Source: Siphonodentalium dalli
Lineage: Eukaryota > Mollusca > Scaphopoda > Gadilida > Siphonodentaliidae
Direction of reading: 5' to 3'
DNA: 64,000 nt
Assembly (NCBI GenBank): GCA_032622095.1
Contig: CP136065.1
Location: 241,035,530 to 241,099,529, forward strand
The first letter of the stretch is position 1. Every line of letters begins with the position of its first letter. Positions 1-64,000 of the stretch are shown here, piece after piece. The translations under genes were made by a program, and so were the position numbers. The notes under the pieces were generated by a model. The model searched no databases and was not told the origin of the DNA. It saw nothing but the letters and a program-made list of their open reading frames with translations.

Positions 1-1045
1 ATCTTGGATTTTACTCTTTGCATCACTAAATACTTTGGCGCGGGCTACAGGTCGTATCTTTGGTCTGATCTTTATGAAATTTGTCATGAATGAAGATCCA
101 TATGGGAACTTCATATGGATCACCGGGATGACCGCTAGATGGGAATGAGTCATTTTGGGGTCATTTGGCCAAAAAACATGGCCGCCGTCAGCCATCTTGG
201 ATTTTACTCTTTGCATCACTAAATACTTTGGCGCGGGCTACAGGTCGTATCTTTATGAAATTTGTCATGAATGTTGACATTGACATGTAGATGGGAACGA
301 GTCATTTTGGGGTCATTCGGCCAAAACACATGGCCGCTGGTGGCCATCTTTGATTTCAAATTTGAATCCATTGGCGCTGGCTACAGGCCATACTGTTTGT
401 CTGATCATCATAAAATTTGTCATGAATGTTGACATTTACATGTAGATGGGAACGAGTCATTTTAGGATCATTCGGCCAAAAAACATGGCGCAGTGGCCAT
501 CTTGGATTTTACTCTTTGCATCACTAAATACTTTCACACACCCTACAGACCACAACCCTGATCCGATCATCACCTAACTTCATATTCATCATTGGGGTGG
601 CCCCTAGTTGGGCACAAATCATTTTGGGGTAATTCGGCCAAAAAACATGGCCGCTGGTGGCCATCTTGGATTTCAAAATTGAATCAATTGGCGCGGGCTA
701 CAGTCCGTACTGTTTGTCTGATCATCATAAAATTTGTCATGAATGTTGACATTTACATGTAGATGGGAACGAGTCATTTTAGGATCAATCCGCCAATAAA
801 CATGGCCGCTGGTGGCCATCTTGGATTTTACTCTTTGCATCACTAAATCCTTTGACACATCCTACAGACCACATCCCTGATCTGATCATCACCAAACTTC
901 ATATGGATCATCGGGGTGACCTCTTGATGGGAACGAGTCATTTTGGGGTCATTCGGCAAAACAATATGGCCATTTTGGATTTTACTCTTTGTATGACTCA
1001 ATATTTCTACAAAATCCATTAGCATGGGTTATAGACCGATCTCAT
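1..1045. repeat. Satellite-like dispersed repeat, cluster 1
   Basis: About five degenerate copies of a roughly 170-190 bp unit. Each carries phrases such as GGTCATTCGGCCAAAAAACA, a palindromic GGCCGCTGGTGGCC block and a closing block starting CATCTTGGATTTTACTC. The same unit recurs at 24120-26100 and 57160-57760, partly in the opposite orientation. Short open frames across it (such as 673-858 and 843-1025 on the minus strand) are read from the repeat and have no recognisable domain. I see no gene here. Confidence 0.8.
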
Positions 1046-1321
1046 TTACATCTTGTCTTACTTAGACATTTCAATTAGCACCTTTCCTAATTCCTCCATT
1101 TACTGTCAACCATTAAATTATTCCCCTACCTAAGTTGAGCTACAGTGTCATTGACACTTTCATTATCCATCATTTTAAATTTAGTTAATAATTATCGCAT
1201 TCCATACATTGTCGCGACTAACAATTATTCAATCAATACCTTTATCCGCATGCAAGTGTTCCCCTTATGGTGATAATGTTATTCTGATTCGGCACCTTTG
1301 ATCTCTTTGTCAAAACAACTA
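1046..1321. other. AT-rich spacer, nothing recognised
   Basis: Single-copy-looking AT-rich sequence between the satellite cluster and the inverted-repeat element. No long open frame, splice-bounded coding segment or repeat structure was seen. Confidence 0.5.
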
Positions 1322-2942
1322 CCGGTGTAACACGATATCTTCCCCCCTGGGTATCTTCCCCCCCGGGGGGGAACATACCCCGGGGTATCTTCCCCCCCAC
1401 CCTGGGTATCTTCCCCCCCACTCGTACATTTTTTTTCCCTCACTTATTTTATATTATTATGGTAAGAAATGCCGAGAAAACTATTAAATTATTTTTTTTT
1501 TTTTTGTTATATGAAGTTTAACTTAACCCAGTAATAGCATAAATATGTCAAAATATTACCTTATGATTCTATCGTTTAATTTGCTTTATATAGTCATGAA
1601 ATGGCGAGAAATTAACTTTATATGAGCACAATTTGATAGAGTAAGAATTTGGGGTGGGGGGTGGAGATACCCAGGCCTGAGTATCTTTCCCCCCACCCAG
1701 CGCCTACATATGAAAAAATTAAACGTATGATTTTATTGCTTAATTTGCTTTATATAGTCATGAATTGGCGAGAAATTAACTTTATATGAGCAAAATTTGA
1801 TAGAGTAAGAATTTGGGGTGGGGGGGGAAATACCCAGGCCTGAGTATCTTCCCCCCCCCCACCCAGCGCCTACATATGAAAAAATTAAACGTATGATTTT
1901 ATTGCTTAATTTGCTTTATATAGTCATGAATTGGCGAGAAATTAACTTTATATGAGCAAAATTTGATAGAGTAAGAATTTGGGGTGGGGGGGAGATACCC
2001 AGGCCTGAGTATCTTCCCCACCACCCAGCGCCTACATATGAAAAAATTAAACGTATGATTTTATTGCTTAATTTGCTTTATATAGTCATGAATTGGCGAG
2101 AAATTAACTTTATATGAGCAAAATTTGATAGAGTAAGAATTTGGGGTGGGGGGGAGATACCCAGGCCTGAGTATCTCCCCCCCCCCAAATATAGTCATGA
2201 ATTGGCGAGAAATTAACTTTATATGAGCAAAATTTGATAGAGTAAGAATTTGGGGTGGGGGGGGGGGGGGAAGATACCCAGGCCTGAGTATCTTCCCCCC
2301 CCCCCCCCCCCCACCCAGCACCTACATATGACAAAAATTAAACGTATGATTTTATTGCTTAATTCTTACTCTAATCAAATTTTGCTCATATAAAGTAAAT
2401 TTCTCGCCATTTCATGACTATATAAAGCAAATTAAGCAATAAAATCATACGTTTAATTTTTGTCATATGTAGGCGCTGGGTGGGGGGGAAGATACTCAGG
2501 CCTGGGTATCTCCCCCCCCCATCCCAAATTCTTACTCTAATCAAATTTTGCTCATATAAAGTTAATTTCTCGCCATTTCATGACTATATAAAGCAAATTA
2601 AGCAATAAAATCATGCGTTTAATTTTTGTCATATGTAGGCGCTGGGTGGGGGAGATACTCAGGTCTGAGTATCTCCCCCCCCCCACCCCAAATTCTTACT
2701 CTAATCAAATTTTGCTCATATAAAGTTAATTTCTCGCCATTTCATGACAATATAAAGCAAAATAAACGATAAAATCGTAAGGTAATTTTTGGACATATTT
2801 ATGCTATTACTGGGTTAAGTTAAACTTCAAAATAAAAAAAAATTAAATTTTTTTTTTAATAGTTTTCTCGGCATTTCTTACCATAATAATATATAATAAG
2901 TGAGGGAAAAAAAATATATGAGTGGGGGGAAGATACCCAGGG

Positions 2943-2984
<42 letters not shown>

Positions 2985-3003
2985 AGATAAACTGTTACAC
3001 CGG
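1322..3003. mobile_element. Large inverted-repeat element with G/C-run arrays (MITE-like)
   Basis: The ends are inverted copies: CCGGTGTAACA at 1322-1332 and TGTTACACCGG at 2993-3003. The left half holds about four direct copies of a roughly 165 bp unit (landmark GCGCCTACATATG at about 1699, 1865 and 2028), each closing with a C-run/G-run stretch around GATACCCAGGCCTGAGTATC. The right half (2360-2940) holds about three copies of the same unit inverted, so the whole can fold back on itself. It ends in an uninterrupted run of 40 G at 2944-2983. No transposase frame is present. The proline/glycine-rich frames at 2061-2334 are read from the G/C runs and are not genes. No clear target duplication was found. 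Confidence 0.7.
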
Positions 3004-4829
3004 CATACATCAAAGGAAGCGCACAACTGACGTCGGCAGAAATACTATAATATATATATTTTTATGTATTTGGCTTTGAAACTATACCAGGATATGGAGT
3101 GCAATGGGTGTATATATAGGTCCATTATGGGAACAAATGCACAGAGTATATAAACATCGGAATCGCAAATCGGCCGATTGTGCCTCCAGTTATCGGAAAT
3201 CGGTCCGATGGGCTTTTTCATTATCGGAACATCACTAGTTAATATCTGTTCCTCAGTAATTTTATTCACTGTAGATGAAGGTCCCAACTCAAAATTTCAC
3301 GATTTAAGTGACTTTGTGAGCGATTTTGCTTCGCGTCACATATAAGTATGGAAATTTATCCTGGGTACTTCATTCAATGTTTATTGCAATATCCTCACAA
3401 TAGGAAAGCATGCAATTTCGAGTTGGGAACTTCATCTACAGCGATGTACATTATTAAGGAACAGATAATAACTAAGAAATATGTTCCCCGCGTTATTTTT
3501 CGACTTTATAAATAACTTCAAAAAGTTCCCATTCTACGGGCTTTAGCCAGAGTAGAGATTCATGGCATGATACATTTATTTATGCTATATTAAACATTGT
3601 TTTTTTATAGCTTTTATGTTACTGGGTCAAAAACTATCATTCCAGATTTTATCACCTTTTATTAACTCTTTCATGACGGGAGCTGTGCTGGTGCAGAATT
3701 AAAGATCCTGTGCCAGTGCATTTTCTTACGTATGCGAGTCTCCCATACGACAAATATCGGGCACTGGTTACTGGTCAAATCGTAGTATGTGCGGTGGAAA
3801 ATCGTACAACATTTTGTCGCACGATCGGCAACCAATCAGATTCAACTATAAATGCGATCATGCGGCGATCAAATGTTTTATTTCACAACAACATGGCATC
3901 CAGCGTGTCCTTCAACTTGAGTTCAATGTGTGGAGAATGAAATCATGTATAGGGCCTATACTCGTCTATAGAACTACAAACACTTGTAATATTAATATTT
4001 ATTCGTATAAAACATCTGCGATAAATACACATATATAGACCTATACCTACAGCCTATATCACGTTAATAGTAACCCATTACATTCACAAGAAAGTAAACA
4101 ACCAGATCGTACGATCCGATTGCATGTCTGTGGTGGTCTACCACAAGTGATAAAAACAGAAGTCGTACAACAAAAATCGGACCGTGAGCGCACACACATC
4201 TTACAGTCGCAAGGGTCTGCGACAAATATCGTGCAACAAATATCGCTTCGTGTGCGGCGCGCTTAAATGGCCTTATGGTCAACCTCCCAGTGCATTTCTC
4301 CTGACTTGTCTCTGTCATTCTAGTGTGCTAGGGGCAGTGTTCGCTTACCCTGGCAGTCGGGTTACCTGGTCAGATACCCACTTACTTAGTATAGGTTATA
4401 ACCCGCTTGGGTATCTGTACAAGAAATATTAACCGAGGCGCGAAAATACTTGAATACTCTATACATTTGAAGACTCTGCGATTTTCTTTTCACTGACCCC
4501 AAGCCACAAACTAGTTTAATTCACTGTGCACCGCAGCGAGCTTCTCAATCAAATCCCATCGCCGCATGATTTCTGATGACGTCCTATCTATTCATGATTT
4601 CACACCTAACCCCATGCAAGTTTGATTGCATTGATACAAGCGTTTAATTGCTGAGTGTTTACTGTTTGTCAATGACACCATTGTTCAGATTAATATTTTT
4701 GGTTGGCAGAAATACAGATTCATACAAAGATTTTTGTTCAGCAATTCAAACGATTTCATTGGTCGAGGGGTGCGAATCAGGTTATAATAATGGTTATAAA
4801 GAGCTAATGTGTATTTTCGTGTTCTACAG
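3004..4829. other. Repeat relics upstream of the first NPEPPS exon
   Basis: Holds an inverted repeat with arms near 3262-3293 and 3412-3444 (shared core GATGAAGGTCCCAACTC and its degenerate complement). A degenerate member of the CCAGTGCATT...TATGCGAGTCTCCC hairpin family starts near 3662 (TTAACTCTTTCATGACGGGAGC). No exon of the aminopeptidase was recognised here, so the preceding exon should lie beyond the window start. Confidence 0.5.
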
Positions 4830-5049
4830 GCTCGAGCTGGTTCGTTATCCACTGTTGATGTTCTCAGTGTAGTCAGTGCATTTTCTAATGAAGAAAACTA
4901 CACAGTGTGGAAGGATTTGTCCGGCAGCCTGGGATACATAGCCACACAGATGCAGTCGACTGATTATTATGATGCCTATAAGAGGTTTGCGTTAGACCTG
5001 TACGGGGTTGCGATGAAAAAAACTGGCTGGGAGCCCAAGGAAGGAGAAG
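4830..5049 (+). CDS. NPEPPS: Puromycin-sensitive aminopeptidase, C-terminal domain exon (first in window)
   Basis: Internal exon of an M1-family zinc aminopeptidase, 220 bp. It follows acceptor TTCTACAG and ends at donor GAGAAG|GTGAGA in phase 1. The translation opens ARAGSLSTVDVLSVVSAF and contains NYTVWKDLSGSLGYIA, closely matching the helical ERAP1-C-like region of NPEPPS, where the mammalian protein has a very similar ARAG..STVEVL / NYTVWSDLS stretch. The catalytic HExxH(x18)E domain is encoded upstream of the window and is not seen. In the family this protein is a mainly cytosolic exopeptidase removing N-terminal residues from peptides. A small frame at 4648-4872 is an out-of-frame shadow. 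The exon is intact and joins the next one in frame through a split GGT glycine codon. Confidence 0.9.
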
Positions 5050-6122
5050 GTGAGAAATAGAGCCCAACGAATCGGGGTTTTCATTTCGAATCAAATCTCA
5101 AATCGAATTACCCAAATGATTCCGAATTTCATCGAGTCTCGAATCAAACTATTGCATCAGGTATAATAATAGTGAAGATGAAGATAATACATGATTCTGA
5201 GGCCGTACCAATATCAATTTGCTTACTTCGTTACGATGATAAATGATTGTCATCTGAAGCAATATTGCAGCCAGAAAGAAATCGCGTTCACAAGTTTGAC
5301 ATATATATGAAATTTTTCTAAATCAGTTATATAAGTCTTACAATGCCTTGGTAGTCTATAGTATAGCTCAGTCGATGACAATGTTATTTATATGCGTTTG
5401 TATCATAATATATCTTCGCGAAAAAGCAATGTGGTCAGTTGAAGTAATGAGAATGCAACTGGTGCCTGTCATTTGATACAATTTGAATCAGGAGAACTGA
5501 TTTCGAATCAAACCAATCAGATGAAAGATTCCATATCGCATTGAATCAAATCCATTTGCAGGGCCCTAGTGAGACTGAGAAATTAATTATTGCTATTTAT
5601 AAGCAACAAATAATGATAAATTGTCCTCCGATTTGTTGAAAATCCTCTCAACATAAGTCTCTCAGTGATTTTGTTATTTAGATGTCATCAGTTTATCAAA
5701 GTCCAAAATAACAACAACCCTTCATGTGTACAGGAAAGAAGGAGGAAGTCTTGTGTTATTATTCAGTTGCAGATTGTCATTGATTTACTTAAAAGACAAG
5801 TTATGTATTGGATACTAAAACAGTTAAAGAATATCAATTTAAAGCTGTTTATTGACAAAGAAGTTGGAAGAAAAGCTATCAAGGATCACTTTCTGTTTCC
5901 AAAAATGCAGCAATTAAATTATGGCATCAATGTGTCTTTTCAAAAAAGTATGTATACAAATATTTCACATATTTTATGATATTTATCAGTCTATTTTCAT
6001 GAGAGCTTTCCGATGAATGGAAACAAGCCATATTTCCGACTAAATCCTGAAAAGTTACCCATAATTCTGCTGTGGTTAAGGGGTCGATTACTTAGGGCAT
6101 TACTGTACATCTGTCATTACAG
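5050..6122 (+). other. NPEPPS intron
   Basis: AT-rich intron between the 220-bp and 143-bp exons. A 104-codon open frame at 5665-5979 has an AT-driven composition and no recognisable domain, so I do not call it a gene. No mobile-element ends were recognised. Confidence 0.6.
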
Positions 6123-6265
6123 GTCATTTGCAAGCTATGTTACGAGAACTTATAATCAGCCGCCTAGGTGCTTACTCAGAAGAGTCAGTGGTTGCCGAGG
6201 CCAACAAGAGGTTTGAAGAACACATCAGTTCTGATAATAAAATACCAGCAGATTTAAGGGGAGCT
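6123..6265 (+). CDS. NPEPPS: Puromycin-sensitive aminopeptidase, exon encoding GHLQAMLREL region
   Basis: 143-bp exon between acceptor TCATTACAG and donor GGGGAGCT|GTAAGT. Its first two bases complete the glycine codon of the previous exon (GEG|HLQ) and it ends in phase 0. The translation includes LRELIISRLGAYSEESVV and EANKRFEEHI, matching the NPEPPS helix repeat (GHLDALLRxLxLxxLG...EARRRFKDH in mammals). This is part of the C-terminal alpha-solenoid that closes over the active site in M1 enzymes. The reading frame is intact. Confidence 0.9.
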
Positions 6266-6373
6266 GTAAGTGAATTATTTTTTTTTATTTTGGTCACAAA
6301 ATATAGCATATCAACTGCAGTGTACATAAAAACATGTATAATTTATATAATAAGTATTAATCAGGTTCTTGTT

Positions 6374-7295
6374 AATTATACCCCCACTTTCGATGAAAAT
6401 GGGGGGTATATTGGATTGACTGCGTCTGTCCGTCACGCTTTCTCCCTCCGTGTGTCGTACCGTCCATCCATCCGTCTTTCTGTCCGTCCAACCTCATAAC
6501 TCGATCAACTATGAACCAATTTCAATTATTTTTTGTATGCAATCTCCTTAGGACTGCCTCTCCGCATGATGCTAATTGCGGTTCGGCCCAACTTTTTTTT
6601 TTAAAGTTACGCCTCATTTTCGACTTAGAAAATTTCTCACTTTTTCGGTTTCCGGATGATATCTCAAGTTTGGATCCTTTAATTGCAAATACCGTTTTTT
6701 TTTAGATCAGTCATATCAAGATACAGGTTGAGCTCGAATGTGAGTTTGATCCGATGATTTTTTCTAGAGTAATGGACTTTTTTCGACTTAGAAAATTCAA
6801 TTTTGCTTCTTTTTTTTTTGGTTTCCAGATGATAACTAAAGTTTGGACTGTTCAATTGAAAATTCCGTGTTTTTTTTGTGGGTCGTTCATATCAAAATAC
6901 AGGTCAAGTTCGAAATTTGAGTTTGATCCAATGATTTTTCCCAAAGTTATGGGCCTTTGAAATTGTTTTTTTTATAATTTTCTGTTTTTATGTATGAGGG
7001 TACCTTCATGGTGTAATCAACTCCTCCTACAGTTTGGTCGTAGATATTTGAAACTTCCTTTTTTTTGGATGCTATCACACTCAACAAAAGCCATCTTAGA
7101 TGTTAAGGTTGCGTTTCATTTAATACCCTTTTTTGGGTTTCTGCAATCATTCGAACAAATATGAACCAATATCAAAATTATTAATCCAAATTTTTCTTTA
7201 AAGTTAAAAATCTTTTTTGTTGAGTTTACGGATAATGCGGGTTGAATTTGCCACGGTTGTGGTATGCTATCACTCGAGTGCACACCTCTTGTTAT
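6374..7295. repeat. Dispersed repeat with TCCGTCC tract and AACTTTxGATGAT phrases
   Basis: Begins with a small hairpin (ACCCCCACTTTCG...GGGGGGTAT), then CCGTCCATCCATCCGTC-type simple sequence, then several copies of a phrase containing GATCCRATGATTTTTYC and TTTTTCGACTTAGAAAA. Related repeats occur at 22665-23070, 40850-41620, 56460-57100 and 60437-61390. The small frames at 6511-6705 and 6754-6960 belong to the repeat. It lies inside an NPEPPS intron. Confidence 0.65.
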
Positions 7296-7657
7296 ATTAA
7301 GTTATCAATCAATGGCATCAATTTTGTTTCCTTATAATATGTGGTTGTCAACAGGAATGATGTTGAGATATGTAGGTGAAGTTTTGAGGGTTATTTGTGA
7401 TAAATGATTGAAAATAATTAGGTTGTTGTTTCAAAGAAATTTGTCAATTCGTCCCAACGTTTTCTGAATCTAATCTCTTTTAATGAATTGGAATTAGATG
7501 GAATGAAAGTCTCAATGTTTTTGTAATATTTGATTGACTGAACTAATCCTTGAATGCAAGGTTCATTATTTCTCATTTTACAAGAGTATATGTATCTCTT
7601 GTATAAAAGTATACATATATTAAGTAAGTGAATTATTTAGCATTCATCATCCCTTAA

Positions 7658-8471
7658 AGGGGGACTGGACTCTAAATCCATTTATGGGACCGTCTCCTTT
7701 TAAATCCAACCATTTATGGGACCGTCTCCTTTTAAATCCAACCATTTATGGGTCCATCTCATATTAAATCCAACCATTTATGAGACCGTCTCCTATTATA
7801 CTCAACTGACTATATCCAACAAATGAATGAATTTGAGCGATGGATGAGTGCAAAATACACTCATGTGCTCTATGAACGATGTAAAAAAAACATGGTAATT
7901 ATAATGTAACTGAATTAATGACTCGGGGTCATAAACTCATTTTCATTATATTTACCATGTTTTTTTTACTTCGTTCATAGAGCACATCAATGTATTTTGC
8001 ACTCATCCATGGTTCAAATGCTCAAATTCATTCATTTGTTGCATATACTATGTTGAGTATAATAGGAGATGGTCCCATAAATGGTTGGATTTAACACTTT
8101 ACCCAACAAACCGGCCAAATAAAGCTTCAACAGCCTAAAATATCTTCGGTCTGTCTCAATAGAACCATACAAATATGGATATCATTGGAACCGGCTCCTT
8201 GACCACATTGTGATAGTTACAGTTATGCCCTGTGCCAATGCATTCTCTTATATATGCGAGTCGACCATAGGTCGCCTCGCATATATAAGAGAATGCATTG
8301 GCCTAAAAAAAAATTGAATGTGTTAAGCCAATGTATTCTCTTATATATGCGAGGCGACCTATGGTCGACTCGCATATATAAGAGAATGCATTGGCACAGG
8401 GCCGTTCTGTTGGGTAAAGGGTTAATAGGAGACGGTCCCATAAATGGTCAGATTTAGTGTACAGTCCCCCT
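7658..8471. mobile_element. TTAA-flanked palindromic MITE (outer element)
   Basis: TTAA lies on both sides (7654-7657 and 8472-8475). The ends are inverted copies, AGGGGGACTGGACTCTAAATC on the left and GATTTAGTGTACAGTCCCCC on the right. The left part contains about four direct copies of a phrase ATTTATGGGACCGTCTCC. Positions 7830-8030 form a long palindrome around GTCATAAACTC. A second TTAA-flanked element sits inside it (8095-8421). No transposase frame is seen. The TTAA target duplication suggests mobilisation by a piggyBac-type transposase encoded elsewhere. A partial relative lies at 15505-15660. Confidence 0.7.
8095..8421. mobile_element. piggyBac-like double-hairpin MITE, nested copy
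   Basis: TTAA at 8091-8094 and 8422-8425 with inverted ends ACTTTACCCAACA and TGTTGGGTAAAGG. Inside are two near-perfect hairpins, each built from the arm GCCAATGCATTCTCTTATAT and its complement around GTCGACCATAGGTCGCC. The second hairpin is the inverse of the first. The frames at 8223-8590 are readings of the hairpins. It is inserted within the outer TTAA element 7658-8471. Confidence 0.75.
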
Positions 8472-8475
8472 TTAA

Positions 8476-9383
8476 GGGGAGCTGTAAGTTTAGCCCAAAC
8501 AAAATTAATATTCTGTTTCTCATACCGCGTAACCTGCCTCCTCATAAAAATATGGCCTGCTGGGTGCTTTTTATGGCCCACCGAAAACAAAAATATAAAT
8601 CATCCTGCCACTCGGCTTCACAATGCGATGTCCACAACTGACCATAAATCTAGCTAGACAAATTTCAACTTGTATTTGATACATCCCTTTGTTATTTCTG
8701 ATAAAAATTAAAAAAAAAAAAAATTTAAACTGTATGTACTAAGGGTTGTACAACAGACTATTACATTGAAATTTGATTATTACTTATTTATCATGAAAAG
8801 TAATTTTTCACAGCCAACAAATTTTTTGAAAATTTTGGTCATAAAAAGTGGGAATAAAAACCTTCCTTCTTGGTAATTTCCTAGGTAAAAAATAATATAA
8901 AAACCTGCCTGCCCACTTTGAAGAATAAAAGATTTCAGAGAATCCGATAATAAACTTTGTGTCGCCTTAGTTGGCTAGCATTCATCACCCGTTAGTTATT
9001 TATTTCACTAAAATTTATAGAAATAACTCTAATGGTTTTATAAACCTTTAGTCAAATGTCGGAATTTATGGCTAGTTCTCTATTGATGAACAGAGAAAAC
9101 TATTTTCGAAATTTGATGAATCAATACAAAACCCAAATCGGCAATGGGTAATGAAACCAAAAGTGGGGCTATCCAAATTTTGGAAACAGAAACAGAGAAC
9201 TATACATAGGGAAAATTATAATTGGTATTAAGGTATATTATTTATCAGAACATTACAAAATTGATTGAAATTCATCACTTTTTGTCAATATGTCCACTCT
9301 TCCCAACTGCATGATTAGCATGTGATTGGCAATGATCCATGTCTGATTAATTGTACATACATATTATGTCTGTTTAATTGTAG
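8476..9383 (+). other. NPEPPS intron, remainder
   Basis: AT-rich intron sequence without a recognisable gene. The start (8472-8489) repeats 18 bases of the 3' border of the 143-bp NPEPPS exon (TTAAGGGGAGCTGTAAGT); see findings. Confidence 0.5.
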
Positions 9384-9417
9384 GTGTACGCTACATATTA
9401 TGTCTGTTTAATTGTAG
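9384..9417 (+). repeat. Tandem duplication of an NPEPPS splice acceptor
   Basis: A 34-bp unit containing TGTCTGTTTAATTGTAG followed by GTGTACGCTAC occurs twice in tandem, giving AG acceptors at 9382-9383 and 9416-9417. Only the second joins the phase-0 frame to the intact 57-bp exon. Use of the first would add 34 bp and shift the frame into a TGA. The upstream copy is therefore probably a decoy. Confidence 0.85.
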
Positions 9418-9474
9418 GTGTACGCTACAGTATTAAGAAATGGAGATGAGGATACATACAACAAAATGCTTAAG
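9418..9474 (+). CDS. NPEPPS: Puromycin-sensitive aminopeptidase, 57-bp exon
   Basis: 19-codon exon, phase 0 at both ends, between acceptor TTAATTGTAG and donor CTTAAG|GTTAGT. The translation VYATVLRNGDEDTYNKMLK matches the NPEPPS stretch that reads VYLTVLKHGD...MLK in mammals. The start was chosen from two tandem acceptors because only this one keeps the frame. The donor GTTAGT is weaker than those of the neighbouring exons. Confidence 0.9.
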
Positions 9475-9672
9475 GTTAGTAGTACATAGTAATATATAGC
9501 TAACTTGGCTTTCTCGTTCTCTGATTGGTTGAAAGCTGTAATACGATCTTGGACAAAGTTTACTCAATAATTAACTAATAAAATGCAGCACAGTAAGGTT
9601 GGGTTAACAACGATTGTTGGAGAAGTCATAGCATAATTTTTTTAAATGGAGTATTTTTTTGAAACCGTCATG

Positions 9673-10268
9673 CAGGGTTCGCGCTGCCATTTGCCATTGG
9701 CAAAAATAATTCACATTTGGCAAAAAATATTTTCATTTGGCAAAAGTTTTGGCAAGACACTTTTTAATTCCTCAAGAAAGGTGAAAAATATTGGTCAATC
9801 AATACCACTCATTTCAGGAAACTCTCACAACACAATTATATTAGTGGTGTTTTATAAGGGTTAGGAAAAGTTAACACCTATTAAGATGCAGTTAATCTCA
9901 TAGCCTTAGTACCGATGGTTGGATGGATTACTAGTATTTAGTGTGGTGGTGGTGTTTACATAGCTAATCCTCCTATGATGTGTCCTTCTGATGAAGGAAC
10001 TCTTCTACCATTGTATTGTTCGGTGATTTGCTTACTGTTGTATTATAAACCACAATAGAGATGCGAGTTTAATTAATTATTAGCGGACAGCTTTTCTATC
10101 AATATCAAAAGTCGTTCAAACCGCGAGTGTCGAAACATAAGACTTAAAGTTGCAGAAAATGATACTATCAGGGATAGCATTTGGCAAATGCTAAAATAAT
10201 TTGGCAAAAAATATTTTCAATTGGCAAATTATTTGGCAAAAGTAAATTTCGGTCCAGCGCGGACCCTG
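9673..10268. mobile_element. hAT-type non-autonomous element (596 bp)
   Basis: Inverted ends CAGGGTTCGCGCTG and CAGCGCGGACCCTG are flanked by the 8-bp duplication CCGTCATG (9665-9672 and 10269-10276). Subterminal repeats of TTTGGCAAAA occur near both ends, a layout typical of hAT transposons. No transposase domain was seen; the frames at 9646-9864 and 10181-10408 read across the ends. Confidence 0.8.
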
Positions 10269-10618
10269 CCGTCATGGTCAATTCCATACTGTTCAATGCG
10301 TGTGTGCTGCAGACATTCAAAGAGACGTTGTCAAAACAATCACTGACATTGCGATGCTGTCACACAAGTAAGCACATGGTATATAGATTTCGAGTCACAA
10401 TTAAATGAAATAAAAGTGACACCAGTCCATATGAAACAGGAAAGAGTAAACGATACGGATTCCCAATTCGCCATAATGTCTTAACAACAATGCCATCATG
10501 CTGGGAGTCAGGAATATGGGAATATATTCCCTGGAGTCGGCACTGTACAAAACAATCCCGGGAAGGAATTTGTTGTTGTTGTCAACCAATGCTAAACACT
10601 TCTATTTTGTTTGAAGTA

Positions 10619-10984
10619 CCCTGCTGGTCAAAACAAGTGTCCACTCAACCGCGGTGTGGTTAGCGTTGCCGAAATGCAACTACACCGCAGCTCCACCGGC
10701 TAACTACTGTTGGGCCGCGGTGTACTTGTCATTCAGCCATGGCGTAGATGCCGCAGTGTACGTTCATTAAACTGAAAAAAGACAATACAAACCAGAAATC
10801 TAACCACGATGCATATGCCATTCAGTCGCGTTGTAGTTACCTTTCGGACAAGATGTACTTGCCGTTTGGCCATAGTGTACATGCTGTTCGGCAGCGGTGC
10901 TCAACTGCAGTTACAAACTCTGACACCGCGGCTGAACGGCAAATACACCGCGGTGCCAATGGACACTTGTTTTGTCCAGCAGGG
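10619..10984. mobile_element. TA-flanked MITE
   Basis: Inverted ends CCCTGCTGGTCAAAACAAGT and ACTTGTTTTGTCCAGCAGGG, with a TA dinucleotide on each side (10617-10618 and 10985-10986). The inside repeats CACCGCGGTG-like palindromes. A TA target suggests a Tc1/mariner-type origin, though the superfamily is not proven. The small frames here are incidental. Confidence 0.65.
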
Positions 10985-11089
10985 TATTATTTTATTAAAA
11001 TAGCACAAAGTAGTGTTATATGAGTGTATTATATACATGTTTACATGCACCGGTTGAAACTTATATTTTTCGTTAGGTGCACCAAAGCA

Positions 11090-11326
11090 AAATTGCGCAT
11101 CTGGACAAAAAATCATGTGCCAGTGCAGTCTCTTATAAATGCGCATCTCCCATAGGGTACCTCGCATATATAAGAGAATGTACTGGCTTACAAGGTCAAG
11201 GTAAATATTGTTTGGCCATTGTTTTCTATAAATTTGCAAGGCTCCCTATGGGAGACTCGCATATATAAGAGAATGCATTAGCACAGAGTCTTAGCCAAAT
11301 TTCAGGAATCTGCACTCATGGAAGGG
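11090..11326. mobile_element. Degenerate TTAA-type hairpin element (CCAGTGCA/GGGAGAC variant)
   Basis: Two hairpins around CTCCCATAGGG and CTCCCTATGGGAGAC, with arms related to CTTATATATGCGAG. The right end CATGGAAGGGTTAA abuts TTAA 11327-11330. It is a diverged relative of the double-hairpin family; related copies lie at 21000-21240, 36985-37244, 37245-37460, 52370-52535 and 61875-62100. The left end is not resolved. Confidence 0.55.
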
Positions 11327-11330
11327 TTAA

Positions 11331-11722
11331 CCCTTTACCCAACAAACCGGCCAAAACCGGCCAAATAAAGCTTCAACAGCCTAAAATATCTTCGGTCTGT
11401 CTCAATAGAACCATACAAATATGGATATCATTGGAATCGGCTCCTTGACCACATTGTGATGGTTACAGTTATGCCCTGTGCCAATGCATTCTCTTATATA
11501 TGCGAGTCGACCATAGGTCGCCTCGCATATATAAGAGAATGCATTGGCCTAAATAAAATCTTTTTTTAACACTTTTTACCATTTTTTCTTACATTCTTTA
11601 ACAATTTTATAATTTTTAATTTGTTAAGCCAATGCATTCTTTTATATATGCGAGGCGACCTATGGTCGACTCGCATATATAAGAGAATGCATTGGCACAG
11701 GGCCGTTCTGTTGGGTAAAGGG
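11331..11722. mobile_element. piggyBac-like double-hairpin MITE, full length
   Basis: TTAA on both sides (11327-11330, 11723-11726). Inverted ends are CCCTTTACCCAACA and TGTTGGGTAAAGGG. It contains an internal AAACCGGCCAAATAAAGC segment and two inverse hairpins of the GCCAATGCATTCTC type. It is one of at least six long copies in the window and has no coding capacity. Confidence 0.8.
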
Positions 11723-11815
11723 TTAATATAGGACATTGCATCAATGTCTAGAACTGACCATGACAATTTATGTTAACAAGAATGAAATATGAAAAACACT
11801 ACTTTATATCAACCC

Positions 11816-12853
11816 AAATGTTCGTAAACCAGGCTATTTTATTAAATGTTTGTAAACCAGGCTATTTTATTAAATGTTTGTAAACCAGGCTATTTTATTA
11901 AATGTTCGTAAACCAGGCTATTTTATTAAATGTTCGTAAACCAGGCTATTTTATTAAATGTTCGTAAACCAGGCTATTTTATTAAATTCTCGTAAACCAG
12001 GCTATTTTATTAAATGTTTGTAAACCAGGCTATTTTATTAAATGATCGTAAACCAGGCTATTTTATTAAATGATCGTAAACCAGGCTATTTTATTAAATG
12101 TTCGTAAACCAGGCTATTTTATTAAAATGTTCGTAAACCAGGCTATTTTATTAAATGATCGTAAACCTGGCTATTTTATTAAATGTTTGTAAACCAGGCT
12201 ATTTTATTAAAATGTTCGTAACCAGGCTATTTTATTAAATGTTTGTAAACCAGGCTATTTTATTAAATGTTTGTAAACCAGGCTATTTTATTAAATGTTT
12301 GTAAACCAGGCTATTTTATTAAATGTTCGTAAACCAGGCTATTTTATTAAATGTTTGTAAACCAGGCTATTTTATTAAATGTTTGTAAACCAGGCTATTT
12401 TATTAAATGATCGTAAACCAGGCTATTTTATTAAATGTTTGTAAACCAGGCTATTTTATTAAATGTTCGTAAACCAGGCTATTTTATTAAATGATCGTAA
12501 ACCAGGCTATTTTATTAAATGTTTGTAAACCAGGCTATTTTATTAAATGTTTGTAAACCAGGCTATTTTATTAAATGTTTGTAAACCAGGCTATTTTATT
12601 AAATGTTCGTAAACCAGGCTATTTTATTAAATGATCGTAAACCAGGCTATTTTATTAAATGTTTGTAAACCAGGCTATTTTATTAAATGTTTGTAAACCA
12701 GGCTATTTTATTAAATGTTTGTAAACCAGGCTATTTTATTAAATGTTTGTAAACCAGGCTATTTTATTAAATGTTTGTAAACCAGGCTATTTTATTAAAT
12801 GATCGTAAACCAGGCTATTTTATTAAAATGTTCGTAAACCAGGCTGTTTTATT
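11816..12853. repeat. 28-bp minisatellite, about 37 copies
   Basis: Tandem copies of a 28-bp unit (GTAAACCAGGCTATTTTATT plus AAATGTTC or a variant), with a few 27/29-bp units. Variant positions are mainly TTC/TTT/ATC before GTAAACC. The array ends about 38 bp before the acceptor of the NPEPPS exon at 12891, so it fills the branch-point region of this intron. Confidence 0.95.
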
Positions 12854-12890
12854 GTTGTGACCTATACATACTGTTTCTATCTTGTAACAG

Positions 12891-12998
12891 TTGTATGACA
12901 ACAGTGATATGCAGGAAGAGAAGGTGCGAATCAGCCGAGCACTAGGAGCTGTTAAAGGAACTCACATGCTGTCCAAAGTTCTCAACTTTGCCATATCT
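12891..12998 (+). CDS. NPEPPS: Puromycin-sensitive aminopeptidase, 108-bp exon
   Basis: 36-codon exon, phase 0 at both ends, between acceptor CTTGTAACAG and donor ATATCT|GTAAGT. The translation starts LYDNSDMQEEKVRISRALGA and ends VLNFAIS, matching the NPEPPS stretch with ADMQEEKNRIERVLGA in mammals. It is part of the C-terminal helical domain. The acceptor lies close behind a large minisatellite, and the downstream intron carries a decayed copy of the next exon. Confidence 0.9.
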
Positions 12999-13115
12999 GT
13001 AAGTCTAGTTAAAAATTAGTTTTTATAATCCATGTTCTGAGATCTCCACACATCACATAAGATAGCTTTCAAATTAAGTCAGCTCAGAACATTAATAAAC
13101 CTCCGCGAAAAGCCA

Positions 13116-13141
13116 CGTATCGATCAAAGGATAGTGTGTTT
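13116..13141 (+). pseudogene. Relic of the 153-bp NPEPPS exon, left part
   Basis: CGATCAAAGGATAGTGTGTTT matches the start of the real exon at 15135 (CGATCACAGGATAGTGTGTTT). The match resumes after the hAT element at 14486. Taken together the first 45 aligned bases agree at 41. The left part ends in the target duplication GTGTGTTT. Confidence 0.75.
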
Positions 13142-14485
13142 TAGAGCTGAAACGGTTGACCCATTCTTCTAACCGGTTAACCATCGGGGTTAACCGGATT
13201 TCAACCGGTTAACCGCTAAATTTCTAGCGTACTTTTCTCACACTAATTATGTCGACATTATGCCATGCTCCAGGGACAAACCTAGGTGAGAAGTAGTAGC
13301 TGAAATAAAGACCTTATTCACGGCATTTAACGATATTCAAAAACACGCATTCACTGTTCTTTTGCTGGCTCTCGTGATGGGGAATGAGCAAGTGAAATTT
13401 GTGAATGGCAGGAGAGATCGCTTATTTGCCGTGATCAGCATATGTTTGGGCATTTGTAAAACGAGTAAAATAGTATGGGTATTGGTAAAACGAGTAACAA
13501 AACTATATACTAGTATTAAAGACCTGTAATATATCATTATCATCATTGGTATATCCTCCAATGCATTATATATAAAGACAAGAAAGTAATAACTAGAGAA
13601 CAAAAAGGAAGGTCAGTTAGGTCAGACTCGCAGTCCTATTCAGTATTCGAGCTATTCGTCGGTATCATGATAGCGGACACTAGTGTTGGGAGGTTATATA
13701 ATTTACGTTTCGGTTTTAGTATGCAATCACTTAACATATAGCAATTACTGCCAAATTGAGTGTTAATTAGTCCCACAGGCACAACCAGTTACATAGTAGC
13801 ATGGAGCATCAATTTCCTTGATAAAAGGGAAGATTATTGAAGAAGTTTTGAGTTGCTTCAACTACGATGTCTGTTTGGTCACTCAATTGAATTAATCATA
13901 TTAAATCACAACAGGGAGGAAGAATGGGAAGAGTGAAGACATTGTGCAGCTGATCTCAATCTTCAAACTTTGTCGACTTACATAGTTTTTATAAACCCCA
14001 CTGTAAAACATGAGTTTTATATATAGTATGTCGTGGTGTGGTTCCAATTTGAATCCATGTTGCTTCGTGCAGTATTAACTATTAAGTTACGAAAGCACGC
14101 ATTGCCACACAACGCCACTTTTACGTTGTCACTTCCTTGTGTGCATTCAGACTTGATACACAGTGACTGCACACGTGCTTTTGTCGGAAGAAAACTTCAA
14201 AGGGTCGGAATTGATTGAAGGTCGCCGACACTTCCAGGCAGTTCGAGAATTGCTACTAAGTTTCTGATACTACCGCGTGTACCAATTAATGCTTGCATTG
14301 CACTCTACTATCGTTGACACGGGATTTAGTATTAGTTTTGCATCATTTAACCTAATATTTTGAGGATTATTCACGTTCACATTCAACTGACAACGGGATG
14401 CGGTTACGTCCGGTTCATTTTTTTCTAACCGGTTACGTCGCTAACCGGATGCTAACCGGTTAACCGTCTAACCGTTTCAGCTCTA
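13142..14485. mobile_element. hAT-type element (1344 bp) inserted in an exon relic
   Basis: Inverted ends TAGAGCTGAAACGGTT and AACCGTTTCAGCTCTA, with the 8-bp duplication GTGTGTTT at 13134-13141 and 14486-14493. The subterminal regions are filled with AACCGGTTAACC-type repeats. No transposase domain was recognised; the frames at 13337-13603 (minus) and 14033-14218 (plus) have no recognisable domain. It is probably non-autonomous. Confidence 0.85.
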
Positions 14486-14520
14486 GTGTGTTTGTGATAG
14501 CGTGAGCGACGAGGTGTCTG
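14486..14520 (+). pseudogene. Relic of the 153-bp NPEPPS exon, right part
   Basis: GTGTGTTTGTGATAGC followed by GTGAGCGACGAGGTGT resumes the similarity to the exon at 15135 right after the hAT element. Read in the exon frame it gives DSVFVIA and then a TGA, where the real exon reads on as GVTRC. Similarity fades after the GAGGTGT block, so most of the exon is gone. Confidence 0.75.
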
Positions 14521-14525
14521 CAACA

Positions 14526-15134
14526 GTTTATTTTATTTATTGGGAATTTGGGATTTAACCCGGGAGGATTTGGAAGGGGCGGAACCCCTCCCCTGAAACC
14601 CACTTTGAGATTTTTGTTGGGTCATGGGAATGGTGTAACATTACACATGACATTGATGAAACAATGGGTGGAAATGATCTATACATTGGTTTTCTTTTTG
14701 TTTTTTGTTTTTTTGGTTCTTCTGGTTTCTGTTGCTGTTGTTGACGACATAGCCATAGCCTTTAGTGTTGTTCATTTTTCTCTAGTTGTTTGTCACTTGC
14801 TTCTATGTTCGCTTGAGATCTGGCTATGTCGTCTTGTGCACTTCTGAGAATTTCCCGAATCTGCGCCACCGAGGGTACGGAGCCGGTGCTGCTGTTGTTG
14901 TTGGTACTGGTGGAGATGGAGTGCACCGCGATGTGGTGGTACTCCGGTGTCCTTGGTGGTAGCGTATCCATCTCCACAAAGTCGGCAGCAGGGACATCCG
15001 GGGTGGCATCAGCGTCCCTGTCTCCGCTGGCCTCGACGACGACAGGGACCTCCGGGGTGACATCGGAGTCCCTGCTACTGCTGGTGATATCCTCCTGTGC
15101 AAGCAACAGTTCTACAATTCTTTGTAATTTGTAG
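14526..15134. other. Intron segment with a GC-rich, coding-like patch on the minus strand
   Basis: Between the exon relic and the real exon. Positions 14820-15080 are clearly richer in G+C than the surroundings. The minus-strand open frame from about 15116 down to 14762 encodes an acidic, proline/threonine-rich stretch (TPEVPVVVEASGDRDA) with a near-repeat (ATPDVPAADFVEMD), then a helix-like tail (AQIREILRSAQDDIARSQAN) and a stop. No domain was recognised. The upstream continuation of that frame to 15298 is only the antisense of the NPEPPS exon. It could be a transposon-borne or retrocopied fragment; function unknown. Confidence 0.35.
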
Positions 15135-15287
15135 GAAAAAGTTCGATCACAGGATAGTGTGTTTGTGATAGCAGGAGTGACGAGGTGTGCAGAAGGTCGG
15201 GAACTCGCCTGGAAATTTATTAAAGATAACTGGAAGTTATTCAGCGAGAGATATGCAGGAGGCTTTCTCATCACCAGACTAATCCAG
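15135..15287 (+). CDS. NPEPPS: Puromycin-sensitive aminopeptidase, 153-bp exon
   Basis: 51-codon exon, phase 0 at both ends, between acceptor TAATTTGTAG and donor AATCCAG|GTAATC. The translation begins EKVRSQDSVFVIAGV and continues AWKFIKDNW and RYAGGFLITRLIQ, matching the most conserved part of the NPEPPS C-terminal domain (VRPQDTVSVIGGV...AWKFIKDNW...YQGGFLISRLIK in mammals). The exon end together with its donor has been multiplied in tandem downstream (15288-15407). A decayed partial copy of the exon start lies at 13116-14520. Confidence 0.92.
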
Positions 15288-15412
15288 GTAATCTTCATTA
15301 ATCACTAATCCAGGTAATCTTCATTAATCACCAGACTAATCCAGGTAATCTTCATTAATCACCAGACTAATCCAGGTAATCTTCATTAATCACCAGATTT
15401 ATCCAGGTAGGG
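15271..15412 (+). repeat. Tandem array copying the end of the 153-bp exon with its splice donor
   Basis: A 31-bp unit (ACCAGACTAATCCAG, the last bases of the exon, plus GTAATCTTCATTAATC of the intron) is repeated, with one 26-bp shortened unit. CAG|GTA donors occur at 15288, 15314, 15345, 15376 and 15407. Reading past the first donor meets a TAA after six codons in the exon frame, so the first donor must be used for a full-length protein. Confidence 0.9.
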
Positions 15413-16912
15413 CAAAAAAAGGGTTTTGGTTCTCAGGCCCCACCACATTGAATAAAAAGGGCCACGTTAGGATTTTGCCTGATGTTATGACTAAAAAAAC
15501 GAAGGGGACAGTGCACTAAATCCGACCATTTATGGGACCATCTCCTTTTATACTCAACAGAATATATGCAACAAATGAATTAATTTGAGCCATGGATTAG
15601 TGCAAAAAATACACTTGTGTGCACTATGAACGATGCAAACAACATGGAAATTGAAATGAGTTTATGACTCGAGTCATTTTAGATGAAAGCGTATAGATCT
15701 TAATATTTGTTACCACAGAAAGTGAAGCTGATATGGTATCAAGTTACTACCAATCATACTTCTGGTTTAAATGAAATAAGAATCAGTGCGTCTTGTGACA
15801 TAACTCTCTTGGATTGTACATCATGGATGTAATAACACATTTGAACATTTAAATAGTAAAAAGAGCTCAGTGAATAAATATAATACTTTGATGTGACTCT
15901 TCTGCCTGGCGCGCACTCAATGTCATGGTAACTGTTTAGTTGAATAGACTGATATCAGTTCCTCCCAAACTGGGATGGAACCAAATGCATTAACCTCACC
16001 TCAACAGTGTGAGTGACAGATGGACATTTCAGTCCTGATTAGAGTACGTTTCACATATGATCATATTAATAGTAGACGTGAGTGATATTTTCAGCCTTGG
16101 TTACAGTAGATTTGTGCAAAATTGGTCCATTAGGCCAAAAAAAAAATTGGTTCTCGGGCAATTTTTTTTCAAATCAATGAGGGAGGGAGGGTTTATTTTT
16201 ATTTTGTATTTTTTTCTGCACACAGTAAGCATGGACAAAGATACCTTCCTCTGTCTAGTAATAACCAGAAATGTAGAGGGGACTGCTATGCATATAAACT
16301 CATTTAATCTTACATAAAAATGACATTGTACTACCAGTCTATAACTGGGATTACCTAACATTATACGATTCCCCTGACATTCACTATTGTTATTGTTTTC
16401 TAAAAACTGATACCTCCCCATTCTAATATGTGAACCTGTATTTAATCCTGTGCCTTTCAATTGTATGGAGTTACAATTACTGTAAGTTAGATCACAATGA
16501 CTAATTGTAAGAAGAGCATGAGGATCAGCTTTAGAATCATTTTCTTAATTGTGGTCATCTACTTCATGTTGTAAGCCTGCAAGTCACTTTTTAACACATT
16601 ACATGTTAGAGCTCAATGCACACTAATATTCAACACATATCTACTATGGACATGTTTATGAAATCCCCCAAAAAAAAAAATTCAATTTTTTTTGTTTTTG
16701 TAAGTTTTTTTTGGTCAGAACATCAGTCATTGCAATAAAAAGGCCTAATGCGGCCCTTTATATTCAATGCGGCGGGGCCTGAGAACCAAAACCTTTTTTT
16801 TTTTGGCCTTAGGTTTCATGTACGATCATATTAATAGTAGATTTGAGTGACAGATTGACATTTTCAGCCTTGATAATAGAAGATACTCACCATCTTGTTA
16901 TCTATTCTCCAG
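15413..16912 (+). other. NPEPPS intron with repeat fragments
   Basis: Positions 15505-15660 match the left part of the TTAA-flanked element at 7658-8471 (ATTTATGGGACCATCTCC, GAATTAATTTGAGCCATGG). Positions 15415-15490 and 16670-16800 are inverted relatives of each other (GGGTTTTGGTTCTCAGGCCC and its near complement near 16776-16795), pointing to an element of about 1.4 kb spanning them. Its inner frames (16057-16460) are unrecognised. Confidence 0.5.
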
Positions 16913-16960
16913 ACAACAACAGAAAACTTCTGCACTGAAGAAAAGGCACAAGAAGTTCAA
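16913..16960 (+). CDS. NPEPPS: Puromycin-sensitive aminopeptidase, 48-bp exon
   Basis: 16-codon exon, phase 0 at both ends, between acceptor TATTCTCCAG and donor GTTCAA|GTGAGT. It encodes TTTENFCTEEKAQEVQ. This falls between RLIQ of the previous exon and NFFKDNEAVGSARV of the next, where the mammalian protein has the short stretch leading to EVKAFFESH. It is placed by position, phase and the E-x-x-V/E-V register rather than strong identity. Confidence 0.8.
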
Positions 16961-18098
16961 GTGAGTGTATTCTGATTATAGTGTGCCTGTCATTTGCAGA
17001 TTGAGGTCCCCAGAGTGTGAATTTAGTGATGCTATCCCGCATAGCCTGCAGAGAATATTTTTTTATTTTTTGCAATGAAATATTTCATATCTGACGTGCA
17101 GACCCAAATAAGCAATATGTAGGGTGAAATTTTCGATGTAATTAATTCGACCACTAGAGTAATGATTTTGTTTTTACTAATGCTCCCTGTATCAAAGTAG
17201 TTGGGGTGTGACATACGATTGACCGTCTGTTGATACAATTTTATCCAACATATTGGAAAGTTGTTGGGGTGAGCTTGTGAGGCGCAAATAAAAGTGAAAG
17301 CCAACATGTTGGAGCTCTCCTGTCGAGTTAACGGTATATGGAGCAATTGAATAAGATTTGTTCTACTTCTTCTGTGTCACTGTTTTTATTCTATATGGTA
17401 TCAGTATATAAAATGTTAAACATCACAAAAAGATAATATGGTTAATATATAGGAAAATCATGAGACAATGAAAATAAAATGAAAAAGTAAACCACCCCCC
17501 CCACCCTCACAGCCCCTATTTTGTTCAGGCAATTACCAGAAACACAGATATTATTTGTTTTGGCCAAGAAAAGAATTCAAAAAAGTTTCTGTGCCTGGCC
17601 TCTGCTTGTAGTAAAAATCCCTAAAAATGAAGAATATATTGCTCTAATATATATTATTACAACGGAATGGAAGAATTTATGTTATAATCTTAAAGTCATA
17701 TTATGGACTTGTTCGGGTGTGTAAAACTGATAAGTTAGTACTCAGGCACTATATCAACTGGAGGAAAGTAGCATTCTACTAACATCGGTGGAAATCTCAA
17801 AGAAATCGACAATACCAGTCCATAGAAAACATCATCCGAACTACGCGCAATTGTAAATATTTACATCTCGATTTTGGGTCACAACTATCGGTGATAAACC
17901 AACACAAATGATTTCGCCATCAAGAGTCATTTTATGTAATTAATATAATAAGAATGAAGGTGAGCGTTGTCAATTTGTATAAATATTTGTAAACTAACTA
18001 CTTTGAGCATGATTATTCTCCATTTCTATTTGATCACCCTTCCGGAGTGTTTCACATCACTTTAAGGGTTATTTATCTCTTTTTTTTAACTTTTTCAG
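16961..18098 (+). other. Last NPEPPS intron
   Basis: Contains near 16988-17050 one arm of the CATTTGCAGAATGAGGTCCC hAT-like hairpin family (diverged). The minus-strand 104-codon frame at 17032-17346 and the plus frame at 17521-17724 show no domain. The intron ends with a pyrimidine-rich stretch before TTTTTCAG. Confidence 0.5.
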
Positions 18099-18233
18099 AA
18101 CTTTTTTAAAGACAATGAAGCTGTTGGTTCTGCGCGGGTAATTCAACAATCAATCGAGAACATCCGACTCAATGTGAAATGGCACGAGAGAGAAGCAAAG
18201 AATGTCGGCACATTTTTACAACACAGAGGATAA
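18099..18233 (+). CDS. NPEPPS: Puromycin-sensitive aminopeptidase, last coding exon
   Basis: 135 bp including the TAA at 18231-18233, after acceptor AACTTTTTCAG, phase 0. The translation includes NFFKDNEAVGSARVIQQSIE and NIRLNVKWHEREAKNVGTFL, ending LQHRG. This matches the NPEPPS tail with the pattern AFFESH....RTIQQ..ENI.LN..W..R. The protein ends a few residues earlier than the mammalian one. No clear AATAAA was assigned. Within about 120 bp downstream begins a long inverted repeat that could be part of the 3' UTR. Confidence 0.9.
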   Translation, partial: NFFKDNEAVGSARVIQQSIENIRLNVKWHEREAKNVGTFLQHRG

Positions 18234-18352
18234 TAACATGCTTAGCTTCACAAATCATTTCCACATTCCATCTTCTTAATCAAATGGAAAACTTATTCCA
18301 CTCTAATCATCAATCAATTATAGTGCTATTTTAATGTTCACTTGGGTTTTTT

Positions 18353-19465
18353 TACCCTGTGCCAATGCATTCTCTTATATATGCGAGTCGACCATAGTTC
18401 GCCTCGCATATATAAGAGAATGCATTGGCCTAACAATTTTTTATCAATTTTTTTAAATAAATGTTTCTTACAATTTTTAGGACATAAAATAAAAAACATC
18501 CATTACCCTGCAGGGAGCCCCACACATATATAGAAGCATATAGAAGAGTGTCGTCTGCTACAAATAATGTGTCTGTCATTAAATTAGATTGAATTTCCGC
18601 AGTTGAAGTTGGTGATGTTCACCCATTAGTCACCTCGATTATGCATTTTATCTTCTGCCAATTAGTATTTAGAAACTGAATAGAAGGGAAAAGGTAACTA
18701 AAAACAATATTAATTTGAGACTATAGATACTTCCCAGAAGATGAGGCCTAAGCAGAATGAGGTCCCCAGAGGGTGAAATTGGTGATGCTGGCCCACTGTG
18801 CTGGATAGCAACACTAAATTCACCCTCTAGGAATCTCTTTCTGGAAATGACAGACACCCTATTTCAAGGCTTGTGCATATATGGATAATTTTAAGGAATA
18901 CTTTCCTACTGTTTTTCAAGCAATCTATCTTCCAATGTATTTTAACCTTTACATCATTAATCAGTCTCTTTGAAAAGCCGACGAATATCCTAACGTATAT
19001 GTGACCCGCCATATCAAATCCAGTCGTAAGTCGATATCCTAACGTATATGTGATCCGCCATATCAAATCCAGTCGTAAGTCGGGATTTTTTTTTACCCTG
19101 TGCCAATGCATTCTCTTATATATGCGAGTCGACCATAGGTCGCCTCGCATATATAAGAGAATGCATTGGCCTAACAATTTTTTACAATTTTAATAATTTT
19201 TTCTTGTATTCTTTAACAATTTTATAATTTCACCCATATAGAGCCCCAGACAAACATGAGCAGACGACACTCTTCTATATGCTTCTATATATGTGTGGGG
19301 CTCCCTGCAGGGTAATGGATGTTTTTTATTTTATGTCCTAAAAATTGTAAGAAACATTTATTTTAAAAAAATGATAAAAAATTGTTAGGCCAATGCATTC
19401 TCTTATATATGCGAGGCGACCTGTGGTCGACTCACATATATAAGAGAATGCATTGGCACAGGGTA
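18353..19465. repeat. Long inverted repeat just downstream of NPEPPS
   Basis: Left arm 18353-18562 and right arm about 19255-19465 are complementary for roughly 200 bp. Each carries a GCCAATGCATTCTCTTATAT hairpin, the motif ATTACCCTGCAGGGAGCCCC and TATATAGAAGCATATAGAAG. The middle (18563-19254) holds another hairpin (19096-19170) and a hAT-like palindrome fragment. The whole can fold into a long stem. Confidence 0.75.
18745..18867. mobile_element. Fragment of the hAT-like GAATGAGGTCCCC palindrome family
   Basis: GCAGAATGAGGTCCCCAGAG ... CACCCTCTAGGAA hairpin with the right end CTATTTCAAGGCTTG. The left end is not found next to it. Same family as 35297-35735, 52542-52795, 56169-56423 and 58262-58412. 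Confidence 0.6.
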
Positions 19466-19469
19466 TGTG

Positions 19470-20690
19470 TTTGACTGGAGCAAATCTGCTATTCAGAGTT
19501 CCAGGTATCCTGTTACAACATTTTTTCTTACACTCATATTTAATTCACGCAGTAAGTATTAATTTTCACTCAGTTTTGTGGTGAGCGAATGCAAAGCTTG
19601 AAAATCAGTAGAAAATTTCATAAAAGGCAAAATAGTGTCTCCCTGGTGGCATCTCTCGACTCAAACATGTTATTTATGCACTAAACTCTAAATGAAAATT
19701 GTTTAGTGTGAACATATTTTTATTTCCAAATCTGAACAAATAACATAATATACAGATGACACATATAAGCAAAATAGAGTGTTAATATATTGAAATGAGG
19801 ATTAGACAACAAGCCTGATGGCTTATATGAAGTCTTCTCCTCTTTGACTACATGCCCCATCCCCAATAAGTGAGGGAGTGGTATAGTTCAGAAGGGAAGG
19901 GTTGGAAATAATGTTTTTTTGGACAATTGGTGATATATAATAGAATTTGAGTTAGGGATGGGAAGATAGTGTTAGGGATGGCAGGAGGCAGAGAGAAAGA
20001 GAGGTGAAGGAGAAAATAGAAGACGAGAGAGGGACTGAATGACTGAATTCTTTTTCCAAAAATGAACATGAAAGCCTGAATATATCTTCAAAGTTATAAT
20101 TTTAATGATGATGAATGTTAGAAATTTTGAGTAATATTGCTCTTAATATACCCAGGTTCAAATAAGCATGTGTCTTCTGACTTGTTTTGCTATTGTCAAG
20201 GGCATAATCAGATGACCTTTGCAACTACATGAACATGACCATCCAGCTATAGTTTCTATTACGTTGCAAAATATATTGCAGAGTGTAATAATTCAATATT
20301 TCACTTCAATTCAAGAAAAGAAGTTATTTGATCAAAGGAAGGATGATATCAACTTGTGCACTCAACGGATTACATGGTTGCTCTGTACGTTGACATGAAA
20401 CATAATTTTTATTCTAAACACCACTTTAAAATAATTTTCACCACGAGAATCTCCAAAACTAAATTATAGCAACAATCATCTGTTGGTACTTGTATATGTA
20501 CTAAACATGGCTGCTATCACGGTCTATAGATATTCAATTATAGGGAAATACTGGATAAACGTTGATGTATAGAAACATTGAAAATAACCATCAATATATC
20601 GTTCCTTTTTGCTAAATAATATCAAGTTTGATAGATTATCTCAAGAAAACTGAAAACTTTATGCTTTAATTAGTAGTCTCCAATATCAAG
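19470..20690. other. Intergenic AT-rich sequence
   Basis: No coding or repeat structure recognised apart from a purine-rich stretch near 19970-20050 with GAGAGA runs. The minus frame 19848-20069 is low complexity. Confidence 0.5.
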
Positions 20691-20785
20691 TTACCTATCT
20701 GAGGTGCTCAGGTGAACCTATCTGAGGTGCTCAGGTGAACCTATCTGAGGTGCTCAGGTGAACCTATCTGAGGTGCTCAGGTGAA
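20691..20785. repeat. 23-bp tandem repeat, four copies
   Basis: Four identical copies of ACCTATCTGAGGTGCTCAGG plus TGA in direct tandem between AT-rich flanks. Confidence 0.9.
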
Positions 20786-20999
20786 TTTTTTATATATTGA
20801 CAAAATTTGTTTTCTTCAGAGGATTATTTTGTCAATACGACCAGTAAGTCTTCAATTATTATGAACTAAATATGATAAAATTAAATACTGTGCTGTTCAT
20901 TTCAATCTTGTGTCACCAGTTTTCAAGGCATGCTACTATTCCTGCTCTGTAATTTGAGTGTCTATAATCCTTAACAATTTGATGATAAGAGCCAAGCTG

Positions 21000-21240
21000 G
21001 TGCAGCATTAAAAATCATGTGCCAGTGCATTATCTTATATATGCAAGTCTCCCATAGGAAGCCTTGCCTATATAAGAGAATGCACAGCCTTACAAGGTCA
21101 AGATAAATATTGTTAGGCCAACGTATTCTCTTATATATGCGAGGCTCCCTATAGGAGACTGGAATTTAAATATAATACACTGGCACAGGGTTTTTGCAAA
21201 ATTTCAGGAAGCTCCAGTCATGGAAGGGATAAACAGCATT
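21000..21240. mobile_element. Degenerate TTAA-type hairpin element
   Basis: Two diverged hairpins (TATGCAAGTCTCCCATAGG and GAGGCTCCCTATAGGAGAC) separated by TTACAAGGTCAAG, with a right end near CATGGAAGGGATAA. Relative of the element at 11090-11326. Confidence 0.5.
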
Positions 21241-21699
21241 CATATATTTCAAGAAATCTATCAATCCAATATACAAAATTTCTTATCAGTTTTCATCAAT
21301 ATTTATTATAATGATATTAGGATTATCCAAAACTAATAATTTGAAGAATATGTTAGAATTTTTGCCAGCATATATTAATTTTGTTTTAAAATTGCAATAC
21401 ATGTACATCGCATTTAAAACAAATAACATTTTTGTTGATTTTAAAACATGCTGACTTATCCTGAAATGTTGCTAGATCTTCATTATGTATTGCCAAATCT
21501 TTGCCTGACACATGATGTTTAATAATATCAATGTTTTACTGCCTTTAATTTGAACGAAATTAGCAATTGTGACAAGTTGGTTGAATTTTCTTGAATTTAT
21601 ACCTGATTATGTGGTGCCAAAATAAATCATGCAACCTAAAGTTGTCTTATACATTACTTATACCTCCCCTTAACCCTTTCTGTATTAAATGGATTCTCC

Positions 21700-22640
21700 C
21701 AGTCAGTTAAAACATGTACATGATGGAAATGAAATAAGATGTGTTTTCTGTGACGTTAGTAAAGCATTAGTAAGGTATGGTACCGTGGACAACTCCACAT
21801 CCACAAACTATTGAAGTCCGGAATTATGGGGGATTTGCATAAACTGATTGAATCACATCTTGAAAGCCGACAACGTGTTATTATCGATGGCTCAAGTTCT
21901 CAGTTGTAGAATGTTTCTGCTGGAGTTACTCAAGGATCTATCTTAGGTCCTCTTTTTATCTTGATATACATAAATGACATAACTGAATCTATTACATGCA
22001 ACATACGCCTTTTCGCTGACGACACTTCGATTTTCCTAACCATTGAAGACCCCAACCTTGCTGCAAAAGTTATCAACAAGACTTAGAAACTTTAATGAAA
22101 TGGTCGACTAAATGGCTTGTCAAATTTAATCCATTGAAGACCGAATCTCTCTTGGTTTCTCAAAAAGATACACCCGTATTACACCCACCCTTGGCACTGG
22201 GAGATACAATCCTCAGACATAGAGAAAGTTCAATATGAAATGGCTAGAATTGTAACATGGGCAACAATTAGCGCAAGTAAAGACACAGGCTGGAAATTAC
22301 TATAATCGCGATGGAGAAAACACAAACTCTGCCAATTTTTCAAAATGATCAAAGGAGGCACCATCCATACTGAGACATCCATCTTGTACGCCCAATTGAT
22401 TCTTACGATAGCGGTTATACTTTCATTTCGATCACATAAGGTTGCCACCCAATATCACATACAACTATTACATGAATTCAATTTTTCCATCTGCTATAAG
22501 TGAGTGGAACTCTCTACCTGACACCATACACAATTGTAATACAATTGATGATTTCAAAAACTCACTAAATGCAATTACAAGGCGCATCCCAATTTACTAC
22601 TACCAGTTTTGCAGACCACAAGTACTCCATTCTCGCTTAA
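21700..22640 (+). pseudogene. Non-LTR retrotransposon reverse-transcriptase relic
   Basis: Broken plus-strand reading shows reverse-transcriptase motifs in order: FCDVSKA near 21756, GVTQGSILGPLF near 21920, and the catalytic-box equivalent FADD near 22014, then a C-terminal stretch with FPSAISEWNSLPDTI near 22477. At least one in-frame TAG (after SSSQL, near 21907) and several frame changes break it. The motif set fits a CR1/Jockey-like element. Both ends are lost. It is not a functional gene. Confidence 0.8.
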
Positions 22641-22654
22641 GATTGAAATGCAGT

Positions 22655-23075
22655 AGTTATACCCCCCCCCGCAACGAGTTGTTGGGGGGGGGGTGTATAC
22701 TGGAATCAGCTTGTACGTCTGTCCGTGGACACAATTTTGTCCGAGCTTTTATTCCTACATTTTCTGGTCAATATTTTTAAAACTTGGCACAGATATTTAG
22801 TACCTTGGGAACCTGTGCACCTGCGATTATGACATCTGTCCGACACTTTTTGGTGGAGCTATCCCCCTTTTTCGACATAGAAATATTTTTGCAACATGCA
22901 TAATTTTGTCTGAGCTTTTATTCCTACATTTTTAGGTCAATGTTTTTTAAATCTTGGCACTGATATTTAGTACCATCGGAACCTGTGCACCTGCGATTAT
23001 GATATCTGTCCGACTTTTTTTTGTGGAGTTATTCCCCTTTTATGACTTAGAACATTTTGGGACAATCACACCTCT
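22655..23075. repeat. Dispersed repeat (CTTGGCACAGATATTTAGTACC family)
   Basis: Starts with a C-run/G-run hairpin (ACCCCCCCCCGC ... GGGGGGGGGT at 22661-22694), followed by two direct copies of a unit with TTTTATTCCTACATTTT and CTTGGCAC(A/T)GATATTTAGTAC. An inverted relative lies at 40850-41620. No gene. Confidence 0.7.
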
Positions 23076-23394
23076 AGTTTGAACTATGACCTATTGAGTA
23101 ATCACATTAAAACATCCCACTATGTCATTGTGACAAAATAGAAACAGCACATCATTACTTATTGGAATGTCTTGAATACAATGGTCCGGGACCGAACTTC
23201 GATGCATCAAACAGAATGTTATTTTATCAGTAAATATTCTTTTGTGCAGATCACAGGAACTCGGTCATGGTGAAAATATTTGACGCGGTTCAAACATTTA
23301 TTTTGAAAAAAGCGATTTTCATAACTTTAAAATTTAAAAAGTAAAGCATGAGCTCAAATTATTTGGTGACAAGTGAAGTACATGAATCATATGC

Positions 23395-23745
23395 AAGCCT
23401 GATAATAAGGTGCCTGTCATTTGCAGAATGAGGTCCACAGAGGGTGAATTTAATGATGCTATCCTGCATAGCAGGCTAGCACCACTCAATTCACCCTATG
23501 GGGACCTCATTCTGCTTAGGCCTCATCTTCTCTTGAAAGTTTCTTTATTATCAAATTTCTGTAGAAACTTCTTCACATAGATTCTAATTCTTTTTTACTT
23601 TAGTTTATCCCCAAATTGGCAGAGGACACATTCCATAATCGATGTTACCAATGGGTGTACATCACAATATTCACCCTCTGGGGACCTCATTCTGCATGGC
23701 CTCATCTGCTAAGGGAGACATAGACTCTGATTGAGGTTCCCAAAT
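23395..23745. mobile_element. hAT-like GAATGAGGTCCCC palindrome element, partial
   Basis: Left hairpin CAGAATGAGGTCCACAGAGG ... CTATGGGGACCTCATTCTGC at 23423-23514, followed by family-specific TAGGCCTCATCTTCTC and a second half with CACCCTCTGGGGACCTCATT (23670-23690). The ends are diverged and no 8-bp duplication was identified. Confidence 0.6.
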
Positions 23746-24119
23746 GGTGAATATCGTGATGTACCATAACATAATATGTCCCTTTTTCAATAATGGGCAT
23801 ATAAAAAATTGTAGCAATTAGTTCCTGGTTTGCAATTTTTTTTCCCATAAATGCACTGGACAAATTGCTGCAGTCTGAAACACATATAATCGCAAACCCA
23901 TTGTTTCCACAAAAACGGGGAAATGACTAGCTTTGGCACAGTTACAATCATAAATATAAATAACTAGATTTACATCCAACTTTTTCATAATGAAAGTGTC
24001 AATGACCCTGTAGCTCAACATTGACAGGGGATAATTTCATGTGTTAGTCAATAGAGCGATTAGGAATGCGAAAGTTGACAGCTAACTAATACTTGGTGTC
24101 AACATAAAGAATATAAAGT

Positions 24120-26110
24120 AAATCCAAGATGGCCACTGGTGGTCATGTTTTCCAATGAAGTTCAAAGATTTGATAGCTCCCATCTGGTTTTCTCCCTGAA
24201 GATCAATATGAATTTTTTGTGACAATCAAATGATGGATGTGGTCTGTAGGTGTGCTAAAAGATTTAGTCATGCAAAGAGTAAAATCCAAGATGACTGATG
24301 GTGGCCATGTTTTTAACGAAATTTGGAATGAAAGTCAATGACACTGTAGCTCAACTTGGAGAGGGGATAATTTCATGTGTTACAGTCAATGGAGCGACTG
24401 GGAATGTGGAAAGTTGATATGTCTAAGATATACTAGATGTGAACGTGAAGAGATATGTATAAAGTAAAATCCAAGATAGCCATGTTTTCCAATGAAATTC
24501 AAAAAAATTGGATAGCTCCCGTGTGGTGGTCACCCCAAAGATAAATATGAAGTTTGGTGACCATTAGATGAGGGATGTGGTCTGTAGGTGTGCTGAAGGA
24601 TTTAGTCATGCAAAGTGTAAAATTCAAGATGGCTGCCAGTGGCCATGTTTTTTAACAAATTCGGAAAAATTAGATGACACCCATCTCGTGGTCATCACGA
24701 ACATCCATGTGAAGTTTAGTGATGATCAGACAAGGGATGTCGTCTGTAAGGTGTACCAAAGGATTTAGTAAAATACAAGATGGCCACTGCAATCTAAAAA
24801 GATTTAGTCATGCAAAGAGTAAACTCCAAATTTCCTGCCGGCAGCTAGGTTTTTCATAAAAAAAAATTCAATTCGAAAGCTCTCATCTAGAGGTGATCCT
24901 AAACATGCCTGTAAACTTTCCAAACAATTCTCCAATAAATGTGGGCTATAGGGTGTGCCGATAGATTCAAATTTGAAATCCAACACATCTGCTGGCGGCC
25001 ATGTTATATAACGAATTTCGGGAAATAAATTGATGGCTCCCATCTAGAGGTCACCCCGAAAATCATATGAAGTTTGGTGATGATCGGATGAGGGAGGTGG
25101 CTTGTAGGGTGTGTCAAAGGATTTAGTCATACAAAGAGAAAAATCCAAGTTGACCACTGTCAGCCATGTTTTTAAATGAAATATCGGAAAAAGTTGAGGG
25201 CTCCCATCTGGAGGTCACCCCGATGATTCATATAAAGTTTGGTGATGATCAGATGAGGGATGTGGTCTGTAGGGTGTGCCAGGCAAAGAGCAAAATCCAA
25301 GATGGCTGCTGGCGGCAATGTTTTTTGGTCGAATGACCCTTCAATGACTCATTCCCATCAATATTAACATCCAGAACAAATTTTATGAACAGATGAACAG
25401 TCCGGCCTGTTGCCTGTGCTATTTGATTGAATTTTGAAATCAAAGATAGCAGCTGGTGGCCATGTTTTTTTGCCGATTGACCCCAAAATGATTAGTTACA
25501 ATCTATATGTCAATGTCAGCAGCCATGAAAAATTTCATAATAATCCGACCAAACATACGACCTGAACTCCATGCTAATGGATTTACATTGTTTAAAACTG
25601 AAAACCAAGATGGCTGACAGCGGCCATGTTTTTTTGCCGAATGACTCGTTCCAATCTGCTTGTCAGTCAAGTAAAATCCAAGTTGGCCATGTTTTTCAAC
25701 CAAATATCAGATTTATGGCTCCCATCTGGAGGTCACCCCAATGATCCATATAAAGTTTGGTGATGATCGGATGAGGGATGTTGTGTGTAGGGTAGGGTGT
25801 GCCAAAGGATTTAGCCATGCAAAGCGAAAAATCAAAGATGGCCGCTGGTGGCCATTTTTTTTTTATATTTTTGGTCAAACAACCTTACAATGACCCATCT
25901 ACATGTCAATGTTAACATCCAGGACAAATTTCATTATCAGACAAACTGTACAGCCTGTAGTCGCGCTAATAGCCAAAATGACTCGTTCCGATCAACAGCG
26001 ATGACAAATTTCATAATGATCCGACCAAATGTACGACCTGAAGCCCGTGCTAATGGAAATTGTTGATGGACACATGCACAGACGATGGTACCAAGCCATG
26101 GCAATAGCTC
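24120..26110. repeat. Satellite-like dispersed repeat, cluster 2
   Basis: About eleven degenerate copies of the roughly 180-bp unit seen at 1-1045, here mostly reversed, with phrases such as AAATCCAAGATGG, GGTGATGATCGGATGAGGGA and TTTAGTCATGCAAAGAG. Open frames such as 24568-24768 and 25249-25443 are repeat readings. No gene seen. Confidence 0.8.
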
Positions 26111-26639
26111 AAACTTGACAAGTCAAGTTGAGCTAAAAATGGGCAGAGGGCAAATTTTATGTTTTATCTGGAAAACATTCACACAAAAGAAAATTTCAGT
26201 GATGAAGGCGGTGCCTGAGAAACATTAATTTTTATTAAAATCATAAATATATTAAATAAATTGCTAGATTTATATCCAAAAAGGCAATGTCAATAGCTCA
26301 ACTTTATGAAGTTAAGTTGAGCTAAAAAAGGGGTTTGAGGGTAAATTTTATTTTAAATATTCCAACAGTTAACGTTCATGGACAGTTCTAGATAATGAAG
26401 CAGTATCCGATAGACTGATCAATAGGTCATCGGAACGTAATTTGATGGTTTCAGCATTGAAAAAAGTTTACATCAAAATTATCCAAATAAAGATCAAATT
26501 GAGGTGGGGACTAAAAATATGTTTAGAAGGGGGTGTAAAACTATGTTTTTTTGTATTAGCCTAATCACTGGTCAAATAGTAGATTTTTGTATGTGCCTGT
26601 TGGCAGAGCATACGGCAAACTAATACATTTTTATGTGGA

Positions 26640-27282
26640 ATTTTAACCATGTTTAATCCTTACCAGACCAGATGTACCTGTTGGGAGACGGGGGAGAACT
26701 GATAAACAATATGGAGTTTTAACCATGTTTAATCCTCTGCCAGACCGGATATACCTGTTGGGAGACGGGGGAGAACTGATAAACAATATGGAGTTTTAAC
26801 CATGTTTAATCCTTACCAGACCGGATGTACACGTCGGGAGACGGGGGAGAACTGATAAACAATATGGAGTTTTAACCATGTTTAATCCTTACCAGACCGG
26901 ATGTACCTGTTGGGAGAGATGGAGAACACTGATAAACAATATGGAGTTTTAACCATGTTTAATCCTTACCAGACCAGATGTACCCGTTGGGAGATGGGGG
27001 AGAACTGATAAACTACGTTGAGTTTTAACCATGTTTAATCCTTACCAGACCAGATGTACCTGTTGGGAGACGGGGAGAACACTGATAAACAATATGGAGT
27101 TTTAACCATGTTTAATCTTCTGCCAGACCGGATATACCTGTTGGGAGACGGGGGAGAACTGATAAACAATATGGAGTTTTAACCATGTTTAATCTTCTGC
27201 CAGACCAGATGTACCCGTTGGGAGACGGGGGAGAACTGATAAACTACGTTGAGTTTTAACCATGTTTAATCTTCTGCCAATG
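26640..27282. repeat. About 77-bp minisatellite, roughly nine copies
   Basis: Tandem units with TTTTAACCATGTTTAATC, CCAGACCGGATGTACC and GAGAACTGATAAACAATATG. Units differ by a few substitutions and small indels, for example CTTACCAGACC versus TTCTGCCAGACC. Confidence 0.9.
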
Positions 27283-29100
27283 CAGATCATGTAAACCATT
27301 CACAGCAACCAGCTCGATCTCTCGTCACAATTTACTGTATATACACACAATATCCAACTTAAAACAGCATCGCATGAACTCTGTTCTATTTATAGATGTA
27401 TACAAAACTGTAAAAAAGCATGTCAAAAATAGAAAAGATGCTAGTAACAATGTTGAATGCAACACAAACAGCCAAATTATCAACATTTAATATCAGATGA
27501 GTCTATAAATCTAGAGATCATCTCTGAAGTAACAGGGTAGTTTATAATTTTACGATGTTTTTCCATTTTTGGGAATAGAAAACACTTTGCTAATAATTTT
27601 GGAGTTTCCTTCGCCTGGAAATTGTTCAAAATTTGTTCAAGAAAAAATTTCTTACCAACCTAAGTCAAGTCAAGATTCTTGAATGCTGGTTAGCAATATT
27701 AAAAATAACTAATATTAATCAAGGTGGTCTTCGCACCATTTTCATTAGGATGTTCATACTTTTGTTTATAAACTTCAATATTTTTATAAGGAGATTCAGA
27801 ATTTTTGTCCCCAACAAGAGCACCATCACGGTGGCTTACACTAATGCTCTAAATAATCGACCCCTTAACCACAGCAGAATTATGGGTAACTTTTCAGGAT
27901 TTAGTCGGAAATATGGCTTGTTGCCATTCATCAGAAAGCTCTCTCAGGAAAGGTCACTCAGTTGATAAGATGCAACCATCTAGTCAAAATTAGATTGCTT
28001 GCACTTCACAGGAATTTACAATTCTTCCAAGAAAAAAAAGTTGTTAAACAAAGGCAAATGCTGACATTTCTATGCTTAATTCCAAAACAGGATAAAGTTG
28101 AGACAACTAATACAACAAATAAGATGGAAAACATACTAAATGCATACAAGAAGATATGCCTAATCTCAGCACCATTCTCCAAAAATATTCACTGCACACC
28201 GGAAGATATGCGTACTCTTAGCACCTTCTCCAAAAATATTAACTCCATACCAGAAGATATGCCTACTCTTAGCACCTTCTCCAAAAATATTAACTCCGTA
28301 CCAGAAGATGTGTCTACTTTAGATCTTAGCACCTTCTCCAAAATTATTAAGGTTCAAAAGTACGGAGAGGAATGATATTCAAATAAACAATTCATCGAAC
28401 AAGTTCCTAATAAAGACAATGACGTTGATTGAAAACGATCACCATGGCAACGATCACCATGGCATGTTTGAAGATTACTCTCTCCGAATATTTATATATT
28501 ATCTGAAAGGATTAAAACCTGCAGCAAGCATTTAAAATCATGATAGCTATAGGTTGATCAATAATGTTTGGGAGATCAAGAACTAACAAAAAACTAATTA
28601 TTTATAGCATAGCTAGTTAGCATTTTGCTCTTGTGATCTCAAAGGTTATAGGTATCTGAATATTAAGTTTGTTGGAAAATCCACCGACAAACATGGTCTG
28701 CACAATTTTCAGTTATTTTTCATTTTCAAGGCTTGCATTTTGATGGCTACATTTGGTTTTTCACTGATATTTAACTCCTCCACTCTGCATATCACTCAAA
28801 AAGAGTTAAACATTTCGGCAGAGAGATGACAGCTACTCTAGTGAAAATAAGGGTGTGAAGTAGAAATCTGAACACTACCTAATTACAAATCAATACCAAA
28901 ACTTGAATATTGTCCTGAAACTAATAGCGTTGCTAAAATTTTGTGAACTAATGACTGAAGTCTGATGTCAAGCATGCCTTCTCAGGTCCGACATCATTAC
29001 ATGCACAACGATTTATGTTTCATAAGGAGTTGGGGTGAACTTGGTTTTGTCGATCAAATATTTAAGAATACTGTGGGGTTCTCATGCAACTCTCTAATCA
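27283..29100. other. Intergenic sequence with a repeat-bearing open frame
   Basis: Mostly AT-rich and unrecognised. Contains overlapping plus-strand open frames at 27633-27965 and 27962-28375 (the latter listed separately). No splice-bounded conserved exon was recognised. Confidence 0.45.
27962..28375 (+). other. Unrecognised open frame with 17-residue tandem repeats
   Basis: 137 codons from ATG. The second half has three to four copies of a 51-bp unit, read as STFSKNINSIPEDMPTL and variants. The 51-bp period keeps the frame open, which can happen by chance in a minisatellite. No domain, signal peptide or conserved motif was seen and there is no recognisable neighbour. I do not assign a function and doubt it is a gene. 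Confidence 0.25.
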
Positions 29101-29850
29101 CCCAAACAGAGCCTTATATTAATTAAGCCGAATATCCTATATTGGATATACGTCTCCAGAACTCTCTATTAACATCAGGTTCTGTATTGAAGGGATTCCC
29201 TTGATTTCATTGGAGAGTGGCGTAGACTGCGCACAATTTCATTGGTTTATGGCATAACAGATCACTTCACAGACAGGAGGTCAATGACGTGTTGACAATT
29301 TTCACACACATTGTCAAACTCAAATATCATTGAAAAACTGAATACAGGCGATATATCCATAATTAAGTTTACTCATCACAATATAGGAGACATCATTTTC
29401 GAGTTTCTATCAGTCAACAATATGCATGACTGATTATTCTTTCGGATATGCTTCTGACACAAAGTCATTACGCTTCTCTTTTTGACAAAGTCTCTTGAAC
29501 TCTCCACAGATGCTTTCTTGAGCTCGGTCAACAAAGCGCATGAAATCTCCCAGTTTAGACACCTGAGGGTTGAGTACTTCCAACAATTTTATTGTAAATT
29601 TCGACTCGGTTCGGCTGCTCATTGCTCTTGATTTGCGGCATGGCTCGCATCTGGTTGTATTTACAACTATTTCTAAATGCTACGATTCTCACAAACATTT
29701 ACTACACCTGCACTCCATATTTGGAAATGGTTTATTACGTCATGTTGGAAATGCTGCGTCATCATAGAAATGATATATAATGGACACATCTAGAGACATA
29801 TATACGTTAGGATATTCGTCGGCTTTTCAAATAGACTGATTAATGATGTA
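29100..29850. repeat. Inverted-repeat arm, left (partner at 31845-32730)
   Basis: Resembles the reverse complement of 31845-32730: GCACTCCATATTTGGAAATG and GGCATAACAGATCACTTCAC have complementary partners there. Ends carry ATATACGTCTC and GTCGGCTTTTCAAA. This arm keeps the undisturbed site ATGTTAATAGAGAG (in complement), which is split by a TTAA element in the right arm. The minus frame 29434-29622 is unrecognised. Confidence 0.75.
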
Positions 29851-29950
29851 AATGCTAAAATGCATTGGAAGATAGATTGCTTGAAAAACAGTAGGAAAGT
29901 ATTCCTTAAAATTATCCATATATGCATTCTTTCCAGAATTCTTGGAAAAA

Positions 29951-31060
29951 AATCCATGACCAAATATAGAAATCACTAGCCACGCAAAGTCTATTTCCCT
30001 TTTTTCTCAGGACCGCGCACATCCATTTTTCTCCATATTAATGCCTGAGAACACAGGTAATTATTTTTAATGGCCATATTGAATAGGATACCAAATTTTT
30101 AATTAAATCGAAGCTTGCTATTTTCCTAGTTAATTTCTGGTAAACAATATGAACAACAAAACAAACAAAAATGAACAAGATAAAAGGACAAAATTAAACA
30201 TTTCCAGATGAACAAAGAGGAATATCTTTTGAATAGGAGAGAAACAAATCAATCAATTAATCGATCAATCATGAAACCAATAAACATAGATTATCTCCAT
30301 ATCAAATTTCATGAGATCAATATTGATGTAACATCAGATTAAGTACAGTTTACAAACAAGTGAGGCCATGCAAAGTCAATATCCTTGTTTCTCATGACAA
30401 AACATTTTGAAAAGCAGACGCGCACGATTTTAGATTCGCATCGGCTAGTTCCAGGTATAATTTCAGTTGCCCGTGACCAATATTTCCCAAACAGATGTCA
30501 GTGAAAGGTCTGTTGATCGATTGTCTGCTTTATTTTGTCAAAATCACCCAGTGAAGCATCAGTGACATGTATTTTACTGACATAGCAATTGTCACTCTTC
30601 ACGATTAACACGTTTGAACCTAGTTACAAATTCCAGTAATGAATACAATTGGAAATCTGTCCTGGGAAATGGGTGTGTTCTATCTAACTTCTGTCCATGT
30701 TTGTATAAAAAACATACCGCAATTATTTCATACACAATAAATCCCCCCCCCCCCCCAACATATTAATGCCATTGTATTTTCGTAACACGTTTAACAAGTT
30801 GTGTTAAATCATAAACGGCATCTTTACGTTGATCTAAGTTAACAAAATGTGCAATTTTCTCTATAATGAAACATGCTGCAGGCTTTTCTAATATGAAATC
30901 ACCATATTCTGTTCTGATGGTATCATGCAAGGGTTGGGGGGGGGATAAAAAGGTTGAAAGTGCAGGGTTTCAGGACCATGTGCGCGGTCCTGAGAAAAAA
31001 GGGAAATAGACTTTGCGTGGCTAGTGATTTCTATATTTGGTCATGTTTTCTGAGGTATTA
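29951..31060. mobile_element. Inverted-repeat element between the two arms
   Basis: Inverted arms of about 75 bp at 29955-30030 and 30977-31055 (ATGACCAAATATAGAAATCA, ACGCAAAGTCTATTTCCC, CTCAGGACCGCGCACAT and complements) bound about 950 bp of AT-rich sequence without an open frame. A C run lies at 30744-30757. Likely a non-autonomous DNA element; no target duplication resolved. Confidence 0.65.
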
Positions 31061-31844
31061 GGATGTAGATGGATTTTGATGATAATTTCCACAAATGATT
31101 AATGGTATTGTCCCCATTATAGTTGACTTCTTCCAAACATCGTTCATGGAATTTTCATCAGATATCTACGAAAATATTATCTGCAAGTTATGCCTCTGGG
31201 AATACTACTTTATCCATCAAATCAAATACTTCTCAAATTGAATACTGAATAAAATATTTCATGATGTTGACCACACATTAATAAGATACAGGTTTTCGTT
31301 TTTGTTGCTTTAACCAAAATATCCATTAAACAAAGCACTTCCTCATCTAATAACAGGACTCAACGAAGAAATCAATCAAACCAAACTTATCAATAACCAT
31401 ACCTAAAGAAATGTTTGCAATCAACAGATTTACATATGGATTCCTCTGAATAAATTGATATGAAAATCACTCATCAAGTGCTCTTTCAACATCCATGCTA
31501 AATGAACTGGAATAGTTATAGATAGGCGACACTCAGCATTTGTTATTGGAGCAGAAAGGGTCAGGTTAATACGAATCGGGCGGCTGGTTTTAATGGCACA
31601 AGGACCAGTCTAATGTGCAAAATTCGGCAACAACTGTTTCTAATTCATGGAAATAAATGTAAATTTTAATAACAGATTTTCATCTCAAAGTCGATATAAA
31701 TTGTTTACTGAATGAAAATTGCAATCTAGCTGTCGTCTGCCATTTTTGTTTCTGCGAATCTCATGTCTGTTAATTTGCGCACTAAATTTGAGTAGACTGG
31801 TTCCTGGTCAAAACCTGCAAGAAACTGAAAATATAAGAACCTGA

Positions 31845-32730
31845 CCCCAGTCTCTTTGAAAAGCCAATGAATATTCTAACGGATATACGTCTCTAGATGT
31901 GTCCATTATATTTCATTTCTACATCAACGTGACATTCCCATGATGACGTAATAAATCATTTCCAAATATGGAGTGCGTTCGTGGCATAGTAAATGTTTGT
32001 CAGAATCGTAGTATTTTAGAAATAGTTATAAATACAACAATATGCGAAAGAATAAACAGTCATGAATGTCGTTGACTGATAAAAACAAGTAGATGATGTC
32101 TCCTATATTGCGATGAGTAAAATGAATAATGGATATATCGTCTTTTTTCAGTGTTAGAGTCTGACAATGCGTGGGAAAAATTATAAACACGTCATTGACC
32201 TCTGATCTGTGAAGTGATCTGTTATGCCATAAAACAATGAAATCGCGTGCAGTCTACACCACTCTCCAATGAAATGGAGGGAATCCCTTCCAATACAGAA
32301 CATAATGTTAACCCTTTACCCAACAGAAGGGCCCTGTGCCAATGCATTCTCTTATATATGCGAGTCGACCATAGGTCGCCTCGCATATATAAGAGAATGC
32401 ATTGGCTTAACACATTAAAAATTATAAAATTGTTAAAGAATGTAAGAAAAAATGGTAAAAAGTGTTAAAAAAAAGATTTTTTTTAGGCCAATGCATTCTC
32501 TTATATATGCGAGGCGACCTATGGCACAGGGCATAACTGTAACTATCACAATGTGGTCAATGAGCCGGTTCCAATGATACCCATATTTGTATGGTTCTAT
32601 TGAGACAGACGGAAGATATTTTAGGCTGTTGAAGCTTTATTTGGCCGGTTTGTTGGGTAAAGGGTTAATAGAGAGTTCTAGAGACGTACATCGGATATAG
32701 GATTTCCGTCGGCTTTTCAAAGAGACTGAC
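31845..32730. repeat. Inverted-repeat arm, right, carrying a TTAA insertion
   Basis: Complement of 29100-29850, opening AGTCTCTTTGAAAAGCC and closing GGCTTTTCAAAGAGACT. The piggyBac-like element 32312-32664 is inserted in it. Another copy of the end motif with its flank lies near 18870-18985. Confidence 0.75.
32312..32664. mobile_element. piggyBac-like double-hairpin MITE with a demonstrable empty site
   Basis: TTAA at 32308-32311 and 32665-32668, with ends CCCTTTACCCAACA and TGTTGGGTAAAGGG. The second hairpin is shortened (it ends CGACCTATGGCACAGGG). The inverted duplicate at 29100-29850 has the same flanks with one TTAA and no element, which directly shows the insertion and its target duplication. 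Confidence 0.9.
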
Positions 32731-32869
32731 CTGACATATGTAGCATTGCTGGGATGCCATCAGTAAGATTCAATGAGGTTTATAAGTTTATTGCAGGAGA
32801 GACAAAGATCTGATTACAAAACGTTCATAAATCTTTCTATTGTTCTCAGATGCAAAAATGATATCGCCA

Positions 32870-32985
32870 GAACATTATCAGACAAGTCTTCTCGGTCCAC
32901 AACAGCTTGGGATATTGGTTGGGATGATGCTGTTTTTGGACCGAGTCCCGCCCTGTTGCTCTTCTTTTAGGGACGTTATACTCAG
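32870..32985. repeat. Uninterrupted paralogue of the sequence around 34138-35215
   Basis: In complement, this stretch reads through GGTCCAAAAACAGCATCATC without interruption. The copy at 34138-34181 plus 35173-35215 is split at GCATC by a 991-bp element. It is a useful empty-site reference. Confidence 0.75.
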
Positions 32986-33167
32986 AATCGTGGACGGAAG
33001 TTATATTGCTTGTGTTTTCAGATTAGGTCAAATGGATGGTTTGCGTTTATGAACAGAGGGCAGCCTTTCCCCAAGCATGATGATATCAAACATGCATATA
33101 TCAGAGGTCCATTAAATGTCAAAGCAACGAGATATATAAGTAAACAAACGCTCTATCAGAAAATGCA

Positions 33168-33637
33168 TGTTAACAATATATTTAACGATTGTATCATCAC
33201 TATACCTTTTTCCATCATGGTCATTTTGGATATATGGATATCATTGGAACCGGTTCATTGACCACATTGTGATGGTTACAGTTATACCCTGTGCCAATGC
33301 ATTCTCTTATATATGCGAGTCGACCATAGGTCGCCTCGCATATATAAGAGAATGCATTGGCCTAAAAAAAAACTTTTTTACCATTTTTTCTTACATTCTT
33401 TAACAATTTTAGAATTTTTTCTTACATTTTTTAACAATTTTTATAATATTTTTCTACATTCTTTGACAATTTTATCATTTTTAATATGTGCTAAGCCAAT
33501 GCATTCTCTTATATATGCGAGGCGACCTATGGTCGACTCGCATATATAAGAGAATGCATTGGCACAGGGCCGTTCTGTTAACAATATATATAACGATTGT
33601 ATCATCACTATACCTTTTTCCATCATGGTCATTTTGA
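33168..33637. mobile_element. Truncated double-hairpin MITE between ~60-bp direct repeats
   Basis: Two hairpins of the GCCAATGCATTCTC family (33294-33361 and 33494-33561) in an element that lacks its left terminus and stops at GTTCTGTT in the right one. It is flanked by a roughly 60-bp direct repeat (AACGATTGTATCATCACTAT and flanks) at 33168-33229 and 33576-33637. Normal TTAA ends are missing. Confidence 0.75.
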
Positions 33638-33731
33638 AGAAAGATAAATCACAGACATGTCAGATGAACAATCACATTCAGAGGTTTACATGAATGTTCG
33701 GGCTCCACATTTACATGTAGCATTCTTTTAA

Positions 33732-34123
33732 CCCTTTACCCAACAAACCGGCCAAAACCGGCCAAATAAAGCTTCAACAGCCTAAAATATCTTCGGTCTG
33801 TCTCAATAGAACCATACAAATATGGATATCATTGGAACCGGCTCCTTGACCACATTGTGATAGTTACAGTTATGCCCTGTGCCAATGCATTCTCTTATAT
33901 ATGCGAGTCGACCATAGGTCGCCTCGCATATATAAGAGAATGCATTGGCCTAAACAAAATATTTTTTTAACACTTTTTACCATTTTTTCTTACATTCTCT
34001 AACAATTTTATAATTTTTAATGTGTCAAGCCAATGCATTCTCTTATATATGCGAGGCGACCTATGGTCGACTCGCATATATAAGAGAATGCATTGGCACA
34101 GGGCCGTTCTGTTGGGTAAAGGG
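33732..34123. mobile_element. piggyBac-like double-hairpin MITE, full length
   Basis: TTAA at 33728-33731 and 34124-34127; ends CCCTTTACCCAACA and TGTTGGGTAAAGGG. Internal order matches the copies at 11331 and 50877. Confidence 0.85.
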
Positions 34124-34181
34124 TTAATGAACGTCCGTTATAGAAGAGCAACTGGGCGGGACTCAGTCCAAAAACAGCATC

Positions 34182-35172
34182 CAGGGTTTCCGCTAGGGGT
34201 TTGGGGCATGTGGCCGTATTTGGGAAGCACATACCAGGCGCCCTGTCGGGAGAAAATTTGGATGTTTATCACTGAAAAGTAGCCATTTCCTTGCACTTGA
34301 GACAACAAATTAAAACAGACCATCTTTCTTAGAACCCAAGTTAATGAACTAAAAGCATGCAAGCACAACAGTATACAATGGATACAACTTTTATAACAGT
34401 AATATTATTGAAAGCCAACATCAAAGACTACAGCGGTTGGCAAAAAGACACATTGTCATACTGTCTAGCAGTAACAGGTGTTAGTTACATCATGAGCTGT
34501 CATGTGCTAACATTCTGCATGCCTGCTTTCTTTGTATTTTGTTCACAGTACCGATCAAAACTATTTGTTGTAAAAATCTAAAGCCATTCCTCAAATGGAG
34601 ATGACCTCATGGTGGATTCGTATAATGGATAATTTTGTAATGATTGGATAGGGAATAACTGATAACAACTAATTTTGAATTAAACATTTCTTTGATACAG
34701 ACCTTGTTTTGAGGAAAAAGGTCTGCGCTGTTCATCACAGGGACTGCCAATTAAAACTCACTGGTGTTCATGGTTGCATGTAGCTCAGAATTCAGCCCCA
34801 TTATGATTTACCGATGTATATTGCGCATTTTGAGGGGAAATATTGGGTAAAAAAATTAGGAATTATAGACAGAAATCTATGGTAAATTAAAATGCGAAAG
34901 GCTGATTACTACTAAACATTCGCCCGACAAAGCGTTACCCGGGATGGTGTAGACAACTGTGCACATGGTCCGCGCCACTGAATATGTCTAATTCAGACAC
35001 CAAGTGTAGGATTCCTTGCAATCTGTTAATCATCAGTGTCGGTGATCGCACGTCCTGTATAAAAAGCGGACTGACCAAGGTCTGTGGCTATTTTGTGACT
35101 CATATTAAGTCAAGGTTGGTGAGGGGAATGAGGCCGCTGGACGGCCGGCCTGCCATAGTAGCGGAAACCCTG
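34182..35172. mobile_element. 991-bp DNA element with CAGGGTTTCCGCTA ends
   Basis: Inverted ends CAGGGTTTCCGCTA and TAGCGGAAACCCTG are flanked by GCATC on both sides (34177-34181 and 35173-35177). The intact paralogue at 32870-32985 shows the unoccupied site with a single GCATC. A 5-bp duplication is unusual for a classic hAT (8 bp), although the ends look hAT-like. No transposase domain recognised. Confidence 0.75.
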
Positions 35173-35296
35173 GCATCATCCCAAGCTGTTGTGGACCAAG
35201 AAGACTTGGTCTAGAAAATTATATGTCCTTCAAAACTAACGAGACTAACCTATGTATTATTCAGAGAATGAGCTGTCGACATGTCAGGATTCAAAT

Positions 35297-35735
35297 CAAG
35301 CCAAGATATATAGTGTCTGTCATTTGCAGAATGAGGTCCCCAGAGGGTGAATTTAGTGATGCTATTCTGCATAGCAGGCTAGCATCACCAAATTCACCCT
35401 CTTGGGACCTCATTCTACTTAGACCTCAACTTCTGCTAAGTATCTATAGTCTCAAATTAACATTGTTTTTTTGTTTTCCCTTCTGTTGTTTTTATATCCC
35501 ATAATTTCCAGAAGATAAATGGTATATACGAGGTGACCAATGGGTGAACATCACCAACTTCAACTGAGGAACTTCAATCTGATCCTAGGTCAGCCACAGC
35601 AGTTGAGACCTAAGCAGAATTAGGTTTCAAGAGGGTGATTTTGGTGATGCTAGACCACTGTACGTGATAGCGTCACTAAATTTACCCTCTGGGAACCTCA
35701 TTCTGCAAATGTCAGCCAAACTATATCTGGACTTG
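35297..35735. mobile_element. hAT-like GAATGAGGTCCCC palindrome element, long form
   Basis: 8-bp duplication ATTCAAAT at 35289-35296 and 35736-35743. Inverted ends start CAAGCC and end ACTTG, followed inward by CTGTCATTTGCAGAATGAGG. It contains two hairpins separated by AT-rich sequence, with a TTGTTTTCCC stretch near 35470. Confidence 0.8.
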
Positions 35736-35814
35736 ATTCAAATTGTATCTGAAAAATGATGCAGAGAAATGGCCCAGATATACATGCAGCCTGTCAATTA
35801 GCAGCAGTTTACGT

Positions 35815-36480
35815 AGTAATTGGGCCCTCTTTTGAAGAGGGCCCGATGGTGTACCTCCATACCAAAATTTAATCAATTTTGTTAGCACATGGTTGAGATA
35901 TATGCCCAGATGGAACGATGGAAAGAACGACGGATGGAGATATAAAGTAAATCCAGTACAACCCCCCCATTTTTCTTCGTAAAGTGGAGGTATAAAAATG
36001 GCTCAATTTATAACTACAAGTAACCCATACAAGTCTACAAGCTTTGGCTCTATTAATGTCTATGTTAGGTAGGGCTACAATGATTTCTGAGATTCCGATG
36101 GATCGCATTTTAAAGTTCACGATGCAATGCATCGTATTCAGAGGGTGCAATGCGATGCAAAAACAATTCACGTATGCAGAGTTATCAAGTCAGAGATACC
36201 AACTTTTCCAATCAAAACTTCACATCTGGGGGACTGCATCAGCTATTATAGTTTACTTGTATACCTGGCCATGCATTTTGGTCATTTCAGTCAGGCCTTG
36301 TAATTTAATTCAATGAATATGCTGAGGTGAAGACTGATGAGAAAAAACATACTAAAAATGATTAAGTGGTTCATCTGGTTTTCATAGCTGTCAGTTGCCA
36401 AAAATTTGCATTGTGATGCGCATCGCATCATGGTAGGGAAATCACGATTCGCATTGCATCATGAATGTATGAATTGTTGC
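35815..36480. repeat. Dispersed repeat with GATGCGATGC phrases
   Basis: From 35823 (TTTTGAAGAGGGCCC hairpin) onwards there are fragments of dispersed repeats, including hAT-like end phrases GATTTCTGAGATTCCGATG and ATGCATCGTATTC near 36080-36140 and inverse-looking CATTGTGATGCGCATCGCAT near 36410. Open frames 35869-36316 overlap these and are not recognised. Confidence 0.4.
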
Positions 36481-36984
36481 AGCTCTAGCATTACTATTTA
36501 AAAAGCAAATCCATGATAAATTTTTCCTGAAGGACATCTGGTGTGGCTTGCATCCATGTTCAACCTGGGTTACAAATAGCACTGAAATCTGAAAAAGATA
36601 AAAAGTTAAATTATATTACATAACTCCCATAAAACAAGACTAAATGGAACTCAAGCCTTCTATTATCAAATTCAATGGCCATTGAAGGTCGTTCCTTGAC
36701 AAGACTTCCATTTTGTTTCAGATCTTCAATTACATTTATGTGCAGAATGAGCAGTGCATACGCCATACCTTCGGGACGTTAGGACAATTAAGCGAAATTA
36801 ATTGTCATTTGTATGCTTCTATCAAAACCAGAAGTGAACTAAAAAAATAAAAAAATAATCTTCAGTTTTTAGAAAGGGATATACCAAATAGTTCAGTGTA
36901 TAAAATATTTTTGAGGGGACAATTCACCCTCTGGGGACCTCATTCTGCAAATGAGCAGCATTATGTTTGCAGGTCTGAAGAAAG

Positions 36985-37244
36985 GGTTAACCCTTCCATG
37001 ACTAGAGCTTCCAGAAATTTATTCCGAAACCGTGTGACAATACATTCTCTCAAAATATATGGGAGTCTCTGAGCCTTGCATATATAAAAGAATAAATTGG
37101 CCTGACAATATTGACCTTGACCTTGTAAGCCATGCATTCTATTATTTATGTGAGGCTCCCTATGGGAGACTCATGTATATAAGATAATGCACTGGCACAT
37201 GATCTTGAATGCTGCACCACCGCAGCTCCCGTCATGAAAGGTTT
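36985..37244. mobile_element. TTAA-type hairpin element (CTTCCATGAC variant)
   Basis: Starts TTAACCCTTCCATGACTAG and ends GCTCCCGTCATGAAAGGTTTAA, with two diverged hairpins (GGGAGTCTCTGAGCC; GGCTCCCTATGGGAGAC) and TTGACCTTGACCTTGTAAGC between them. A second, related copy follows directly at 37245-37460. Confidence 0.6.
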
Positions 37245-37460
37245 AAACCCTTTGGTGATGGGAGCTGTGCTAGTGCAGCATTAAAGATCCTGTGCCAGTG
37301 CATTCTCTTATATATGCAAGTCTCCCATAGGGAGCCTCACATATATAAGAGAATCCACTGGCTTACAAGGTCGAGGTAAATATTAGGGAAATTTATTCTC
37401 TTATATATGCGAGGCTCCTTATGGGAAAATACATCTATAAGAGAATGTATTGGCACACAG
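37245..37460. mobile_element. TTAA-type hairpin element, tandem neighbour, 3' end lost
   Basis: Begins CCCTTTGGTGATGGGAGCTG and has hairpins AGTCTCCCATAGGGAGCC and GAGGCTCCTTATGGGA. The right end is replaced by unrelated sequence after TTTTCGCAAAATTTCTGGAAG. Confidence 0.55.
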
Positions 37461-39350
37461 TTTTCGCAAAATTTCTGGAAGCTTATGGAATTTTCTGGAA
37501 TTTATGACGAACCTTCGAGAGAACTTTTATTCGAACTTCTTAACTCGACCAACCCTGACATATTAAACAATTTGGCAATCTTTATAAAACTCGGGTTGAA
37601 AAAATTTTTAGTGGAAAGGACACAATCATGAATGATGAATAAGGTTCGTAATAAATGCAAATATTGTTTGTTTGTTTGTAGCTTTATTGTGCGTGTTTTG
37701 TATATGTTTAGTGTATGCTAATGATGCGTGTTTGTTTGTTTCAATTTGTCAAATGTATCTTGTATGTTTACAACATCTAGTTTATTGTGATCATTATATA
37801 TAATGTTCTATATGTGTAAATAGTGTAAATAGTTAACCATCGCTCATGTTCCATGTAAAAATGGCTGAGATTAAAGCATCATTCAAGCTCCAGTCATGAA
37901 AGGGTAAAACAACCAGACCTATTGATAGTGTGGATCAAAGTATACTGAGAGGTATTATAAATTAGTGTTGATTGGTGTGTCAGCAGTATGTATCTGTGAG
38001 TGATATTAATTAATTGAGTTAGGCATGTGTGAGTGAACTGTAAGGTGAAAGGTTATTGTGGACTGTAAGGAAGCACTTGTGACTATAACTGAGAGAGAGA
38101 AAGTCAACTTTTCACTATTGTACATGCCGTTAGGATTACGATTCACGTTAACACATACCTCTGCTGAGAAGTTGACAGCAGTTATCATGAATCAGGAATC
38201 TTTGGTCTTTTATTCTGTATAATCAATCAAGAAATTATTTGTTTATGGTATATAACCACGTTTCATATGTTCGTGTTCAGGTTACTATAGAACAATAATA
38301 TGAAATGTACATCAATTTGTTCAACAAAGGTTTCAAAGGTTTTCGCAAAAGTATTCAAAATATTTCAATGTATTGAAAAATATGTTTACAGTGTTTTAGA
38401 AGCTGTATAATCTCAATGAGATTTGTATACCCTGCCATGGCGACATACTCTCTTGCAATGATATTGTTGAAGACATTCTGCAGTAAATGATATGTTGTGA
38501 AATAAGTAAAATACCACGAATTTCCCAGGAGACAACAAAGAACTCATATTGCACAGCAGTCAAAAAGAGAAACTGATTTTCAAAGATCAGCAACATTATT
38601 GGAGCAATTCTCAAAATCATCATATTTATAAAACTTTCTTGGAAGTACACATTTTAAGCATCTATTACCGAGATCATTATTTTACTCATATTGAAACAGT
38701 TTGATATTAACTTGACATGGCTCAATCGAGCTTCCAATTTTGTCTATGTAATTTGGAAGGACATGTAAGTTAGGTTGACAAATACACGAAAATTTATATG
38801 CCAGCTTCATATCCTCTGAAATATACTTGCCATGGTCACAGCGATTTTACAGCTGTTTTAAATTTTTTGTATAGAAGTGAAAAAAAGACTTGTTATTTCT
38901 ACCATATCAGGAATAGACTAACATAAAACGCTCTTTCCTGTTCCTGTCATGCAAATATTTTTGTATTTTTGTTTGGGACCCAAACATCGTGTTCAAAATT
39001 GTATTTTTCATGACTTCAATGCATCTTTTTTGGGACACATAATCCTCGTTGAAAGGTAGTTCAGGTATTTATCGATCTATATAGATACCGGGAAAAATTC
39101 TAAAGCGAATATTATCACGTGTATTTTGGAGCGCAAACCGCCATGTGAAATAAAACATGGATGGTAATCGATGTCAGTAATAATCAGGCCACATCAATTT
39201 CAACGAATCCTTTTTTCCCGTTTCAACTGAGTGGTCACTTTACTTTGAAACATTATAATGGATGCGTTTTGAGCAATCAGACACAACAATAAAATTAACA
39301 AACTAAGTCTTGTCAGTGCACATATTGAGATGTTTGATAAATAGAGGATC
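37461..39350. other. Intergenic AT-rich sequence
   Basis: TTTGTTTGTTTG-type low-complexity sequence at 37660-37740. The short open frame at 37407-37631 and the minus-strand frames at 38006-38188 and 38396-38650 have no recognisable domain. No conserved exon found. Confidence 0.45.
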
Positions 39351-39353
39351 TCA

Positions 39354-39485
39354 CATGAGTTTCTATTTTATACGGAATTTATCAACCGAGTTCACTAAAT
39401 TCGATTTGAGCCGAGGTTTACCGAGGCTCAAATAGAATTTAGTGGACGAGGTTAATAAATTACGTATAAAATAGGACGAGTGTGA
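39354..39485. repeat. Perfect-looking hairpin of about 120 bp
   Basis: Left arm (TTTTATACG, ATTTATCAACCGAG, TCACTAAATTCGATTTGAGCC) and right arm (GGCTCAAATAGAATTTAGTG, GAGGTTAATAAAT, CGTATAAAA) pair around GAGGTTTACC, with outer CTCACATGAG/GAGTGTGAG. Probably a hairpin MITE or its core. Confidence 0.7.
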
Positions 39486-39891
39486 GATACTTTTTATCAC
39501 ATGATCAAATAAACGCGAAGCAATGTGAAATATCCATCGAAAACAACGATAAAAACCGCAGTGATCGCAAGTCATTTGAAGAACGATGTGACGTCATCGC
39601 ACGCGCTGATATTAAACGTGTCTCTTATCGATAATTATGAAACTGCTTTTATGGGCAAATTATGTGATAAATTATTGTTCTTAAATTGTTACATGTAGTT
39701 CAATAAATATTTAATGTCTACATTTAGTACACTGTACATTCCAGTATTAATGTCTACATTTAGTATAACTCAAATAATTGATGATTTGTCCAAAACCAAA
39801 GCTACCCACATCAATACATCTACGCATCATACAGTGAGGTTCGTTTCGCAGTATGTATCGTACCGTGACATGGGCATATATCATTGCAATC

Positions 39892-39965
39892 CTAATTGAG
39901 AATGGTCTTCCATACCTTATGTTTAGGACATAGCACTGAAAAGTTGTCTTCATCAAAATAGCAAC
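39892..39965 (-). CDS. TCF20/RAI1-like: TCF20/RAI1-like protein, last recognised exon (end of ePHD finger)
   Basis: Follows acceptor TTGTTTTTGCAG on the minus strand. Its first two bases complete a split glycine codon, then CYFDEDNFSVLCPKHK. This supplies the last Cys and the Cys-x2-His ligands of the extended PHD finger, in the usual ..C...ENFS..CPKHK form of RAI1 and TCF20. Two endings are possible: splicing at AAG|GTATGG (39916/39915), or reading on seven codons (VWKTILN) to the TAG at 39894-39892. I show the read-through end; if spliced, the coding part ends at 39916 and a further exon is missing. Phase 1 entry agrees with exon 3. Confidence 0.85.
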
Positions 39966-40024
39966 CTGCAAAAACAAGACAATAGAAATTTCAATGACAA
40001 TAAGCTTGATATGGGCTACATTTC

Positions 40025-40433
40025 AAAATAGGACCAAGCTGATTTTCTTCAATCAGTTAACCCTTTACCCAACAGAACGGCCCTGTGCCAATGCATTCTC
40101 TTATATATGTGAGTCGACCATAGGTCGCCTCGCATATATAAGAGAATGCATTGGCTTAACACATATTAAACATGATAAAATTGTCAAAGAATGTAGAAAA
40201 ATATTATAAAAATTGTTAAAAAATGTAAGAAAAAATTATATAATTGTTAAAGAATGTAAGAAAAAATGGTAAAAAGTGGTAAAAAATGGTAAAAAGTTTT
40301 TTAGGCCAATGCATTCTCTTATATATGCGAGGCGACCTATGGTCGACTTGCATATATAAGAGAATGCATTGGCACAGGGCATAACTATAACCATCACAAA
40401 ATAGGACCAAGCTGATTTTCTTCAAACAGTTAA
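40025..40433. mobile_element. Truncated double-hairpin MITE between ~37-bp direct repeats
   Basis: Left end CCCTTTACCCAACA is present after TTAA, followed by two inverse hairpins, but the right end stops at ACCATCAC. The flank AAAATAGGACCAAGCTGATT plus TTCTTCAA(T/A)CAGTTAA occurs on both sides (40025-40061 and 40397-40433). Confidence 0.75.
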
Positions 40434-40849
40434 AGTGATGTGTAGGGTGATCAAATAGAAATGGAGAATAATCTTGTTAAAAGTAGTTATTTTTACAAAT
40501 ATTATATCCAAATTGATAACACACACCGTCATTCTTATATATTAATTAAATTCAGCGACTGTTGATGGCAAAATGGGTTTCGTTAGTTTATCGCAGATAG
40601 ATGCGTCCCGTATCGAGTAGTAAATATTTACAATTGAGCATAGTTCAGACGATGATTTCTATGGAGTGGTATGGTAGATTTGCTTCAGATTTTCGGCGAT
40701 GTTAGTAGAATGTTACATTCCTCCAGTTCAATGCATAGCGCCTGAACACTAACTTATCAGTTTCAAGCACGTGAACAAGTACATAGTATGTCTTTAAATG
40801 CTTGATTGTTTACATAATAAACATTTTCCACTGGAGCACATACAAATTT

Positions 40850-41625
40850 TAACTAGAGATGGGCCTGTCCCAGGTGGGACTAAGGTATACCCCCAAATTC
40901 AACATGTTATTCCAATGAAGTAGCCATTACCGTATATTGGTCACTGAAATTATGTAAACAGATAAAATATTATTATGAAAAAGTCTGATTTCCAAATTGT
41001 AGTTGGGGTCAGCTTCTCATGTTTTGAATCTTTATACAAGATTTCTGAATAGAGAAAATCACGTTCTAAGTCGAAAGCGGGGGATAACTCCACTTCATAA
41101 TCGCATGTGCACAGGTTCCCTTGGTACTAAATATCTGTTCCAAATTTAAACAAAATTGAGAGAAAATGTAGGAATAAAAGCTTGAACAAAATTATGCATT
41201 TTGAGAAAATTTTCTAAGTAAAAATAGGGGAAGAAATCCACCAAAAAAAAGTCTGATGGACCTCTTAATTGCAGGTGCACAGGTTCCCATGGTAATAAAT
41301 ATACTGTGCCACGTTTAAATAAAAGCTTGGACAAAATTATGCATCTTGAGAAAAATGGGGATAACTCCAGATAACTCCACAAAAAAGTTGGACGGACCTC
41401 GTAATCGCAGGTGCAGGTTACCTTGGTACTAAATATCTGTGCTAAGTTAAAACAAAATTTACCAAAATATGTAGGAATAAAAACTCGGACAAAATTCTGT
41501 CCACGGACGGATGAACAAAAATTTTATTGGCAGAAGGACGAATGGACGCACATGGCAGACAACCAACTGATGGCAATAGCTAAAACTTGTCTTTATCAAG
41601 TTAAGCTAAAAAGGGTTTTAAATTG
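40850..41625. repeat. Dispersed repeat, inverted relative of 22655-23075
   Basis: Several units with GGTACTAAATATCTG, TGTAGGAATAAAAGC, CTCCACAAAAAAGT and GCAGGTGCACAGGTTCC, starting with a GGTGGGACTAAGG stretch and ending ACCAACTGATGGCAATAGCT. Open frames inside are repeat readings. Confidence 0.65.
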
Positions 41626-42177
41626 ATTTATAGCTTTAAACAAAGCTCTAGGTGTGTTGATGTGCAGCTACTAGTATGATTTAGCAAATAAAAGACACAC
41701 TTTTGAAACACAAATCAATTTGTCAATACAACAATCAAACAGAATTCTCTTGTATCAGGACTAAAAACTATATATGCTACAGCAAAACCAGTGGAAAATA
41801 ACGAAACACAAGAGATTTTGTAAGTTTATATGCCTTTGATAGTCTTACTGAAGGAATACAAATTGTATGCCTTCTGCAGACATTTTACACAGCAGATAAA
41901 CAATGAGTTAATTTTACTTTAATAACACATCAAATCTAACAGACTTTAAATCTAATACACCTTTAAAGTTGTAGAATGCTAAAAACAGACCTAGACCTGG
42001 TTTTTCTTTCTGATGCTGTATGACGCAATAATTTATATCACTTCGGTAAGCTTTTAAAAGTCATACACAGTCCATATACCAGTATTTCATATATTTTCCG
42101 ACTGGAGTATACAGTATAAATAAACATGGAGCAGATTGTTTTCAATCATTAAGTAGGTCATTTAAAGCAATAATTTT

Positions 42178-42804
42178 ACCTTCACATCGAGCACATACAA
42201 CATGATATTTTTACCTTCACATCGAACACATACAACATGATATTTTTACCTTCACATCGAACACATACAACATGGTATTTTTACCTTCACATCAAACACA
42301 TACAACATGATATTTTTACCTTCACATCGAGCACATACAACATGATATTTTTACCTTCACATCGAGCACATACAACATGGTATTTTTACCTTCACATCGA
42401 ACACATACAACATGATATTTTTGCCTTCACATCGAGCACATACAACATGGTATTTTTACCTTCACATCGAGCACATACAACATGATATTTATACCTTCAC
42501 ATCGAGCACATACAACATGGTATTTTTACCTTCACATCGAGCACATACAACATGATATTTTTACCTTCACATCGAGCACATACAACATGGTATTTTTACC
42601 TTCACATCGAGCACATACAACATGATATTTTTACCTTCACATCGAGCACATACAACATGGTATTTTTACCTTCACATTGAGCACATACAACATATTTTTA
42701 CCTTCACATCGAGCACATACAACATGGTATTTTTACCTTCACATTGAGCACATACAACATGGTATTTTTACCTTCACATCGAGCACAGACAACATGGTAT
42801 TTTT
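42178..42804 (-). repeat. 35-bp minisatellite made from an exon end and its splice donor, 18 copies
   Basis: Seventeen 35-bp units and one 32-bp unit (627 bp in all). On the minus strand each unit contains AATACCATGTTGT, ATGTGCTCGATGTGAAG and GTAAAA, that is, the last codons of exon 3 of the TCF20/RAI1-like gene plus its splice donor. The first unit (42770-42804) is the real exon end, distinguished by GTCTGT where intronic units have GTATGT. Other variants are CGA/TGA-type changes (CATCGAGC, CATCGAAC, CATTGAGC) and CATGG/CATGA. Confidence 0.95.
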
Positions 42805-42865
42805 GTAGACAGCCTTTATGTAAGCAGCCCAGAGTAGCACCAGATTCTTTGCAAATAGAGCAGTT
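42772..42865 (-). CDS. TCF20/RAI1-like: TCF20/RAI1-like protein, exon 3 (middle of ePHD finger)
   Basis: 94-bp exon after acceptor ATATCTCTTTCAG, ending GTGAAG|GTAAAA, phase 0 in and phase 1 out. It encodes NCSICKESGATLGCLHKGCL and QKYHVVCARCE: the second zinc-binding half of the extended PHD finger, with Cys-x2-Cys, Cys-x4-Cys and His-x3-Cys spacings typical of the RAI1/TCF20/PHF14 group. It joins exon 2 (...KVAAIN) and exon 4 (GCYFDEDN...) in frame. The donor is the first of 18 tandem near-copies. A 65-codon frame from 42936 (minus) is out of frame with it. Confidence 0.9.
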
Positions 42866-42889
42866 CTGAAAGAGATATTGAGATATTTT

Positions 42890-43590
42890 CTGCTGAATTT
42901 AGCCCTTTCATGACAGAAGCTGCGTCTGTGCAGCATTAAAGATCGTGTGCGATTCCAAAGTCGGGTTTTGATGTTACATCCATATGGGCATCAATATTCT
43001 CAGAAACTACTGGGCGGATCTCACTGAAATTTTGTCTGGTCATGTATTTCGGCTATCCAGGCAACATGGGCTGGTTCTCGACTCCGCCCGACATTATTTA
43101 TTGTAACTGGTTCAGTTTTAATATTGCAATGCCAGGTACATTCGCTAGTTCAATATATAAATGCGAATGTGTGTGTCTCTCTTTCTCTATGTATGATTGT
43201 ATGTTCCTTTTTAGCCATCCACATTTCTGCATGATTCAGTCCAATTACGATGAAATTTGGCATGGATATGTATTTCGACTGGGTAACAACATAAGCTGGT
43301 CTGAACTCTGCCCCATGTCATCCTTTGACGTTATGTTATATCCGCACGAGCAAAATGGGAACTACATTTACTAGTTGGATCGCACTGAAATTTGGTACTG
43401 GCATGTAATGCGGCTCTCCGGTTAACATGAGATCAGTCTGGACTCCACCCGAAGTCACGTTTTGATGTTATTTCGCGGTTCTCATAAACTACTGGGCGGA
43501 ACTCACTGCAATTTAGTGTGGTCATGTATTTCAGCCCTACGGGTAACATGGGCTGGTTCTCAACTCCGCCGACATCGCATTTATTTTCAA
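42890..43590. repeat. Dispersed repeat with CATGGGCTGGTTCTCxACTCCG units
   Basis: Three to four related units of 120-240 bp carrying TCACTGAAATTT, GGTCATGTATTTCGGC and AACATGGGCTGG, preceded by a GCCCTTTCATGACAGAAGC hairpin-element end. The plus frame 43042-43374 is a reading of this repeat. It lies in intron 2 of the TCF20/RAI1-like gene. Confidence 0.65.
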
Positions 43591-43810
43591 TTTTAATTTT
43601 GCCACACTTTGCCTGTGCAACACCAATGGACATCCAGCATGTTTTGAAAATTGAAATAGTCTATTTTCATCTCGATTGTGACCACATACATCTATTGTTT
43701 ATATTTAATTCCAATTTCTCTTCTCAGCGAGAATCAAACTGAATCTTACGAAGCTGAAGAGTTTAAAATATACAAGTAAATCTATTACAGATTGACAGAC
43801 AAGAATTAAC

Positions 43811-44240
43811 TCTTTCAGTGCCACGGGCCGATCTCATCGGCCCTAGACCTCATTTTTTTTTTTTTAGATTGTTTTTTTTTTTGGGTTGAATTTTTTTTGG
43901 GCATGCTTAAGCATGCTATAGCGAATTTAAAAACAAACTGGATAAAACCTTAGGGGCATGTTATAACTCAAAACTATCACCAAGTATTCATAGTAATAAT
44001 ATTTATGCCCATGAAAAACGTAAGATTCCTTGGCACTAAACCTACAAAATAAGTCTGTTAAAGAATATAAGAAAAAATTATTAAAATTGTAAAAAATAAT
44101 AACAAATGATGAAAAATTGTTAGGCCAATGCATTCTCTTATATATGCGAGGCGACCTATGGTCGACTCGCATATATAAGAGAATGCATTGGCACAGGGTA
44201 TATGGGTTGATACAAAAATCGGACCTGGCACTGAAAGGGT
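43811..44240. mobile_element. TTAA-flanked element with CAGTGCCA ends
   Basis: Ends CTCTTTCAGTGCCACGGG and GACCTGGCACTGAAAGGG with TTAA outside (near 43807-43810 and 44241-44244). It holds a single hairpin of the GCCAATGCATTCTC family (44123-44192) and T runs. A related end occurs at 51363. Confidence 0.65.
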
Positions 44241-44479
44241 TAATAGTGTATAGTATATTAGATATGAATCGAAGCCCCTGTCCGGAAACACTTCAATCGA
44301 TTAATATTGATTAAATTTAAAACATTTTCTTGTTTAAAAATGTGTGATTGTCTACCTAAAGACCAATAGTGATTACTGTTAACAGAGACCAGACATTTTA
44401 TTGTGTTAATTTTTTCACTTTTAAAGTTCATTTGACTCGTTATTGCTTATAATCCGACTCGTTATTGGGAATAATCCGA

Positions 44480-45770
44480 TCCACCAGCATTGAAAAGACT
44501 ATAAAAGAAACAGTCGGTAACAACATCAAAAAAGCAAGACGAACAGCTTACAGCCTCATGCCGTAGGATTTCACGGAGTTAATGGTCTTGATCCCATCAG
44601 CTGTCTACATCTATACCAGACTTACATTGTTCCTGTACTGCTGTATGGTTGTGAGGTCCTACAACCTCAAGGATCCAACCTACTTAGCCTTGAGATGTTC
44701 CAGAAAAAAAATGCTTAAGAGAATAATGTCTCTACCAACCAGAGTAGCTGATCTCGCTACCTACATCCTCTCTGGAATACTTCCTATTGAAGCACAACTG
44801 GACATCTGGATACTCTGCCTATATTATAATGTCTGCACACAAACTGATAACAGCCTTGAAAAACAGATTGCCGAACGTCAAATCACAATGAAATCTGCCG
44901 ACAGCTCCAGCTCGTTTGTAGCTACAAGTAGACTGTTGTTAAAATATGAACTACCAAATGCAAGAGATCTACACCAGAGCCCATTCTCCAAAACACAATG
45001 GAAAAACATGACTAAGTATGCTGTTTCCAAATATTGGACAAACCAAATTTCTGAGCAAGCCAGCATCTCTAAAAGCCTCACACACCTGAGTACTCATGCT
45101 TTCCAGCCTGGTAAACCGCATCCAATACTCAAAGCTGACATCAACCCAGAAAAAGCTGCTGCAATGCTTGCTATTCGACTACAACTAGCAACAATGACCT
45201 ACAACTTAGAAAGCCGTCATTACACCAAGACTAAGAATGGAACCATATGCAGACTTTGTGGAGACGAAGACATACATCACTTCCTTCTGACCTGCTCAAC
45301 TCTAAAAGATACCAGAGAAAAAGTAACGACTCTGCTCACACATGAATACCAACTACTATGCTCTGCTGACTTTACTCGTCTCAATGATCAGCAGAAGATA
45401 CAAGCCATCTTAGATATCACTAAATTGGATCCTTCCATCAAAACAATCAGCAGTATGTTTAACCTGGCAGCCAATCGATACTGCTACTTGATGCACTGCT
45501 CCAGAAAGAAGAGATTCATCGACATGGCCAGAGAAACACGAACTAACAAAAGGATCAATGGAATCCAGGCACACACATAAATATCTATTTTATACAGCTG
45601 TTTTATACAGTCATTAACAGATCTCAAGCTGATCTCGGGGAAACTTGTACATATGAAACCCATTTGAATGTACATATCTGGACTATATTTTAACTACATG
45701 TACCTGGTTACTCCAAAAGGAGGTTACTCAAATGTGAGTGTAAAGAAGAAGTAAGTAAGTAAGTAAGCTT
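44480..45770 (+). pseudogene. 5'-truncated non-LTR retrotransposon ORF2 3' part
   Basis: Plus strand, antisense to the TCF20/RAI1-like gene, in its intron 2. The 332-codon frame (44582-45580) carries the post-RT region with IMSLPTRVADLATYILSGIL and a Cys/His knuckle CRLCGDEDIHHFLLTC, typical of the C-terminus of non-LTR polyproteins. Upstream of an A run near 44703 the similarity continues in a different frame (LYQTYIVPVLLYGCEVLQ), so there is a frameshift; an in-frame stop lies at about 44566. The first 40 residues of the long frame are therefore spurious. A (TAAG)n tail at 45751-45768 marks the 3' end. 5' truncation suggests target-primed insertion. Not functional. Confidence 0.85.
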
Positions 45771-46558
45771 ATAAGTATGGAAGAAAACAATACAAACAAT
45801 TAATCTAGGGCATTTGACAGTCGGAGCATAGCAATGGTAAAATACTCTAATGATCTATATCGCTATAATTATGATATCGCCTGAATGGTCTGTTCTAAAA
45901 ATAGTAACAATTATATGTCCCTTTTAATCATCTCATTTTCTAATTTGAAAATCAATATTAATTGAAAGAAGCATTCCCAGACATGTCATATCCAGGGCTT
46001 ATTTGATACGGGTAACATTTTTTTTTTAGATTTAAACATTCCGAGATTAAATTTACATCATCACGGATCACGGGAGAAAATTAAATTACATAGCTCTGAG
46101 GATATTTATTAAACTGTGAAATTCTTAAGAGAAACATGATTATCTGAATGGTCTTACTGATTCATGAGTAATTCAATTTTTCCACATTTCCCCTAAATAA
46201 AATTCATCTGATTTTATGATTGTCAATCAAATGGTATGAATGAGATTCAATAAACCCTTTCCCTATGTTTTCTCGATAACACAATATACCAATTACAGTT
46301 ATTAGACTATACAGTTCAGCACTCGCATAGTACAATTTCAACAGTTCAATGGACTGAATGGTTACAAATTTGAATGTCTATTTACTTGGATAAAATACGA
46401 CAGAAAATCACCATTTTCATCCTACTCTTCCAACCAAACCCATCTAAATCTATTCTTAACGTTTAGTCCTGTAAAAATATAGCATCCAATTACTAGACAC
46501 TCAAGAGTACTCCATTCTGTGTTATAATTAGTAAATTACATGTACAAGGACAACTTAC
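45771..46558 (-). other. Intron 2 of the TCF20/RAI1-like gene, part next to exon 2
   Basis: AT-rich, with no open frame or repeat structure recognised. The exon 2 donor GTAAGT starts at 46558. Confidence 0.5.
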
Positions 46559-49500
46559 ATTAATAGCAGCCACTTTGATAGTTTCCTCCAGTCCATATAT
46601 CTTGGATCCGACAAGAAAGACACCATGCGACCAGACGACACAATCCGAATGGAACCAATATTCCTTTGATTTATCAAAGCTGTCATTCTCCGATCCAGAT
46701 TTCGATCTAGTTCGTTTGCGAGTTCTTTCTTTACCACTAGGCCCTGCCTTAGGTGTTCGCTCTTTGCTGCTAGGTCCTGCATGCGAATCACTGCTAGGCC
46801 CTGCCTTGGGTGTTCGTTCTTTACTACTAGGTCCTGCATGCGAATCAGTACTTTTATCACAGACAGCTGATGGGTCAAACCCTTCTAAGTGATAAGGACC
46901 CATCAAATCACCCAGTGTACTAAAGCAACTATATTTCCGACACAACGCACACACCCATTCTGTCTCGGGCACAATTTTACTAGTCGGCAGAAACACAGAT
47001 TTATCACTACGAATATTCGATAACTGAAAAGTGGTAAACTTATTTGAAGATAAACTCGTTCGTTTATCATGTTTACCCAAGTCATCATGACCTTGATTCA
47101 CTATTTTACACATTTCAGGATTATCACGTGGGCCCTGAATTCGTATGAATGGTCCCGGAGCAGAAACTTCCTTCTTACGTTTTCCTTGATTAAGATGCTC
47201 GAGGCTTTTCTGAAGTTTAAATTCCTCTAATGCATCTGATGAAACAGCAGCTGCTTTATGTGTTTTATATTTCCTTTTTCCTTTGGACTTCAAATCCTTC
47301 CCTTTCGGTGAACAGGAACGCCTATCTTTTTTCACTTTTACTGAGGAAAGTTGATCACATTTAACTTTTTGAATTGACGAGGGCAGTTTAGCATTAACAC
47401 TTGAGTCGGGCGGGTTTTTTGTCGGGGTTTCCACCTTTCTGTTCACAACTGATACCTTCAATGGTTGAACTTTTTTATCTGTGAAGATATCATCACTTGG
47501 CAACTTGACAACTTTCTTGTCCAAATCAATCTTTGTGAAAGTCCATTGTGAGGTAACCTGTGCCATATCGGAGAGAGAAGGACGGATCAGTTTTATTTTT
47601 GGGTTATATGCTTCACACGTCAGTTTTGGATCCTTGTTATAAGCTTTTGAATTCGACGAACAATCTTCTTTTTTAATACTAGTACTTTCAATCTTTAAAT
47701 CACTGTTCGCAGTAGCTTTACGTTTTTTGTGCTTATACTTTGTACTGTCTACTGTTACTGGAGACTCTTCCTTTATTGACACGTCCGATTCCTTTGAAAC
47801 AGATATATCAGCAGGATTCATTTCCGAAATTTCAATTGTTGGTTTTGAAGTCACTTTCGAATTGAATTTATCAGACTTCCTAGTTCGTTTTATCGGTTCA
47901 AATTCTTCATCATCAAGAAAATCTCCCTCGAACCAAGAATCGTTAGTAAGGCTTTCAGCAATCTTACGCTTATTCCGCGGTCGAAGACATCTCTTATTGG
48001 CATCTTCTTTCTTTCGTTTTCCAGCATTCCTCGGAGAAATATCACGTCTACAATTCAACTTATCTGACGACTGACTTCCGGGGTTAGAACTTGTATCAGA
48101 TGGATTTGACGGCCTACTTCCTGGCTTAGAACTCGTTTGAGAAGGATTATCTATTTTACCCGCAACTGGCCTGAATTTCGCAGGCTTCAATATATTCTTT
48201 TTGGCAAATTTTTTCTTGCTGTGTGAGGTATAGGTTTTGAAAAGTCCTTTTTTATACTTCGATGGTCTCTTAGTATTAAAATACACATCAAATGCATCTA
48301 CTTCATCTGTGCAATTATCAGTCTTCTCTTGAGAGATGTCATCAAAAGTTACATCCGCAACTTCTGTTTCTTCTGGAAGTTCTGGTTCATCCACAGTATC
48401 ACAAGGAACGGTTTCAATCTCGCCAGTTGTTTCATTCAAAACGTCAACATATTTCACATCACTTGCAGAAGATGATTGAGCAACCGTTTGGTCAGGATTT
48501 GATGTCTCAGCATCTTTCCCATGATCAGTAGAATCCTTATCGACTAGACTATTTTTAACATTTCCAGGGCTAGCTGCCGAGTCATTTGTATCTTCAGTAT
48601 CTTTATCGGTTAAAATGTCTTCTGCGATGAAGTCATTTGACTCCTCCGAATAACCATCATCGTCTAGCAGAGTGCCAGTGTCCCGGATTGTTTGTTCCTT
48701 TTTCACGGACTCATCGCTCCCACTTGCTGACAATTTGCGAGTTTTCTCTGCAGCGGAGGAATCTTCGGTAGCACCTAATGCTTTTGAATCGTCATCACAT
48801 GTTGGTGTTTTAACTGAATTGTCTGATCCTATGGATGATCTGTCAGCCTGTTTTTCAGCAGCTGCAGCTGCCAAATAATTCATCGTTTTTGTATAGCGTT
48901 TTTTTGGAGTGATGTTATGTCCCATTGGAAAGCGATCTTTTGGGTAATTTAGAAGAGCATCTTTGGTAGTATCAACTGCATTGTCAGTGATTGTTTTGGA
49001 AAAACTAGAGGTCGAACTGAAATCAGTTGTTGGTTTCAAAAAGACGCTTTCATTTTTAATATTTTCCTTGTCAGCTTTTGAATCCAATTGTTTATCCGAA
49101 ACATTTTGCACAACCGACGCTATTTCACCAGATTCAGGAAAACACACAGATCCACTCTCATCTTTCTTCCTTGGGTTTTCACTCAAATCAGCACTAGAAA
49201 GTGAGATTGAATTTTCATTGATAGCACTTGGTTTGTCTGCATTCATGGAGGTAGTATCAGGCTCTGAATTAATTTTCGCCAAAACAGAATCAATATCTGA
49301 TCTAATCAGATCAACACCTGATGAAGTAGAATCTAATTTTTGAAGGTCAGCATCCACAGAACTTTTCTCGCTTTCTCCGCTCTTCCCGGAGAAAGATCCT
49401 TCACCGAAGCTCGGAAAAGCGGATGCAGAAATTTGATCCGTGTAACTTGATATATACGAACCGAAAGGAGAATCGCTTGTTCGCGACCCATATCCTCTCA

Positions 49501-50848
49501 GATCCGTCAAGTCCGAAAGCTCGTCAATCTGTGAGGTTAAAGTTGAAGAAAGATTTTCTGTACAAGTACTAGTAATTAACTTTGAATAGTCAACAGTACA
49601 CACCTTATAAGCTGTTGAAAGTTCTGGCATTACATGAGGCATACACAGCTGGTTGTTGTGTGAAAACGGTAGCATATTATCAGCGGCATTAGTTGACGAC
49701 ACTGATGAGTCGCCAATGATACTCTTCGGGTCAACAACGTCCTTTTCAGGAAGCATGGACAATTTTTGAAGTGATTGTAATGGATTATTTGTCGATGCAT
49801 ATTTGCCATTCAGGAACGACATGTCCATCATATCTGTAGAGTTATGTAAGTGAACAGGGCTTTGGTTGTGGAAACGTGACGTCGGATAAGGCGAGCCACG
49901 GTGGCTATGCGGTGAGCAGGAAACTGGTGAAAACTGGTTCTGTGAATTGTGAGTCGGAGAGTTCAGCAATCCAGAGGTTGAATGTTGTTGATGAGCGGCT
50001 GAATTCGACGAACTATGAAGCGAGCCAGTCGATTTCATAGAATGAGTCGATCCAGTGGGCGACGCTATAGGCTGAATGCCATGAGGTGATCGCAATCCAG
50101 CTATACCGGGAGGCGTTGGCCCCGGTGATCTGACGCTATGAGCAGGACTGTGCAAGGACGCTGGGCTATCATTAGCAGCGTTTGGTCCACTATGGTGTGA
50201 GGAAGGACTTGTAACCATCATCGGACTAGTGGGAGATCGTCTTATGCTACCCTGACTATGAGGTCCCGTCGCAGCATAAGGATAACCTCCCATTCCTCCA
50301 TGTTGATTCATTGTGTTGCCATGCATGTTGTTGAATGGCGGAGACTGCTGTGGAATTTTGTAGCTACATCCTCGTTCTTTGTTCAGCGGGACCTGCACAG
50401 AGTTATTATGGGGATAACTCGCCTGTGTCATATGCAGGATATTATTCGCGATCTCCTGCGGGTTCTGAGGACTGAGGCCACGCATGTGAGGGTGCGACAT
50501 AACCACATTTTGCGACGGATGGTAATTCTGGCCACTATGCTGCTGGCTCTGCGGATGTCCAGATATTTGCTGTTGCGGTCTTGGCGGCTGATTCATCTGC
50601 TGTTGCCTATGTCCTTGTTGGGACACATTGAAAGCATTGCCGCGGCTGTTTTCAGGCCGCATGTTCTGCAGTCCGTAAGTTGATGGAAACTCGCCCCCAT
50701 ACTGTGGATTCATGTACATGGGGTTCTGAAGAGGCATACCATAGGGTCCACCAGTGTTGCCTTGGTAATACTGCTGCATGAGTGCCGATGCATTCTGATC
50801 GTAGCCATATGGATGCTGGCCTGCCATATCAGCTGCATTCATATTTAT
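46559..50848 (-). CDS. TCF20/RAI1-like: TCF20/RAI1-like nucleosome-binding protein, giant exon 2
   Basis: 1430 codons in one uninterrupted exon, from acceptor TTATTTTCCAG to donor ATTAAT|GTAAGT, phase 0 at both ends. An ATG lies three codons in (50842), but exon 1 joins in frame and is preferred. The translation has an N-terminal Gln/Pro/His/Tyr-rich part (MQQYYQGNTGGPYGM), Ser/Pro/His-rich tracts, KKRYTKTMNYLAAAAAEKQ near the middle, acidic patches, basic NLS-like clusters (KKEDANKRCLRPRNKRK) and, near residue 1330, the first half of an extended PHD finger: EWVCALCRKY...LGDLMGPY, a Ser-rich linker, then YWFHSDCVVWSHGV and LEETIKVAAIN. One large exon followed by small ePHD exons is the known layout of RAI1 and TCF20, chromatin regulators of nucleus-localised complexes. 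Full length would be about 1513-1520 residues, shorter than the vertebrate proteins. Confidence 0.92.
46736..46850 (-). repeat. 57-bp coding tandem repeat inside the ePHD linker
   Basis: Two near-identical 57-bp units plus a partial third, in frame with exon 2, read as SDSHAGPSSKERTPKAGPS twice and then GKERTRK. They lengthen the linker between the first Cys pair and the His-x2-Cys of the ePHD finger with Ser/Pro/Lys-rich sequence. The 57-bp length preserves the frame. Confidence 0.9.
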
Positions 50849-50876
50849 CTGGAAAATAAAGGATAAAAACTCTTAA

Positions 50877-51268
50877 CCCTTTACCCAACAAACCGGCCAA
50901 AACCGGCCAAATAAAGCTTCAACAGCCTAAAATATCTTCGGTCTGTCTCAATAGAACCATACAAATATGGATATCATTGGAACCGGCTCCTTGACCACAT
51001 TGTGATAGTTACAGTTATGCCCTGTGCCAATGCATTCTCTTATATATGCGAGTCGACCATAGGTCGCCTCGCATATATAAGAGAATGCATTGGCCTAAAA
51101 AAAATCTTTTTTTAACACTTTTTACCATTTTTTCTTACATTCTTTAACAATTTTATAATTTTTAATGTGTTAAGCCAATGCATTCTCTTATATATGCGAG
51201 GCGACCTATGGTCGACTCGCATATATAAGAGAATGCATTGGCACAGGGCCGTTCTGTTGGGTAAAGGG
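50877..51268. mobile_element. piggyBac-like double-hairpin MITE beside a splice acceptor
   Basis: TTAA at 50873-50876 and 51269-51272, with ends CCCTTTACCCAACA and TGTTGGGTAAAGGG; full length with two inverse hairpins. Its left end lies about 25 bp from the exon 2 acceptor of the TCF20/RAI1-like gene, so it occupies the usual branch-point position. Confidence 0.85.
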
Positions 51269-52369
51269 TTAAAGATACTCAAGGCATTCACGCGATATAC
51301 TGTAAAACAAATATCATCATTACATGAAAAAAGAGATTGACTTTTTTCTTATTTTCATTATTAACTCATTCAGTGCCAGGTTTACTGGGGAAAACCGATA
51401 GCTGTGTGCCAGGTTTCGTCGGGGAAAGACCATCATTTACGCTAACTAGATATTTAGTTTTGACTATTCAATATTGGAAAGCAATCTAATTGACAGCAGG
51501 CATTGATATTATAGGCCCTACTCACAAACTGCTTTGAAAGTTCATGTTCATAGCTCCAAAATTGCATGATTCCATGACAATGAGGACTTCAAATTAACAA
51601 AGAAGTTACAAATCTGTTGTTTCATGTGGCCATCTAACCAATTTATTCAATGCAGTTTTAGACATCAAATTTGCTGGCGGAATAACATAGTACTTTGTTA
51701 TGGCAAGGATTGGGGGGAGGTTGTGATCAGTGATACTAACAAATTTTGTAAATGGGATGACATTTTCAAATACAATATCCGATTTCCAAGATTTCCATTT
51801 CTAGGCCATATTATTACACATCTCGAGAAATAACAAACTTCAAAAATCGACATCTGATCACTCTGAGCTTTGATGGGTAGGTTCCCGAAACCAAAGAAAT
51901 AGTAATTTAGGAGCGTCTGATCGGATTGAGTACCTTTAACACTAATATATTTGAACTTATTACACAATTAGCAATGTTTGCTGACAATCCATTTTAACAG
52001 TTTTGTTTCCATAACAATGGTTGCAACACGCGATTTTTCGTTATTGGAGAACTTACAATAATTACTAATATAAGAACAAAGTTTATCTTCTTAGTGGTAG
52101 TGTTTTAACACTTTTATATATTTTGCACATTTTCCCAATACGAGTGCCTTGGTTCCCTTTAATAGGGGTGATGGTTTTACATACTTTTTTTTTTGCACAT
52201 TTACTCACTGCGAGGGTTCTAATATTTCACAACTCCACCACAACACACATTTGAAAAATTCACAATTAAACTATTCTTGTCAAAATATTGAACAACACCA
52301 GTTGAGCTATTTCGTAAAACACAATGTCTGATCTACACATAAACGAAAACAAACAGTCCTTCATTCATT

Positions 52370-52535
52370 ATATATATACAGGGAGCCTCACATATACAAG
52401 AGAATGCACTGGTTTATAAGGTAAATATTGTAAGGCCAATGTATTCTCTTATATATGCGAACCTCCCATATATAAGAGAATGAATTGGCACAGGGTTTTC
52501 GCAAAATTTCAGGAAGCTACAATCATGGGAGGGAT
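52370..52535. mobile_element. Degenerate TTAA-type hairpin element
   Basis: Hairpin relics GGGAGCCTCACATATACAAG and TATGCGAACCTCCCATATAT, with TTATAAGGTAAATATTG between and the end phrase TTTCGCAAAATTTCAGGAAGC ... CATGGGAGGG. It is cut at the right by the hAT-like element 52542. Confidence 0.5.
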
Positions 52536-52541
52536 AACTGT

Positions 52542-52795
52542 CAAGCCTTGAAATAGTGTGTCTGTCATTTGCAGAATGAGGTCCCCAGAGGGTGAATTTA
52601 GTGATGCTACCCCGCATAGCGGGCTAGCATCACCAAATTCGCCCTCTGCGGACCTCATTCGGCTTACACCTCAGCAGAATGAGTTTCCCAGAGGGTGAAT
52701 TTGGTGATGCTAGCCCACTATGCGGGGTAGCATCACTAAATTCACCCTCTGGGAACATCATTCTGCAAATGACAGACACACTATTTCAAGGCTTG
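52542..52795. mobile_element. hAT-like GAATGAGGTCCCC palindrome element, 254 bp
   Basis: 8-bp duplication ATAACTGT at 52534-52541 and 52796-52803. Perfect-looking ends CAAGCCTTGAAATAGTGTG and CACACTATTTCAAGGCTTG. Two internal hairpins, the second the inverse of the first. No coding capacity. Confidence 0.9.
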
Positions 52796-53049
52796 ATAAC
52801 TGTACTCTAACTGTTAGCATAAAAACATGCCAGATAGTTTTAAAAGTGTCTGCGACAGACAAAACATCTGAATGCATATGATGTCATAATGTTTGGAAGT
52901 CATGTCTACGTTTGTCAACGTTAATACCAATATGCACCAGTTATGACAGTTGATTTTCTATAAAATACAGAAAATTTTACTTGTCTGAATAAAGGTCGAG
53001 AGAGGTACCAGTAAGATCATAAAGTTAGGAAGACACATAGTTGACATAC

Positions 53050-53154
53050 CTGATTATGGCCAGGATAGTTGGCAGCACCCATGCGGTTGCCATGGTTATA
53101 GTCTGGATTCATTTCTTCAGAGTAATGGTTGTTAACTGGAGCTGTTGAAGACAT
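53050..53154 (-). CDS. TCF20/RAI1-like: TCF20/RAI1-like protein, first coding exon
   Basis: 35 codons from ATG (53154-53152) to donor AATCAG|GTATGT, phase 0 out. It encodes MSSTAPVNNHYSEEMNPDYN then HGNRMGAANYPGHNQ, a Tyr/Asn/His-rich start that continues directly into exon 2 (INMNAADMAGQHPYGY). An in-frame TGA lies about 33 bp upstream with no other ATG between, which supports this start. Any untranslated exons further upstream were not recognised. An AG next to the upstream TATACAG could serve as an acceptor for a 5' UTR intron. Confidence 0.8.
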
Positions 53155-53194
53155 GACACAGATTAAACATACTGTATACACCAATCAGTAAGCC

Positions 53195-53460
53195 CGGGGG
53201 GGGGGGGGGGGGGGGGCCTAGTGCACGTTTTTGCTCAAAAAGTGGGTACTGGACTTACTCACAAGGACCCCCCCCCCCCGTGCAAAAATTCAGTTAGCCT
53301 TCAGGTGATTGTATTCACCATTCAAATCAGTTCAAATGCTCAAAAATGGAGGTGGGCTTATCTATGAGGACAACCCTATGTTTTATTTAGGGTAAAAAAT
53401 CCTGACTGGGCTTATTTTTGATGATGGGCTTACTGACGGTGTATACAGTAATACTACCAT
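53195..53460. repeat. G-run and C-run dispersed repeat upstream of the TCF20/RAI1-like gene
   Basis: G run at 53196-53216 and C run at 53270-53279, with GTGGGCTTA-type phrases (GCCTAGTGCACGTTTTTGC, GGTGGGCTTATC, TGGGCTTACTGACGGTGTAT). The phrase GTATACA next to TCAGTAAGCCC is repeated in inverse at the two ends (53176-53196 and 53427-53447), which suggests a small inverted-repeat element. Confidence 0.55.
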
Positions 53461-53495
53461 TCTGTCTACAGTGTATATTATTGGTGTTGCTTTAA

Positions 53496-53877
53496 CCCAT
53501 TACCCAACAAACCGGCCAAATAAAGCTTCAACAGCCTAAAATATCTTCGGTCTGTCTCAATAAAACCATACAAATATGGATATCATTGGAACCGGCTCAT
53601 TGACCACATTGTGATGGTTATAGTTATGCCCTGTGCCAATGCATTCTCTTATATATGCGAGTCGACCATAGGTCGCCTCGCATATATAAGAGAATGCATT
53701 GGCCTAAAAAAAATCTTTTTTTAACACTTTTTACAATTTTTTCTTACATTCTTTAACAATTTTATAATTTTTAATGTGTTAAGCCAATGCATTCTCTTAT
53801 ATATGCGAGGCGACCTATGGTCGACTCGCATATATAAGAGAATGCATTGGCACAGGGCCCTTCTGTTGGGTAAAGGG
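53496..53877. mobile_element. piggyBac-like double-hairpin MITE, full length
   Basis: TTAA at 53492-53495 and 53878-53881, with ends CCCATTACCCAACA and TGTTGGGTAAAGGG. Same internal order as the other long copies. Confidence 0.85.
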
Positions 53878-53904
53878 TTAATCAGTCATACTTCCAAGTC
53901 TGAG

Positions 53905-54110
53905 TTTGGTGCGGCTGTCATTTGCAGAATGAGGTCCCCAGAGGGTGAATTTAGTGATGCTATACCGCTACTAAATTCACCCTCTGGGGACCTCATTCTG
54001 CTTAGGCCTCAACTTCTCTGGAAAGCTTCATTATCAAATTTCGATAGAAACTTCTTCATATAGATTCTATTTCTTTTTCAGTTTAGTTTCTCTATATCCC
54101 CAAATTGGCA
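53905..54110. mobile_element. hAT-like GAATGAGGTCCCC palindrome element, partial
   Basis: Hairpin CAGAATGAGGTCCCCAGAGG ... CCTCTGGGGACCTCATTCTG (53925-54001), followed by the TTAGGCCTCAACTTCTC segment shared with 23520 and 35415. The right end is missing. Confidence 0.6.
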
Positions 54111-55280
54111 GATGACACATTGCATATTCCAGGTTCCCAATGAGTGTACAGCGCAAGATACTCAGGTCACGATATGATATATATAGAATCTCAATGAAAT
54201 TTGGTATGAATGTTCACTATGAGGAAATTCAATAGAGAGTTCCATCATTTTGTTCCGATGTTTTCTATGGAGTGGTACGGTCGATTTGTTTCAAATTCTC
54301 GGCGACGTTAGTAGAATGTTATATTCCCCCAGTTGTTATAGCGCCTGAATAGTAACTTATCAGTTTCACGCACCCGAACAAGTACATAATATGTCTTTAA
54401 TACCACAACAAACTAAACAATACATAGAAATCAACACATGGTTTACTGAGACACCGATTAGCTGATAGGTAGCAAACCGCTGTCAAGTGATGATGTCATA
54501 ACGTCATTCGGCAAGCTACAGCGAAATAACAAAAAGCTACAATGAAATTTCTAAGAGATACATATTTAAGTTTCAGTAATTTTCTGCTATTATATTATAG
54601 GCAATCACATAATAAAATTTACTAGTACCATACCTACCGACATAGAAAAAAGTGGGTAGGGTGACTGCAAATACAGATATTTTTAATAGTAGCTTTATAT
54701 AAATGAAGCATTGCATATAATATTTTCGTATCATTATGGCCGATGATATATGTTTAGCTTTACCATTTACACTCACCTCCATGAACATTCATTTGCGACA
54801 AAACATTGTGGGTATCTTTAGTCTGAAAAACAAATGTAATATGATTAAATTGAGTTATGGTAACATGGTAAATTTTCCAACTGTTACAAAGTTCAGGCCT
54901 GATGTTAAGGAAAATCCAGGGTGGCAAAAAAACAAATTGCCTTCCTGAGACTTGCTTAGGATGGCAAATTGATCTCCTGAACTATAGAACTATATGTTGT
55001 TATTTTGCACCAAAACCAGCCTCAGTTTAGTCAGACCTCAAATAAATGTGCATTTTTCATGTAATGATTTCATATTACATGCAGTTGAGTTAAACTTCAA
55101 TCTAGAACAATAAAGTAGGTTATCTTGAAGCCAATTAAAGTTCAACTAAATGTACTAGTATCAGTAATTTGAGTTTATTTATTGACAAGCCCTATACCTT
55201 ATGGGGACCAGCTCAACAACATTCAAGAGAATCTTCAGTTATATTATAACTTAAATAAACTGCCACTCACTGTCTGTGAC
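54111..55280. other. AT-rich sequence without recognised genes
   Basis: Positions 54250-54400 resemble 40610-40790 (TAGTAGAATGTTA, CAAGTACATAATATGTCTTTAA), a short dispersed repeat. The frames 54573-54948 are unrecognised. Confidence 0.45.
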
Positions 55281-56059
55281 TAGGGTTGCCACGACTATGA
55301 GTTTTCATAATCGATGGTTAGTCGATTAATCGTTCATATATGCAGCCTATATTACACCCAGGTAAACAAGTGATAAATGGGAAATTGCATCCAGTCTGAA
55401 CACAGCAGGCTTGTCATTCTGAGGCCCCCACCCGTCATTGACTCATTGGCAACTTAAACTCAAAGTCGCACAGCCAGTAAACGCCCTCCTTGTCGCTATT
55501 CCTGTAGACGAAATACTTCTATAATATCTGTCCAGTCAATCAATGTTTCCAGTGAACATGCATCGCGGTGCCTATTGAACGCGTGTGGAATTGTCGCATA
55601 GTTATTGAAAACGGACTATAGTTAGTTTTGCAGAGAATCCCATTGTGTATCGATTACGACACCTGCGTGCGCTGCTTGTTACTGTACTTTAAGTGCATGC
55701 AGCGCATCACCTCGTGCAGCACAGTATTTGGCAGAAATAATGAAGCAAAGTGACTGTGGATAATGGTGACCGTTTTACAGTACATGTATGAAAAATGAAA
55801 CATAGATGCAGTCCGATGCACATCGTCCATTTTGGCTATAATGATCGCTATTTACCGATCCATAGGAATATAAATTCACAGTTAAACATAATTTATAAAC
55901 AATGACAAGGCCATGACACGGCATAAAAGGAAGCTGCTGAATATGTCGAATATGTCTCCCCCCCCCCCCCCTGGGTGATTAGTCGACGAAAGTAAATAAC
56001 CGTCGACTATCGCACCTGTCGAAGGTTAGTCGATTAATTGAATAATCGTGGCAAGCCTA
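55281..56059. mobile_element. hAT-type element with TAGGGTTGCCACGA ends (779 bp)
   Basis: Inverted ends TAGGGTTGCCACGACTAT and ATAATCGTGGCAAGCCTA with the 8-bp duplication TCTGTGAC at 55273-55280 and 56060-56067. Subterminal repeats GGTTAGTCGATTAATCG and CGACTAACC-type phrases, plus a C run (55959-55971). No transposase domain was seen. Confidence 0.85.
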
Positions 56060-56464
56060 TCTGTGACACAGGTAAGTAAAGGTACTGTATATGTCTAACT
56101 GCTGTGCTTCAGATTGAGAGAGTGCTCACTATTAGATGAACACATTTTAATTTGATCATCAGCATGTACAAGCCTTCAAATAGTGAGCCTGTCATTTGCA
56201 GAATGAGGTCCCCAGAGGGTGAATTTAGTGATGCTACCCCACATAGGAGGCTAGCATCACCAAATTCACCCTCTGGGGACCTCATTCTGCTTACACCTCA
56301 GCAGAATGAGGTTCCCCCGAGGGTGAATTTGGTGATGCTAGCCCACTATGCAGAGTAGCATCACTAAATTCACCCTCTGGGAACCTCATTCTGCAAATGA
56401 CAGGCTCACTATTTCAAGGCTTGAGCATGTATGGTCAGGAAAATTAAATTAATGCAGTACTACT
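55737..56464. repeat. Direct duplication, copy 1
   Basis: Starting AATAATGAAGCAAAGTGACT, this stretch (right part of the hAT element, its right flank and the following palindromic element) is repeated at 57804-58453 with small differences. Confidence 0.9.
56169..56423. mobile_element. hAT-like GAATGAGGTCCCC palindrome element, 255 bp
   Basis: 8-bp duplication AGCATGTA at 56161-56168 and 56424-56431, with ends CAAGCCTTCAAATAGTGAG and CTCACTATTTCAAGGCTTG. Two inverse hairpins. Confidence 0.9.
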
Positions 56465-57150
56465 GCTACGCCCTCTCTTGGGTCCGCGGAAACTGATAAA
56501 AAAGGGGCATAACTCTGGTAAAAATTGGCGGACGGAACTCAAATTTGAACTTGACCTGTGTTTTGGTGGGAGAAAGTAATATACCAAATTATCATTGAAT
56601 CCGATAAGCTCTAGTAAAGTTATCATGCGGACAACAAATTTCAGGGATTTTCTAAGTCAAATTACGTCAAAAAAGGGGCCATAACTCTCGTAAAAATTAT
56701 CGGATTAAAACGAAATTCGGACTTGAGCTGTATTTCGATATATGTAATCCACAAAAAAACGTGTTTTGCATATAAACATTCCAAAATCGAGTTATCATCC
56801 GGAAACCAAAAAACATAAGAAAAACTGAATTTTCTGAGTCGAAAAAGGGGTATAACTCTGCCAAAAATGGTCGGACAGAACCCAAGTTCGAACTTGACCT
56901 GTGTTTTGGTGGGAGAAAGTAATATACCAAATTTGGATTCATTCCGATAAACTATACTAAAGTTATCATCCAGACAACAAATTTCAAGGATTTTCTAAGT
57001 CAAAAAACGTTAAATAAGGGGCATAACTCCGGTGAAAATTGGCGGGCGGAACCCAAATTCGAACTTGAACTTACTTTTCGGCTAATAAACCCACATACCA
57101 AATTTTACTAATTTTGGTTCACTCTAACTAAAGTTATCATCCGGACAACA
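56460..57150. repeat. Dispersed repeat (GGGGCATAACTCTGGTAAAA family), truncated copy
   Basis: Two to three units with GGGGCATAACTC, GGCGGACGGAACTC, GAACTTGACCTGTGTTTTGG and TAAAGTTATCATCCGGACAAC. It closely matches 60470-61320 and, inverted, 59690-59860. Minus-strand frames 56444-56626 and 56697-56942 are readings of the repeat. No gene. Confidence 0.75.
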
Positions 57151-57154
57151 GGTT

Positions 57155-57765
57155 GTCCAAATGACCCCAAAATGACTCGTTCCCATCTACATTCCAATTT
57201 CAACAGCCATGACAAATTTTATGATGATCGGACTAAAGGTACGACCTGTAGCCCATGCTAAAGGATTTAGTCATACAAAGAGTGAAATCAAAGATGGCTG
57301 CTGGCGGCCATGTTTTTTGGCCGAATGACCCCAAAATGACTCGTTCCCATCTACATGTCATTATTAACATTCTTGACAAATTTTATGATGATCAGACTAA
57401 AAGTACGACCTGTAGCCCGTGCTAAAGAATTTAGTCATTCAAAGAGTAAAATCCAAGATGGCTTCTGGCGGCCGAATGACCCCAAAATTACTCGTTCCCA
57501 TCTACATGTTCCCATCCATGACTAATTTCATGATGATCAGACAAACAGTACGCCCTGTAGCCCGTGCTAATGGATTGAATTTTGAAATGCAAGATGGCCA
57601 CTGGCGGCCATGTTTTTTTACCGAATGACCCCAAAATTAATCATTCTGGTCTAAATGTTGATGTCAACAGCTATGACAAATTTCATAATGATCCGACCAA
57701 AGGTACGACCTGTAGACTGCATTGTTGACGCCTTACGTACACACGTACATACGGACGACAAAGCC
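57155..57765. repeat. Satellite-like dispersed repeat, cluster 3
   Basis: About four units of the repeat seen at 1-1045 and 24120-26110, with GGCCGAATGACCCCAAAATG, ACTCGTTCCCATCTACATGT and AAGATGGC(T/C). It ends with GCCATGGTAATAGCTCAAAC, a phrase also ending the cluster at 26090. Confidence 0.8.
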
Positions 57766-57803
57766 ATGGTAATAGCTCAAACTTTACAAAGTAAAGTTGA
57801 GCT

Positions 57804-58453
57804 AATAATGAAGCAAAGTGACTGTGGATAATGGTGACCGTTTTACAGTACATGTATGAAATTTGAAAAATGAAACATAGATGCAGTCCGATGCACATCG
57901 TCCATTTTGGCTATAATGATCGCTAATTACCGATCCATAGGAATATAAATTCACAGTAAACATAATTTATAAACAATGACAAGGCCATGACATGGCATAA
58001 AAGGAAGCTGCTGACCCACCACGTCTGTGAGAAAATGTCGAATATGTCTCCTCCCCCCCCCCTGGGTGATTAGTCGACGAAAGTAAATAACCGTCGACTA
58101 CCGCACCTGTCGACTGTCGAAGGTTAGTCGATTAATTGAATAATCGTGGCAAGCCTATCTGTGACACAGGTAAGTAAAGGTACTGTATATGTCTAACTGC
58201 TTCAGATTGAGAGAGTGCTCACTATTAGATGAACACATTTTAATTTGATCATCAGCATGTACAAGCCTTCAAATAGTGAGCCTGTCATTTGCAGAATGAG
58301 GTCCCCAGAGGGTGAATTTAGTGATGCTACCCCACTATGCGGGGTAGCATCACTAAATTCACCCTCTGGGAACCTCATTCTGCAAATGACAGGCTCACTA
58401 TTTCAAGGCTTGAGCATGTATGGTCAGGAAAATTAAATTAATGCAGTACTACT
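57804..58453. repeat. Direct duplication, copy 2
   Basis: Second copy of 55737-56464. It lacks the left half of the hAT element, and the palindromic element inside has lost about 104 bp (see 58262-58412). Confidence 0.9.
58262..58412. mobile_element. hAT-like palindrome element, internally deleted (151 bp)
   Basis: Same 8-bp duplication AGCATGTA (58254-58261, 58413-58420) and ends as 56169-56423, but with a single hairpin: the two central half-arms are missing. It is the duplicated copy of that insertion, not a separate one. Confidence 0.9.
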
Positions 58454-59402
58454 ACTGTCTGCAATGCAGTCATTTCATTTCAGGGTTTGGAAGACCTGCT
58501 ATACATGGGATATAACTTGCCAGATGGTGGTGAAAAACCGTGCCACCTATCATACACAGATTGACATAAATTATAGTGCTGGACAGGGAAAATCCCTGTA
58601 TCGATTGCATCATTTCCCCAAGTTTCGATCGATCTCCGTGTTTGGCACATATCAGACATGATGCGTCAGTCAGTCAAATATTCACAATTTCACAGCCATC
58701 AACTTTTGTTGTCTCAAACCCAATTTGACCTCGAGTATTTCATTTCTTGTATATATTCAGTTTAACAATGTTTCCTGAGGCACCATTACGGTTAGTGTTG
58801 TGTCCATGCTTATAATCGAACAATCAAACGAAACTGAAACCACATGTACTTTTCGGGAAATTCCCGAAATGTATATCACTGTGCATGCATGAAAATTCTG
58901 CTAGTCATCAATTCAAAGCATGTACACTGTCTGACTTTAATACACCATATATACAGAACTCCGACTGATGACACGTAGTCACTGATTGATTTCTACACTT
59001 CAAAGGCCTGATGCCGCACTCATTTAAAACCCTATATATAGATTTGTTCTCAAGTGATCTCATGTTCTATAGGACTACTTGGATGTACCATGAACTGATA
59101 CATTTAATAGCTACCTCACATATGGAACATCGCTGGACTTAGGCATGTGGAAAAATGCGTATGTGGAATTCTAATTCTGCAAGCGGTAGGCGTGCGATAA
59201 AATCGCATGCGTAATAACACCAGGCCTGAAAGTTGCAACCTTACAAAAACCCAGGGACATATCCAGGATTTTTTGGGGACACCTGTTTCTTTGTCAAGGA
59301 TGCCCCCAAATAAATTATGGAGTATTACATTTCTAAATATCACATCAATTTTGATGTGGTTCCTACATGTAATACAGGTACGGGTAGTCCCCAAATGTCA
59401 AA
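58454..59402. other. AT-rich sequence, nothing firm recognised
   Basis: Open frames at 58464-58661 and 59116-59394 have no recognisable domain. No splice-bounded conserved exon found. Confidence 0.4.
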
Positions 59403-59871
59403 TGAAAACATATGTGTGCACATAAATTTGGGGGGAACCTAAACAAACCTAGTCTTCTAAATATCTCAAAATCCTTTAATCTGTTCTGGAAAGATGTCAT
59501 ATCAGCTTATGCATTATTAGTCAAAGAACCTGTAAATGGTAATTGTTGGAGCCAACCAATTTTCCATAATCTTCATATAAAAATTGAGAATAAACCTGTC
59601 CAGATTGGAATCATTGGATAGACAGACAAGTCCTCTATATCAATGATAATCTGAATGTAGATGGATCTTTTATAGCTACGGAAGAAATATACGTAATTTG
59701 ACTTAGAAAATCCCTGAAATTTGTTGTCCGCATGATAACTTTACTAGAGCTTATCGGATTCAATGATAATTTGGTATATTACTTTCTCCCACCAAAACAC
59801 AGGTCAAGTTCAAATTTGAGTTCCGTCCGCCAATTTTTACCAGACTTATGCCCCTTTTTGCTGAGTTGTAA

Positions 59872-59995
59872 GCAGAATGAGGTCCCCAGAGGGTGAATTT
59901 GGTGATGCTAGCCCGCTAAGCGGGGTAGCATCACTAAATTCACCCTCTGGGGACCTCATTCTGCAAATGACAGACACCCTATTTCAAGGCTTGAC
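59872..59995. mobile_element. hAT-like GAATGAGGTCCCC palindrome element, partial
   Basis: Hairpin AGCAGAATGAGGTCCCCAGA ... CTGGGGACCTCATTCTGC and the right end CTATTTCAAGGCTTG. The left end is replaced by the GGGGCATAACTC-type repeat in inverse (59690-59870). It is inserted in the L1/Tx1-like relic. Confidence 0.65.
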
Positions 59996-60436
59996 TATGG
60001 ATTAAAGATCAATTATCTCACCCTTCATGGGCTTATAATGGCGTAGGGAAATGAAAGAATCTAAAATGAAACTGTCAATATTAAACAAGATATTCTTTAA
60101 AAAAAATAGTTCTTGAGGAATATCTCAACAAGTTGTTGTATTGGGAACTCATCAAAATCTTCGTTCCAAACAAACCATGTGCACAAATTGGGTGGATACA
60201 CAGACTGAACTTAAGAGTCAGAACATCTCAATTGGCAGAAAATATATATGAGGCCATTCCAAATTACCAAAGACACAAAATTGCAAGCCTTTCAATTCCA
60301 AATTAATCATGGTAGTTTGGTAACCAAAACTTTTCTAGAGAAATTTAACATAAAAGATTCTAGCTTGTACACTTCTGTGAAACTGCAAGGCCAAATAAAC
60401 AATCGAACATGCTTCTTGCCCTAATGTTAAATTTTT

Positions 60437-61392
60437 ATGGAAACAAGAGCTACGCTGGGCATATACGCCCTCTCTTGGGTCGGCGGAAACTGATAAAAAA
60501 GGGGCATAACTCTGGTAAAAATTGGCGGACGGAACTCAAATTTGAACTTGACCTGTGTTTTGGTGGGAGAAAGTAATATACCAAATTATCATTGAATCCG
60601 ATAAGCTCTAGTAAAGTTATCATGCAGACAACAAATTTCAGGGATTTTCTAAGTCAAATTACGTAAATAAGGGGCATAACTTCGGTGAAAATTGGCGGAC
60701 GGAACCCAAATTCGAATTTGAGCTGTCTTTTAATAAACCCACACACCAAATTTGATTGAAATCGGTTCACTCTAACTAAAGTTATCATCCGGACAACAAA
60801 TTTCAGGGATTTTCTAAGTCAAATTACGTCAAAAAAGGGGCCATAACTCTCGTAAAAATTATCGGATTAAAACGAAATTCGGACTTGAGCTGTATTTCGA
60901 TATATGTAATCCACAAAAAAACGTGTTTTGCGTATAAACATTGCAAAATCGAGTTATCATCCGGAAACCAAAAAACATAAGAAAAACTGAATTTTCTGAG
61001 TCGAAAAAGGGGTATAACTCTGCCAAAAATGGTCGGACAGAACCCAAGTTCGAACTTGACCTATGTTTTGGTGGGAGAAAGTAATATACCAAATTTGGAT
61101 TCATTCCGATAAACTATACTAAAGTTATCATCCAGACAACAAATTTCAAGGATTTTCTAAGTCAAAAAACGTTAAATAAGGGGCATAACTCCGGTGAAAA
61201 TTGGCGGGCGGAACCCAAATTCGAACTTGAACTTACTTTTCGGCTAATAAACCCACATACCAAATTTTACTAATTTTGGTTCACTCTAACTCAAGTTATC
61301 ATCCGGACAACAGGTTAACGGACGCCCGGACGCCCGCCCGGACGGACAGACCGATACTATAATACGGCCTTTTTTTCAAAAGGGCGTATAAA
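60437..61392. mobile_element. GGGGCATAACTC repeat element with ATACGCCCT ends
   Basis: Begins CATATACGCCCTCTCTTGGG and ends CAAAAGGGCGTATAAAA, so the ends are inverted. The body has four units around GGGGCATAACT and TAAGTTATCATCCGGACAAC, closing with CGGACGCCCGCCCGGACGGA. It interrupts the L1/Tx1-like relic. This is the most complete copy in the window and suggests that the widely scattered repeat is a mobile element. Confidence 0.65.
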
Positions 61393-61492
61393 AACTGTCT
61401 AAAATTCTACTGCAATATTGCAATTTAGAAAATGCTCTTAGGAAGCAGGACGTCATGTTTGGTTTAGACACAAAAGCAAGCTTTTATGCAAT

Positions 61493-61560
61493 TAATAAAG
61501 CTATATTACTCATGAAAAGATATATTAATAAAGCTATATTACTCATGAAAAGATATATTT
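61493..61560 (+). repeat. 34-bp tandem duplication
   Basis: ATTAATAAAGCTATATTACT plus CATGAAAAGATATA occurs twice in direct tandem inside the retrotransposon relic. Confidence 0.9.
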
Positions 61561-61874
61561 ACATCACAAGATGCAAAGAGGTAGAACTTAAAATGGATAA
61601 TGCTTTTAATTTCTTTATGTACCAATACCAAACTGGATAAAAAAGCAACTATGTATAACAAGCATACAAAAATATCTTTTGGAAAGAAGTGGGACAGTGT
61701 TGACTGTCGTGACCCTGAATACAAAAACCTCTCTAATGTTTGACTTCACATAGATTTACAAACATAACTTTTTTATCCAGATTTCTGCAGATGAAACTGA
61801 AAAAAAAAATTAGAACAAAATATATGTACGTAAAGTCTCACCTCTGCAGTCTCTTTAAATAGTCAGTTAATATT

Positions 61875-62100
61875 AACCCTTCCATGATTGGAGCTTCCTG
61901 AAGTTTCGCAAAAACACTGTCAATGCGTTCTCTTATGTGTGCAGATCTCCCATGGGAGCCTCGCATATGTGAGGGAATGCATTGGTCTTGCAATATTTAC
62001 ATTGACCTTGTAAGCCGGTGCATTCTCGTATATAGGTGGGTCTCCCTATGGCCTATGGGGACTTGCATGTGTGAGGGAGTGCACTGGCACAGGGTTTTTA
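61875..62100. mobile_element. TTAA-type hairpin element (CTTCCATGATTGG variant)
   Basis: Starts TTAACCCTTCCATGATTGGA. Hairpins GATCTCCCATGGGAGCC and GGTCTCCCTATGG...GGGGACTTGC are separated by TTACATTGACCTTGTAAGC. It ends GCACTGGCACAGGG without a clear right terminus. Confidence 0.6.
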
Positions 62101-62209
62101 ATGGGCTGCTGTGACTCCTCTCAATTGTTGTAAAAATATTTTATATACACTTTATGAATATATTTGAACAAATTGTAACAAAAAAGATGAATAAATTATA
62201 AAAAATTAA

Positions 62210-62790
62210 AAATCTCTTATATATTTTGAAGACCTCTGTCTGTCTGTCTGTATGTCATTTATACAAATCTACGATTCTCGACCGATCGGGACGAAACTTG
62301 GTACGTGTGTGTAGTTTGACCAGGCGGTCGTCCTTGTCGTATTGGCGAGCCTGTGCGACGCCCGTGCAGCGCATGCGCAGACGAGATCTCGGAAACGGGT
62401 GGAGCTATCGACTTGAAATTTGGTATGTGAATGTATCTTGCCCCGGATACGAATTTTATCAGGTCGCCAAGCCCGTGCGACGCCAGCTTCGCGCATGCAC
62501 AGACCAGATCTCGTAAACGGGTGGAGCTATCGACTTGAAATTTGGTTTTTTAATAGCCCGGACAACGTCGGGCTCATCGGCTAGTCTATTATATATTTTG
62601 GAAGATCTGTGTGTGTCTGTCTGTCTGTTCGTGATGGACTCGAAAACGACTGAACCGATTTCGATGAAACTTGGTATGTGGGGGTACTTTCGGCCGTGGA
62701 GTGGCATGGGCCTGTTAATTTGCCTGTGCGACGTGATCTTGACATCGGGTCATTTCAAGGTCGAATTTGTCAGTCAGCAAAAAAGCGTGT
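62210..62790. repeat. Dispersed repeat with CTGTCTGTCTGT and ACGAAACTTGGTA phrases
   Basis: Two related halves (from 62226 and from 62585): CTGTCTGT tract, then CGATTCTCGACCGATCGGG or CGAAAACGACTGAACCG, then GA(C/T)GAAACTTGGTA. Two copies of GGAGCTATCGACTTGAAATT occur at 62401 and 62524. Open frames here are repeat readings. Confidence 0.6.
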
Positions 62791-63150
62791 ATCATCTGCG
62801 TGCTATTTTGAACAAAGCATTCCCCGACAAACCCTTGCTCGTGCAGGCCTAGTAAATAAACATGGAATTGGCAAACAAAATGCCATTCGATATGGAATCG
62901 CAGGCTGTATATGCACTTAGATTTGCTACTATTATTCCACAACCCCTATGTTTATTAATCCCTACCTACCCTATTTTTTTATGTCAAGTGACCCCAAACA
63001 CATGTATTATTTTTTTTGCTTTACTGTGATCAATAATATAAGTGAACAGAATCCTATATTTTTACTCTATCAAATTTTGGGGGAAATGGGTTGACAAAGC
63101 TCTTAATATAATCGTAAGTTGGGTTTTTCTCAAACAAAATGTCATTGTGT
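62791..63150. other. AT-rich sequence, nothing recognised
   Basis: No gene, inverted ends or tandem structure recognised. Confidence 0.4.
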
Positions 63151-63159
63151 GATGGAGCT

Positions 63160-63685
63160 AAAACTGCTTTCACATACTTGCGTTTTACGCATGCGTTTTA
63201 CGGATGCGTTTGGCAGACGTGCGCTTAGAGCTTTCACATACCTCAGTTTACCTCTGCGCGTATGCGTCCGTTAACGGATGCGTGAAGAATTATTTGTGTT
63301 TACATATTGTCCTTTCGTCATGGATTCTATGTCATTTGATGTATATTTTGACATATAACTGCCATCACAATTATTTCATTCTTTAATTTGACCCAATATT
63401 AGATAGCATGGTGCCAGCAGCTGGCATACGCCCCCACATATATACCATTCTCATTCGTAAACACCACAAAATATCTACGGTATATCCCATGATTAATGAC
63501 ATCGCACCGAATACCCCTGTCCACTTATGCGTAAAACGGACAGCTTTTCGGTCTCGAAGCGAAAAGTTATGCGCGCACGCACGCGCGTTTAGCGGATGGT
63601 ATGTGAGAGCCCAAGCGATAACATTGGAGATAGAAACGATGCGCGTACGGATGCGTAAAACACATGTATGTGAAAGCAGCTTTAG
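63160..63685. mobile_element. MITE with CTAAA(A/G)CTGCTTTCACATAC ends
   Basis: Inverted ends CTAAAACTGCTTTCACATAC (63160-63179) and GTATGTGAAAGCAGCTTTAG, with subterminal ATGCGTTTTACG/CGTAAAAC repeats and a further TTTCACATAC near 63232. No coding domain; the frame 63408-63701 overlaps the right end. The target duplication was not resolved. Confidence 0.7.
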
Positions 63686-63711
63686 TCTAGTTACACTTTA
63701 ACATGGGGTCC

Positions 63712-63912
63712 TACTAAACAACGAACACAAACGAACACAAACGAACACAGGTCCAAAAAGCGGAGTAGAAGGGTGAAATTTGGTTTGTGGGTGCGGGTGG
63801 GTCCATTCTATGTGTATGTGGTGTTATTTCCAACTTTGATGATTTATTTTTTGAGTTATTAGCATTATTTGAATACAAAACTACTAAACAACGAACACAA
63901 ACGAACATAAGA
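63712..63912. repeat. Direct repeat pair ACTAAACAACGAACACAAACGAAC
   Basis: CTAAACAACGAACACAAACG occurs at 63716 and 63884, about 170 bp apart, the first with extra CGAACACAAA units. Could bound a small element; unresolved. Confidence 0.5.
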
Positions 63913-64000
63913 TTAGCGGCAGTGTAGAGGTTACCATGCAGGTGTTAATTAACTACGGCTTACTCTGTCTCCTTGTTTTAACTGCAAGATGATTGTCAAT

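Follow-up and report, generated by a model that had tools for sequence, protein, structure and literature searches.

An intronic minisatellite of 18 units built from a zinc-finger exon end and its splice donor in a TCF20/RAI1-like gene of Siphonodentalium dalli

A 35-bp minisatellite of 18 units begins at the authentic end, identified by comparison with homologues, of an exon that encodes part of an extended PHD (ePHD) finger in a TCF20/RAI1-like gene of the scaphopod Siphonodentalium dalli. Each unit resembles the last 33 nt of that exon followed by its donor GT (GC in unit 11), and the array occupies positions 42178–42804, minus strand, of the window, by which we mean the whole 64,000-nt stretch of DNA analysed. 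As a result, one exon is followed by 18 donors, of which 16 share the same nine bases and only the first is apparently productive. The array is probably a neutral or mildly harmful by-product of tandem duplication, with splicing at donor 1 and some leaky use of the decoys.

The host gene lies on the minus strand and comprises, within the window, a large coding exon ending at 46559, a 94-nt exon (42865–42772) and a further exon (39965–39916). The large coding exon (46559–50842) sits in an open frame at 46493–50872; from its first methionine (MNAADM...) to its last base it measures 4284 nt, or 1,428 codons, ends in phase 0 and has the donor AAT/GTAAGT. Because an acceptor-like CAG precedes the start codon in this exon, exon numbering is uncertain, and a further untranslated exon is likely to lie upstream. 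The 94-nt exon, numbered exon 3 in the preliminary description, has the acceptor CTCTTTCAG and the donor GAAG/GTAAAA and encodes NCSICKESGATLGCLHKGCLQKYHVVCARCE plus one nucleotide. Exon 4 (39916–39965, minus strand; acceptor TTGTTTTTGCAG) completes the finger, with GCYFDEDNFSVLCPKHK spanning the join. It is followed by a donor-like AAG/GTATGG or, alternatively, by read-through into VWKTILN and a stop; since a narrow search built on homologue tails gave a single weak, unconvincing candidate for a fifth exon, exon 4 may be the last.

Joined together, the three exons encode 1,476 residues up to CPKHK. At E ≤ 0.001, a search with residues 1200–1476 retained 19 of the 774 candidates as homologues; 14 of these bear mollusc names and 3 mite names, the genera being ones that we take to be molluscs or mites, and 2 are unnamed (P0006, P0019). 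The lowest E-value belonged to a protein of Solemya velum (42% identity), and the homologue names include transcription factor 20-like (Pecten maximus) and retinoic acid-induced protein 1 (Elysia marginata). Together with a match of the C-terminal extended PHD finger to PF13771 (47.4 bits; cut-off 29.1), these names bear out the gene type given in the preliminary description, a TCF20/RAI1-like gene with an ePHD finger. Besides the three exons of the gene itself, a protein search of the genome returned one match each on two other contigs, C7 (E 5.6e-9, 32% identity) and C8 (E 6.5e-5, 47%). The former (C7:94773244–94773468) is an ePHD-like coding stretch in one open frame, 32% identical over query residues 3–76, and may represent a diverged paralogue. 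Two further observations concern the same region. A second, in-frame tandem duplication is present in the large exon (46737–46847; 57 bp, or 19 codons, × 1.9), where it places DSHAGPSSKERTPKAGPSS twice, with G as the last residue of the second copy, in the linker that runs from the first CxxC of the finger region to its HxxC. A plus-strand open frame at 44567–45580 (337 aa) has a sole homologue, unnamed and 31% identical; our guess is that it is a mobile-element remnant.

Comparative evidence points to donor 1 as the productive donor. When the exon was joined to exon 4 at donor 1, PF13771 was matched over its full profile (47.4 bits, positions 1–91 of 91). The score was 38.5 bits (1–71) for the donor-2 join, 35.2 bits (1–88) for the one identical protein that donors 3–18 all produce, and 37.8 bits (1–68) for the exon end without exon 4; the exon-skipping product gave no PF13771 match. 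Because most of the domain is encoded upstream, the alternative joins stay above the Pfam cut-off of 29.1 bits; what goes missing from them is exon 4, which supplies the last Cys and His. Pfam is therefore a weak discriminator by itself, and it is the cysteine spacing and the lost exon 4 that carry the argument. In the donor-1 join, as in 18 of the 19 homologues, there are five residues between the Cys of YHxxC and the conserved Cys that follows (six in P0010, counted by eye). Furthermore, the alignment with the solved KMT2D ePHD chain 9yl3_K is gap-free at both exon junctions, with one gap on each side elsewhere. The exon 42865–42772 and its donor thus appear to have been read correctly in the preliminary description, the join at the first donor restoring the ePHD finger. 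Unit 1 encodes part of a conserved domain, namely the YH (or FH) and the Cys together with its distance from the following Cys, and the repeat unit therefore came from the exon.

Tandem Repeats Finder (TRF) placed the array at 42170–42804 (period 35, 18.2 copies, 94% matches, score 1109). Cut at the donor, it runs from 42804 to 42178 and consists of 17 units of 35 nt and a unit 4 of 32 nt (42668–42699) that carries a 3-nt deletion, in agreement with the earlier count of 18 copies of exon end plus donor, the first of them exonic. Unit 1 (42770–42804) is the final 33 nt of exon 42865–42772 plus the donor GT, with the intron starting at 42771; the 17 intronic units (42178–42769) carry decoy donors whose introns would start at 42736, 42701, 42669 and so on to 42179. 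Searching the window for the 35-mer with up to 3 mismatches gave 17 matches, all within the array, the 32-nt unit 4 being missed; the same search in 100 shuffles of the window gave zero. The donors comprise 17 GT and 1 GC: AAG/GTAAAA in 16 of 18, AAG/GTATAA at donor 9 and AAG/GCAAAA at donor 11. The plus strand of the window lacks the 9-mer AAGGTAAAA, and the 16 copies on the minus strand all belong to the array. The description of 18 closely similar donors accordingly holds for these 16 and needs amending for donors 9 and 11. AGGT is present in 17 of the 18 units.

Variation among the units is ordered. In column 17, unit 1 has C and all 17 intronic units have A, which is the private GTCTGT against GTATGT that had been reported. 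In column 8, units 5–14 (42318–42667) alternate strictly between TACC and TATC and so form a 70-bp higher-order repeat; private changes also occur in units 10, 11 and 15. Arrays of near-identical units can be wrongly sized in assemblies, but an artefact or a mis-sized repeat is extremely unlikely here, in view of the unit 4 deletion, the 70-bp alternation, the private changes and the occurrence of the array at just one place in the 9-contig assembly. When a 129-nt query was compared with the genome (2,226,750,531 bases, 9 contigs), no match elsewhere was reported and all 14 reported matches fell at this locus; the search scores the best candidates only, and an absent match is not proof of rarity. 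A dispersed satellite or a transposon-borne unit was considered and found unsupported, with 14 of 14 reported matches in this locus. A coding repeat was rejected, each of the three minus-strand frames of the intronic units containing 10–12 stops.

We infer that the array originated in a 35-bp tandem duplication that took in the tail of the ePHD exon together with the start of its intron, with slippage between AAAAAT (exon) and GTAAAATT (intron) as the likely start. The would-be flanks of the founding 35 bp have AAAA in common when placed in register and AAAAT when offset by one base, and a match of this size is common for slippage. The preliminary description had instead named as seed the 16-bp stretch AAAAATACCATGTTGT shared by the exon side and the intron side; this identity is, however, what duplication creates, the flanks of the array sharing only AAAA(T), and that proposal is not retained. 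Subsequent amplification into the intron would have produced the 17 decoy copies of exon end and donor, and part of this growth was by 70-bp dimers, because units 5–14 alternate strictly. The intronic units differ pairwise by a mean of 1.8 positions, and divergence from unit 1 (column 17 excluded) shows no significant rise with distance along the array (Spearman 0.28, p 0.27). The private base of the exonic unit had been read as a sign of selection, a reading that falls away because GTC and GTA both encode Val; a single mutation, in either the founding copy or the exon, accounts for the difference. With each variable site and the deletion counted by hand as one event, eight changes were found, of which 2 fall within the nine donor columns of 35 where about 2 are expected (binomial P for ≤2, 0.66). 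With so little power from eight events, there is no depletion of changes at the donors, which are neither visibly protected nor purged.

The same sequences bear on whether the array has exchanged information with the exon. Conversion or unequal exchange, through which the minisatellite would rewrite the finger codons, could explain why, within the finger, similarity to the homologues is lowest over the codons of the unit: mean identity to 14 homologues (13 mollusc-named, one unnamed; 14 of the 15 rows P0001–P0015, with P0010 dropped for one extra residue) is 0.42 there, versus 0.66 and 0.69 in the adjoining stretches. Additionally, the second Cys of CARCEG (42772–42804) stands where all 18 compared homologues (18 of 19) have Asp or Glu. 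For the 5' part of exon 3, rows P0016–P0019 are one residue out of register, and results on residues never seen in homologues are excluded there. These features leave some, if little, room for a rewriting of the exon end by the array. However, the four homologues tested are themselves less alike in this stretch (0.46–0.63) than in the other two (0.64–0.84), and unit 1 retains a base absent from all 17 of its neighbours, so that we consider exchange quite unlikely. A still less probable extension, which we regard as very unlikely, is a self-copying exon end, in which the array exchanges with the finger codons while leaky decoy donors (up to 17) lower output in proportion to copy number. If true, a single, perhaps hypervariable locus would both mutate a chromatin reader and set its dose.

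Use of a later donor would alter the product. The retained lengths are 35, 70, 102, 137 ... 592 nt. With donor 2, no stop falls inside the array and exon 4 is entered in a shifted frame; donors 3–18 share a TGA in unit 3, which is still present for donors 4, 7, 10, 13 and 16, where the retained length is a multiple of 3. The claim that a downstream donor truncates the finger through a TGA therefore stands for 16 of the 17 alternatives (donors 3–18) and not for donor 2. The TGA lies 2 nt from the exon 3/4 junction for donor 3, 34 nt for donor 4 and 69–524 nt for donors 5–18. The 50–55-nt rule for NMD is known from mammals; applied here, it predicts NMD for the 14 donors 5–18. The gene probably still works through predominant splicing at donor 1, and occasional use of donors 2–18 would give frameshifted or truncated, largely NMD-prone transcripts.

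Donor strength does not single out donor 1. The U1 duplex energy of donor 1, −6.8 kcal/mol, is equalled by 15 of the 17 decoys, the exceptions being donor 9 (−5.7) and donor 11 (−3.0); the other donors of the gene have −5.4 (exon 2) and −6.2 kcal/mol (exon 4). Given that predicted U1 pairing is the same for donor 1 and 15 of 17 decoys, something else, be it position, exon context or kinetics, must decide between them. Predicted RNA accessibility, 0.47 at donor 1 against 0.39–0.92 at the other donors, gives the first donor no advantage either. In general, donor choice can be explained by exon definition, which favours short exons, or by first-come recognition as transcription proceeds, and both allow leakage to the nearest decoys.

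A different possibility is that the array evolved as a dose-control device, in which the donors together with UGU-rich CELF/Bruno-like sites divert a regulated fraction of transcripts to NMD, copy number being the setting. UGU is abundant in the intronic units, with 72 occurrences in 592 nt where the remainder of the intron predicts about 17, and these could bind a splicing regulator. In particular, UUGUAUGU, which we take to fit the Bruno response element, is present in each of the 17 intronic units and missing from unit 1, which has C for A; outside the array, this 8-mer occurs 6 times in the window on both strands, and the degenerate element occurs 100 times. The same C/A difference leaves TTGTATGT in the 17 intronic units and not in unit 1. 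CELF1 reportedly binds UGU-N-UGU-type sites and UGU sites with variable spacers (PMC3737555). Nevertheless, since all copies descend from one unit, the enrichment counts as one event and not 17. The 17 TTGTATGT copies likewise stem from one base difference, and a CELF-type protein would not necessarily distinguish unit 1, which keeps the same three UGU, from the intronic units. The identity of 16 of 18 donors and the premature stop from 16 of 17 alternatives would suit such a device, but donors 9 and 11 have decayed, changes at donor bases are not depleted, and the intronic units differ so little overall that their similarity requires no selection. We therefore consider dose control unlikely.

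Another reading of the repeated AGGT is unit-to-unit splicing, in which the GT of one unit is joined to the AG of another, removing whole units and re-forming an identical junction, in the manner of recursive splicing or of intron gain by AGGT tandem duplication. The motif is available in 17 of 18 units, and PMC3629103 describes fission-yeast introns gained from tandem repeats whose units contain the splice sites, a subject also discussed in PMC4974935. However, the unit end appears to be a poor acceptor, with 10 pyrimidines among the 20 bases before the unit AG (11 in unit 1), compared with 14 of 20 at exon 3 and 16 of 20 at exon 4. We regard this reading as highly improbable.

The reading of the array as a by-product of duplication was also set against the background of such arrays in this genome, using 20 stretches of 10 kb (200 kb) taken at round positions on the nine contigs. 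The sample contains 21 arrays with a 20–100-bp period and at least 4 copies, and the window contains 6. Arrays of at least 10 copies number 10 when any TRF row is counted and 7 when only the best-scoring row per place is counted (in 7 and 6 of the 20 stretches, respectively), with 2 in the window. A random 35-bp founding unit would cover a given donor with a probability of about 0.0012–0.0018, and 122–350 donors would be expected to be hit before selection for an assumed 100,000–200,000 introns, a rough estimate that assumes random placement of founding units. A donor-like [AC]AGGT[AG]A was found in the unit of none of the 21 sampled arrays, and AGGT in 2 of 21; a donor is therefore not a general feature of the minisatellites of this genome. 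The suggestion that the array is a splice-control device finds no support in these data, with long arrays common (7–10 per 200 kb) and changes not depleted at the donors (2 of 8, little power). Other repeats were observed in the window: a 28-bp minisatellite of 37 copies with 95% matches (11816–12853); two tandem arrays of about 162–166 bp (1562–2186 and 2361–2791) whose consensus units are, by eye, reverse complements and form an inverted pair; and a nearly identical 103–104-bp tandem unit at two places about 3.6 kb apart (52571–52763 and 56198–56394).

Multiple splice donors within a minisatellite have a reported precedent. To judge by its title, the work of Turri, Cuin and Porter (1995, Nucleic Acids Res 23:1854) concerns a minisatellite of this kind in a human gene, taken to be 6-16 (IFI6/G1P3); the unit is reportedly 12 nt long. 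The likeness lies in tandem units that each carry a donor-like site (here 17 GT and 1 GC in 18) and in an array that starts from an authentic exon end. The difference is that here the unit is 35 bp, with 33 nt coming from the coding exon of a conserved zinc finger, so that a wrong choice damages a domain. For human genes in segmental duplications, PMC2812944 states that minisatellites at exon–intron boundaries, with 30-bp units on average, may change introns, and reports novel introns and repeat-retaining transcripts. The position at an exon–intron boundary is shared with those cases, whereas the intron of the present array need not be new. Intron gain by tandem duplication is described for SPOG_01682 and SOCG_00815 of fission yeast (PMC3629103) and for the potato RdRp gene (PMC4974935). 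The units here contain the AGGT of the AGGT type of intron gain; in contrast to the described cases, the copies stand behind an exon end with its own donor, and the end of the unit is without a pyrimidine tract. Within the open-licence literature, the titles and abstract openings of the listed matches for minisatellites or tandem repeats combined with splice donors or splice sites revealed no comparable array.

Thus, the origin of the array is probably ordinary as a mutational event, and its consequence, 17 decoy donors behind one exon, is unusual and testable, with any function so far unsupported. The locus offers a clean natural assay of how a choice is made among near-identical donors, with copy number as a possible variable.
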